From assembly GCF_947623445.1 (NCBI RefSeq), contig NC_135243.1, positions 23,134,479 through 23,198,478 of the forward strand: a stretch of DNA of 64,000 nt, given 5' to 3'. The notes under the pieces are model-generated. The model worked only from the letters and a program-made list of their open reading frames with translations, was not told the DNA's origin and searched no databases. Shown here piece by piece: positions 1 to 64,000 of this stretch. The position numbers and the translations under genes were made by a program. The number at the start of each line of letters is the position of its first letter. Positions within the stretch are counted from its first letter, which is position 1. The DNA comes from Clavelina lepadiformis. Its lineage: Eukaryota; Chordata; Ascidiacea; Aplousobranchia; Clavelinidae.

Positions 1-213
1 ATTTGCTATTTCGTAATGCTTACATTGCTAATCTTACACGCAGCATTTTAAGATGAGTTTTATGCGTTCAAGGTACATTATGTCTGGCGACTAAGGAGTT
101 CATCTAGCTTGCGTTATCAAACGCTATCATTCGGACGCTTACCTTATGCCGGTGTTTGAACTTTGCATTCATTTCTATAGAAATATTAATTAAATTTTCC
201 GCCATTGTCTTAC

Positions 214-413
214 CTGTGGCTACCGCTCAATTCTCCCATGTATGTCGATTCCACCACCACTTCATTTGAAGCAAGTTTGTGAAGACGAGCCGCCTGATTT
301 TTCCGGCTCGTTCTGTGAGACGAACACTTTCCTGCGTTCACATTCATTGAAATTTCGAGCAGGATTGCCAGCATCACAGCATAACGGATCACGTTGGAAC
401 TTATTCCAGTCAT
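214..413 (-). CDS. First coding exon of an unidentified secreted protein (partial, runs off left edge)
   Basis: An ATG at 413 opens about 66 codons that end at a consensus donor (CACAG|GTAAGA, donor at 209-213), leaving phase 2. The first residues form a signal peptide: a hydrophobic stretch (YAVMLAILLEI) followed by a plausible cleavage site near NVNA-GKCSS. The mature part is basic (HRTSRKNQAARLHKL) and then acidic/polar, ending ELSGSHR. Later exons would lie below position 1, so the family cannot be named. The basic mature start would suit a secreted ligand or a propeptide, but that is a guess. Base composition here is less AT-rich than the flanks, which also supports coding. The 5' UTR and promoter should lie to the right, between 414 and about 900. 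Confidence 0.5.
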
Positions 414-2734
414 TTTTGCGTTATTTTTTTTTGCTCCTGGTCACACTTGTAACTACTAAGCTCTTTGTAGAAGATTTTTTTTGTTGTAAGCAATGATCTG
501 CCGTTAGGTCGTTAGTCCCGCTGTTTCTGAACATGAACAAGTTTCCGCGCTTTTTATAGCGTGTCTTGTGTCTGCATCGCCTTTTTTCCGTCGTCATGAT
601 CGTAAATGTTTGGTCTCTAGAACACTCTGTCATTTTTTCCCAAATATTTCAATACCTTTTATCTACAACGAGAGAGAACGGGTTTTGGTTTCAAACTTCT
701 TTCGGTCATCATATGCGAAAAATTGCACCTTACGTCATGTCCTATACGCCAAGGGTCATGTAATAAGATTTTGTGTGTGTGATGTTATCTGCTCGCCAAA
801 ACGTTTTGTCAGTAAGATGAACAAAAGATGACCAGATTTACAGACTTGCGTCTCTTATTATCCCATGACTAATTACTGTTTTGGCATGCAGGTTAAAATA
901 GTAATAAATATTCCTGATTTTGTGTAATAATAATTAATACAAAAAAAAATTGGACTAGGTTTCTAAATAAATTGCTGTGGAGCTTGGAATTTATTATACA
1001 AAATTTTGCCATCATTTATCGCAAAAATTGCTTATTCATGTCCTTAAAACGCCAAACCGTTTATATTGTCATTGTTTTAAACGACTACCTTTAGTCCAGA
1101 TGCTCTTATTATTGCGTCACCATTGACGTCAGCAACAGTAGGCATTTCCGGCGTCGATTACCAAAGGTACAATAAGTCGACACGCGAGTTTGTGTCGCGG
1201 TTTGTGTCGCGGTTTGTGTACACCTATAAATACCGCGCATTCACCGATTGTGTGTAACCTTTCAGAGGACGCGACCGAACGTAAACTGGAACGAGCGTGG
1301 CATTATTTACAGCAACATGCCGTGTAAAGGATATAAACCAATAAAGGCCCGTATACAGTTTATTCAAAAGCGGACTATTATTACGCACGTGTAGTTATGT
1401 TATTGAACAATGCGCGTTACAGAGTGGAATAGCAGACCCGTTTTAACAAGAAAAGGTTCCGAATGGAACGCGACCCTTTGTTTTGCGAACATGTATTACA
1501 CGCGAGCAAGTTTGCTTGATGATGAGTTATTGTAATCGACAGGTCGCTTTGTTGTTATTTATGGATGACTCTACTATATTTATTGTTGTCATTTCGCATC
1601 TGTTCGCTCTTTGTGAAAGTCGTAAATTTGTCTCGCTTTTGTTACGCAGTAGAATCAATTATTGCGATTAGATATCCAACATAATATGGTGATGTGTTTC
1701 TGTAACGTCAACGTGTAACAAAATCAGTCTTGATTTTCTGAAGCCCTGTAAGATGTTATAGCTAATTCAGTTCCGTTCAATTGCAAACTGTGCAATGTAA
1801 AAATACATTTCTTACGGATCACCTAAACTTCTCCATAGCGCGTACAATTTATATACTTAATTGATTGGGTTATCTCATTTCAAAAATGAAACCTTTTACT
1901 GGTATTACTTTTCCTATAATTGCACTGGCCATTTCATGCCGAATAATATAATTGCAGTAGTGTCCATATATCCATAAGGTTTCATGTAGTATTGAGGGGT
2001 ATGAGCTTATGCTTTGCGATCCTATAAAGGAGAAAATCCCACCCCATTGACTATTGTGAGGTCATTTGCACGTGCATTGTTGTTTATGCTTGGCTTCAGT
2101 TAGGTCATGTTTTATCCTATCGCGAAACCATTTCCAAATCGCAGATGTTTCAAATCGTTTGACTCACGCAAAACATGTTTCTTATGGATTAAAAACCAAC
2201 CGATCAACTTCAATTTGCTTACTTTCATTTTCAGCCTATTTATCCGCTTTTCCTGCCACCCTTTGACTACAAATCACGATTGATAACTTTTTTATCCCTA
2301 TTGACACTTCACAGTGCAAAGCTGATACATATCTGTAATGTAATCTCGGCCTTAGCTGCATTAAGTGGAGATTTGCTAATCCAGACAACGAAATTTAACA
2401 CCAAATACTTACCGGTACGACTTTCGCTGATACGGTTTATGTTGTTGGTATCGTGATAAGGGGTTTAAAGTGTTTAAACCCTCTGGCCAACCATAGCCTA
2501 CGCATTTCTTTAACACAATTGTTCAGATAGCAGTGTATGTCGTTTAGCACCTGGTCTATTTCTGGGTAATTTGGCGTCCATAATGTGAAGCCCCTCCAAA
2601 GGTTAATTCCCATGATAAATGAAAAATTTTGAAAAAATGTCTTTCGGAAGAACTTCGCCAATACTTTACGTTTTTTTTGTTTTCCCGCGTTGAACATGTT
2701 GTGCTTAGTAGTTATTACACTTACATCACAGTAG
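414..2734. other. Intergenic or intronic DNA with no supported gene
   Basis: Long stretch without exon-like open frames flanked by good splice sites on either strand. It holds the promoter-like element at 1124-1345 listed separately and presumably the 5' UTR and promoter of the secreted-protein exon at 214-413. Nothing else could be supported. Confidence 0.5.
1124..1345 (+). promoter_or_regulatory. CRE + TATA promoter-like block, possibly part of a solo LTR
   Basis: Reading rightwards: a perfect CRE palindrome TGACGTCA (1124-1131), a direct repeat of the 12-mer GGTTTGTGTCGC (about 1187-1218), a TATA motif (CTATAAATA, about 1224-1232) and an AATAAA about 110 bp further on (about 1340). A CRE and TATA followed soon by a polyadenylation signal is also the layout of an LTR. 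No second copy, target duplication or primer-binding site was seen, so a plain core promoter is equally possible. The only open frame after it (ATG at 1318) is 25 codons long. Confidence 0.3.
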
Positions 2735-4220
2735 TCACTCCATATTTTGTAATTGTTGGATAACAATACCACTGTTATGATAAACAATAGCTGTGTTACT
2801 GCACGAAAATAGTAAGTGGTAACTCTTCTCGGTAAATCATGCAAATTGGGAAATTTTATTAAAGTATTGAATCCAAAAGAAAACAAACCTTTATCGGATT
2901 TGCAAGATTATGATTGGCTGATATGGCTTGTGACAGTAGTTCACTGGTGATTTGAAATTTATTTTAGGGGTGGAACTCACTGCCCTATTCTCGTATGTTG
3001 TTTTGGGATCGTATTTCACAATAAATAGCCAACTCCACCCCTATCGTGCTGCGATATTCTTAATCGCAACCTATGTCACGTTAAGCCCGTTGCTTTTGCA
3101 GAACGTGCGCTCTTCCAAATACTCCAGATTAAAAAAAACTTGTTGAAAGCAAGAAAGCCATTTCCCTTCTATGTAAATATCAAAACCTCACGTTTTCTAA
3201 CGTTATTTCAATGCCAGAGTTTGTATCCAAAAATCCAAAAACGTTCAGTGTAAAATGCGCGTCTGACTAATAAGCCGTAAAACCGTTATATCTTGCTAAC
3301 TCCTTTAAAATAGTTTAAACAGCTCCTCTTTTCCGGGCATCGAACCGTGCAATGGGCGAGGCAACGTTTTGCTGAATTTAACCTATTCACCTCACGTTCC
3401 AGAGCCCTATTTGAATCTTTTTGTTGCGTCATGTCCGCCAACAAACGTTGCGAAATAAGAATTCTTACAAAATTTTGTCCAAAACGTATTGACGTCGCCA
3501 AAAGTCCCTGCAGTAACGAAATTTTTTCAATGAGTGTGCACAGGAGGCTTTTGAATTCAGGTATGTCCGACGGAAATACCTAAGTGGGCCAAACATTAAG
3601 TCACTAGTTCAATTTCAGGCCTCACATTTACACAAAAAATAACTTACACTACCACCCACAAACTAACCACACAAACGACACGCACAAGAACGGATCGACG
3701 TTGTGACGTCGTGACGTCGTGTGTGACGCTAATGCAATTTGTAAATGAATAAAATAATAATTAATCAACGACTCGTTTTGATACGCCTACGCTTTCATAT
3801 ATATATTGCATAGATATACGCTATAATACAACGACACTAACACCAGAGCCTCAGAAAACTTTCAAAATGGCCGCGGGTTGATCATAGCTATTTTCATTCA
3901 TTTAGGAGTATACGTCATTAGTTAAAGCAATCTGTGGCTAGTGTATACGAATGTTTTACAAATGAACTCTACCGTTAGATGCATATTTTGTTTTTGTCTT
4001 TCTACCACCCACTTTTTCGGGTTATTAGTTTTAAAATAAAGGTAACAAGGCAAAAATATTTTTGAACTAACCTCGCATAAATATTTGATGGAATTGTTTC
4101 TTTACAATTACTGGATAATTCCGGTTTTCCTTTACGTTGAGGAGAAGTGTCCTTTTTTGTAGATAAAAACGTTAACTTGGTGTGATTGTATGGGCTTGTT
4201 GCTATTTTCAACTTTTTTAT
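2735..4220 (-). CDS. Three phase-compatible exons, possible 3' part of the XLF-like minus-strand gene
   Basis: Exons on the minus strand: 4072-4220 (acceptor GAGCAG, donor CGAG|GTTAGT), 3469-3507 (acceptor CTGCAG, donor TT|GTAAGA) and 2735-2798 (acceptor GTGCAG, stop TGA). They join in frame for 84 codons including the stop. The product starts IKKLKIATSPYN, has a basic Ser/Thr-rich middle (KKDTSPQRKGKPE) and an amphipathic segment DFWRRQYVLDKIF, and ends VIQQLQNME. There is no start codon, so an upstream exon is needed. The gene at 5000-9183 is the natural source, but I found no convincing phase-0 donor in its third exon. The DFWRRQYVLDKI helix is vaguely like the short helix after the XLF coiled coil. 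Real exons are likely; their assignment is weak. Confidence 0.3.
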
Positions 4221-4999
4221 CTGCTCATAAAAGTGTACCGAGTGACGTCACAGTGAACGAATTATTTTGTAATCCGTGTATTGTTTGCCTGGCATACCAG
4301 GATTTTTTTGAACCTTACTATCTGAAAAAATTCAGACCCAGTCACGTCAAGTTTTCCTTCCCGCCATAAAACACGCAGTGACACTTTTGCTTTAAAAAAT
4401 CGACAAACGACAAAAAACAACTCTTTGGAAAGGTTCAGCTTTTTGAAACTTTCAGTTTTATAACTTTTTCTTTTTTATGCATGGAAACGTCGAGAGACGA
4501 CGCTCGGTTGATGGTAATTCTTAGAACATTTTAATAGCTTTCGATGCTCGTTTATTAATGCTGGATCATTTTGTTTTGTAGTAAAGTTATATTTCTGACA
4601 AGTTGTATATTACACTTACGTCATTTCCGTTAATAGCACGATAAACCAGTTCCCACGCAACTAACAGCCCTTATCATCTTGCGTGACGTCGTGCGTAACG
4701 TCATTCTAGGCAACGTCGCGAAACTTGACTCGCTTAGACGCATTAACCACTAGACCGATCACACGAGCTTGTACGAGTGTGATTTTTCGATGTCTGCATT
4801 CCGGGAGAAAAACAAGTTTAGAAATTAGTTTATTAAGAGGGATGCGACCTTCGATGTTTTAATTGTTTCTAAATTTAGATTTAACTTTGATTTAAGAACA
4901 AGCATCAAAATGGTAACATGAACCGCGCCAAGCTTTTAAATTGCGGTAAAACATTGAAACCTGCATATTATTAAGATTGTAGCGATCAGTGAAGGCTCG

Positions 5000-7900
5000 T
5001 TAACTGAGTGCTTTTGTATCTTTCTCGACATGAAACGAACTCGTTTTGTCGTAACTCTTCTGAGCAAATGTCTGACGGCTCGCATTTGCGTGGGTTTTGA
5101 TTTTATGTTCAATAGTTGCAGTGATATTAACGCTACGCCCCGTCTCTATTTTGTGATTATTTGCCGCCAATTTAACAACGTCAAATAGCTCGCCCAGCAA
5201 ACCTTTTATGTGAACTAATTTGCAGTGAGAGACATAACTCGGCGTGTTTTATCAAATTGCTGAAATGGAAATACAGCATTTACATTGAACTGGCCAAGTC
5301 ATTCTGCTGTGCAATGATTCATTTTTTGTTCGACTGCCGCGCATTGTTTTAGACTTTAAAGTCTTGTCGCATTTCGAGTGTCTGGCTTGCGTTCTACGTC
5401 AATTCTATGTCATTTAAAACTGTTTAGCGGAAAATCAAAATATGGTTTATTATATCAAACGATACGTGTGATCTAAGGCTACCCTGTGTAGCATTTCCCT
5501 ATTTGTTTGTTAAACTAGTAAAAAACGCTGTCTATGACGTATGCTGAAGCCTAATCCACGCTTTGCGCCCGTGCAAAATTTCAATTACCCGATTTCTGTT
5601 TTCATCGCTCAATTAACGTTTCAATTAGTTATTGACTTTAGAAGTTGACGTCTTTAGTAATTCGTGGCAACAACCAGTAAATTGTAGCATCCCTGAGATA
5701 TATGAGAAAGATTATTACATTGTCAATTGTTTGATTAAAATTTCCTTTTAAAGCCTTTCTTAAAAGTGTTTGTTGAGATTAAAAATGAGTCTGAAAACAA
5801 ATTGAGTTTCTTAAAATGAACAAATACTAAGAACCGCTAAAATGATATTTGTAACTACAACCGTGTTTTTATGATTTAATTATGCAGTACTTTTAATAAA
5901 GCAAAACAATATGGAATTTTTTTCTGGTTTTCTATAAGATTCTATGTAGGTATGACTGTATGTATGTATTTACTATATGGTAACCATAGCAAGTTTTTAA
6001 AAATATAATCTAATATAATCAAAGGAGATAGTAACATTTTTTAATATTAGCATAACTTTATTTTCACAAACTACGTATTAATTTATTTCATATGGTCCAG
6101 GTTTCACTAAGGTCATTTTTCCGTATATGGAAGGTTTATTACTCATTTGGGGAAACTTGTATTTGATAAATTTTTATTATTCGGAAAACTGAGGAAGCAT
6201 TTTTGTAACCCATGTAAAACCTACGCGTTACCAGAATTAAACAATTTCTCAATTATTACCAATAGACTGGAGAGAATGTGGCATTCCGGAATATGACGAT
6301 GATATTTTATTAATGGAACGCGTCATGTGTCATAGTTAGCATTTTTCAGACTACAAAATAATGAAGAATGTACCGGTTTATTACTTGTTTTGGTTATGAT
6401 GTTGTTAGGTAGCTTATTTGTTCATTTTAATCCTTTCATCATCGGTGTTTAGGAACAGTGACGTACATGGTGATGTTGCTATCACGAATATTCCTTGAGC
6501 ATATTTGCACTTTGTCTCTTGCTCGTATTTCTTTTGCTCATTTATAGCTCTATCACCTGCCTTAATGTTGGAATAATTGCCCTACAGACTGCGCTTTGAC
6601 ATGAATTGCCTTCATTATGTCGTCATAAATGCCGGGTGGAGGACATGATTAAATGGATTGAAACGGGATGTTTTGACCATATAAGTAAACTGATGTTGTT
6701 TGCTAAATCAGTGACGTATGATGCACGATCGCTGGGCACCGGTAATGTGCCTTAGCGGATTGCAACTGTAGCAATCTTCGCAAAACCTCACTGTTTTTAT
6801 TACTTCCGTAAACTAAGTTTCGCCTGCAGAATTGCAAGCCAGTGATATTAGAGTTCTCACTAACAAGTGAATACTAACAAGTGAATGTACTTCAATTTCT
6901 TTGCTATAGAGTATCTAAAATTATTTTGGAAAATTTAATAGTTTTAAGTCCTAAAGCTCACATCTCCTTTTTATGTAGCTTTTTATCGGAATTGATATTT
7001 TGCATTGCTTGTTGATATTTTTTACAATAATCATAATTTAGTTCTGGTTAGTGTAACGGCTTTTATTTCGGACTTTTCGTTTGGCAAAGTCTTCAATGTT
7101 CATTTGTTGTGCAATGTTTTGTAATTGACTGTTGACAGGTTTTCTAGAAAGGCCGACTCACCTACCTCTAGTAAAGTTTGCGTCCCACACGTCTGGAAAT
7201 ATTAACACACAAATAGTTTCTAAATCTTAAACAAACACGATTTGGCTTTGTTGTAGCGGGCATTATCTCACAAAGCGCGGCGTATTTGATAGAAATGCGA
7301 GAACAATGTTTAGTTCGATTTTGTTGTAAGTTTTTTCAAAGGGATAAAAATTACCTACTAATCCACCGAAGACGAAGAAATAGGAATCCAGGGGAAATAC
7401 AGACACCGTTAAACTTATCGCTTGTCCGTCGTTGTTAGACAAGCGAAGTTGAATCTTGAGCATCAAAATTTTTGAAATTATTATTGAATCACTTTACCCC
7501 ATTATTGTAAATCTATCTGTGTAATTAGGTTTCGACAAAGCGTTTCTGTCTTACCCGTGAAATGTCAACGTATTTATCCCAATAAAACTTGCGTTATATT
7601 GACATGCGATCCATGTTATAACTGAGTAAAATTTCTTTTATCCATATTTCGTTTCTTTATTCGACTTATTCTCATATGAAACATTAAGCGTTACTCATTC
7701 GCTAATAATAGTTTTTCTTAACTTTGATCGTAAAACCCCGTGTCTTGTCACAATACTAAGTTATTTATTCAGCTAATGACGACACAGGTTTTACTACTAA
7801 CTGTATTGGAATCTAAATTATTTCCAAACCGTTTTCTGTTATTACGTCATAATACGTTTTGTTAACGGGTTATACTACTTCTTTCGTGTTTCTGTGTAAA

Positions 7901-9183
7901 GATTAGCTTGTGTTGTTAACGAGAATAGACGAGTGAATTTTTTTCTTCTAGTAAATCAAACATGTACTGTACTAAACTACAGCGTTTTTGACGTGCGATT
8001 TCGTTAATCTTAAACATATACTAAGGAGAACCTGGACGTCGTAAAGTTGATAACGCAGCCAATACGTCAGTAAGAAAGTTAAAAACGCGACATAAATTTT
8101 ACCTTATGTAAAATGTAGATATAAACGCTAATACAAAAACAAGATGCATATTCCTATAAATGAAAGTTTACACTGTAATGCAAAAATTATTGCAGGGATC
8201 ATTCAAAAAGGAATCACGCTTTTCGAAATACGATCTCCGCCATTTTGTTATTGACTGAAACCTTTATCTATTCGGTCACTGTCAACATTTCCGACCTCTT
8301 GCAAAGTTTTACGATCATTTTGTAGCGTTGCCGCAATCATAAAACGGCGCCAGCGTCTTAGAAAAGTTTGCTCTTATTTATGCGCTTTGGTACAGGTAGA
8401 GACCCATAAAATCCAGGCGCCTCATTGTTAAAGGTTGTCTCGAATGATACGTTCGTTGTTATAAATGGCGACTGCTATTCTAAGAACTGTTCTTCTGGCA
8501 GCAACTTCGTGCGGTGGCTTTGCTGCTGTAATTTACATTTTGCTCATTATTTTATATCTCGATGTGTAACGAATCAAAGTAATTAATCTCTTCGCCTGCC
8601 GCTTAAGTTACACAATTAAAAAGGTAAATACTAATCGAATTCAATTCTGGTGCTATCGGTCAATATTTTTCTATCTTGTTTGTTTATTTTGTCGTGGAAT
8701 GTCGCGAAACGCGTTAGTGTTTGCGCAGACGGAGCTGGCTTCGTCTTCGTGATTTTGAGACGAGTGACTGCTTTGGAGACAACTGCAAAACAAGACACGA
8801 GCGTTTGCCGAAAGTAATTTCATGGTACTCCAAGTTAAACTTTATCGTTGCTCGGCAACCTATTTAGTTCTTCTACAAGTCGAAAGCATGATGTCATTCA
8901 TCTATCTCGTTAAGTGCAGTTTCTCTCGCTTGTCTTTACATTAAATTTTCCTTATGTTCGCCGGTTTCTATAGCAATGTATGTACAATTACGCAATGTAC
9001 AGTAGATAGGCCTTTGATTTCAAAAGATTGGATTGGCCATAACAATATGTTTACGATCCATACGCTTACGTATGTGTCATTTCCACGCAAAATGTCATAG
9101 GTTAGGCGTTGCCAGTCCTCAAACACATCTACGATCATTTCTTTGACATCTCTGCAAAGTTCAGGTGTTGTTATTCCCGCCAT
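5000..9183 (-). CDS. Three-exon hypothetical protein, distantly XLF/NHEJ1-like
   Basis: Exons 9070-9183 (ATG at 9183, donor TAC|GTAAGC), 7355-7454 (donor GTAG|GTAATT) and 5000-5202 (acceptor AAAAG, TAA stop) join in frame to 138 aa. It starts MAGITTPELCRDVKEM, continues with two likely beta strands (YIQLRLSNNDGQ, ISLTVSVFPL) and then a helix (VGLLGELFDVVKLAANNH). The order Thr/Pro-rich helix, paired strands, long helix resembles the second half of the XLF (NHEJ1) head leading into its coiled coil, a DNA end-joining factor. The first half of that head is missing: an in-frame TAA precedes the ATG and no upstream exon was found. The resemblance is inferred from pattern only. It could be another helix-strand protein or a decayed copy. 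Exon 1 lies inside the first intron proposed for the plus-strand coiled-coil gene. Confidence 0.35.
8465..8563 (+). CDS. Candidate first exon: N-terminal membrane anchor of the coiled-coil gene, or a 34-aa membrane peptide
   Basis: ATG at 8465 in a fair context (ATAAATGGCG) opens 33-34 codons that are nearly all hydrophobic (MATAILRTVLLAATS, then FAAVIYILLIILYLDV), an N-terminal signal anchor. After GAT at 8563 the sequence GTGTAA could be a weak donor in phase 0, which joins in frame to the coiled-coil exon at 9370. If it is not spliced, the frame stops at once (GTG TAA) and it is a stand-alone micropeptide. An ER- or Golgi-anchored coiled-coil protein would be a familiar arrangement (kinectin/p180-like), but the donor is poor. 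Confidence 0.35.
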
Positions 9184-9369
9184 AAATAAAGTTTATTCGG
9201 CTTCACGAAGACGAGATAAAACTGCAAATAATATTAATTTAAATTGCTAAGCCACCCAACAATTGTGATTGTCTTTGCTCATATGTTTTAAGAACTAACT
9301 GTTCTATCATTTCACTACCATTGTGGTGCATTACGTCGATATAAAGCGTTTTTCCACTTTTTATGACAG

Positions 9370-12300
9370 ATAGAGGAGCTCACTGCTATCCAGCAGACGA
9401 CCGAGAAGGCCTCCCTGGAACAAATGGATGCCTACATGGCTGAGAGCGAAAAACAGTTTGAACAACTCAAGTCTCATTTGCAGGAGAAGAACGATCTTTT
9501 AAAGGCCGCACAGCACGAGAAAGAAGGATTGCAACGAGAGGTGCTGCAACTTAACTAAAAATTTGAGCTATGTTTAGAAATGATGTCACAGTTAGGATCT
9601 TAGGTTTCTGGTACTGAGCAGACAATTTTGAATCTGGTCTCAGCAGTGGTTTACATATTTTATAACTGAGCAAATCCCTCTCTCTTTTGTGTCTCAGTTC
9701 ATAGCTTAACCGCTAAAATGCACATTAAATTTAACAAGGTCGACGCCCTTTCGAATGAACTTGACAACGCCTCATCCGAAACTTCCCGGACCCGCAACGC
9801 TCACCAGGAGGAGCAGAAGAGATTAGAAGACGTGGAACAATTGCTCAAGGAGCTTAGGTTGAAGTTGAAGGAAGAACAGAAGGAAAACTCCCATCTGCAA
9901 GAGCGGGTAATCTAGCAGCGGTTTCGTATACTTTTTATTCAGAAGTCATTAAGCGAATGTTACATGTCATTTTCCTGCATCGTTTAACGAAATTGGCTGA
10001 GCAAATTCCGCATTAGACCATTTTTTAAGCTTGTTTGACGTTTTTTCAGAAGAGCACTTCACCCATGATTTGCTGTACTCTTGGTATTGCACAACCACGC
10101 TAGTTAATCTTAAACCTATTGACTTTTGTGCAGCTTGACGAGCTAAATCGCAACGAGTCCAGGGGATCCAACTCCGACGACGAAGAGGAAAGATTAACAT
10201 TGCATGATATGGTGGAGGAGATGTCGCTTAAAGTGCAAGAAGCTGAAGATGATAAGGAAGAATCACTCGCCAAACTCCACATACTTCAGGTATACAACAC
10301 AGAAAACTGGCTTTTACCGCACCACTGCTATAAATGCTGCGTTGACTTTGTAGCTCAATGTATCTTGTGTGTGGCTGCTGTTGATTTTGTTATCAATCCC
10401 AAAACTTATATATTTAACCGAATATTCGACAAAAAAGACAAAAGAACTTTAGATTATTAAGCAATCATACTCCCAACATATGAGCTACTGTGCGTTATTT
10501 AAGGTCGGAAAAGGATTGGTAAATAATTTTTTTATCGTTAAAGACATTGTTTTATTTTTTTGTATTTATATCTTAGGATCAAGTTGGCCAGTTAAACAAT
10601 GAACTGGAAATGGAGAAAAGTCAAGTTGATGTTTTACAAAAGGACACACAACGCCAGAAAGAAGAGGTATAGATTGTTATATCAAACACCGTGCGATCGT
10701 TTTGCTTGTACTTTGAAAACGTTTAGAAACGGCAATTGTAGCTTTTTAAACATAGGCTAAATATAATGTAAATAATAAGTACCGTGGCGAGTCCAAATTA
10801 GACACTTTATGCGTTTTTGGAATTTAAGGTAAGACTCGCCTTTTTCTCTTCTCTTTGGATCCGCTTTCTTCATATATCACAGTGAGGTTTTTCGGTTCAA
10901 CGTCCCTCGTTTCAACATCTTAACCACACTGTATAACTTGCCCTTTCGCTTAACTTCAATTAATGTCTGGAGAAAAGGAAGATTTGTACATCCAAAAGGT
11001 CTACTTAGTGACGTCAACCGCGTGATGACGTAGTTATGATGTATCATGGCTTAACGTCAATGAACATTGAAAAATCTATGTGGTGTACCTGGTTATATCA
11101 TTTTATTATTTCTCTTGCTTTTATTAAGAATACATTTAGCTACGTGCTTTTTAGTAGGTTTACACTTAAAAAATTTCTGAATGCGTTTTGCCTGTAACCA
11201 ACCTAACAAACACGTTTTTCTTTACCGGATTGTCATATTACATATTTTCTCCAGATTAACAAAGCCGCATTATGACGTGTAGATGTTGTGTCTGGCCTTT
11301 TTGCTAACATAACGAAATTAGTAGGTTGACTTGACGTGTCGACAAATCTAAGCTCGCGTCAAAGTAACATCCGGTTTTACAAAGATCTGAGAACACCAAA
11401 AGTCGGCCACCCGCGCTGCCTTGACGGGCCCGCGCTTTAGATGAGGCGCGGTGGTTTGTGGCTTCCGTGCTCTGCCCTGTATAACCTAGCTCTGCCTTTG
11501 CCCATCCGTATACTGACGTTGCAAGTTTGTGTTCCACATCCATTTTGACAAGTTATACAGTTGTTAAAAGATACAACTTACGAGGTGGCAGAGATTAGTC
11601 GCAATTTAATCTGTTCGATGCTTCCATAGGCTGGGCCGGAGGGCAACGAAACATGAAAAACCTTTGCTAAACCTGGTTTAAGCTTTTCCGCTGTCAAGCC
11701 CCGTTTCTTATTTACCTAAATATTTTATTTTACTCCGGATGTTCTTACACTTTAGTATATAAGGTTAAGGTTATGGTTATGGGAAACGGGCAAACTTGAA
11801 CGTTCTAGTTTATGCGACGTGTCACGCTTGCCAACTTCTTACGTCCCGAACACTGTTTTGCAAGACTAGGAAACATTTCTGAATTATTTATTTTACATTT
11901 CATTGTTATTTTTAATATATAAATACATTTTCGTAGCCTGTGTGCTACTTTTTAATAGCTTTGGTTCACTTTTTGGTCGCTGAAGCATGTTAATTTAAAT
12001 TTGCAGCGCGTATCTTAAAATCCAGCAGACGCGATGTTGTCTGAGTTTATCATTGACTTTATCGCTATCTCCGTTTGTTTGTCACTTTTCAAGTTCAAAC
12101 TTATTAGCAGGCGACGATCAGTGATTTATTCGTCTACGTGCCCTGTAGGTCAATTCCCTTCGCCGGAGCATTGATTCATTCTATCGTTCTTATCGAACCT
12201 CTGACACGAACGGTCGTTTAAAACGTAATCTGTACAATGAAAACCGCTTCAGATTATAGCTAACGACCACGTGTTTATATTTATAGCACTCAAAAGATAA

Positions 12301-14321
12301 CGCTGTACTTGTGACGTCATTATGTTTCATTGTTTCGTTTTGCTCATTACGATAAACCGGCAGAAAACCGCGATCGGCGCTGTATCTACCGTAAGCAGGC
12401 GGGAGAATGTGTTTGATGCGAACCCTGTGTTGTGGATTCGCACCTTAGCGGAGTTGTGATGAAAAACAGTGCATAGTTTCATGTTAGTTTATTTCTACCA
12501 CAAGCTATCATATTTCCGGCTCTATGGATGCCGCGAGGTGAATTTTAGCAATTCTTAACATATTCAATGGTAGGCATCGATGAAAATAACACGGCAACAC
12601 CCGGCAAACGTTGTTTGATTTTACGCCTCGCCACATGTATAAAACTCATAAGAAAAGTTTGCATCGCGCCTGACTTTCTCATCATATTATCTTTCATAGG
12701 TCGAACGTTTGCGAATGAAGCTCGCCGACAAGGATGGAGGATTAGAACAAAACAGCGAAGAAAACGACCTCGTGACGTCATTAAATGATAAGATTGTCGA
12801 CCTTGAAGAGAAGCTCCAGCAAGAAGCAAAGTAAGATAGAGAGATGTGCAGATAGAATAGTAAAAAGCTAAATAAAAAGTAAAAATGAAAAAAATTAAAA
12901 TCTTTGTCTTTTCATTTACTTAGAACTTGAACTTAAATTTCGTTTTGATCAAATATGTGCAAGAAATAACCTTACGAAAATCAGAAGTTGTCGGAGTTAT
13001 AGAAATCAGAATACCTAATAATCCACATTTATGACTAAATAGTTCAATTAGTAACGGTCAAATAATCGGCTTTTCAAAATAATTTCGAAGTGAATTGAAA
13101 GCGATTGACGCTCACCATCAACGAACCGAGATGAAGTTACGGGAAGTGCTAAAACAGGCCGAGATTGAAACCAACAAAGCGAACAGCGAGAAGGAAATGG
13201 TGAGTTCGAAACCCTTCAAGCCTCGTTTATTCATGTCATTTATGCTGACTGAATATATACTGTACTATATAAGCTAAATGAATAAATTACACCATACACA
13301 TAACTTGATGGTTTTTCGCATGTTAAGTCCACAGAAATATCTTCGCGATTAGGTATAAATGACGAAATATTGAAAAGTAAAAAAAGAGTATCCTACTTAG
13401 TGGTTAGATCATATAAATGCAAACATTTTCTTTCAATACACATACAAAGAAAGCTGTGTGGGCACTCTAAGTACAATTCTTTAACTTAGCAAAAAGTACG
13501 TTTTAGATAGATCGCAATAACGATCAGAAATAACGCCAAGGTACATAAACTAAAAATCGAACTCAACTGCCACAAAGAAAACAACAAATATCACTTTTTC
13601 AAACACAATGAAGTCACAAAAATCATCGCTATGACGTAATAAATTAACATCCTCATCGGCAGATGAGCGTGCGGATGAAGTCATTGAAGCAACAGCTTGC
13701 GGAGGCAGAGAATCAGCTAGCAATGTCTGAAGAGGACAGAAAGCATCTTCAGGAAGAACTCAGGGAACAGACAGAGATAAATTATGACTTGAAGCAGACG
13801 TTATCAGCTCTCGGGCAAGTACCTGGTTTAATAAACATCTAATTTAGATTCTTATATTAATTATTTTAGTTAGTTAGTTGGGTTTTTGGCAGCTGTTTTT
13901 AATAGTGTTTTAAGTATATCGTTTCTACTTCTTCTTTTCAAGTCTGTAGTGTTTTATGTTTACATTTTTTGTGAAAATATCCTTTTATATATTTTGTTTA
14001 ATACGTTTATTTCCTTTAATATCTCGGTAACTGATTACAGCGGTGTTTTAAGTCTTTCTACGTCTAACTCTAGAGCGATTCATATAGTTGTACTCCAGCG
14101 TATCTTTGCTAGGATTTGGAATACCCGTTTATTGGAATTAAACTCGCTGCAATTGAGTTTCTATTCGTTTTATTTTGAGGCACTTGGTTACTAATATATT
14201 TGTATAAATCTTGTGAAACTAATTTTGTGTTACCTGTTTTGAAAAAAGTCCTAATATTAGATTTATTTTTTTTTTCAGGCCTGGAGCTGCCGCAAGTGGA
14301 AGCCTTTTCACGTCAGTGTGA
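9370..14321 (+). CDS. Coiled-coil protein with a C-terminal PDZ ligand (kinectin/RRBP1-like organisation possible)
   Basis: Eight plus-strand exons join in frame: 9370-9540, 9739-9906, 10134-10289, 10577-10666, 12700-12830, 13091-13199, 13663-13814 and 14279-14321 (340 codons including stop, about 372 aa with the exon at 8465). Nearly all of it is charged heptad sequence, for example EEQKRLEDVEQLLKELRLK and LKQQLAEAENQLAMSEED, broken by an acidic Ser stretch (SRGSNSDDEEERL). It would form a long parallel coiled coil. The last exon is short and ends SGSLFTSV, a class-I PDZ ligand (T-x-V). Intron 7 has a GC donor (TCGG|GCAAGT). The first exon found begins at an acceptor, so the N-terminus is the candidate at 8465 or lies further upstream. 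An anchor plus coiled coil plus a -TSV end recalls kinectin/ribosome-binding protein 1, but at a fraction of their length; the family is not proven. Confidence 0.6.
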
Positions 14322-15896
14322 CGTCAGAATCAGTTAATTTCACGACGGAAATGTTTCGCTTGCAATTCCAGTTTGTCTAATTTCGTGCAGTTACTATTCG
14401 TTAAATCACAGCGATAATCATTCTCTTTAGTGATTAATGTGACGTGAACTTGTAGCCTTGTGGCGATGCCCTACAGTACTTGCTCACGGGTTAAGTGTAA
14501 TGTTGGAGCAATGACCTTGAAATGCAGTGAAACGCCTCAAACGGAAACACACAAGTTTTCTTCGATATTTTGTGTAATATTTTGTTCATTCGCTTTTGCA
14601 GAGGTACTTTATGTTGTGTTATGTCGACCTCTAGCGATCGTCGGTACTGCCAATTTCTTACCACTAAAGGCGCTTAATGTTGTAAGAAGCCATTTCTTAT
14701 TATCCGCCCATTTTTGTTTTGCCTTTCCTCCAAAAAAATCGTTTGGTTGATGAAGCGTTTTTAAATTGTCTTATCGCTGCTTTCGTCACACCGTTCGCAT
14801 TCTAAGGTACACTTTATTGTCAGTAAAATGGCTGCGATATGTTTTGCAATTTCCAAACGTGTTATGTGGGCCACGTGTATATCGCAGTATATCGGCAAGC
14901 TATGTCGTCTATATGTGTATCTATTATGTCGCAAGTTCTTTTTATACTCCCCTTGATTTTTATTAATTAGCGTTTTTGTTTTATGTAAATAACATAATTG
15001 CAAATTTTTAATTTCTATGTTAACCATTTATGACGTCATATCTACCATTGTTTTACTAACCCAATTTTGAATAGAAATAACCACACACAAACCGAAAACA
15101 ATCTTTCTTTAAACTTTTCTACAATAGCCTTTGCAGGAGAGTTTAAGCCTGTAACTTATTTTGGTCAGCTGTGTAGACAAAGGTCATAGCCCTATTTTAA
15201 CATAAGCAGCATGTACGAGCCGGCATTCGTGTGAGCGATTCGAATGTCGAAGTTAATGAAATCAGGTTAAAAAGGCGGGAAATATCACAAACAACGTTAA
15301 CACCATGCATACAGATTTGGTTGATGACAAAGTTCGTGCAAAGAATCGGCTTGTTACGTCGTGAAGCCTTCAATAACTTAGTATTTAATTGTTGCGTCAT
15401 ACTACCAACACATACAGCTTTGGCAAGCAAAATATGTGGAAAATAACGGGGGCTTGCTGGATTAGGAGGCAAATCCACTAATCACAATCGTTTGCAATTT
15501 GAAATAAGTGAATCTGCTCAAACATCCATAATATGTTTCACTATGACGTACCAATGCCTTTGAAACGGCGTGCATCCCCACTGCGTAATTTGCTATTAGT
15601 GTCGCGTTACTTAGTCAGGTTACCCTGAGTTAATTCAGCCCAGTTTCGTCGCAACGCAATCCTTCAGAAGGGATCCAGTTGCAAAAATCTTTGCTTAGTA
15701 TACAAGCGTACAGGCTAGACTATCTACACAGCAGAGACTAATAACTTACATGCTGCTTGCTTAGTTTGTGGCGTACAAGTTTGTATTTCGCCTTTACAAC
15801 TTATATCAGTTGGAAGTTACAATTTGTCTGAGCGTAAGCTATCTTCCAGGACAATGATGGAGTAAGACATAGTCGCATGACCCAAATTACTTGCTA
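14322..15896. other. Intergenic spacer between convergent genes
   Basis: This contains the 3' UTR of the plus-strand coiled-coil gene on the left and the 3' UTR of the minus-strand SOWAH gene on the right. It includes a perfect TGACGTCA at 15031-15038 and another spanning the coiled-coil gene's stop codon at 14319-14326. No exon-like frame with splice sites was supported. Confidence 0.5.
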
Positions 15897-18800
15897 CTAG
15901 TTGTCGTATGTGTTCTTCCTATGCGGCAGGTTTGGAGTCGTTGGGGCCGACCTCTGTAGATTTGGCGACGACGAAGACAAGTGAAGGCCTCCTATTATTG
16001 AATGCCGGACGCTCGAGAAACCCGAGTCCAAATCGCTGAAAGCAAACATCACCGATTACCAAAGTGGGCTTGTGCCACAATATTCTATTTCGGAATGAAA
16101 CGTTTGATATAATTGAAGTAGGTTGACCAGGTGGACGACATGCGTTATACCGATGAAGCTGGCCAACAAACACTCTTTAACTCTAATTTGCAGTTAAAAG
16201 TAGCTGAACGCTTTCTGGCACGTCAAAAAGTTTATGTTAACAGCAATCACTTAAATCAGAAAATGCGAATTCAGAGAACATTCAATATAGTATAATAATC
16301 TTTATCCTAGGACCGAGGAAAGTCTTTGCTCGACTTAGACCGGGCGATGATTTCTCATCACTCGAGCCCCAGCGGTAGTCATTTAATTGAAAGGGCGAAT
16401 TTACAGTTTGTACCTAACTTTTCTTTCCAAAAAAAAGACTGGTTTGAAGTCTTTGTGAAGTGAAGTTTGAACTTTACTGAGGTTTAAAACTTACTCGGCA
16501 GGAATGACGCTAATTGTCGGCTTTTCTTCTTTCATCTTTTTGCTTTTTTTCATTTTGTTCGTCCTTGATTTGAAAGACTGGAAACAAATAAAATCAAAAT
16601 AAGTTAGCAGCAAAAACAGCCATTTCCATTTGATGTTGACTCGTCACCAAAAACATGCTGGTAGTGAGTTTAGCGTTTGGATCAGCTTGTAGGCTTAATA
16701 GCGTGACTTAAAGAACTTAAGCCAAAGTAAGTTATCAGTGGCAGGCATGGTTAGCAAAATCAAAACCATTTTGTTACAAAATCATCTCATCCATAAACCA
16801 TCCAATTCACACAAAATTATCCTTGCAGGCAGTTTGTTAATGGGTGTATATCATCCGAGTGACAGTTCATTCGAGTGACATAATTAACCCTAACCCATTA
16901 CTGTAGTTTGAACAGTACTTACCAATGTGTCACTCAAATGAACTGTCACTCAGTTGATCAACTACCTTGTTAATATGTTAGTGACAGAAACAAACCCCAC
17001 TGCGGCCGATGTTAGACTTAGTCACTCCAGCCTTATGCAAATCCTCGTAAGACTTTGTCATCAAGCCGCCTACAGAACTAAAACCACCACTTATGGCGCT
17101 ACTCAGTCGATTCTGTGACATACGTACCGGGTCATATCTTGGGCGAAGACCGGCGGCGAAATCTGTAAAAAAAAACGATTGTGATTTATATGAATGTAGC
17201 CAAAAATACCTAGGCAACTTATTGGAGTTATAAGTAAGCGTTGTGTATTTCGAAGGGGTCCAGAAGGTATATGATACCGTTGTGAGACTTTGGTAATTAG
17301 CATTCACAAATCGCAATAGTTCAATTGAATACATACAAGGAGTGAATTTTAAAGCTAGCAATGAACGTGCAATAATAGCAAGCATTTTCGATAAACTCGT
17401 ACAAACCTTTCACTTGTTTTTGCAATGCCATGGCATCATTTCCAAACAAAATTCCTGCAATGAACATAAAATAAATTTACAGGAACATGCCTAATGCGAG
17501 AACTGAATCGTTTCATGCTACAAGTTATTCTTTATTGTCAGACAGTTTTAAATGCTTTTTCTTTCAATAGCAATTCCAACTGACACGTTAGACTTGCTAC
17601 ATTTTTAAGGGGAAAATGTTGCCAGTCGTTTTTAGTACTTTAGCTTATTAGCCTTTTAGGTCGCAGGGGACCTCGTTATTATATCGTACTTAAAATATGC
17701 AGGGGTTGTAGAATACAACATTTCAATGTTACCAATGTTAAGCAAAAAGTTAGTGGAAAGAAATTCGCAAAAATAGTCTTTATTATGAAAAGTTAAACGT
17801 TCAAATGTTAAGCACGATGGGTTGTGTACTACCAAGTACACTTAATATTACAACAGCAAGCTTGTGCACAGGAATAATTACGACGTAGTGGTTTACCAGT
17901 GACAGATTACTTCCGCTTTTTGCCACAATCTCAAACGTATCAAAATGCTTAGATGTGGACTGCTTGCAGTTAGATCTTTATTAAGATTGTTAACCATAGC
18001 ATCAGTACGTAATTCCATTCGAAATTGTTACAGGTGCTAAGTCATTGCTCTTGCAATTTTTAGTGCCGATAACTTTACGTAAATCGTATCGTTACGCTTT
18101 TCTCAGATTTTTGCGTCATGCCAGTTCCGCTCAACCGTGACTTGTTGAAATCAGCCATGCATAACACCTCAATTTATCGCACCAGGTCATGCAAGAGTGA
18201 GTGTATTTAAGCGCAAACATAAAGCACACAATAGGAATATGAAACGTTGAAATGAAACAACTCCACTTGCTGGACGACGCCACATGTTGCAAAGTGGTCC
18301 TTTTCAGCTACATTGAAGATACCAACGATGAAACATGCAAAAATGATGATGTTTTGAAGATCTTTTTGCAGTGTCTTGTAAATATTTTATCGATTTACTC
18401 AAGTTTAAAAAATGCAGCTGTAATAAGTGTGGCGCCGCCATGATCAGAGCTATTAGTGATTGCAAAAAAAAACAGGAATTGAGAAGAAAATGGGCAATAA
18501 CAGGTTAATCTGCGCCAGAATATTGTAACTGGAAGTTTCAATAACATTGTCTTCAGTTCTTCTCAAACTGGGCTTTACGAAAACTCATGTCACAAATAAA
18601 CCATGCTTTGAATGAATCAAACGAAACCACATATAAAATCTGAAAAGAATTTTTATCATGACGATCATACCTTACGGCCTTCCATTATGAAAACCTTTGC
18701 ATTAGAAGTTGAAGGCATGTGTCGCAGGCACTCAAATAACAAAATGCATACAGGATTATGATAAAATAAAAAATAACACAAACTGATTATTGTATGACAA

Positions 18801-21800
18801 TGGATGAAATAAATAAAAACAGTACATCATCAACTTTTTACACATGCATTTTGGAATTGTTAGTGACTTTGGTGCAAAAAATTTCAATTATTACATAATA
18901 ACAAAACAATTCAAAAGAATACCAACAAATTTATTTGTCTAAGAATGTAAGATTTACTATGACTCACTTCTCTAGAACTTAGTGACAATTGCAAGATATA
19001 CAAATACATAACCTTATCTATAACACCTCCTAGATGTGTTAAGTCGTTTAGTGTCAGTAGTGCATAACAAAGGCACCAAGTTTAAGTGTTCGATAAGCAA
19101 GTAGGCACCCTACCAATAAACTGAGACATTATTTCTTACAAGAGAGAAGTTGCCAGCACGAAAAGCCGTGACTTTGCTGCGTAAAACACACGCTACTGTA
19201 AATTTAACCCAGGTTGTGTTGTGAGATTAGTAGTGTTCTGAAATTATTATCGACGTAACCTCGGATGCTGCATGCAAGCGTGTAGATTATCGAGGGCAAC
19301 AAAAACTAAATTTGAGAAAAGTTATTGCGGCACATAAGGTGAGGTTAGCTTTGTTAGGCTTTCGGGCCTGCCGGCTTCCACATCATAGCCCCGACAGACG
19401 GGGCAGGTCTAGACATTGGAAGGGGTGGCGGGCTTGGTGTATCGATATCGTGGTCACTTTTGTGGTCGTGACTGTGTTTCGATTTTCGCATCGACGCCTT
19501 ACGCCATAGTGCTATGTTTTGAAAAACCGACTCTGTCCGATTGAGTTTGGTGGATCGGGAACTCCCGTTACCGTTGGAACTTCTCTGGTCGTTGGAACTA
19601 CTACTGTTAGCCCTCTGTCTTACATCGGGGCCGCTTTCCCTGTCGTGACCCGCGTGGGACTTTTTATGAGCTCCTAATTTATCTGAAAACCTTTTGAAGA
19701 TATCCTCTGAAATGGCGGGATTAATGCGGTTCCCGCAGTGAAAGTGGTACCTCCAATTGGCTAGTTTAGACTCATAACCGTTCTTACTTTGCAGTGGAAG
19801 GGAAACGGTCTTCAAGTAGTGGATTGCGAGTCGGCCACTGTAATCTCGGATATTTGCATCGGCGTCTGCCTCAAGACAATCACAATTATAATGCTAATTA
19901 TGACATATTTGTTTAAGATTGATTGAAAATAAATTAATTAAACAGGTAATATTTCTAATCAATTAACTTAATTCATATCATTTATGTCGTTTCTATGGAT
20001 CGATACATTTTTGTCTAATAAAGCAGAATTACTTTGCTCAGAAAAAATGACAAAATCTACCATTTTCCAGAAGAAGGGTCAATACGTTTTCATGTCCGTG
20101 CATTGCAGCAAAATGCAATGGTGTGTATCCCTGAAAATATGAAAAGTTTGACAAGCAACCAAAGCTATAAAAAGTTTTCACTCTTTTTTATTTCTGCGTT
20201 TTTACATAAACATAAAAATAGATTTTCTTCAAAAATAGGAATAAAACGAAAGAAACTGTCCCTCAAAAAGCTCACCCCATTCTGTTGTCGAATTGAAGCA
20301 GCGAGACAACATGTATAAAAAAAGATAACTTTCAACTATCATTAAATATATTTCATTACATTATACATCTAAAACGTGCAATGTAAATGCTATAACTAAA
20401 CACTTGTATCTATACATTGTATGTGCGAAGCAAAAGCGTTCTGACACAAAGTCAAGATTCAAATGAAAAACGCAACTCACCGAACGAGCGTTGATGTCGA
20501 CTTTTTGGTCAATGAGCATATGAACCATATCAATGTTTCCCTTCTTAGCAGCCCAGTGCAAGGCAGTCTAAAGCCATAAAAAAAGTATAATAAATAAGTC
20601 ATATTTATAAGCATCTCTTGTGATGTTCAGGGAACTTCTGCAACTACATGTACCGCTATGCTACACAGTGATATCGTCAATTTAAAGGTTTTTCAACCAG
20701 GAACTAATTCATAAAGCGGCTTCATATAATTTAACTTGCAATCATTATAAAGAAAATACTTCACTTACATACTAAACCGGTAGTAATTTATGTTGAAGGA
20801 TTGATGTTATGAGCAAGGTCACATGTAAAATAAAAAAATACAAATTCTAATTAATAGCAAGCAAGTATCGTGATTTGTAATAATATGATAATAATGAACA
20901 GCAAAATAAAACACTAGACACTAGAGTATAAAGAAGAGCAATACTTACGCCCTGTTCCGTTGAATTGAAGTATCCAGTTGCCAAAATAAAAAGAAGGATT
21001 AGTGCATGATATTACGCAATATTATACTACAGAGCTACATAAAACATGAGCGTTTAACTCGCCTATGTTTCTTTTTATTATTATTACAAGTATGTAGAAA
21101 TAACACTTATCGAATTTTCCACAAGAAATTCAAGTAAAACTTCAACTTACCAGGACGAAATCCTACAAAAAATCAAACATAAACAACTTTTCATTGTATA
21201 AACGTGAAATACTACTGTAGTAGCAAAAAAATGGAAGCAGAACACCTATATTTATATAAACATGACAATTTCATAAACACAATTGCACGCATTGATATTA
21301 ATACATGCTACAGTAGAATGGTTACAACAAATTTGAGATTTTTAACTTTAATTCTATAAATTACTTAACAGCAATCACCTTTCTATCAGCAAGAGTTTGG
21401 TCGACGTTCAGTAGCTTTCGCATCTCCACAAGACTACCTTTACTTGATTGAATAATCCAGGCTTTTTCATTTATGTCCAACTGAGCATAAAATCACATCA
21501 ATGCAAAAATTCATTAATAACACCAACAGGGCTTCCAATTTGTTTTCATTCTTTGCACTCCTTACACAAAGTAATATGTTAAATGCTAATAAGTAGAATC
21601 AAGGGCGGACATACTGCAGCTCTTTTGCTATTTAAATAATTGTTTACTTCTAAAAAAAAATAAACATTTTATTTTTGCACTGTTTACTGTTTTTTTTGTT
21701 AATTTGAAGCCTAACTGTGTCTCAGTTAATTAAAATGCAGCTTTCCACTAAAGAAATCTTCACCCACCCTTGAGTGGTAAAGTACTTTGAGATTTCGCAC

Positions 21801-24800
21801 CCTTTAAATTTCTAAAGTTATCATCCCACACCATTCCGGGGTAGGAAACCCCTACGCTAAGGCAATAATTACTAAGTCATTCTAGTCATTCAAAGTGTTA
21901 TTAAGTTATCCGAACTAAATTAATCAAACTACAACTTGATAGTTGATACAAACAACTAAAAGTTTTACCACAACATTAGGTAAAGGTCGTTCTTCATCAT
22001 AATCTTGCTCCTCTCCCTACAATCAACAACCACAGGTCAGCAACTAATTTTAATACAATATAAAGCGGCCTGTGTCTATGGCCATAATACTGAGTATTGT
22101 TCTTCACAGCACACGCTGCTTGTAGTTGTGATATTAGACATATAATGAAATAACATGATGCAACATTTCTAAGTACCTATACTCATAGACAGTTATGTTT
22201 AGTGGGGTCATTCAGATGACTTAACCACTTAGTTTTGGAATCATTTAAAACACCAACAGGGAAAACCATGACACTAACATGACTTAAATAATATTAATTG
22301 CAAAGTTGGAAATAGGATAAAGTTACCTTGCTGTCGAGGGATTTTTCGGATAAAGCGAGGGACGCCGAATCTTCATTCAACCTCTGTTTGTTTTGGAAAT
22401 TCTGGCGAACTCGTTCAACCGAACCAACATAGCTTCCCTGCAAGCAACAACATATCATACACTCCATGAATTTAGCAGGTAATAGTAGTTTACTACCTTT
22501 GGTAGTAGAACAACTAAAAGTTCAGATTATAATAAGTTTAGTTGTGGTTGATGTTCTGTTTTATAACATGCTTAGATCAGTCTTCGTCACACGCTTTGTC
22601 AAAAACATTTAAAAAAGTGTTAGGGATGTTTTCAAAAAAGTTTTGTTGTAATAATGGTCATCCATGACTCAAGTTTACTTAATAGCACAGCGCAATTGCA
22701 CATATTTCCGTTACTTACTTTTCTCCAAATGCTTTTTGGACGAGACAAACGTTTTTCTGCACTGAGAACAGTACTGTGACTACTGGCACGTAAACGAACG
22801 ACAAAATTGCCGTCAGTTTCTGGGGCTTGCATCGTATTCATCCCTTCGATTTTTTGGCAAATTACAGTTGTCAAAATGGCTTATTTACATGCCTCACAAC
22901 TTCTGTATTAACTTACTATATTGCAGTAATCAAAATTTAACCTGTCACTGAGTTTAGTTCTTAAGAGGGTGTTTGACAGAATAGCATTTTCCTGTATAAA
23001 TTCTCAATTACTTGCATAGCCTGTATGTTAAATCTTTACAAAGAAAAGTAGTGTCTTAAAAAACATTAAAATCTTTCCTAGAAAACCACTAGTTTTGCTT
23101 CATGAAATGACAACTGCCCTTGTGTTGAACACAACTTAAAATAAAACAATGTCTGTAGCATGTTGTAGCGCTATATTGTCAGAATGCTTTTATACTTTTG
23201 ATAGATTCATAATCTACCACATGGGATGCAGTTGACTGACTCTCAATGACACTTAAATAAACTTGAATGGGGAATAATTCATGAGCAGGAAAAATTCTAT
23301 CCAGCTTAAATTAAGGCTGGCTTCTAAATCAACACTATATGTGTGCCATACAATAAAAAAATTACAACCTGTTAAAACCAAATACATGGTTATTTTTCCC
23401 TCAAAGGTCACACTAGACTCCAACCGGTGTTCAAAATGAAATGCAATACAATGGTCTAAAAATCTAACACAAAAGAAGATTAACTAAAATACTTACAGAA
23501 ATACAGAACCTTAGATCTTATAACTCCATATCAACTATGTATAACTTTCCAATTAACTTTTGAAAGCTACGAAACACCTTTAAAATACATAACGGAATTG
23601 CAAGTTTTGCTGCACTTTTTCAAGTTAAAAACATATAGTTCTTCAAAAAACTATTATGCACTTTGTTGAACATTTTAGAACTGGTTCTACAGTACGCTAT
23701 CTCTCTTATTGCTGAAACTTTTCTAATTCAAGAATACTGTCGTAATTTTCTAACCTTCAAAACTAGAATGCAAAAAGTCACAGCATTTCACGAGGTAGTA
23801 GATGAAAAAAATTAATTTGGGACCAGTCTGAAGAAATAGATGTGCTTAAAGATTCTTTAAGCTATTTCCAAACAGCAAGCCGCACACAAACAAACCCAGA
23901 GCCTATGCTTCCCATTCAGGTCTTGTGGCTCGATATCATTATAATTGACACAATAAGGAAGACGTGGGAACCATGAGTTGCGTTTATATATAATTGTAAT
24001 AATGATTCAGTGAACCTTTTGTTATCATGCTAATATAGTATAGTGCACAAGTTGCATGCATATAGGTAAATATAAATTCAATACTACAGTAGCATGCTGT
24101 TAGAGTCAAGTGCATGACTGTTAACTGCATGTCATACAGCCATATATATATCTCACATCTCAATCTAAGGTATGTTATACCAAAGTGCATGCTAAATATA
24201 TTATAACTTGTGTTATGTATATACAGTATACATAGATATTTATATATATACGTATGTAATAAATTTTATAATGTTATGATCATTGATGTAATATTTATAA
24301 TGTTATAAGTTAAATAATACAGACTCACAATATACGTAAGCTTGCTAACTTTAAGTTGGTATAGCGTAACTGATTTCACAATGTATTTAGAGACATTTTC
24401 TAGGACCAATTACATGAATACATTACCGAGTAGATAACATGAACTTTCAAATTAAACAAAGTGATGGAACTTATCAAAATGCCACCGTTATTAAAATACA
24501 CAAAATAAAACTCATGCACAGTGCTGCCTTGTAAACTACACTGCAAGACACACAAGATAACATATGAAGTTTCAGGTATTTAATATGAAACTCGAGGAAA
24601 TGATTAATTAAAAATGGCCATAAATAGGAGTTGTGTGTCAACTTACTTGCATTACGCTTACTGGTCGGGTGCGAGCAATCCTTTGTTCAGCGGGCGCGTT
24701 TTGCAAGGAGGCTTTAACACGCTCGAGTGAGGACATTCTCTTCACAAACAGAAACCAGGAGAAATTATATATAAGTCAAATTAAGGTTTAAGAGTGAAGG

Positions 24801-27461
24801 AAATAATTGATTAAGAATAACTCTAATACTGATTGAATGCAAGCTTAATTACAGTTGAACATTTGAACCAAAACACCAGCGAACTAATTAAATAATAAAA
24901 CTTGTATTAGAACTGAAGCCTAATACCTCATAATGCAGAGACAATATAATATTCCCAGCACACCACACCATTGTGAAAATTATGCATAACATAATACACC
25001 AGCGGCAAATTACAAGCTAATGGTTCTACGATTGTAGTAACCAAGACAACCCATTATGATATAACTGAAGTCAGTGCAGTCCATATAATGTTGAAGGCTC
25101 ATTATATGGTGCTAGTAAACAAGCAATGCTAGGGCTGGTAAAAATTAATAATTATCTATATATATATATAAACACAAAACAGTAGCTCTCAGGGCCAGCA
25201 ACCTCATGGGAATAATTATGTGCAGTGTTTTTGGAGGTCCCATTTTTTTGCACCATAAACGATTAATATGATTAATTTATCATCATTATCGTCCAAGTTT
25301 TACTGGTCAGACAATGTGTTTTTCCTGTTGTTTTTTCATAACCTGACAAGCAGTTAATGCATTGGGCAAAAGCATATTTGGCCACAAGATATAACAGTTG
25401 AGAGCCACTGAGACAAAATTTACCGAATACACTTGATTTCTAGAAGTATAGAAAGCTACTCTAACAATCGACTCGAATATTAAAACCAATCAAAACAATA
25501 TTTTTCTAAAGAATAGACTCACATGGTCAAGATTAGGTGAAGGAGGAACATTCTCTTTTCTCTCCTTTTTCTTCCTCATAAGCACAGAGGAAGGAGCAGT
25601 AAATGTTGAATTGTCAACATGAGGTTGTGATTTTGCTGCAGGTGCCGTCTTTTCTTCTGCTAGTAGTAAAAATGCGTTCAAAATCTCTCACGCATGAAGA
25701 GACTCAAATGATAGTTTCAAATCTCTCTAACACAGGTACAGTTAAGAAAAAATCGAAAGCTATATTTTACTAGAGCTGGCAGTCTGTAACAAGCACAATA
25801 CATCAGCCATAAGTATGGGTATGCACAACGTAAAGATATATCCTTGGTTTGAATTGTAATGAGATATACAAGGCATCAGTTTTCACCTGTGCGAGTAGTT
25901 TCACTCTGACCAGCTCTTGACTGTTTTCTGGGAGATGTTTGCTTCTTAGGAGATGCAGCAGCACCCTGAGGTGCTTCCACAGGAGCAGACATGGACGCAT
26001 GAGTTGTTTCTAGCTTATGTGAAGGATCTTTTCTGTGTTTTGAAGGTGAAAGCTCTTTGGGCTCTGTAGGTTGGGAAGACGTCGCTTTTTGTTTCGGCGA
26101 AAGCTGATGTTGCGAACTTTTCTTAGACTTGTGTTCTCCATTATGGGATGCTGGAGAGGAGGATCGGTCATGTTTGGAGGTCCTGGATGAAGAATGAGTC
26201 GAATGTTCTGATTCGTCTGCATAAGGCATCTCTTCTGGGCTGGTGAAGCTCATCTCATGAGAACTCTTTGGTTCTAAAATGATCATTAGATGTTTAATCG
26301 TTTGTTTAAATATAATTTCACTTGTTAACAAAAAGTTATTAGTTTAACTCTACTGTACACAATCCGATGAAAACTTACTAAGTTAACTAAATGGTTCATT
26401 GCTAGCAATAAATAGTTTAATATTAAAAATATAATAAATAATTCGGTATATACAATAACTATTAATAAATAACCTTCGCATGCTTACAAAAGGCACAAAA
26501 AATGTTCCCTACCATTTATTGATTTGCTTGGTGAGTTGGTCGAGTCGGCTGGTGGAGTTAATGGTGGGACTCCATCACCAGAAATTTCACTGGCAGAAGA
26601 TGCTGCGGAGAGCGATGAACGATATTTTTTTTTGAGTTGAACATATTTTTCACCCTATTTAAGACAGAAGGTGAAAGGGAGCTAGCTACTTTTCAAATTT
26701 TTCATGCACATTTTAACAATATTCAAAAAGGTTAAAATAGTAGAGCTATGTTATGTGTAAAAATTATACAGTACACATAAACACAAGTGATAGAGTACTG
26801 ATATGTTCATATTCCTTAAAACAAATTCTGCAGAAATGGTATATATCAAGACAACAACAAAAAATTACGTTTTCCGTTTTGACAACTGCAACTGTATTGA
26901 CACACTCTTTAAATTTCTGCCGTGCTGAATCTGGAACACATGGATGTGCTATTTTATTAATGATAACTCATAACATAACAGACATGGCACACCAAATCCA
27001 TGACCCGTACTGGTACCACATGCACATCGTCTATCTGTAATTTTTATCGCAAACTCATCCAAACAGGTACAGCAGTAATGTAATGTTAGATAATTTTTCA
27101 TGTTTTAATGATTTTGTAATTCATAAACATGTAACAAAATCACAACACTAATCATAAACATAAAACTATGTTAAACAAATCAATTAGATAAATATATTGA
27201 GATGTAGATATATATACATGTATATTACTACAAAGTAATGGGAGCTTAATGGCACGCCCAGCCAGGAATTAAGACTTCAAAGAAAGAATAGTAAAGTGAG
27301 CTTTATATGTATATATGTAGGAAAAAATACAATAAAACACCTTTTGTTTCAGGATTATTCAACACCTTCTTGAAGTGGGAAACAAGAATGGTGTTCTTCA
27401 CTTTTCCCCCATGGTCAGTAATAAATTGGCAAACAGCCTCCACTGTAATGTCAAGACTCAT
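15897..27461 (-). CDS. SOWAH-like: Sosondowah (SOWAH) ankyrin-repeat protein, full length
   Basis: Minus-strand exons: 27341-27461 (ATG), 26869-26930, 26513-26654, 25887-26273, 25523-25659, 24647-24739, 22327-22437, 21969-22016, 21379-21480, 21151-21162, a junction near 20949, 20481-20567, 20061-20130, 19788-19865, 17407-17454, 16996-17162, 16495-16577 and 15897-16035 (TAG); about 629 aa. Residues 1-75 are the SOWAH winged-helix domain (FITDHGGKVKN, HFKKVLNNPE, GEKYVQLKKKYR). A Ser/Pro/Lys-rich disordered linker follows (about 76-350). Ankyrin repeats follow from about residue 368 (LDINEKAWIIQSSKGSL, TALHWAAKKGNIDMV, GYTPLHFAAMHGHENV), closing with the family signature RDYSGRLAIHYL. The tail is basic, then Ser-rich (SSSSPNLQRSAPTTPN). 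The combination of winged helix and SOWAH-type ankyrins, and the phase agreement of every junction but one, make the family call firm. Cellular role is not known from sequence. Confidence 0.85.
18930..18935 (-). terminator. Candidate poly(A) signal for the SOWAH read-through isoform
   Basis: AATAAA on the minus strand about 420 nt downstream of the TAA at 19354. A single hexamer in AT-rich DNA is weak evidence; its position behind an open terminal exon is the only support. Confidence 0.3.
19354..19865 (-). CDS. SOWAH-like: Alternative 3'-terminal exon of the SOWAH gene
   Basis: From the acceptor at 19866-19867 the frame stays open through the internal donor (CAAA|GTAAGAA, at 19781-19787) to a TAA at 19354. 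Reading through gives an isoform of about 628 aa whose tail after the ankyrin repeats is Ser/Asn/His-rich (SSSSNDQRSSNGNG, KHSHDHKSDHD) and ends PSPPPLPMSRP...MWKPAGPKA. Using the internal donor instead joins in phase to 17454 and gives the other tail. A candidate AATAAA on the minus strand at 18930-18935 would polyadenylate the read-through form about 420 nt past the stop. Confidence 0.6.
22719..22841 (-). CDS. SOWAH-like: Possible alternative first exon of the SOWAH gene
   Basis: ATG at 22841 opens exactly 41 codons (MNTMQAPETDGNFVVRLRA, later KRLSRPKSIWRK) to a strong donor (AAA|GTAAGTAA) in phase 0. That joins directly to the SOWAH exon at 22327-22437, which also begins in phase 0. No good acceptor precedes it in a usable frame, which suits a transcription-start exon rather than an internal one. 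An isoform started here would lack the winged-helix domain and most of the linker but keep all the ankyrin repeats. Confidence 0.4.
24180..24300. repeat. AT-rich simple repeat
   Basis: Imperfect TA/ATAT runs within a SOWAH intron (for example TATATATATACGTATG near 24241). A similar (TA)n run lies near 25157-25170. Confidence 0.5.
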
Positions 27462-28480
27462 CTTCAAAATGTCTTTTCACAAGTCCAACCAACTTTTCCT
27501 ACATTTATAAAGTTGATGCACAAGCACTGAAAGTGATTCAATTCACAATAAAAAGTTTCTGTGAGGGAGTTTTTATCAAGCATATTGGAAAATTGGAATA
27601 ATAGGCTTAGTAAATGAGAAACTGACATGACAAGCTACTCATTGCCCCAGGACAACTTTTTCCAATGGACCCCATATTAAGGCAAGTTGCAAAGACCGGG
27701 TCTGTATTTCATGGTAGGATTCATCGAGATCTTGGGTGTGCACACTTGGCCAACTCAAATGTGGATTTTGTCTAGCCAAGCGTGTACCTATTCAATCTTT
27801 CTCCAGTGCATTTATATGCTATAAGTTGTTGTAACTATAAACTTATTTAACACCTAATGAAACAATTTCAGCTGGATAAATTTTCATCGATTCTTGTCGC
27901 AATTTGCTGATTTGACCAATCAGTATACATGGCTAAATGGATCAAGCCAGCCTTGCTCATACATCACGCTTCAGTGATTCTAAACAATTTTCAAAGTTTT
28001 ACTTTTTCACCGCTATGATCATGTCTTTGATTCATGATTTGTGCAAAACATTGTAGCACCTCGCTTGTTCACACCGCTTTAAAACATAACTCTACAGTTT
28101 ACGCAGCTTAGAAGTATATAACAATTTAACAAATCTATCTATGAAAGGGTAAATTTATTTTATAAACTACTAAACTGATATATATTTGGTTCTCAAAATA
28201 AGACGCCAAGTGGGCAAAAATGTACCAGAAGTTTATCCTGGAAGCGCAGTTGCCACGAAATACAGATCAGCCAGCGACCAAATCTATGTCACAAATTTTG
28301 TAGATAGATCTGCACATATATAGCCTATATATGACATATTCATTTGCTAGATTTAAAGTTGCTAAAGTTGGCTGTTTCTGGATGAGAAATCTCTCACAGT
28401 AGCCATTATACAAGCAATTAAATTCAACCCCCACCCCACTTCGCAAATTTTCCAATCTGGTTGATATGTATAGCCTAGTC
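27462..28480. other. Upstream region of the SOWAH gene
   Basis: About 1 kb to the right of the SOWAH start codon (the gene is on the minus strand). It should contain its 5' UTR and promoter. No TATA box or other motif could be assigned with confidence, and no exon was seen. Confidence 0.4.
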
Positions 28481-28786
28481 CAGCGTGGTCCAACTTCTTT
28501 TCATCGCGGGCCAAAATCAGAAATTTTTTTTATCTTGCGGGCCAATGTTTTTAAATTAGAACTGAAGAAATGTGAAATTAGAACTGAAAAACAATGTGAT
28601 ATTGATATTAGAACTGAAATTAGAATAGTTCAAAATTTAGCTATTAAATGCTGATCAATGTGACATCTGCGGTCGAGGTTCTTCCTCGACAATAGCGACT
28701 ATCAAAGCTGACTATCAGTTCGCGGGCCAAAAAATCGGTGCTCGCGGGCCAACTTTGGCCCGCGGGCCTGCAGTTGGACCACGCTG
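28481..28786. mobile_element. Non-autonomous hAT-type MITE with perfect TSD
   Basis: A 306-bp element with perfect 15-bp terminal inverted repeats (CAGCGTGGTCCAACT at the left, its reverse complement at the right), flanked by identical 8-bp direct repeats GCCTAGTC at 28473-28480 and 28787-28794. An 8-bp target duplication and CAG...CTG ends are the hAT signature. It has no coding capacity. The interior carries short GC-rich inverted motifs (GCGGGCC) and a run of ATTAGAACTGAA-type tandem repeats. Confidence 0.85.
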
Positions 28787-31058
28787 GCCTAGTCCATCAT
28801 TTTTACTAAGTTGCATGCAGGGGGAAGAAATGAGTTCTAAAGAGCACCAGCAATGCACAACCAAGTGATGCATGTGTTTTTTAAACACTAACCTAGGACC
28901 TAATCTTTCATCAATACACTTGCTTGTTAAATTGAGAATTGGTACACAAATACTCGATTTTAGTTATTTAGGGTTTAATTGGAATTAGATTTAGACTGGA
29001 ATGTAGTTTTACGTTGAGTTTAAGTTACTATGTTATAACATTTAAGTTAGGTTAACAAAAAAGTGCAAAAAGAGCATCGAACACACGATTGTTCTGGTGA
29101 AATAGTGGCAGCCATTCAGATATAACCGCACTGTATTTCGTGGCAGCTGCAAACCCAAGATATTCCTCACCCATACAGCCAATATTTAAACGTACGAAAC
29201 ATAAATATTATTCTTATATATTATTCTTATATAATATTCTTTTCTAACCTGCTACTGATGACGTCACGAACAGAGAAGTTCTGTTACTGAAACTGCAAGC
29301 AGTAGCAGGGCCCCATTGGAAAACAGCAGGCTGCTATCTAACAATAGCGTCCACACTTTTAGTTACCAACCTGCTTAAAAATTTCAAAAAGAATCGATGA
29401 AAAGTTATCGAGCCCAGAGGATTTTTTGATAAAGTGTTACCGGTATGTTAGGTTAGGTAAATATATAGCCTAATTACAATTACAAGTACAAGTAGGCCTA
29501 TTAGCTTGGATTTGAACTGAACAAAGATTGAACAGGTGCACACCTGCACACTTAAGTTACCGGGTCTAAACACCTGAGACCTCAGCGGATCCTGCAATGA
29601 AATACGGACAGAGATATGGGCTAGAGTCTAGCCCTACCAAATTCTATCCAAGGTCTAGCCGCTAGACCTTCACTGACACCTTCGACCTTCACCGTCCAGT
29701 GCCTGCCGACCTTATCTCGTCTGACTGTTAGCACGGAGGTACTTAAAACACGGATTCCAAACGGAGTTTTTCCGACATACCAATGCTGTAGAAATTGAAA
29801 AACAAATTCTTTCTGCCTATCGAAAAGAGGTCATTTCAGCGCTCGTCTTTACGGATTTTTTAAACTTCATTCATCTTTTGCAAAGAAAAGAGCTGTCAAG
29901 CTAACTTTTGTTCGTTGCCAACCATAAAAAAGTTAAGGATATTTGAAAAAAACTTTTACATTTTTCTCTTAGGCACTAGTTGTGTTTACTAAATTAACTA
30001 AAATATTCTCGATAAAAGAAGAATCTTCTACAATAGAGAAACCGAGACGAAAGTTGCACAGTTTTCGAAAACAGAAGTGACGTCACCACTCGCTAAAATT
30101 ATCCTCCAACTTAAACCACTTTTGGGCAGCGTTGACACAAGATGGAACTTATAGCCTATAAGTTAGTCTATAGGCCTAATCCTGTTGCATTAAAATCTTG
30201 AAAATTTCACTTGACATGAATTGAAAGTAAAAATTAAAAAATCAGCTGAACCGACTTTGTTGAATCCCCCAAACTAAAAAAAGGGAATCCCAATTAAGCT
30301 TCTTGTCGTCCTCCATGTTTGTGTATAATTCTACGGTATTGCACTTCCTGCAAAAGATATCTATTACCATGCAATATAAATTGCAACGTTAAAAGCAGTA
30401 AATTTTCATTTTCAACAACAAATGTTTAGCTAATTTAATTTGTTCATTATCTAAAAAAAGTAAGTTTTGACCGTAGTAGGGGAATTTCGTCTGGTGCTTC
30501 CAAAGTAGGGTTTGTGAAACGGTTTAAGGGTTCCGCTACAGAAAAGTTCTCAAGTTTTTCCCCAATCGATGGCATAGAAAACGTACTCTTTAAGACTGAT
30601 GCTTTAAATTTATTGATTTGGTATTTAAACTAGACACAATTTTGCTTGATTATGACATAATAATTTCATTTCTACCACAGTTAACAATACTTTAGCTTAC
30701 AGCTTTGTTAATTTTACAGCTTGCTATTTTTACAGGGCATCAAATTCTTAAAAAGTTGCCTAAATAAAAAAAAACTTCATGCAAAATTTTTTAAAAACTT
30801 TTGGGACCACTCTGATCAAGATCAACAGAAAAACATGTTTTTCGTTAACTTTGAGTCCGGTAGAGTCCATTCGAAACATGATTTAAAACATTACTTTGTA
30901 GCATCTTGCACGGGAAAAGCAGAAAAAACCTTAAAAGATAAGGTTGCAAAAGTTTTCAAAATTGAAATATCTCTACAGTCCATTATTTTTCCTTTTTCTT
31001 TTGTTTCCTAGCCATACTTATTTTTGAGTCCAGACAGATGGCAACCCTGGGTATAGAG
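28787..31058. other. Gene-poor spacer
   Basis: No supported exon. It includes a short tandem of TATTATTCTTATA-like units at about 29205-29245, perfect TGACGTCA sites at 29259-29266 and 30078-30085, and short palindromic strings around 29620-29670 (CTAGAGTCTAG type). A 96-codon open frame at 30721-31011 is discussed under rejected items. Confidence 0.4.
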
Positions 31059-31383
31059 CAGTGGTTTCCAAACAAGGGTAGCGAAGAGTCATAGAATGAG
31101 TCCCACCAAGGCGATGCCAACATATGTTTGTAATAAAATACATTGCTCCATAGGGAGTGGATCAAATTACTTTGCTTGTTTGTGTTTGTCTCTAGCGTAG
31201 GCCCATAGGTACTTGATAAAAGAGTAAATTGCTGACATTGCAAACGAATTTAGCAACTTAGCTACTGCAAAAAATCATCCATACAATCGTTATTTTTCCG
31301 TGTTAAAATACGTTGTTTGAAGCTTGGGCCGCGAGATGTTCACTCGGATTTGGGTCGCGCTCAAAAAAGTTCAGGAACCGCTG
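31059..31383. mobile_element. Non-autonomous hAT-type MITE with perfect TSD
   Basis: A 325-bp element. The left end is CAGTGGTTTCCAAAC and the right end is the imperfect inverted copy AGTTCAGGAACCGCTG. Identical 8-bp duplications GTATAGAG lie at 31051-31058 and 31384-31391. This matches the common 'CAGTGGTTCCCAA' class of hAT termini. No transposase frame is present. Confidence 0.8.
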
Positions 31384-31454
31384 GTATAGAGTATCTATGC
31401 TGAAAGAAAACGCCACCTGCAACTACAAGTCACTGACTCGCAAAGTCATGTCCA

Positions 31455-31690
31455 GGGGTTGCCATACCGTCCGGAAAATTCCGGACATGTCCGGAATGTA
31501 GGGTTAAATTTTGCGTCCGGGAGGAATTTAAAAAAATGCTCAAATGTCCGGAATTTTATGATGGGCGTTTTGGGTAGGGTTGCCATACGTCCGGATTTCC
31601 CCGGACATGTCCGGAATTTTAGTGTTCAAACTGCTTCCGGGGGGAAATGCTAAAATATGCTTAAATGTCCGGAAATTTTAAAATTGTTTG
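31455..31690. repeat. Two tandem divergent copies of a TCCGGACATGTCCGGA-bearing repeat
   Basis: Copy 1 (about 31455-31570) and copy 2 (about 31577-31690) both start GGGTTGCCATA(C)CGTCCGG, contain the palindrome TCCGGACATGTCCGGA, then a second TCCGG-rich block, and end AAATGTCCGGAA. The period is about 120 bp with clear divergence between copies. The GGGTTGCCA start resembles hAT-type element ends, but no target duplication was seen. Confidence 0.6.
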
Positions 31691-32563
31691 TTGCGTTACG
31701 GGTAATAATTTCATTGTTACGTCATAAACGACAATACAGCGCTCTATTTGGGATACAATGATACATGGATGAGTGAAGCTAGGCTAGTACTGTAGCTGAA
31801 GGCCTTATATCTTAGTCGATATTGCAAAATTTAGAACATGTCTGAAACGATAAAAGCGTATATTCGCTGAAGAAAATTATAAAGCAGTGAAAGCAGTAGA
31901 AAAATAGCGCAACAAGAAGTCTGTTGCAGACCAAATTAGAATACCAAGGAAATTGTTGTTTGTTTAATGCTTAATGATTTCGAAGTGGGCCGCGGGTTTT
32001 GTTCGCACCGTCAAGGTGGGGCATTGCTAGTGTGACGTCATATTGACAGACAATGTGATTATACCTCATTCTAAAAACCGCTATTGGGCACTAAAGAGTG
32101 TTTGGATTTTAGGCCACGAAAATATGGTAACCCTAACTAGCAGATCTTATGATCTAAGCCAGTTTATGGGAATTGAACAGTTATGCAAACACCAATTCAT
32201 CACACGCCAAAAATATGCCAAGCGCCAACAAATACTCACGACGTGGAATACGGAAATAACAAATCTTTGATGCCAGATCATTTTCAATGTCGGTTAAGTA
32301 AGGCTTATAACCGCAAGACTGAAAACATAGGCTACTTGATGCAAACAACAGCCGTTTCTTTTGTTCAGTTCACATTTTTATGTCATAATCGCCATCAACT
32401 TCATCATATTAAGTGAAAAATTTTCGATATCCGAAATGTTGGATAAAAATTGCTTGACCGCAAGGTATATTTTTGTCGTTTATCTTACTGTTAACCTTAC
32501 TTTACCTATCGTCCTTAACTTGCTTAAGGACCAATGTAGACTTAACGATTACCGCTTGCCCAC
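31691..32563. other. Gene-poor spacer
   Basis: No exon is supported. A TGACGTCA lies at 32033-32040. A short stretch near 32180-32230 (GCAAACACCAATTCATCACA) is related to the interspersed repeat at 33375-33690. Confidence 0.4.
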
Positions 32564-32736
32564 CATAGGCGTAGCCAGGGGGGAGGCAAAAGGGGCCACG
32601 CCCTCCCCTCCCAACTTTTGTGTCTATAGGCTTCTACATCAGGTGGCGGTGTCTTAAAACAAACACTTTGTAGTTCCCTTGAACTCATGAAATATTTGGC
32701 CCCACCCAAAAAAAAATTTTTATGGCTACGCCACTG
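32564..32736. mobile_element. Small degenerate MITE (GGCGTAGCCA ends)
   Basis: About 173 bp bounded by CATAGGCGTAGCCAG on the left and the imperfect inverted copy ATGGCTACGCCACTG on the right (12 of 15 match). The flanks TTGCCCAC (32556-32563) and TTGTCCAT (32737-32744) match at 6 of 8 positions, compatible with an aged 8-bp target duplication. The interior is GC-rich at the left and poly-A at the right; no coding capacity. Confidence 0.5.
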
Positions 32737-33374
32737 TTGTCCATCACTATAAGGGTTTTAACCAGTTGATGTTTTGAAGTTATGCTCTGTCAGAAGTTTA
32801 TTAATTTATCAAGCCGTTTTAATGAATGACAGCCGTGCACGTATACCATAGAACTCGGTATTGATTGTTCTGTCATTAACCGGAAACTATTTGAAGCCCC
32901 GTACATTTTTGTGAGTGCAAATGTGAACATATAGTCAGTTTTCGACAGAAACCTTATTAATGTTTATTCCTTTGTGGTCTGTGACGTCAAAATGTACTGA
33001 AGCGACGAAATCACAGCAGCAACTGCACCGGATTTGCAACATTTCAAAATGGTAGGCGATATGCTAATCATGCTGTGATAGGAAGCTACTAACATGATCA
33101 TGACATGAAAAATCGCACCCAGCGGGCAGGGTCATTGATCATAAAGCAAAATATGAGACGATACGTCACGAAAATATGTCTCGATAAAATATGTCAGAAT
33201 ACGTCACGAAAATACGACACGAGGGTCAGAGTGTGGATTTTCTACAAACAAATGCCAGCTGTATTAATTGCTAGGTTAAATGTTCGGTTTGCTAAGAATT
33301 ACTTTCACAATACTCTATATGCTGAAAGGCCCCAACAAAACGTGTTGGTGGAAAGATTACAGTTATAGTGCACC
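32737..33374. other. Gene-poor spacer
   Basis: No exon seen. It contains a TGACGTCA at 32982-32989 and a small direct repeat of a TACGTCACGAAAATA motif near 33160-33215. Confidence 0.4.
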
Positions 33375-33692
33375 GTGTGCAAACGCCAATTCATCAAACG
33401 CCAAACTGGCGCCAAAACAAAAAACCATCTACAACAAGAATTGAATTATTTAATGAATGCTACGTATATTTGTCCATAACATTACCTGGAAGGAAACATG
33501 TACGTAGGCAAATAAAACTCTGTTATATTTGCAACTGGCACCGTTTGCTGTTTGTATTCGTGCAAATGTCTGAGAACGTCTGAGTGGAGTATGTTGAAGT
33601 TTAACAAAAAAAAACTTTTTTGAGTACTGCTTCGATTTTTGTGATATTCTTCATTTTATAAGTTTTTCCTGCAACCTTTTGATGCGTCATCT
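33375..33692 (+). repeat. Interspersed repeat copy A (inverted partner at 36628-36895)
   Basis: The sequence from GCAAACGCCAATTCATCAAA to GATGCGTCATC is found again on the opposite strand at 36628-36895. A shared core includes AATGAATGCTACGTATATTT/TTGTCCATAACATTACCT and a GAGTGGAGTATGTTG block. Both copies are open over a similar frame (FNECYVYLSITLPGR vs FNECYLYLSITLPKR), but this follows from DNA similarity and is not good evidence of a gene. Confidence 0.6.
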
Positions 33693-34882
33693 CTAAAGCG
33701 ATTTCTGTACAGCAGGTTATCATCAACTGAAAATGCGATCTTTATTTTGAACAATTGCTCAAAACGAAATAAAAACTAAAACAACTGCGTGAAAGGAAAT
33801 GACGTTTGCCACAATGCTGGAATTTTCATAAGAATTTCGTAGATGAAATAATTTGAAAGTCTAATACAGGTTGCTGTGGAAAGTCTTCTTACTTAACGTA
33901 TGCCAAATACCAGCGTTCTTGATAGGTTGATTGATGATTAATTATTGCTAGATTGAAGTGTCCGTAGTCTGACACCATTGATATGCGCCACTGGTAACCA
34001 GAGGTAGACTAGTTGAGCGTGACATTACAATAACCAAACTGTCAATGTTTTGAATATTGATGTGTTATTGTTTCTCAACGAAACGGTTACTGCTTTCAGA
34101 GCTTTCAGCGTTGAGCTACATTCAGTGGACTATTAATGTCCGAACTGAACAATTGCGAACTAGATCGTTGAGTGCTGTAATGACAAATGACGTAATTCGG
34201 AAGTAATAGAGATTATAGCACAACGCTTATTGTTAACCACACGAAATAAGACACTAATAACATTATAATATCATCAGATCTACAAAAGATATCCGAAGGA
34301 ATAAGGGCTAATTTTGACAATTTGGCTTAGCACACTATCTCACCCCACGGGCATTTCAAAAAAGGATTATCGCGGTAGAACCCCATGTGACAGCATTACA
34401 GACATTGTATAAAAATAATGGTATACAGTACTTCGGTAAACTGGTGGCTAATATCAGATGTGAAGTGAGATTGTTTATTTTCATCACGTGTGATATCTGC
34501 AGAAGATCGCACAATCTCTTCTACAAATCTATGGCTGAACTTTGGATATGACATCGGATTTTTTTTTAATGGCCATAGATTTCGATACTGCCCTTTCAAA
34601 GGACCAACAAGTTATTGCTTTGTTGCTTCTGGCGAATTGTTCGTTTTCTGGGTCAGATTTTCAACTTGCATCTGATTAGGGTGTTCGTCATCATCACTTG
34701 TGGGATATACTGGTCAATAATCGTGTGTGGTTTCAATGCTTTGCGCTTGCTTGGGGTCTTCGTGACGTAAATATAAACCTAGTAAGATAAAAACATACCG
34801 TGAAAGAAAAATCACCAAAAACTAAACATATAACTGTAGGATACGAAAAGCCTGAATGGAAATGAGTGTGCTTCCTCTATAG
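33693..34882. other. Gene-poor spacer with a weak minus-strand open frame
   Basis: No supported gene. A minus-strand frame at 34396-34599 (SYPKFSHRFVEEIVRSS, DITRDENKQSHF) looks mildly protein-like but lacks convincing splice sites or a family match. Confidence 0.3.
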
Positions 34883-35210
34883 CAGTGTTTCTCAAACTTT
34901 TTGCGATCGCGTACCACTCGTTCGTTTTTTTGCTACACTGCGTACCACCTGGCTCCTGAATGACTTATTTTACTCAAATGTACCGGTATTTATTAGTTAT
35001 TACCGTTATTACTATACCATAACACCAATGAATAGCAAGAAAACACAATTCAATTTGATAGAAGCAACTGTTTCTTCTGCACAAGCTTGTCTATCCGGGG
35101 CAACACATTACTCACAGCACATCGAAAATCATGTTCAGCGGTACGCGGTACCACTTAAAAAGCTCTCGCGTACCACTAGTGGTACGCGTACCACAGTTTG
35201 AGAACCACTG
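34883..35210. mobile_element. Non-autonomous hAT-type MITE with perfect TSD
   Basis: A 328-bp element with ends CAGTGTTTCTCAAACTTT and CAGTTTGAGAACCACTG (imperfect inverted repeats) and identical 8-bp duplications CTCTATAG at 34875-34882 and 35211-35218. Internal GTACCAC/GTGGTACGCG palindromes near the right end can fold. It lies 67 bp from the receptor gene fragment at 35277. Confidence 0.85.
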
Positions 35211-35276
35211 CTCTATAGTATACAAAGCTACAGTAGTTACGAAATGTTGGACTATTGGGATAAAGACTATTATTTA

Positions 35277-35590
35277 AAAATATTTCAACTTTTTCCCAAT
35301 TTTGGTCCCCTGCTCTTTGATGAAGGGCGAGTAAAGTATCGGGTTCAGGGCGCTATTGATCGGGAGCAGCACACCGGCGGTGAAGATCTCTATGCCGGGA
35401 GGTAGGACAACACCACCCAGGCTAATGTAGGCCATGATGCAAATCGGAATCCAACAGACATAGTCCGTTACAATGAGCCTCGCTATGCGCAGCTGGAGTC
35501 GTCGATCTTGATTCTTAGCAACGGCGTTCTTTTTATCAGGACGTTTAGACAAGTTTCTGTAAACTAGAACGTAGCTCACGCAAACAAACT
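35277..35590 (-). pseudogene. Inverted partial copy of the LDLa-GPCR 3' end (TM5-TM7 and tail)
   Basis: The minus strand encodes VCVSYVLVYRNLSKRPDKK, then IARLIVTDYVCWIPICIM, NSALNPILYSPF and the stop. Residue by residue it matches the last ~104 residues of the receptor at 38460-44453 (about 90% identity by eye), with only scattered substitutions such as F to Y after VTD and SFIEDK to PFIKEQ. Homology begins abruptly at the TTTGTTTGC corresponding to about 44137 of the parent and continues to the stop codon. No upstream exons, LDLa modules or TM1-4 are present, so it cannot make a receptor. The frame is still open, so the copy is young or conserved. It is not processed: the parental region is a single exon. 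Confidence 0.8.
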
Positions 35591-36627
35591 TGCCTAATGA
35601 CGTCATAAGGTCATATTGAGTTGGCGAGGTCAAAAGTGTAAACGCTTCCTGCTCGCCGAAATTATGGATGATTCGCCACTAATGCATAATGCATGATGAA
35701 CACCAAATGAGTGCCAAAGACTTTGGTTTTGTGTTAAACAAAGTTATTTATGTAAGTTTTTAAGCATTAGTTGAACCAATAAATACTCTAGTAAAAGCTC
35801 TGTGATTTAAAGCAAGGGTCTGCTTAGCGTTCCATTCAAATAGCGTAGGGTTTTAAAAAAGTGTCAATTTCTTCGTTTATTTCATTATGTAGTAAGATTA
35901 ATAAAAATGCAATAAATCGAAAATAGCTTCATGGTGAACCCTGACATTTTGCATGCATTTATAAATTTCTACGCCTTGTGGTGATGTAAGTTGTCATGAA
36001 TTAACCATAAAATAAATTATCAGGCTAAACGCAAAAGTATGGAATAATAAGTGTTAAGTCCAACAAACATAACGGTGGTATTGACTGCTCGATCCAGCGC
36101 AAATGCACTTACTACTTGGCATTATCCTTTGTTCTGTCAGTGTCTGTATATACAGTCAATGCACTGACTGCACGTAATGAAATATGCAAATGGTACACAG
36201 AGTTTCTACAAAATTAAAACAGAATATTCTGACTGCATTCGATTATTACGGCGCTTTGTCAAACAATACAGTACCATTTGTGAAACATCCAGCATTGGTC
36301 GGTTTTCTAAAAGAAACACCACGGGAACTTCGTTAGAAATTTCTAATGAAAATGGAACATTTCTTAGAAAAAAGATTTGTTTCACTTTCTGTAAATTTAA
36401 TTTACATATTATTTATAAAAGTGTTGTTATATTTTTGTTTTATTTTTTTTAACCACTTCGAACGTGTTTCTCTGAGATTAGTCGATTATGTGGATGAGCA
36501 TTTGTCAATCTATTATGCATTAGAAGTGTGAAAAGGTCAAATGTTAGAAACAACCAAGCCGCATAATGAAACTGTCAAAAGATTCATTTGAGTATATGCG
36601 TTGATACAGCAATCACTTTACCGATGA
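35591..36627. other. Spacer with no supported gene
   Basis: Between the receptor fragment and repeat copy B. A TGACGTCA lies at 35598-35605, directly outside the duplicated segment. No exon-like frame is supported. Confidence 0.4.
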
Positions 36628-36895
36628 CGCAACAACCGTTTGCAAGAAAAAAGAATATCACAAAAATCTTCCAACAAACTCCACTCAAACGTTCGCAAAC
36701 GTTGGCAGGAATATAAACAGCTAAAGTTTGTGTGCCAGCTGAAAATATAAGAGCGTTTTATTTTCCTACGCACATATCTCCTTTTAGGTAATGTTATGGA
36801 CAAATATAAGTAGCATTCATTAAATATTTCACTCCATTTTTTTGTCGTGGTTCGAGTTTGGCGTATGATGAATTGGTGTAAAAAATAAACATCCG
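36628..36895 (-). repeat. Interspersed repeat copy B (inverted relative to 33375-33692)
   Basis: Reverse-strand relative of copy A, sharing the CACCAATTCATCA start, the AATGAATGCTAC and CATAACATTACCT cores and a TTTTTGTGATATTCTT block. Together the two copies flank the MITE at 34883 and the receptor fragment at 35277. Confidence 0.6.
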
Positions 36896-37425
36896 GTAAA
36901 CTAACTATCTGTAACTTTCCTGACAACGGGATTAGAGTAAAAGGTCAGCTAAAGCGTTCAGGCAGGAAACGACTTGGCAAGTGAGTATCATTTATAATTG
37001 CAGGTGGCGTTTGTAGCAACTCTGTACGTTATGTAAAACATTTATCGCTATCGTGTCGTCAGAGAAAAAACGGTACTGCAGTGAATCAGGCTTTAAGTCT
37101 TTGTTGAGAGCAAAGATTCAGGTAGTTACAGCTGCTAGTCTACACTTTCATAAGAAATAATACACTAACTGTAGATTAGGTTAAAATTAACGAACGAAAA
37201 ATATTCCTGCTATGTCCTTTAGTATGTTCAAACCCTATTTGCGCATTAGCACCTCCACCAAGCTTAATGATAACTTCTTTGCTCATTTCTTCATTTTCGG
37301 TCAAAAAAGTTGCTTTCAGATATAAGATAATCAAGATGACGACACAATTGCCCTCGTTACGTCATATTTAGTGGCAAGTTTGAAACCTTTGCAAACCATA
37401 TTTTACCATAAATGCATATACACTA

Positions 37426-37845
37426 AATATTATAAACGTTATTGGTCGCTTATATCTACCGAAATGCCAACTTTTGTTAAAATTAAAAAACTTGTCTAAG
37501 CACTAATTGCCCTACACTTATAAGATATAATTTACCAAAGGGATTTGTTTGAGTATATCGGCCAGTAAAAGTTTTTAGATAAACAGTATTTAAAATGTTT
37601 GAATACGACACAAAAACCAGCAAAATGTTTGTTTAAATATCATAAACGTTATTGGCCGCTTATATTTACTGAAATGACAAGTTTTGTTAAAATTAAAAAA
37701 CTTGTCTAAGCACTAATTGCCCTACACTTATAAGATATAATCTACCAAAGGGATTTGTTTGAGTATATCAGCCAGTAAACTTTTTTAGATAAACAGTATT
37801 TAAAATGTTTGAATACGACACAAAAACCAGCAAAATGTTTGATTT
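37426..37845. repeat. Tandem duplication, two copies of about 210 bp
   Basis: Copy 1 (37426-37635) and copy 2 (37636-37845) both run from TATAAACGTTATTGG (copy 2 CATAAACG) through AAAATTAAAAAACTTGTCTA and end CCAGCAAAATGTTTG. Only a handful of differences separate them, so the duplication is recent. No coding sense was found. Confidence 0.85.
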
Positions 37846-38459
37846 TAGTTTATTCTGTACAAACTTTGCAATAACTTGCATGAAGCGTTTTGAGAATTTG
37901 AAATAAATTTAGCAAGTTATCTTAAGGCTTGGACTTGGGTAAAGGGCGCTTGTGTCGAGTGTACGAAAAAGAGCATTCTTACGTCATGTTGCTTGAATGT
38001 GATTTATAACTTGGGCCTTTTATAATTCACTTCATTCGTCCAAGATTAGGTCATAAGAAACGTGGAAGGACCAGTATGGCGTGGATTAGCATTTCGTGTG
38101 CATTTACGTTAATATTTCTATCTTTTAAAACAATTGTCCTAAGGCAAAACGTTTTTCGAATGGATAATCTTTCTGTGCGGCTGTTACACGTCAGGTTGCT
38201 TGTATTTCATTAGGCATGTGGGTTAGGCTGGCGTGGTTAACAGGATAATGTAACATGTTGTGACGTTGCATGTACGGTACGGTTGACGGCAGGCTGATAT
38301 AGGCCTAGGCTGATAGGGTACCACACTAGAAAATGAATAAACCTCATAGCTAGTGCAAATCAAAGATACTACTATTATATCTGAGGTTGTTCTCGGTATT
38401 GTACAGAAAAGTCCATTTTATTCAAAATTGAAGGATAGGACTGAATTATAGCGTTTGAA
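37846..38459 (+). other. Upstream region of the LDLa-GPCR gene
   Basis: About 600 bp before the receptor start codon, which should hold its promoter and 5' UTR. No TATA box could be assigned. Confidence 0.35.
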
Positions 38460-41400
38460 ATGAAAACAATTTTTTTCTTATTGAAAATTTGGTTTTTGCC
38501 TCTGATCAAAGCAACAACACCAACAGGATACGAAGGCGTAATAGGTAAGTTCTTTTGTAATTTTCAACCGGAAACTTTCAAAATTCCAGGTCTGAGTTTA
38601 TGCTCACAAATTATAACAAATTATCTCATTACTACCGTATTCAAACACAGCACTATGCCAAGTTATCAACATTTTGGCGATCAAATTTTTGTTTGATGTT
38701 TTGAAATGAAATGTAAATGAGCGTTTAAAGATTTTATCTATCATTTTTAAAATCGCATAATATTGCATAGACCAACTGATGTCGCTTATGTTATTTCACC
38801 TCAATTGTGATTACTGTGATTAATTGTATAAATTTCGTTGGTAATTGTGTTTAATTAAACAAAAGTTATATCGGTTGAATCGAATGCTCTATATGTAAAA
38901 CGTTTAAAATAAAATCATGGAACTTTTTGCGCCGTCTCAAGAATTCTTTTTCCTAAACCTAAATCTTTTTTGATGATACGAATCATTTGTGCGTAGCTGT
39001 TGACCAAGCAAGCCTGACTTAAAAGATTCTGCTACTGCCGTCGCAAAACATTTAATGCAATATCAACTTGCTTTATAATTTGTGGGATTTCAACTTGTTG
39101 AATCAGAGTTCAATTGCATGAATTTGTATTTCTTTTCTTTTCGAAAACAATATTGTTATTGTATTTTATCTGCTGCACCTGTGAGTCCATTTTGTTTAGC
39201 GGGTTCATTTTTGCTTGGCGTCACCACTTGGCAGCTAAACCTAGAAGCCGATATGGTTAACCCAAGTAATTTCCTAAGACATTTCATCAATTTTGTGTGA
39301 ACATCCTTAACATCAGTGATCTGTTTCGTGATTTCAGGATTCTGTTTCCATCAATCTAAAGGCTGCCAACCATCAGAGTTCAACTGCAATTGTGAGCAAG
39401 TAAATGGTCGAGTGGACGAGTGCATACCGTGGTCGTGGGTATGTGATGCGTGGACGGACTGCAGCAATGGACGCGACGAGTTCAACTGCAAGTGTCCACC
39501 CGGTTCCTTTCAATGCGGCTGTGATAGACCGGGCGACCACTGTCGGGCTCCACCACAATGCATCGAAGTAAAAGACGTCAAAGACGATGTCAGGTCCTTT
39601 CCACTCTGTTACTCTAAACGAGATAAGTATGGGGTCCAATTCAAAGGCGAGAAAGCGCTTTCATGCGATGGAGGTTGGTATTATGATCAAGTAGAGACAT
39701 GTAATCAATTTCCTCACTGCCATGACGGAATAGACGAAGACAATTGTCAGGTTTGTCCGCCTGATCGGCCCAAAAGATGTCCCTGTGTAACAGATGAACG
39801 CAACGCTTGTGAGGTTCTAATTTGCTATGGCAAAAAAGGTGAATTCTAATTTAACATAGTTGAAAATTTGTTACCAGATTAAACTGGCGCAGTGTATAAA
39901 TTACAATACTAAGCGAGCATGACTGCACATAGCTTCTGCGTGGAATAAATGAGAAAAGGAAATAGATGGTATTGTTTATAATCAATCGATCCTGTTCATC
40001 CCAGAGCAATGCAACGGTGTTAAGGACTGTCCTGATGGAGAAGATGAAAAGTTTTGTTCCATTTGCCCGCTGTTTTATCCATTACCGTGTGCTTGTAACA
40101 GTGAGGAGAACTACACCTGCGCAAATGCAGCTTTCAATTGTTATACTGAAAATGGTACAATGACCGTTTGCGCTATCGGTATTATGTGTTGTCTATATTA
40201 TTCGCCGAAAGGCGGCGTGATTTACCTTTCTTATGTGGATACACCAAATCCTTATTTATCGCTTTTGAAAATTTTGATTGTTTTTAGTGGAAAAACAACG
40301 GTAGTGAGTAAACAATAATGTAAAAGATTGACAATGTTATCTGATAAAAAAAGGTAAAATAATTGTTTTTTTGCGTCAATAGTTTTTAAAAATTCATGAA
40401 ATTACTTTTATTCAAGTGACAACAGCTTGCTGGAAATTGAGAACTATAACTGTACTCATTCCAGCATTTTGAACTCATCTTTTCCCGTTTCCTTAATGAG
40501 CATTTACCCACATCATGTGTTATGCAGGAAAATGTAATGGTGAGGTTGAATGTGAAGACGGTTCAGACGAACGGGGATGTCCCTGTCCTGCGAGCAGCCC
40601 AAAACCTTGTGCTTGTAATAAAGAAAATAATTTTGCTTGTTCTGTGAGGTTTCAATCCTGCTACTCAGTCGATGGTGATGTTCTGAAACCATAAAATGAA
40701 ATCATGATTTAACGATCATAAGATTAATTGTTATAAGATAATGGAGTGCAAGCAAGCGAGTTTTACTTCGTTCTCTTTTTAAAACCTTGTATTTTGCTTC
40801 ACATAAAATGACCGCAAACAGAAGAGTGCGATGGGTTTTCCGACTGCTCGGATGGTTCTGATGAATGGAATTGTACTTGTCCAGAGCGTACACCAACACA
40901 TTGCGCTTGTCATAACTCGAATAACTTTACTTGTCACCCTGGCTGGCCTGCTTGCTTTAATGAAGATGGTATAACTGGCATTAGTCGGTCGAGTTTGGGA
41001 CTAAACTTATTTTCATATTCTTTGAAACAGTAAAGGGTAACGGTTTTAAGGATAAACACAAAGCTGTTCTAAAATATTTACTTAAATATAATTTTAGATG
41101 TGAGATGCGGTTCTCCTAATCGATGTCCTGATAATTCGGATGGGTACATTTGCAAACAGAAACCTGAATGCTTAAAAAGTAGGTTTAACGGCACTTCGTT
41201 TTTTTTGTCTAAATTTGCATTGAAAACCATACTTTCATAAACTATACTTGCAGCTGTGGATGTTTGCATGCTGTGCTATTAAGTCTTACCCAAAGCATAC
41301 TTGTTAAGGTACAAAGACAATAAATATTACGACCCTCATACTAGAGGTTTTTAAAAGAGTTTACGTGTTTGTACCAACACACAAATACGTTAAGGTGTCA

Positions 41401-44400
41401 TCGAAATCAGTTTTTAAGAACTTCTGTTTTTACCATGATTCTAGACAATTGCGACGGATACTCAGACTGTCTTGATGGTGCGGATGAAAAGCCATGTGAT
41501 GTGTGTCCACCATACCGACCCATGCCTTGTGCGTGTCGTGCAAACGATAACTATACATGCAAAAGCGATGGAATTGTGTGCTTTAACGAAGCAGGTAGGT
41601 CTAACTGGTTCATTACACACAGCTTCCATTCCAAGGGATTGTCGTTGCTATATGTCTGCATGGAGTTGATATACTGCTAGATCCTCATAAACGTATAAAT
41701 AATAAAGCAAGACAAATCTTCCAAAATAAAACGTGAAATAAACAGAGTCGTGTGACGGAAAAATTGACTGCGTTGACGGATCGGACGAATGGGATTGTTC
41801 GTCCTGTCCTATCTGGGCTCCATTCCCATGCGATTGCAAAGCGAATGGAACTTGTTTCCGCAATGACACCTTCTGGACGTGTTATGATGAAGAAGGTGAG
41901 TCGACAATCGCCGTGCACATATTTTCCACATCAAAATACATTAAGTGTAATGTGAAAAGCGATGATCGTAACCTTAATTGTTGAACTTGATATATTCAAT
42001 CAGAAAAATGCAATTCTTTGGCGAGATGTAACGACAATTCCGATGAATTTAACTGCACGTGTCCTGTCGATCAGTTTGCTTGCTCCTGCTTCAGCCTAAA
42101 CCCACCCACCTGCACGAAAGACAAAGGCTGTATCGCGCAAGGTCGGGTCAACGATGGAACGTTTGACTGTGACAGTCGCAATGACGAGGCTTACATCAGG
42201 TGGTTTACTACACAACAATGTGGTTCTTGTAATGTTGATATTATGAGATTTTCTAACAAATCAACTTGTATCCTTCCATCTTGTGATCAAACAACCTGCT
42301 ACGATATTCCCGCCATTGACTGTTTGAATTTCTCATGCAATCGTACAGACCACGTGTGCACATCACCTTGTGTTGGCAGTGCAACTACTACAGATTGCAG
42401 TAAGGTCTTTCAGTGTTCGGATCAAGCGTTGATCTTAAATTCCAACTTTTGTAACGGAAAGCTCGACTGTGAAGATGGTAGCGACGAAATTATCAATGGA
42501 CCTGGTTTTAAATGCTCCACAAAGTTTACAGTCATTCCTTGCATCCTACCCCAGTGGAATCTTTACGACAACGTCGCGCAGTGCTATGATAAGTCCGATC
42601 TTTGCTTTGGAGAAGATGGCTCCTTTTATTGCTTCAAATGCCTGGATAATCGTTTGATCATCTCTCCTAAACAGTTATGCGATGGTGAAATAGACTGCTA
42701 CGACATGTCTGACGAGTGTCTCTGCGAAAATATTCTCGCTGATGCGTGCATCGACCTATTTCAAAACCACACTGTTCAATCACCAATTTGCAATTCTGAA
42801 CAAACGTTTGTTAAAACATTAAATCAGCCTTGCAGCAGAAAGTCAAGTAACGACTCCGATGTTCAACGAGATTGTCAGGAATCTTCTTTTGTTCGATGCC
42901 AAACGAAATGGGGACTGACTTACGCCACTAAATGTGACAAGCGGCCAGAATGCATTGACTTTAGAGACGAATGTCACTCGTGTCCAGATCTTCCAACTTT
43001 TTGTAATGACACTTGTCACGACTTCTACAATCTCGGAGATCGTTACTGCGACGGCTACGAAGACCAGGCCTGGAAGCATTTAAACGGCACCAACTGTCCG
43101 CAGGGTTTCGATGAACGCGATTGTCCGATGCGACACAAGTGCAAGGCCGGCGACAAAGTCAGCATCGATAAAGAACAAAAATGCAACGGAATAGAGGATT
43201 GCGACGACGGAAGTGACGAGAACGGATGTGACGACAGACATAGATGCGATACCGTGGTAGGTGGTTCGATTTCGATCCCAGTTAGCGCCTTGTTGGATGG
43301 TAAACGCGATTGCGTCGACGGAACAGACGAATTTGTCCCGGGAATTTTCTCTTCGCGATTTCAACTAATAGGAAACGACCATCTTCGTCGATGGTTCTGG
43401 GTTGTTGCCATAGTTACAGTTTTAGGAAACTTATTCATCATAGTCTCTACATTACGTGATATGACCAACACCAAGGACGCAACGAAGGCAAAAAAATGTA
43501 ACAAAATTCTAATTCTTAATCTATCCGTATCCGATTTGTTGATGGGGATCTATTTGCTGATAGTCGTGGGACAAGGGGTGGCGTATGCCGGCAATTATGC
43601 CGAGTTCGATTACGAATGGCGAAGCGGCACACTTTGCTCGATAGCGGGAAGTATTTGCATGATTTCAAGCGAAACTTCGTGCTTTATCATGGTTCTTATT
43701 GCCGCTTTTCGTCTTTACAGCATCTTTTTCCCGTTTAAAGCGCGATTAGCTTCAACAAACATCTGGAAAGCGGCTGCTCTTTTTTCCTGGTTGCTTTCGA
43801 TAACGCTTGCAGTTTTGCCGAATCTCTTCCGTTACTTTAATCATGCCGCTCTATTTCTCAGCCCGTTTTCAAAAACGGACACAGTTACAGATGATTACGT
43901 CATATCTTTCGCTTGTCGCCTGTCTATGCTGACCAATACATCAATGCAAGATAAAGGCGACGCTTGGTTGACCGCGAAGTCATTTCTTGACAACGAGTTT
44001 CCCCAGTTTTCTTCACCTGGTGATATAAGCTATTATGGGAAAACCAGTGTCTGCATACCGACGCTTTTTGTTAGCAAAGGTGACAGATTCTGGCCTTATT
44101 CTACCGTCATTATCACTCTAAATCTTGTATCTTTCCTGTTTGTTTGCGTGAGCTACGTTTTAGTTTACAGAAACATGTCTAAACGTCCGGATAAAAAAAA
44201 CGACGTTGCTAAGATTCAAGATCGACGACTCCAGCTGCGCATAGCAAGGCTCATTGTAACGGACTTTGTCTGCTGGATTCCGATTTGCATCATGGCCTAT
44301 GTTAGCCTAGGTGGTGGTGTCCTACCTCCAGGCATAGAAATCTTCACCGCCGGTGTGCTGCTCCCGATCAATAGCGCCCTGAACCCGATACTTTACTCGT

Positions 44401-44453
44401 CTTTCATCGAAGACAAGGTGACCAAATTTGGGAAAAAGCTGAAATGTTGTTAA
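38460..44453 (+). CDS. LDLa-repeat rhodopsin-family GPCR (GRL101/relaxin-receptor-like)
   Basis: Nine exons, all joined in phase 1: 38460-38544, 39338-39838, 40005-40154, 40528-40674, 40822-40968, 41098-41178, 41445-41594, 41746-41895 and 42004-44453 (TAA); about 1286 aa. Exon 1 encodes a signal peptide. Residues about 30-920 are a long array of LDL-receptor class A modules with Ca-binding cores of the form CDG..DC.DGSDE, plus Cys-rich spacers. The 7TM domain (about 930-1275) has TM1 WVVAIVTVLGNLFIIV, TM2 NLSVSDLLMGIYLL, TM3 ending FRLYSI, TM6 FVCWIPICIM and TM7 NSALNPILYS, then a very short tail ending KKLKCC. LDLa modules plus this 7TM type resemble molluscan GRL101 and RXFP receptors, but no leucine-rich repeats are present. 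It should sit in the plasma membrane with a large ligand-binding ectodomain; ligand unknown. Confidence 0.85.
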
Positions 44454-45309
44454 ACAATGAACTTTATCACGATAACCCAGTATTTAGGCCAGTAACTACC
44501 GTATACTTGGTCACTTTAAAGGAAGCAAACTCATTTCTTTTCAGGCTTATTTTTTATCGTACAGTAATATATTTAGGTTTCGATGTTTTTTTTTCATAGT
44601 GTGTTTTTTGTCCTTTGTATCTTTATATATTTCCATGTTCAGTCGTTTGATAATGTTGAGGAATGGTTTCGTGCCCTCTGCATGTTATTATTGTATATAT
44701 ACATATATGTATATTGTATAATTTATATATGAAATACTTCACCGCACACTGGGTCTGTTTATTCACTTTTTTGTTATTGTTATGGTTATTTTACATCCCA
44801 GTTTCCTACTTCTTCTTTTAAAGCGTGAAACGCCTGGAAAATCGTAAGTTTTTCGACCCGATTTTGTAACCTATTTACCAAATTATTTTCTTTGTAAAGT
44901 TCAGTCTTATACCTAGCTTGTTTGGAAATGATGTTTTACTTTGTTTGTGATTTTAAGATGAACCGTTTTATGAAAGTTGTGAAAGTTTATGAAAGGGTAG
45001 GCTAAGCCACTATTGTCCAATGGTTTTTAACGTGTTCGTCGTTGGAGTGCTTGGCCAATTTCTTTATCTTGTTGTAACAACTGAAGATGAGATTTATTGC
45101 TTGTACAAAACAGATAAATTTCCTTTAATTATTTTCGTAGTAATCTCGCACCCACGGCTTTGCTTTGAATCGCATATGTTGTAGTTAAGTTCTTTTAACG
45201 ATAACAGACAAACCTTTTATTGGTTAACTGTTATACTTTTATTATTTACTTATTAGACTCTAATAAAAATTTTGAGACGCGTTAGAACTCTTGGGAATGT
45301 GAATTAAAC
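44454..45309. other. 3' flank of the LDLa-GPCR gene
   Basis: Receptor 3' UTR and spacer. It has a TA-rich simple repeat at about 44690-44730 and an AATAAA near 45261. No exon seen. Confidence 0.4.
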
Positions 45310-45490
45310 ATTTTGGACAACTTTGCAGTTTTTTTGAATTGCAAGTCCTCTATACCAAACTTGAATAATGGTTTCTATGAGCTTGGTTTTTGTAGTGCAA
45401 TCGAGTTTATGCAAACGAGATTTCAAAATCGACCAAACATTTTTCTTTGGGTTCAAGTCGGGTTAGTTTCCTGGCCAATCTGCCAATCCA
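45310..45490 (-). pseudogene. Tc1/mariner transposase C-terminal remnant
   Basis: The minus strand reads DWPGN, a stop, PDLNPKKNVWSILKSRL, later KTKLIETIIQVWY and AIQKNCK, ending in a stop near 45310. This is the DWP.(S)PDLNPIEN block that carries the last catalytic acidic residue of Tc1/mariner transposases, followed by the usual C-terminal helix. The copy is dead: a nonsense codon replaces the Ser, the acidic residue after NPI is now Lys, and everything upstream is missing. It ends directly against a fragment of the acyltransferase first exon (45497). Confidence 0.75.
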
Positions 45491-45496
45491 ATCTAC

Positions 45497-45545
45497 AACT
45501 GCCTTGAAGTAGTTGATGTTTCTTCACAGAAAACTGTTGAAATCA
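45497..45545 (+). pseudogene. Fragment of a duplicated NRF-6-like exon 1 (second half)
   Basis: AACTGCCTTGAAGTAGTTGA, then TTCTTCACAGAAAACTGT, matches 47148-47196 in exon 1 of the acyltransferase gene (AACTGCCTTGAAGTAGTTGA and so on) with a few substitutions. No other exon of the gene follows. Confidence 0.65.
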
Positions 45546-46171
45546 AATTGACATTTGCGTTTATTGGCGCATGCTGATAACGACTGGTTCGACTTCTGGA
45601 ATGACTTTTTCGTTGGTCTTGAAGGGGTTGGCTTCCACCGTGTGCAGCAGAGCGTACACTGCCGTTCTTTTTCACACCGAATTTAAACACCACAAAAGTG
45701 ACTGCTTTTTTGATGGTTTCTTTGCAGAAATGGACCAATGCTAAATGAACTTTAAATTGCTGACTCAATGAAGTTAACTTCAATTTGCCCAAATAAAAAG
45801 CGATATAGATCCAAATCAATAAACAAAAAGTGCGCAATGATTGCTGGCAATAACAGATTTTAACTGGCATCTAGTGCAGCTCATGTCACAGTTATTGTCG
45901 CATGTTTGTGATTTGAGTGACGAGGAAACTAATTGTATAGAAGACATGGCCCAATAACTGGATGTTTTATTTTTTTAATTTACACGGAGGTTTCATTTGC
46001 ACAACTTTTCCGTATTGTAAATACAGTTCATACAACTACACACACTAAACACACTAAAGCCACTACTGCCGTTTGTGGCAGTAAGTCATAATCTTATCGC
46101 TGTTATCAGTCATAATGTTATTATGACTTCTTTATCAAAGCAGACTTTCGTTATTTGCTAAAGATTTGGAA
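45546..46171. other. Spacer in the debris field between receptor and acyltransferase genes
   Basis: Lies between the two exon-1 fragments. A minus-strand open frame over part of it (45493-45870) is the antisense of the exon fragment plus unrelated sequence. No gene supported. Confidence 0.4.
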
Positions 46172-46236
46172 ATGAGGTTCTTCTGTGGAGCAACTTTGTT
46201 ATTACTTAAGCGCCTTTGTAATGGAAAGAATTTTCC
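46172..46236 (+). pseudogene. Fragment of a duplicated NRF-6-like exon 1 (signal-peptide half)
   Basis: ATGAGGTTCTTCTGTG... encodes MRFFCGATLLLLKRL, matching MRFFCETNLLLLLCF at the start of the intact gene at 47092. Similarity fades after the ATGGAAA that corresponds to 47139-47145, and the frame then closes at a TGA. This half lies about 680 bp downstream of the other half at 45497, so the order is shuffled. Confidence 0.65.
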
Positions 46237-47091
46237 AGATAATAAAACAGGATGGGATATTGCCTGAAGGAAGGGAATTGTTCTTTCTGTTCTACGGAAG
46301 CATATTGTACGGACATAACTAAGGACACTGCAAAACGATTTAGTTTGCTGGTATTTTTTAGAGACCTTCGTGTGATTATGGTAGCTTAATGGTTTAATGG
46401 AGTTGGCTTTAAAATCTTTTAGTCGTTAAATTTTAACCAGGGTCATCGATAATATTCGATGTAATTAATCGTAAATAATATATTTGTTTATTTACTTTGC
46501 CAGTACCTTTGCCAGGAACTTTTCCAAATCGAAGACAAAATTTTAGTTTCAAAAAACTAAGGTGCAATAAATGCTCATTTTGTCAAATTGGGCATGACTT
46601 AATATTTTGGCAAGCTCTTGTGCAGTCAACTTCATAGGCTACATACTATGTTCAAGCGTGTTTAATTTACCCTGAAATATTTCGATATAATCTACCAATT
46701 ATTATCGATTAAATGTGCAAAGTATTTGTAGAATGTCGCATCTGTTTGGCTTTGCCTAACTTTGCTGTCAGGCAGTATACCAACATTATAGCCGTAGGAT
46801 GCACTGTAACAGTACACGAAAAGCATTTGGACATTACAAGGTAGCCATAATATGTGGTGGACTGAAATTGTAATAGTCTGTGCTATTCAACAAAGCTGTT
46901 CAAGCAGTTAAAATGTAGGCCTGCCGTATGCATGCGTGTCCGCCTAAACAGTCCAAAAATTAATAAACTAACTCCTTTGAAAATTGATTGTGATATTGTT
47001 TGGTCATAATCTTGTCAGAAATTTGGTAGCTTAATTAGGCTACAATTTAACTTCTAAAGGAGATTGTTGGAGTTCTCTGAAAAAATATAAA
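46237..47091 (+). other. Upstream region of the acyltransferase gene
   Basis: Should contain the promoter and 5' UTR of the NRF-6-like gene. No motif could be assigned and no exon was seen. Confidence 0.35.
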
Positions 47092-50000
47092 ATGAGGTTT
47101 TTCTGTGAAACCAATTTGTTGCTACTTTTGTGCTTTTTTTATGGAAACAACTGCCTTGAAGTAGTTGATGATTCTTCCCAGAAAACTGTAGAAAAACAAT
47201 CGACAGAGTTTAAACCAAACGAGGAATTCATCGCTTTCTCTCCCTTCATGCAGCTGTTCAGTGATGGATATTTTGATGACATTCTCGGAACGGTTGTCCA
47301 GTGAGTAAAGTTTGTGAACAAACTTAATTAGATTTGCATGTAGACTAACTTTGAATAATTTGTTGTAATAATGACTGGTTGCAAGATTTTTCTAATGTTT
47401 TAAACAAACCGTCTATGTTTATAGAGAATATTTTTATACAATGAATTGCAATACGTCTATCGATGCGTTCTTGTAAAGCCGTTTAAATTGTAAGAACTAC
47501 ATCTGTGTTACAGAGCTGTTAAATCTTTGGATGAAAACATGGGAGAGGAACCAGACATGAAAACCTGTCGCAGGCAATGGCTTACCTTTATAAACGATCT
47601 TCAATCTCAACCTTACGCTTTGAGAAGTATGAATAGAACGTAGTGAACTAAATTTACAACCAAACCTTATCTATTCATAAGAATGTTTCTAATAATAACT
47701 AAAAAGATTTATTTTTAAAATTTCGTTTTTGCTAGCAATAAATTCTTATAATTACTTCTAGTGGCTGACTCCTGGGGACGAAAGCAAAGTGGAATATTGG
47801 ATGGAAATGTTGAATGGATGGGTAATTATTATGAATGTATTGAAGCTAAAGGCCCGGACTTCAATGGAAAATGGTGCCAGGCTTTCATGGATCATAAACA
47901 CGAGGTTTGATCTATATTTAAAAACAAATTGGGACATTGAATTAAGCATGTTAAAGTAATTACAAAATACAAAGCATTAGATGAAAGCAACGAAGGATAT
48001 TTTAGAAACAATTATTCAAGCAGTGCTTTTATTTCAGCCCAACATGGATCAATTATCAAGACCTCCTTCAGTTGGAATTTGTGTTCCTTCAGGGTGCTCC
48101 GAAAATTCTATCAAAAAAATCTTTCGTGAAATATTGAGTTTTAAAAGTAATATCAAAACTGGAAATACCACATTGCTTAACGTACAGTGTCCATTAACTA
48201 CTGAACAACTAGAATGGTCAGCAGCCGACACCTTGGGAATGTAAGTTGTCTGTATAGTGATTAGATAAAGGTAAATTTAGATTTTGATCTAACAAGTAGT
48301 AATATACCAAGGTTAAAATTTGAAACAAATATAATTCTTGACATTTCTGTTTGATATTTTTACCTTTCAGTGCGGTCACTTGCGTGGTAATTGTTTTAAA
48401 TTTGATTGGAACATTTGTGGATTTCATCACAAGACGCAACAACACAAAGGACAACTACGCTACAAAGTCACAACCAACGAAACGTCCACGTTTGCTCAGT
48501 AAGCAACGACAGCGTAATTAAAATTGACACGAGTATAAGATTAATCACAGTAACTGCATTTGATGCAATTTTTAAATCTTCAAGAAGTTGTTAGTGAAGA
48601 AAGTGTTCATTTCGAGAAAAGATTTATTATAATTCACTTTGACAAGATGATTTTCACTACCAGTAATTACTTTAAACCTTAAACCTATTCAGATTTCTGT
48701 AATGTAAAATTTAATTTGTGATTTGTGGCAAATATCTGGAAAGTTATTTTTGTTTTTCATTCAAATCATTGCAGCAAAAATGGTTTTATGCTTCTCCATG
48801 ATTTCAAATGGTGAAAAACTGCTAACAACGAATTCTTCTGGTGGCTCTTTGGGTATTCTTAATGGAATCAGATTTCTAAGTACAGCATGGGTTGCACTCG
48901 GACATGTTTTTATGGATGGTCAGATGGGAATAGGTAAGTCTCGTTGATTGCAAAGCATTTGACACATATCGCAGAAGTTTTAATCAAATTTAGATCTCTT
49001 TGCTTTCAACCGTACGGCTCAGAAACAGTTCCGTTGCATTTAAAACCAAATTTACAGAAACGAATCAAGTATCTATTTAAGTGCATTTTATAATATTTTT
49101 TGAATGTTGCTTGCTCTTTGTTTTCAGCTTATCTTCTATCACCCAAAAGATACTTAAAATCGAAAATCGTTTTTATGCCGATAATCAATTTCTACTACTC
49201 TGTCGACACTTTCTTCTTGTTGGGAGGTTTGTTGGTTTCTTATCTCGGTATGAAGCAACTCACTACTACCAATGGTCGCATGAACATCGCATTGACTTAC
49301 ATACATCGATTTATCAGGTAAATGTTTTCTACATTCTGCTTAATATATAGCATCTATTTCATCTATTTCTAAAGGTTTTGTGCTGAATTGCTGGATAGTT
49401 TCGCCTAATTAAAAACATGGTCCAAATTCCTTGCCATGTATTTCATTCAGGATAACACCAGCCTACGCTTACGTGATTCTTTTCTCTATGGGAATACTTA
49501 AGTGGTTGGGGAGCGGGCCACAATGGAGTAACTATCCATTGTTACCACATTATGTTTGCCAAGACGTTTGGTGGACTAATCTTCTTTACGTCAGCAATTT
49601 TTTTCCTTCTCTTAATATGGTAGGCTAGTTTTTTACACATATATCGAAAGCTAGAAATACGGAAAGAAAAAAATATTTACCTCCATGTTAATATTTTAAG
49701 CTATTTTCAGTGTATGGCCTGGTGCTGGTACTTAGCAGTGGACATGCAGTTTTATCTTCTGACTCCGTTCATTCTTCTCGCCACCTACCGGTAAGTAAAT
49801 ACCAATTACTTAGCTTAACGTCTTTATTTCAAAGTATTTCAGGGATTTTCTGGTAATATTTTAAATATCTTATTCGTGGTACAGCTGGCATATTAAAAAT
49901 TTCTTTTTATACAACAAGTCTAAAAGTACCAATTAGAAACATCCTATTTTCGTGGAAAAAGTTTTTTTTGTAAATCCAAGATACCAGTTTGTAAGTGCAA

Positions 50001-51684
50001 CGTTTTGCATTGACAAAACCAAGCCTTTAAGTAACCGTAGCTGTGACCCGTACATAACTTTGCAGCAGCTTTATACGTCGCTGATTTACCAACCTTTGAA
50101 TTGTTGTTATAGTCTTATTTTCATTTAAATCTATTTATAATATTAATATATATACATAATCTAATCTAAATCTATATAATATAATCTATATATAATATAG
50201 ATATACTGTAGTCTCGTATTTGCTGAATTTATTTCAAATTTTATGCTGCCTACTGTTTTAGTTATATTGATAGCATGTGCAATCATTTCCGATGATTATT
50301 TCTTGACATTCATATATTTCTAAAGATCTTGCGTTTTAAAGTGGCAAAATTACAGGCGTTGACAAACTTCTATTAAACTTGTTGAATTCAAGGTGGCCTC
50401 GAGTCGGAATATCTTTGATGGTCTTCATTGCTATTGCAAGTATGGCTGTTTGCGGAATATTGTCTGCCCTTGGTCCTATTCAACCATTTGCTTTAATTAT
50501 TTCTCAAAACATTGGCCTGTAAGTTGCATGAATGAAATAAGTGCCAGGTCTTTTAAGCAAAATGTTGCCATCACAACAACAAAGTGCTTTGTCATTACTT
50601 CAGGTTGAACATACTGTCTGACATTCCAACCTACGACATGAAGTTCAGATATGATATATATTTCCTACCATGGGCCAGATTACACGTGTACATGATTGGG
50701 ATGTTAACTGGTTATGTGCTATTCGCTACTAAGGGCAAATTGACAATTCCAAAAGTTAGTGTCGTTTTTTGTTTAAATTTGTTTAAATAAAATTACAAAG
50801 GTAACAATCGCAATGGAAACTACCAGTAAATAACTTAAAAACGAGAATTTTATCCTCTCCAATACTTCCTGTTTATGTCGAACGACACACACTTCAATAT
50901 AAAAAAAGTTTTGCGTAAAATTACGTTGCATACGATACACACGGTCAATTGAGAACAGGTCAAACAGCAAATATTTTTCATCTCTAGTGGTTGGTCGTTT
51001 TGGGATGGTTGGCATCGGCTGGCAGCTGCTTCGCGATCATTTTCGGTTTATATCCACAAACCAGCACAGATACTGATTTAGACACTGGATTGGCAATAAT
51101 TTACAATGCTTTTGAAAGACCTGTGTATGGACTTTGCCTTAGCTGGATGATAATAGCTTGTACATCTGGATATGGAGGTAAGGATATGAATGGAAAGCAA
51201 TGGATGCTATAATATATGTGACGAAATAACCTTCACGTTTTGATTAAGGTCCTGTGACAAAGTTTCTGAATTGGAAAATTTTCAACCCCCTCAGCCGATT
51301 AACTTTCTCCTTCTACCTCGTTCACTGTTTGGTATTGATTGTGTACTTGGTGAACCGGAATAACATGATCCATTGCCAGACCATTGACTTTATCTTCACA
51401 TACATAGGTACAGTATTGCAAAACGGTTTAAACAATGATACTTTGTGACGTTCACATTTGTTAAGATATAATATGTTTGCAAACTCAAGAGTTTGTTATT
51501 GTTTTAACGCAAACATTTATTTTTAGGCTCCTTTTTCATCAGCCTAGCTTTGGCATTTTTGCTCTGTTTAACCATTGAATGGCCGACCATGGAACTGGCC
51601 AAAGTCCTTCTGCCTTCCAAACGAGGTGATCCCTCCAACCGATATGAAAAATCGGACCAGAAAAAATTGTTGAAGCAACGGTGA
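47092..51684 (+). CDS. nrf-6-like: Nose-resistant-to-fluoxetine (NRF-6)-like acyltransferase-3 family membrane protein
   Basis: Fourteen exons in consistent phase: 47092-47300, 47514-47626, 47762-47904, 48038-48240, 48371-48498, 48775-48933, 49128-49317, 49451-49619, 49711-49790, 50393-50518, 50604-50754, 50988-51177, 51249-51407 and 51527-51684; 725 aa. A signal peptide (MRFFCETNLLLLLCFF) leads into the Cys-containing NRF domain (WGRKQSGILDGNVEWMGNY, YECIEAKG, VGICVPSGCSE). A first membrane segment (exon 5) follows, then the acyltransferase-3 core with the hallmark NGIRFLSTAWVALGHVF (invariant His, about residue 309), YSVDTFFLLGGLLVSYL, PWARLHVYMIGMLTGY and PLSRLTFSFYLVHCLV. These are multi-pass membrane acyltransferases; the nematode member affects lipid and drug transport. 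The acyl acceptor cannot be read from sequence. All core motifs are intact. Confidence 0.9.
50130..50220. repeat. AT-rich simple repeat in an acyltransferase-gene intron
   Basis: Run of ATATAATCTA/TATATA units in the long intron between exons 9 and 10. Confidence 0.5.
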
Positions 51685-54600
51685 AGTGAGAAATGTGCTT
51701 TTTTATCAAGAACAAGTTCTTTGAAGTTGTCATGTTCACCATTTAAATAGAATCAGGAAACTATTTTTATCTTGAGTTTTTAAACAGAAAACTTTTAATT
51801 GTATTGCTTAGACGTTTAATTAAAAGTTTCTTCTTTGTGATATTTTGAAGCTTTCTAACTATAAAAACTCTAATTTTAAAAGTGATTTTCAAGTTACCGT
51901 TACACCAACATTTGAAATATACGTTTATGCACTTCCCCAACGGCAACTACAATACCGTGACATCATCGCTTTGAAAAAATGAAAAGTTTACTATAGCATT
52001 TAATATATATGCAGTATTCAGAGAAGAAAACTCATTTTGTTTTGTGTTAAATTTTATGATCCATCGCGCTTGTGTTTACAACTACACAGTCGGTCCAAGG
52101 CCTTCTCCACCTTTGCAAATAGCCTTTTACGGTGTCCATTGATTCCACAGTCATCGAACCAGAATATAAACATCGCTTTTCTATACCAATTCAATTTTCT
52201 CACACGGTGTTTTTTAACCAATATTGCACATAATCATACACTTTGTATGAGAGCGATCGTATTTGATCTTTAAGTTCAATATTCTTGTTATAGTCACGAT
52301 TTATCATCGTCTACATTTGCTATTTTTGAGCATATAAGTATATCTCGTTCCAATCGTAATAACAAAATGCAAAATAACGAATCACTCGACAGTGTCGTAG
52401 AAAGCAAGAAAAATATCATCATACAAATCTAACTGAAGGAGCTATTAATCATTGTAGATTATGCTTGATTAGATGGAGATAGAAAAAAAGGACTGAAAAG
52501 TTTAACAAATAAATTTTACATTAAAAAACCAGCGGATAACAGGCTTAAAGACTACCTCAGTTTGAAAATAATAAACAACCAGTTCTGTTTTTAACATTTG
52601 GCATGAACATAGCACTATCGTAATTACCACGTTTAAAATAGCAGCTGTTAAGCAGAGTTAGGAAATTAGAACTGTCATAGTTACCACATTTAAGATAGAA
52701 ACTGTTAAGCATTTTCACATTACATTTTGAACGCGGCGAGTCTATCAAAGCCAACCACATGATCTGAATGGATGGCCTGTTTACAAAATGGATTTTTTAA
52801 ATAAAAGCTTCTTAGACAACAGGGCCTAGCGTTTATCACATGATAATTTTATCAATGCAAGCTTAAAAAGCAGGATCTAAAAAGCAATGAATTTGAATAA
52901 CAAAGAATTCAACTTCCTTAACAGGACTTTCTCTCTTCAAAACTTTTAAAAGTTTTGTGTGTTGAAATACCGATAACGACTAAGTACGCGTTTTTTTAAA
53001 AACGTATAGGCTACATTGCAAATAAACTTTAAGAAACAAATGTATTTTAACTGATATGGAATAATGCGATGCTGATAGTTATAGGAAGCTTCCCACAGAC
53101 TTGCTGGTAATTTTGTCATAACTAACCTCTTGTAAGTTTTTCTAGCTAACTGAAGTCACTCGATTGGAAACTGTACTCAACGACGGTACTATAATTGCGG
53201 TAACTTCCAAACATAATTTGCGTCCAAACTGGAAAGTGCATACAAACTTTAGGTTGTTTCAAAATGTAAGGTGCTGGTGGTGTAACCCTAGTCAATTAGC
53301 TTGGCATTTGGTTAGTGTTTAAGTGATTTTAATAAAGGATGAGAGCAACGCCGTCTGCAAAATAAGAATCGAGAAGTTGCTACCAAAAATCGTCTGCCAA
53401 GACATCGTCAGTCACTGTTTGTTTGGCAATTTTTTACCAACAGTTCCAGCAACTTTTGGTTAAACGGCACTAAATTCTAGATTGGAAAGTTTGCATGCAC
53501 AGAAACGTGATAAAACAAGTAGGAGTAATTGTTACAAGTTTATTTAACAGTAATAATTGTTTTGTAATTTAAATTCGTCGATAATGATTTAAAGATCATG
53601 TTGATGAAAACGGATGTTATAAAATTACACAACGAGCAAAGCTGATGATAAGTTACGCAAGGTTTTATCTGATGGTTGCAAACCATGAGTAAGAAGTGCA
53701 GCAAATTGAAGAACTGCCATGTTTTTAAAAAACATTGCACAGAAAAAGAAACAATCTCGGTTTAAAAAATACAAATTAAAGGCACGGTAATAATTACTAC
53801 AATTATAAAATAACACAATTTTATTTTATGATTGCTCATCAATACCAAAATGTTTCTAAAAGCAAAAAATTATATGCAACAGGACTCATTACCATAGAAA
53901 CAGTTAAAAAGGTCTACAACAAAAGCAACAAAAAATCTAGTTTTAAAACAAAGCTTACTTTTGTTCCTACAATTCATTCAAACAATAGATGTAAAACAAT
54001 GAAAACCTCGTGCAGTTATAATGTGGATGCATAAGTTGAGTCGCATGAAAAATAAGTCAGATCTACAGAGCACAGTCAACGAAAACATTTTTAAATTGCC
54101 GTCATAACAAATGAAAATACTTGGAAAGTGTAGGTTCATCTTTTGAAATGTCTACAAAGTTTATACATTCTCAAATGGACCATAAAAACACACCGTATTA
54201 ATACAAACAACAAAAACATCAAATGAAAATGTTTTTATCTAAAAATGTACACAGCTGAGGACAATGACCCAAGTTTCCATCAAGGATCATCACCGGGTTT
54301 AATTCGTGCAAACACTTCAATCAATCCGAGGATACAAATTTTGTATCAAATTTTACCAAACCATAATGCTAGCTAATATTTCCACTGTCTAAGATGCCGT
54401 TGGTATTAGCGATATTGCATCCACTTGATAGTTGTAATTATTGTGTTAGTTGATCTATGTTGTAAACATATTATCATAAATCGTTTAAATATGAGTCGTA
54501 ACATAATTATGATTACATATGATATGACAAATATAAACATATTGCACAGAAACAAATGTAGACTGAATAAAACTAAAGACTAATAATTGTGGAATGCTAA

Positions 54601-54992
54601 ACATTATAAAATCCACATGGTTTGTCTTACATTTTTGCACTCAGCACTCAAAACGTGGAATACTGATAAAACCATAGAATCAGTGAGATTAAACGGATTA
54701 ACCGGAGATTAATCGGACAACTATCACATGTTTGTCAAATGCTTCAGAAGGTGTTGAAATGATGGAACTTCATAATATAATAAATAACTTACAATATTTA
54801 CAAAATGTTTCAACTTTCATATGAAATTTACAAAAAAGCATGATAGTGACTTATGTCCATTGACAGCTTTAACATTTGTCTCATTAGCATATAGTTAATT
54901 AGCATACAAAATTATAGATCATTAGCATATAGTACGGGGTTTTGTCAATCTTTGCATGGTGGGGGCACTTCTTTTTTTTACATTACTTACCT
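51685..54992. other. Convergent intergenic region (acyltransferase 3' end and CUB-gene 3' flank)
   Basis: Plus-strand acyltransferase 3' UTR on the left and the 3' flank of the minus-strand CUB gene on the right. It holds the repeat at 52392-52630 listed separately. No other exon with matching splice sites and phase was found on either strand. Confidence 0.4.
52392..52630 (+). repeat. Repeat shared with 63332-63569 (direct orientation)
   Basis: Runs from GTGTCGTAGAAAGCAAGAAA through GCTATTAATCATTG and AATAATAAACAACCAGTTCT to ACTATCGTAATTACCA, closely matching the right-edge copy with small substitutions and indels. Just after it, about 58-bp units (ATAGTTACCACATTTAA-type, near 52611 and 52669) are tandemly repeated. 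Confidence 0.75.
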
Positions 54993-55024
54993 TTACGAAC
55001 TAACAGTTATTTGGCAACACATGA
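54993..55024 (-). CDS. Possible terminal exon of the 4TM-CUB gene
   Basis: After an acceptor GTTGCAG, a phase-1 frame encodes FMCCQITVSS and a TAA at 54993-54995. It fits the phase left by the exon at 55255-55411. It starts like another CUB exon (TCATGTG compared with TTTCATGTGG) but stops after 10 residues, so it may be a decayed third CUB exon used as the end. A consensus GTAAGT also follows just past the stop. Weak. Confidence 0.3.
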
Positions 55025-55254
55025 CTGCAACACTACACGTTAATGCAGTATCAATGATAATCATAACAAAAATATTATTTCACCTCTACACTTAAGCAAT
55101 TTAAAGAAAAATCGCTGAAAACTACCCAGCTATCATGTCACTGTTAAAGATATGGGTTTAGGTTACATGTGTCATATGTGTGCAGCTTATACAGCTAAAT
55201 ATTGCTAAGCACCTGTAGTATACAACTTTAAAGTTCCAGGAAAAATATACTTAC

Positions 55255-58200
55255 ATTGTTCGTATTTTGCCCAAAAACCTTTGCTAGCAATTTTGCTGTC
55301 AGTATCTGTGTAGTCTGAAATGTAGACAAGTTTCATGGATTGCTCTTCAGACATCACATTCTTTTGATCTTTGCCCTCTAGGATCTTTCTGAGTACTTTT
55401 CCGTCAAAGATCTACATTTATAATGTTATCTTTGTTTGATTGCTGATTTATAACAAGTACTCAATTCTCTTTCCTTTATTTAAAGGTTAGTGTCATTCCT
55501 GCAGGCCTTTTTCTTGCATAACATATTTGTAAGCAAATTTACAAATTTTTAATGAAATGGGTAAAGATTTTTATATTTTAACTTTCCTTTTGCACAATAG
55601 AATATTTATAATAGAAAAGCGTATGCCCGGAAAGCAGAGGTGAGAAGTACCGCAGTACTGTAGTACCGAATTACTGTTCTGCGATATATGCGAGGTTTTG
55701 AAAAGCATGTGTTTTAAAACTTCCCTTTAATTAAAATTTAATGCCAATTTTAGCGCTTTTTGTTGGCTCTTAATCTACAAATGTCCAATAAAGTCAAAAG
55801 AGTGAGTTCACATATTTTTTGACCTGAAGTAACCTTTAACTAGGTCATAACATTAGCAAAAATTGCACTTGCAATAAGATCCGCAGTACAAAAAGTACCA
55901 GTACTGAGGATGGGTAAAGTGCCGAATTTCTTTTTTTGTAACAGTACCGAATACCAAAACCGTCGGTACATTTTTTGCCAAGTACTGGTACAGTTAACGA
56001 CGGTACTTTTAAAGTACCGACTTCCCACCTCTGCTGGAAAGACTAACAGCCATCTAGGCACCCGGTTTGAACATGGTCTTAGTCTGGGGTATCTTCATTG
56101 CTAGATTGCACACTTCCACACAAGTCCCCAAACCACGAAAAAGTATTAAGTCGGTCGTAGAGGTGGGCAATGTAATATTCTTCACTGTGGGTTTAATACC
56201 CAAGATGTTGACCGTCTGATCAATGAATGCCCAGTGACCAAAATCAACGACGGTTATAAATCAATCTACGCATGTGGTGACAAGTTATGTTAAAATTACA
56301 GAAATCTAGTGCAATATTTAAAATCAGTAACTCTACTATTGGTGAAATTGCGACTAACCTCAATTTTGGCACAGCATGCTTCAGTATCAACTAACAGTGA
56401 TAATTTTACTCCATGTCCCGGCTGTGCATGGAATGTGTACGTGCACTGAAAGTTATACATTGTGTTGTTGGGATAGTTGGGTGAGGTCACAACGCCAGTT
56501 GTTCCATTATTTATTTCATAATGTCCACCACATGAAACTGTAAGCAAAATATTTATTTAACTTATTAGCTAAAGAACTTATTTCATGAATCACAGTTAAT
56601 TTATTATGATGATTAGGCCATATTAGATTTTGCTATTGCTGTTTTAAGCCATAAAGCTATAAAGCAAAATGTTATTAAAGTATACAACGTGCCTGCATGA
56701 TGGAGGGAAATGTACGTTGTACTGTTTATTATTTACATAAGACATGAAGATCTCTCCGACATACTTACATTGTCTGTATCTTGCTAAAAACCCTTTGCTT
56801 GCAACTTTATGATTGGAGCTTGCACGATTAGAATTGTAAACCAGTTTCAAAACTTGCCCAATTGATAGCACATCTGTATGCGGAATCATGCCAGTCAACT
56901 TCCTGATGAAACCTTCCTCATCATAAATCTATTAAACCGTTTAATCAGTTCTTTGTGGTTGTAATGTTGTCTGGATTGTTGTATGGTAAATATTATATGT
57001 TTTCACTATGTTAGAAAGGGTTTTCTTTCTTTCTTTTATATATTATGCAACACTATATTTTAGTCTATTTATTTTATGATGCATAATCAGGAACTGGTTG
57101 TCATAGTTACTGACATCGATATAATCACAACACGATTCAATATCAACTTCCATATCCAGTTCAACTCTATAGCCTGGCCGTGCATGGAAAAAGAAAGTAC
57201 ACGAAAAGTTATGTTCAGTGGTGCTAAGGTAGCTAGGGGAAGCCACCATGCCGGTTGAACCATTAGTTAAGTTGTAGTTTCCAACACAGGAAGCTGCAAA
57301 TCAAAAATCATGCGACACTGTAAACCAAACAGCATGATAAACAAAGCAATATACTTATCAAATAAATTAATTAAACTACAATTGAAATAAAAAACAAAAC
57401 AAGTACAATGTATATATTACAAAAATGGGAGTATGACTGTAAATAAATGTAAATCATAAACACACACATTTATTATCTAATTTTAAGACCTAAATTAAGC
57501 CAAAAAGCTAAAAAAATCATCAAAAGCAGGAACGCACAAATCGCAAAATTACCTACGTACCCTTTGAATCAATTAACTGGTAAGAAGAAAAATGAATGAC
57601 AAAGAGCATACAGGGTGCGAAAATGAGAGTCGTTGCACCAAGAATTATGTTCTGCATAAAGGTCTAAAAACAACAAACAATGGTGTTAGTTATCACCAAG
57701 ATATTACAGACATCACAAATATTGCTGATAATGTCATAAAAAGAAATTAATCTTAATAAGCTGAAAAGACATCAAGATTTTATGATAATTAAAAAGAAAC
57801 TACTTAAAATGGTTATATATAATTATGGCTACTTGATGTAAACTTAATCAAATGAAGCTCAAACTTCAATACAGACAATTATGCAGGTTTAAATAACAAC
57901 ATAAATAGAATTTTACCTCCTTTGAACATATAAAAATTTGAATGAACATCCTGCTGATGGCTCTTATGTCAACGTTATCTAAACATTATAAAGATATAAA
58001 ACAAAGAAGCCATCAAAACCAAAATATATTAATGATGGAACTAAATTTATATAGTAAAAAAGTAGCATTTTGAATAAAAATCCAAACAATTTTAATATTG
58101 AGTAATTTGTTTGGTTCTTGTAATGTTAAGCATATTTCGTTGTTTTAAAAGTCTTAATAAATAATTAAAAATTTGTAAGACAAGTTTTTGCAACTTTAAT

Positions 58201-61200
58201 TTTAACAATAGACGACATGCTTGTACGGTATTTAGCAATTTAACTGAAACAATAAAGTTTAATTGTTCAAATAAATTCTAGTAGAAAAGCAATTAAACAA
58301 CATTAGACCAGTACGAAAAGATGCATATAACAAAACATTACCAACCTTTTAAGATCCAATAACTGATAATAATGAGTAATGCAAATATGGTCAACGGCAA
58401 AATAACTAAAATCAACCCCTGCAAAAAAATTAATTTTTATAGATGTAGGTGATAACACTGATAAACACTTATTATTGATAACACTTAGTCTAAGATTAAA
58501 ATTTAGTTAATGCTTTAAATTTATTGTAAACACATAAAATGCTTTATTACATAATTTTAATATCACAGTAACAAACTTTTTTAAACTTTATCAGTAATTA
58601 AAGTGATAGAAAAGTGAAGAATACCAAGTGCTAAGAATATTATTAGTCAGTTAAATATCCAGGTCAAACTCAAAAGTTTAGTATTTACATATTCCGTACA
58701 TTGAAAAATAATAGTAGCACTGACGAACGGGATGGAAACATTAATTAAAATTTAATCTCATCAGTTTGGCCTTGACGAGTTATTCATAGAACAGTTTTAT
58801 TGCACATTTGATTTAGTTTATTAAATTGCATATTTACAAATATACAAAAAGCAGTTTATTAAATAAATTTGTTTTTATCCCATCTTTATCTATGGCGAAG
58901 AAAAACAATGTCAATAAAAAAAATTAAAATCTTCTGGAAATGTAGCATAATAAGACGCATGATTAGTGACTTACAACTTGTTCAAGTGGCGTAGAGTCAT
59001 TGAGGCTGTTTCCATTTGAAAATGTCAATCGAGCTAAAGTGAAAAAACAAAATATTATTATTAACTGTTATTATTATTTTTACATATTATTACTACAATA
59101 TATAAAAAGTTGACATCACAAAGCTTTGCATCCTACTACGTCATTTTCTATATTATTACAATATTGGGGATGCATCTGCCCTATAACGTTATGCTCTCAT
59201 AAACAATAGATAAAACTTGTCAATAGTTTGGACTCCATTCCGAAAAGTTATTTGAAAGCAAGAAAAGCAAGAATATCAGTAAAAGAAGAAAACTTGCAAT
59301 ATATTCAAACACTCAAAAAGCATTGTATGATTGTGCATTGCAACAAAAAACTCAAAGTTAATATGACACAAAATTTTTTTTACATTAAATGAAATATTTA
59401 ATGTAGAGTGTTTAATGTAAAGTATTCTTTCAATCGGCAAATGAACGTATGTATAATTGACAAAGAAATGTATGATTGCGCATTGCAACAAAATTGCAAA
59501 CTCTAGTTAAATTCACCCAAGAGTTTACTGCAATGATATAAATAGTAAATTTTAGGTTGGTTGTATAAACACTGCACAATTTTAATATGGCCTAAACACA
59601 TGTATTTGACTTATTTTTGTACATGTATGTTTGATATGTCACTTCAATTACATACTTTCAAGCGTGCAACGTTGAATTCAGCAAGCCAAGTTCAGAATAC
59701 AATAAAATTGTCGCATAGGATTGAAATTATTAAATATCTTCATCAGCTTTAAGCTAACATGGCATGCATCTTGCTTTCAAAACATTTAAATCTTTGGTAA
59801 CAACGTGCACTGAGAAATCATAAAAACTGAACAACGTAGAAGAGAAATGTTTTATGCAATGCCACAATTTAACCTACAAACAAGAACTACTCCTGAACAT
59901 TTTCCCCCACTGGATAGCAAACAGTTCATAAGAACAGAAATAAGCAACTACACAGCTTACTTTCTGCAGTGTTCTGTAAAAGCACCCCAAACGAAAGCAA
60001 CATCCCAAGTGTTATGAGAACAGTCCCCCACAATATCTGTAATAGAATAGATGGAAGTTGCTATTTCTTTCCTAACAGTTTTTTAGTGATCAAACAATAA
60101 TTGTTGCTAATGTCAAAAATTCAATGATTGTAAAGCTCATGTGTAGATAACAAAAAATTCTACTTAACAGCATATGTTACAGTGGTAATAGAATAAACAA
60201 TACAACATATAATAGTACAACTTACCGTGGTAGGAGGTTTACAGCTTGTTAAGAATTTCAAGATTCCAGTTTTACCTGAAACACGTAAAACCATCCTTGT
60301 ATAGAAATCAATAAAATTGTAAATTAAATATTTTTAAGATCAAAAAAGGACAAAATGCAGATGGTGCAAATCATACATTACTATACAGATTTTTTTAAAT
60401 TCCTATATACGTATTATTGGTATTGATATTTACTGTATGTCATTCATGTTTTATAATATAATATAAATGTGCTATTAATATATTAGTTCATAGCATGTTC
60501 ATTTAACACTTGATAGAAAAGGTGCTCAAACTGCACTCTTCGAGCCAAATGTGGTTTTCTAAGAGATTTTGTGGTTCTGGGCAAGGCTTAAGAAAAATTA
60601 TCTAAATTAAGACAACTGAGTTCTTCAAATACTTCCTTTATGGACTACTCACTACTGCCTTAATCTGGAAGAGGAGCTTAAGTGCCTCAATAAATGTTTA
60701 GCTAAAACTGGAGGAAGCTTTGCTTCCAAAGACATTACTATACCAAGGCAGGTCAAAAGGTAGAGATCAGAATAAAGTGGTTCATATAAATAAATAATGA
60801 ATTAACTGGAAGAATATCAATGTTACCACATCACTCATCAGGTGACTGGTGACTCATCAGGTGGTCTCTTACAGCTAAGTTGTAACAACAATCTTAGCAT
60901 TATGAACACTTTTATTCTAACATAAAGATGCACACGAGTATAGCTACTGTAGTCTGTAGTACAGTAGTGCACAACAGCAGTTGCTGATCAGTTTTTGTAT
61001 TTTTTCAGCTGATGCCTTTTTTCTGTGGTGAATGCTCAAGTAAAAAGTAAACCTGAGTTATCTACTGACTACAACCGGTTTGTCTGCGACCTACGTCTCT
61101 TGAAATCTTTAGGATACCCTAAATCCAATAAAACAAAGTATAAGTTTATCAAAATAATACAAAATTTACTGCTAGGAAAAACTTTTGCTGACAAAATCGC

Positions 61201-62896
61201 AACCATGTTTAAAGAACGCTGCATGAAGAACATTGAGATGAGGTGCACACTGTTTAAAGCATCGATCCTACCATCTGCTACCGGAGTGTGCAATCAGAAA
61301 GGCTCATTGTAGTGGGAAAAACACCTGGTGAAAAGTGGAGTTTAAAGCGTCTATTTGGACAAAGAAGGTAGCCTGCAAACCCTGGCTACATGACAGATTG
61401 TGTTCTGCTTTGCGAGCTTGATACTGGTAGGAGTGTTTCAAGATTGAAAATAATAGGATCAACCATTTGTTGTTTGCAGATGATCTCTTTCTCCTGACTT
61501 TTTCTGAATGTGATCATAAACATGCACCCGATCATTTTGCAATCGCTTGTAATGACTTTGGGACAAAACTAAGCATATAGAAAATTGAGATACTTTGCCT
61601 CTCAAAAACCCTGTTTAGTGCAAGTGTGAGCAGACACACTTATAAAGGTCAATAAGTCAAGTACCTGACAGCCAAATCATAAGTGATAAAAGGCAGGACT
61701 TTGACTTGTACACTCGAATTTGAACAGCAAGTGCAGTCTTGCATGCACTTCAACTTCCAGTTGTGTTGAATTAAAAGCTTTTTAAGATCGCTAAGCTCTA
61801 AATCTAAGCTTCAAATCAGCTTTCCTTCCAATTCTCACCGATGGTCATAAATTTTGGATAATGACGGAAAGAGGTTGTTCAAAGAGCAAGCTTCAGAAAT
61901 GGGATTTTAAGGAAAGGTTCATTGTGCAACACTACAGGTATTAGATGAAATGTGCAGTACTTCAGTGTCTGAAATCAGCAAATCTCTAAATGTTGAGCGC
62001 TACTTTTTCGAATTGAAGTGCCAGCTATAATGGTATATGGTCACATGTTTTCAACGTTTTTATGAAAAACATATGTTTTCAAGCTTGAAATATAAGCTTT
62101 CCATAAACCTAAGTTAACATTACAAGTCATTTAAGTAGAAATCAAACACAAAATAAACCACAACCTACAAGTACAACATCATGCAAAAATTGAAAAACAT
62201 TTACATTTTTTGAACCAATACCACACTCCAAGCAATCCGAAAAGAACTACAGCAGATGATGCTGCAATAGCTGAAAAGAGGATGCGCTGCAAAAACAAAA
62301 GCTCAAGGTTCCAGATAATATTACTGATAAAACACACTTTGAGGTCAAACATTAGTTCGTGCAAAATTCATAATACTAGCAAATTTGTCAATATAATTTT
62401 GAAATGACTCCGAAAGTTTGAGTTTAAATTTATTTGTTTACAATACAAAAGATGCTAAATGAGATGCAATATACGTCTACAAACTGTTGAAAGACAGTTT
62501 GACTGTGCTTCATCACTTTATCTGTTAATATTTCTAAATCCTTCGGGCAATGTTGGAAAATAGAAGTAAACAAAAGGTAACAAAATCAAAATCATACCAA
62601 GAGTCAAAAAGTATACTAATCATTAGTCTAATGACTAACCATCATAGACAACAAATCACTGCTATCATAGACAACCACCACTGAAGGAGAAGTGTAATTG
62701 CTTCCATTGAGGCTATGTCCACTTGTGTTTCCTTCATCTGAGGGAATTCTTTGATCTGTGGAGATATACAAGGTAGATAAAAATCAGTTTTATGTAATGT
62801 AGTATGCAATGAGGAACTGTCTTGTATTGGCTCAATGCAAAGTCCTAATCTAATAATGTATGAAAAAATGATAAGATAGTAAAATAACAATATCAT
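55255..62896 (-). CDS. Tetraspanning membrane protein with two C-terminal CUB domains
   Basis: Minus-strand exons: 62818-62896 (ATG, signal peptide MILLFYYLIIFSYII), 62640-62755, 62205-62286, 60226-60275, 59961-60036, 58975-59033, 58346-58418, 57917-57978, 57561-57663, 57115-57293, 56769-56928, 56359-56537 and 55255-55411. Every junction is in phase; together with the weak exon at 54993 the product is about 468 aa. Order: short ectodomain with three N-glycosylation sequons (NTS, NGS, NYT); TM1 (about 66-90); basic loop; TM2 (110-133); outer loop with a sequon; TM3 (155-178); basic loop; TM4 (203-222); CUB1 (234-346; TGMVASPSYL, KGFLARYRQ); CUB2 (347-459; TGVVTSPNYPNN, KGFWAKYEQ). Basic inner loops and glycosylated outer loops give one consistent topology with the CUBs outside. 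I know no named family with this layout. The donor of exon 1 (ACA|GTTCCT) is weak. Confidence 0.65.
55635..56033. mobile_element. Non-autonomous hAT-type MITE inside a CUB-gene intron
   Basis: A 399-bp element with ends CAGAGGTGAGAAGT and ACTTCCCACCTCTG (13 of 14 inverted match) flanked by CCGGAAAG (55627-55634) and CTGGAAAG (56034-56041), 7 of 8 identical. Internal GTACCG-rich subterminal repeats. It sits between the exons of CUB2 (56359 and 55411). Confidence 0.8.
61025..61760 (+). pseudogene. Non-LTR retrotransposon reverse-transcriptase remnant
   Basis: On the plus strand around 61450-61610 one reads INHLLFADDLFLLTFSE followed by a downstream KIEILCLSKT, the FADD active-site block and the following region of LINE reverse transcriptases, then a degraded VKYL near 61660. 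Frame changes and stops occur before and after, so it is dead. It lies antisense in the intron between the CUB-gene exons at 60275 and 62205. How far it extends to the left is uncertain. Confidence 0.6.
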
Positions 62897-63331
62897 TTTG
62901 AAAACAAGTTGATAACATTCCAATTCAGTTGTTTTAATGTTAAAATATCTAAACATAAACAGTTCTATAAACTACCACATAAACCCTCTTTTTGAACAGC
63001 ACATGTCTCTGAAAAATATTGCAGGATTCCTGTACACCACCATGGTCTAAACATCATGTGCTAAAATCTCACCAACTGGGTGAGTTGACAGAATCAGAAA
63101 GATCAAGTAAAAAAAATATTTAAACAACACCAACAGCTGGAAATGACGATTGTAAAAATGTTGCCAAACTTTTAAGCATCCCAAGCAAGTAAAAGAGGCC
63201 GAGATGACAAAACTGCAACCTGGGCTACACTAAAATGGTGTATGCCAAAGTTTGCAAATTCGGCCCAAAGTTTAATTCTATTTACCGCCTGCAACAATCC
63301 GAACAAGAACATAACTTGACAAACTAACACT
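62897..63331. other. Upstream region of the 4TM-CUB gene
   Basis: Immediately to the right of the signal-peptide ATG (minus strand), presumably promoter and 5' UTR. No exon or motif could be supported. Confidence 0.35.
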
Positions 63332-63569
63332 GTGTCGTAGAAACCAAGAAAAATATCATAATGCAAATCTAACAAAACCAGCTATTAATCATTGCAGATT
63401 AAGCTGATAAGATGGAGACAGAAAGAAAGGGCTAAAAGGTTTAACAAATACATTTCACATCAAAAAACGAGCAGCTTAAAAACTACATAAAATCCTCAGT
63501 TTGGAAATAATAAACGACCAGTTCTCTTTTTAGCAATTGGCATGAAATTAGAACTATCATAATTATCAG
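63332..63569 (+). repeat. Repeat shared with 52392-52630 (direct orientation)
   Basis: Starts GTGTCGTAGAAACCAAGAAA, includes GCTATTAATCATTG and AATAATAAACGACCAGTTCT, and ends ACTATCATAATTATCA. It is the same sequence as the block beyond the 3' end of the 4TM-CUB gene. Confidence 0.75.
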
Positions 63570-64000
63570 GGTGCTTACACACAGGCATATTCAATAGGCT
63601 AGTTTCAATATAATAAGGTCCACTATGAACAGCTCGGATAAATGTTTAAAATAGTTAATTTTTTCCTACATACCAAAAAGTACAAACAAAACAAATCTAG
63701 CTTTAAAGGCATTCAACTGTCTATGACAAGGTTTTCAAAGTTCATTCAATTAAAACAAAATCCACATTAAGTAAACACTAGAACGACAGATGCAGTCATT
63801 TTACCCGTTTTGGAATTTTAAAATGCGATATATTTTTTTACCGAAATCACATGACTGCAAAATTTCTTGAATTTTCCTAAGTGGTAAGCAGGAATGCTCA
63901 TGCTAAGTATCAAGAATGCTAAGTAGGAACACTGCTTTCAGAAATATTTTAGAGGGTGGTTTACCTCCAACGGACGTTAGCGGTCATTTTGACCGCTCAA
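63570..64000. other. Right-edge sequence, no feature seen
   Basis: AT-rich, no exon-like frame with splice sites. If the repeat at 63332 marks the 3' flank of a paralogue, this would be flanking or UTR sequence. Confidence 0.3.

Follow-up and report, generated by a model that had tools for sequence, protein, structure and literature searches.

A putative reverse-order, five-span receptor-like kinase gene, one of three in the ascidian Clavelina lepadiformis

The stretch of the Clavelina lepadiformis genome analysed here (the window; 64,000 nucleotides, C4:23134479-23198478) on balance probably belongs to one of three genes in this species for a reverse-order, five-span receptor-like kinase working as proposed below, and holds only the 3′ part of that gene. 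Open spliced frames with kinase motifs, five hydrophobic spans and CUB matches follow one exon-phase plan at three loci, and exons for the transmembrane segments (TMs) change fast. The predicted architecture, an N-terminal Ser/Thr-type kinase, a linker, five TMs and two extracellular CUB domains, is very probable. Its domains suggest a signalling receptor, which we regard as likely; that the variable TMs set the specificity of assembly is a doubtful, tentative proposal.

Tail exons and three gene models

The genome searched comprises 209,060,895 bases, and the published genome has 9 chromosomal pseudomolecules and 210.1 Mb (PMC10884593). Positions above 64000 extend the window along C4. The initial annotation had read the minus strand of the window as thirteen in-phase exons for a protein with a signal peptide, four TMs and twin CUB domains. 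Exons 2–13 were confirmed, with GT-AG borders and agreeing phases throughout, and have in-phase counterparts in copy B, a tandem paralog at a distance of ~53 kb (the window gene is copy A), and, with equal phases, in copy C (LOC143451850, same chromosome); exon 1 was not. Judged by these twelve exons in equal phases at copies B and C, the conjunction of TM and CUB exons is beyond chance. The copy A exons, with mismatches against copy B, are as follows.

62640..62755, minus strand: exon 2, the 15th coding exon of copy A and its outer TM1-TM2 loop, with 3 sequons; identical in copy B (0/116)
62205..62286, minus strand: exon 3, TM2, fast-changing; 23/73 aligned bases plus 12 gap columns
60226..60275, minus strand: exon 4, inner loop, basic
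59961..60036, minus strand: exon 5, TM3, fast-changing; 20/76
58975..59033, minus strand: exon 6, outer loop with 1 sequon
58346..58418, minus strand: exon 7, TM4, ordinary divergence; 4/73
57917..57978, minus strand: exon 8, inner loop, basic; 9/62, 3′ border 3 bases beyond that of copy B
57561..57663, minus strand: exon 9, TM5, fast-changing; 27/103
57115..57293, minus strand: exon 10, first half of CUB1; 4/179
56769..56928, minus strand: exon 11, second half of CUB1; 2/160
56359..56537, minus strand: exon 12, first half of CUB2; 1/179
55255..55411, minus strand: exon 13, second half of CUB2; 7/157
54438..54454, minus strand: short last coding exon, YQLTQ and stop, lacking in the initial annotation; C-terminus of protein P0001 matched in copies A and B

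Borders in copies A and B differ twice: exon 8 ends 3 bases apart and exon 9 starts 12 bases apart; 57651 is an alternative exon 9 start because the copy B acceptor lies 12 bases further in. A donor for exon 10 at 57111 broke the frame; the exon ends at 57115. In the search for domains past exon 13, acceptors were scanned, and then the C-terminus of P0001 located the short last exon.

P0001 (LOC143451422 isoform X2, 749 aa) is the protein closest to the window tail, matching at 362 of 446 aligned residues. It lacks a signal peptide; ahead of exon 2 it runs from a kinase-domain end through a linker into another TM segment. A tblastn search with P0001, covering the window and a further 100 kb, identified the two minus-strand copies A and B, with kinase exons upstream of both tails. 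P0001 is annotated at copy B and joins the kinase end, linker, TMs and CUBs; our model of this copy has 24 exons and 1025 aa (extended 128260 to 107076). Its first four exons were hand-joined on frame and GT-AG borders, and are partly modelled because P0001 starts inside the kinase; the remainder is fixed by P0001.

The model of copy A has 27 exons and 1159 aa, is stop-free and runs from extended 72614 to 54441, after which comes the stop codon. NCBI model P0008 supplies its first twelve exons, the next two (linker end and TM1) were set by homology to copy B, and 696 residues including the kinase domain precede the TM1 exon. That exon, at extended 65168-65090 and matching in phase, lies 1,090 bases beyond the window end. 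The longer model thus corrects the window-only reading of the locus: the four TMs noted initially are the four spans after exon 2, to which the upstream exon adds a fifth, and, judged by the gene model and the annotated copy C, the predicted protein is five-span with an N-terminal kinase rather than a signal-peptide tetraspan. The window cuts the gene, whose kinase exons, linker and further TM exon lie upstream. We infer a single head-to-tail mRNA at the window copy.

Copy C (P0007, LOC143451850 isoform X2, 978 aa) is the only annotated protein with a whole kinase joined to CUBs, and maps exactly onto 21 exons in 24 kb (C4:22931225-22907240). Kinase exon lengths are 185/471/242/189 in copy C against 185/453/242/186 in copy B, and tail exon lengths are equal for exon 2 (116), exon 6 (59) and CUB exons (179/160/179); relative to copy B, copy C has fewer linker exons and, in places, longer TM and loop exons. 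The copy C protein is ~40% identical to P0001, and retention of one exon-phase plan at this identity argues against chance joining of neighbours.

In the genome, close tail exons were found at A, B and C only; the next match is a single related CUB, which belongs to a multi-CUB gene on C3, and weaker CUBs come after it. A genome search with the TM part of copy A matched A and B only (10 of 10 candidates scored); as this query did not match the TMs of copy C, more distant copies could be missed as well. Three protein searches found the TM-CUB tail with linker or kinase in C. lepadiformis only, among the matches listed: none occurred in other species among 5, 5 and the best 120 of 232 proteins (the last with 7,994 candidates scored), so no species comparison backs the architecture.

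Divergence of the membrane-span exons

An alignment of copies A and B shows 94.3% identity across 7,366 columns, and their noncoding positions mismatch at 490 of 11,637 (4.2%). Exons for TM1, TM2, TM3 and TM5 differ by 14–32% (TM1, 11/79 bases), against 0.6–4.5% in the CUB exons. The 100-base flanks of these four TM exons carry 39 mismatches in 788 bases, compared with 81/331 in the exons themselves; the flank upstream of TM2 is raised (12/98). Pooled, TM1, TM3 and TM5 give dN 0.329 and dS 0.110 (dN/dS 3.0, Fisher p=0.0051), and this dN exceeds the noncoding rate (p=1.8e-25); dN/dS in the CUB exons is 0.46. TM2 was excluded from the pool because of its gaps; alone it shows no selection, since pS (0.33) and pN (0.32) are nearly equal and its upstream flank is raised too. 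Span hydropathy is preserved despite the divergence of the TM exons. The test is small, resting on two copies within one genome. Exon K7 differs at 3 of 102 bases, and an intronic stretch at extended 67874-67812 is also very divergent (28/60).

We read the TM helices as putatively under diversifying selection. The main rival, a quite possible account that we rank below this one, is that gene conversion homogenised the duplicated segment except for TM exons that are older and relaxed, or that TM exons were imported from another copy. Such a history is consistent with a pooled dS above the noncoding 4.2%, with the similar pN and pS and raised flank of TM2, and with an unusually alike patch at 62984-62540 (3 mismatches in 445 bases). 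It sits poorly with divergence that mostly ends at splice sites, with dN in excess of dS and with the retained hydropathy of the spans, and the TM search above, in which all 10 of 10 candidates scored were A and B, gave no third genomic source of TM exons. TM exons that change several-fold faster than their own introns beside near-unchanged ectodomains would make these two natural paralogs suitable for testing helix-encoded receptor assembly.

The first exon and the transcript at the window copy

The exon initially annotated as encoding a signal peptide (exon 1, 62896-62818) is missing from the annotated paralogs P0001 and P0007, and the copy B transcript model joins exon 2 to a TM exon in its place. 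We rejected it as the main start, as it has no counterpart in annotated paralogs and the upstream TM exon fits in phase instead. Neither a cleaved signal peptide nor a total of four TMs, the marks of a signal-peptide tetraspan-CUB protein, was found in the gene models.

It is also very unlikely, in our judgement, that the window copy comprises two transcripts, one for a kinase-linker protein as in the NCBI model and one for a separate four-TM CUB gene starting with the exon 1 signal peptide. Such a division would agree with P0008 (LOC143453066), which ends after the linker in a different last exon of its own, before TM1, with P0006 (from a different contig), a kinase head without CUB, and with exon 1 itself, which is identical in copies A and B and open in frame into exon 2. 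However, P0001 and the annotated copy C protein join linker, TMs and CUBs without exon 1, and the TM1 exon of copy A is intact and in phase. The low divergence of exon 1 is common to its surroundings, belonging to the whole similar patch at 62984-62540, and its donor (gttcct) is poor and the following intron only 62 bases long. Within the single gene that we prefer, use of exon 1 as an alternative first exon, giving a kinase-less four-TM isoform, is unlikely. A further kinase head (A1) lies ahead of that of copy A at extended 79036-76499, with an in-frame stop in its fifth exon.

Domains, topology and known layouts

Kinase heads matched PF00069 at 138.3 bits in copy B, 140.8 in copy A and 146.8 in copy C (cut-off 31.7), and all three carry the catalytic motifs (G-loop, Lys, HCDLK..N, DFG and APE), identifying them by sequence as eukaryotic protein kinases. 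We take the DLK..N form to be that of Ser/Thr-type kinases. Among solved structures, the kinase best matched ULK1 (E 2e-23), IRAK4 (9.7e-23) and RIPK3 (1.6e-22), a few bits apart, so that the groups are not separated. Kinases of the RIPK, IRAK and ULK types resemble the Clavelina heads in this domain but are soluble, whereas the Clavelina kinase heads a membrane protein.

The near-identity of copies A and B stops near extended 68736, upstream of which the heads match at only 52–58%, exon by exon; near-identical tails thus carry different heads. Residues 75-310 of the A head are 68% identical to a kinase head at C4:24.24 Mb, where no TM-CUB tail was found within the 10 kb examined and neither of two reading frames lying downstream matched a Pfam family above cut-off. 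Kinase heads are common in the genome: scoring 47 of 377 candidates gave at least 56 exon matches, many of which fall at C4 23.9-24.4 Mb; weaker matches may be other kinases. Linkers range from roughly 185 to 390 residues. A metagenome protein (P0010) shares the kinase head (124/359 residues) and has an EGF-receptor-like front without CUB.

The twin CUB domains noted initially after the spans were confirmed as two stretches matching PF00431 in the window tail (61.2 bits, cut-off 21.4; 57 bits in copy B). Each CUB unit starts in phase 1 and has an internal phase-0 intron, a usual form of shuffled modules. Hydropathy gave five spans in each of the A, B and C models, fitting the loop layout of the initial annotation but not its count of four. 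As that annotation had noted, the inner loops are the ones with Lys/Arg clusters, and sequons of the window tail lie only outside (exon 2 has 3, exon 6 has 1 and the CUB part has 5, against 0 for the two inner loops); copies A and B agree in having sequons in outer loops and CUBs, 0 in inner loops, and basic inner loops. The outer TM3-TM4 loop of copy C counted 0 sequons because the cut-off places its NTT in the next span. An AlphaFold model of copy C from a five-row alignment, with a mean pLDDT of 43.7, is too weak for use and shows no more than five long helices and two regions rich in strands. Linkers also carry some NxS/T triplets, as cytosolic segments may.

From these features we infer that in the cell the kinase would lie inside and the CUBs outside. 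The proposed chain would begin with the kinase at a cytosolic N-terminus, followed by the linker, TM1 as a signal anchor, four more TMs and the CUB pair at an extracellular C-terminus. The CUB pair would bind a partner, extracellular or on a neighbouring cell; the five-helix bundle would pass binding on and decide which receptor copies assemble together, and clustered kinase heads would phosphorylate proteins downstream. A bolder version, which we hold rather unlikely, is a reverse-order animal receptor-kinase family in which the TM bundle, not the ectodomain, diversifies and carries specificity, each tandem copy self-assembling despite near-identical CUBs, with heads from a large kinase family swapped onto a common sensing tail, possibly serving recognition or immunity. 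Least probable is a channel or transporter under control of the attached kinase with accessory CUBs: kinase-bearing membrane proteins exist (TRPM6/7) and no result fixes the role of the TMs, but Pfam matches to E=1 include no channel or transporter family (3 families with the window tail; 9 in the search including copy B).

Animal receptor kinases are usually described with the sensor first, a single TM and the kinase last, and receptor tyrosine kinases have an N-terminal ectodomain, one TM and a C-terminal tyrosine kinase. The Clavelina models depart from the latter in their reversed order, five TMs and Ser/Thr-type HCDLK..N. Bacterial PknB-type kinases have an N-terminal cytosolic kinase, a single TM and C-terminal extracellular PASTA sensor domains; they share the modelled placement of kinase and sensor and differ in their single TM, PASTA domains and bacterial origin. 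A chordate family with reversed order and five spans would show this layout to be evolvable by exon and head shuffling. In line with the initial remark that no named tetraspan-CUB family is known, a search of the open-access PMC literature found no description of that architecture, nor of a protein with kinase, five TMs and CUBs.

The nearest published layout found in that literature, going by the sections covered here, is that of the GPCR-TKL/K receptors, which occur in acanthoecid choanoflagellates and resemble fusions in oomycetes and amoebozoans (PMC12716839). In both layouts a single chain carries several membrane spans together with a kinase of TKL or other non-tyrosine type; in GPCR-TKL/K receptors the kinase is C-terminal to seven TMs, whereas the Clavelina proteins have five TMs, an N-terminal kinase and C-terminal extracellular CUBs and so fall outside that class, and those sections make no mention of CUB (PMC12716839). 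Multi-CUB proteins share the CUB fold (cubilin, E 5.7e-16; neuropilin-2, 5.1e-8) and differ in having no kinase in the Pfam listing for P0002-P0005. A TExCCD-like motif is common to the Clavelina tail, the Ciona CUB proteins P0002 and P0004 and the multi-CUB gene at C3:21.66 Mb, in which one CUB exon has 63% identity with that of copy C across 60 residues.

Tandem segmental duplication and local divergence

Copy A, the gene modelled as encoding a kinase head, linker, five TMs and two CUBs, and copy B, its paralog ~53 kb away, lie in a tandem segmental duplication on contig C4, with DNA identity ranging from 75 to 96% per block. The duplication has a boundary at ~68736 (extended coordinates, which run beyond position 64000 along C4), past which A and B carry different kinase heads. 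The segments and local features are as follows.
Window 50002-62984 plus extended 64805-68736: one duplicated segment
Extended 102742-120779: its counterpart
Window 62984-62540: intron and exon 2 (outer loop TM1-TM2), with unusually low A/B divergence (3/445)
Extended 67874-67812: intronic, A/B mismatches at 28/60 aligned bases
Extended 79036-76499 (C4 ~23.211-23.214 Mb): further kinase head (A1), preceding that of copy A

The low-divergence patch directly precedes the most divergent exon, and the elevated intronic divergence may reflect misalignment. A1 shares 84-88% DNA identity with copy A's own head, and its fifth exon is interrupted by an in-frame stop; it is probably a broken duplicate.

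Related kinases

A related kinase exon recurs at many loci, in C4 23.9-24.4 Mb and on contigs C3, C5, C1, C2, C6 and C7; among the matches listed, second-exon identity to copy C (LOC143451850, an annotated paralog) was mostly 43-54%. Kinase-domain clusters with uninterrupted reading frames of ~300 residues were located at C2:3310277-3379185, C9:14695043-14754300, C5:21832082-21913666 and C4:22583511-22645091. The metagenome protein P0010 (1081 aa) has an EGF-receptor-like front with one kinase. Another kinase, which shares 35% identity with the Clavelina head, comes after this front; the protein is either a receptor with two kinases or a merger of two genes.

Other CUB loci

CUB exons form a long run at C3:21.49-21.66 Mb, within which a multi-CUB gene holds the CUB closest to the kinase-linked CUBs. 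At C8:1263336-1274733, ten CUB-like exon matches, evenly spaced at 1,246-1,247 bases, constitute a tandem array.
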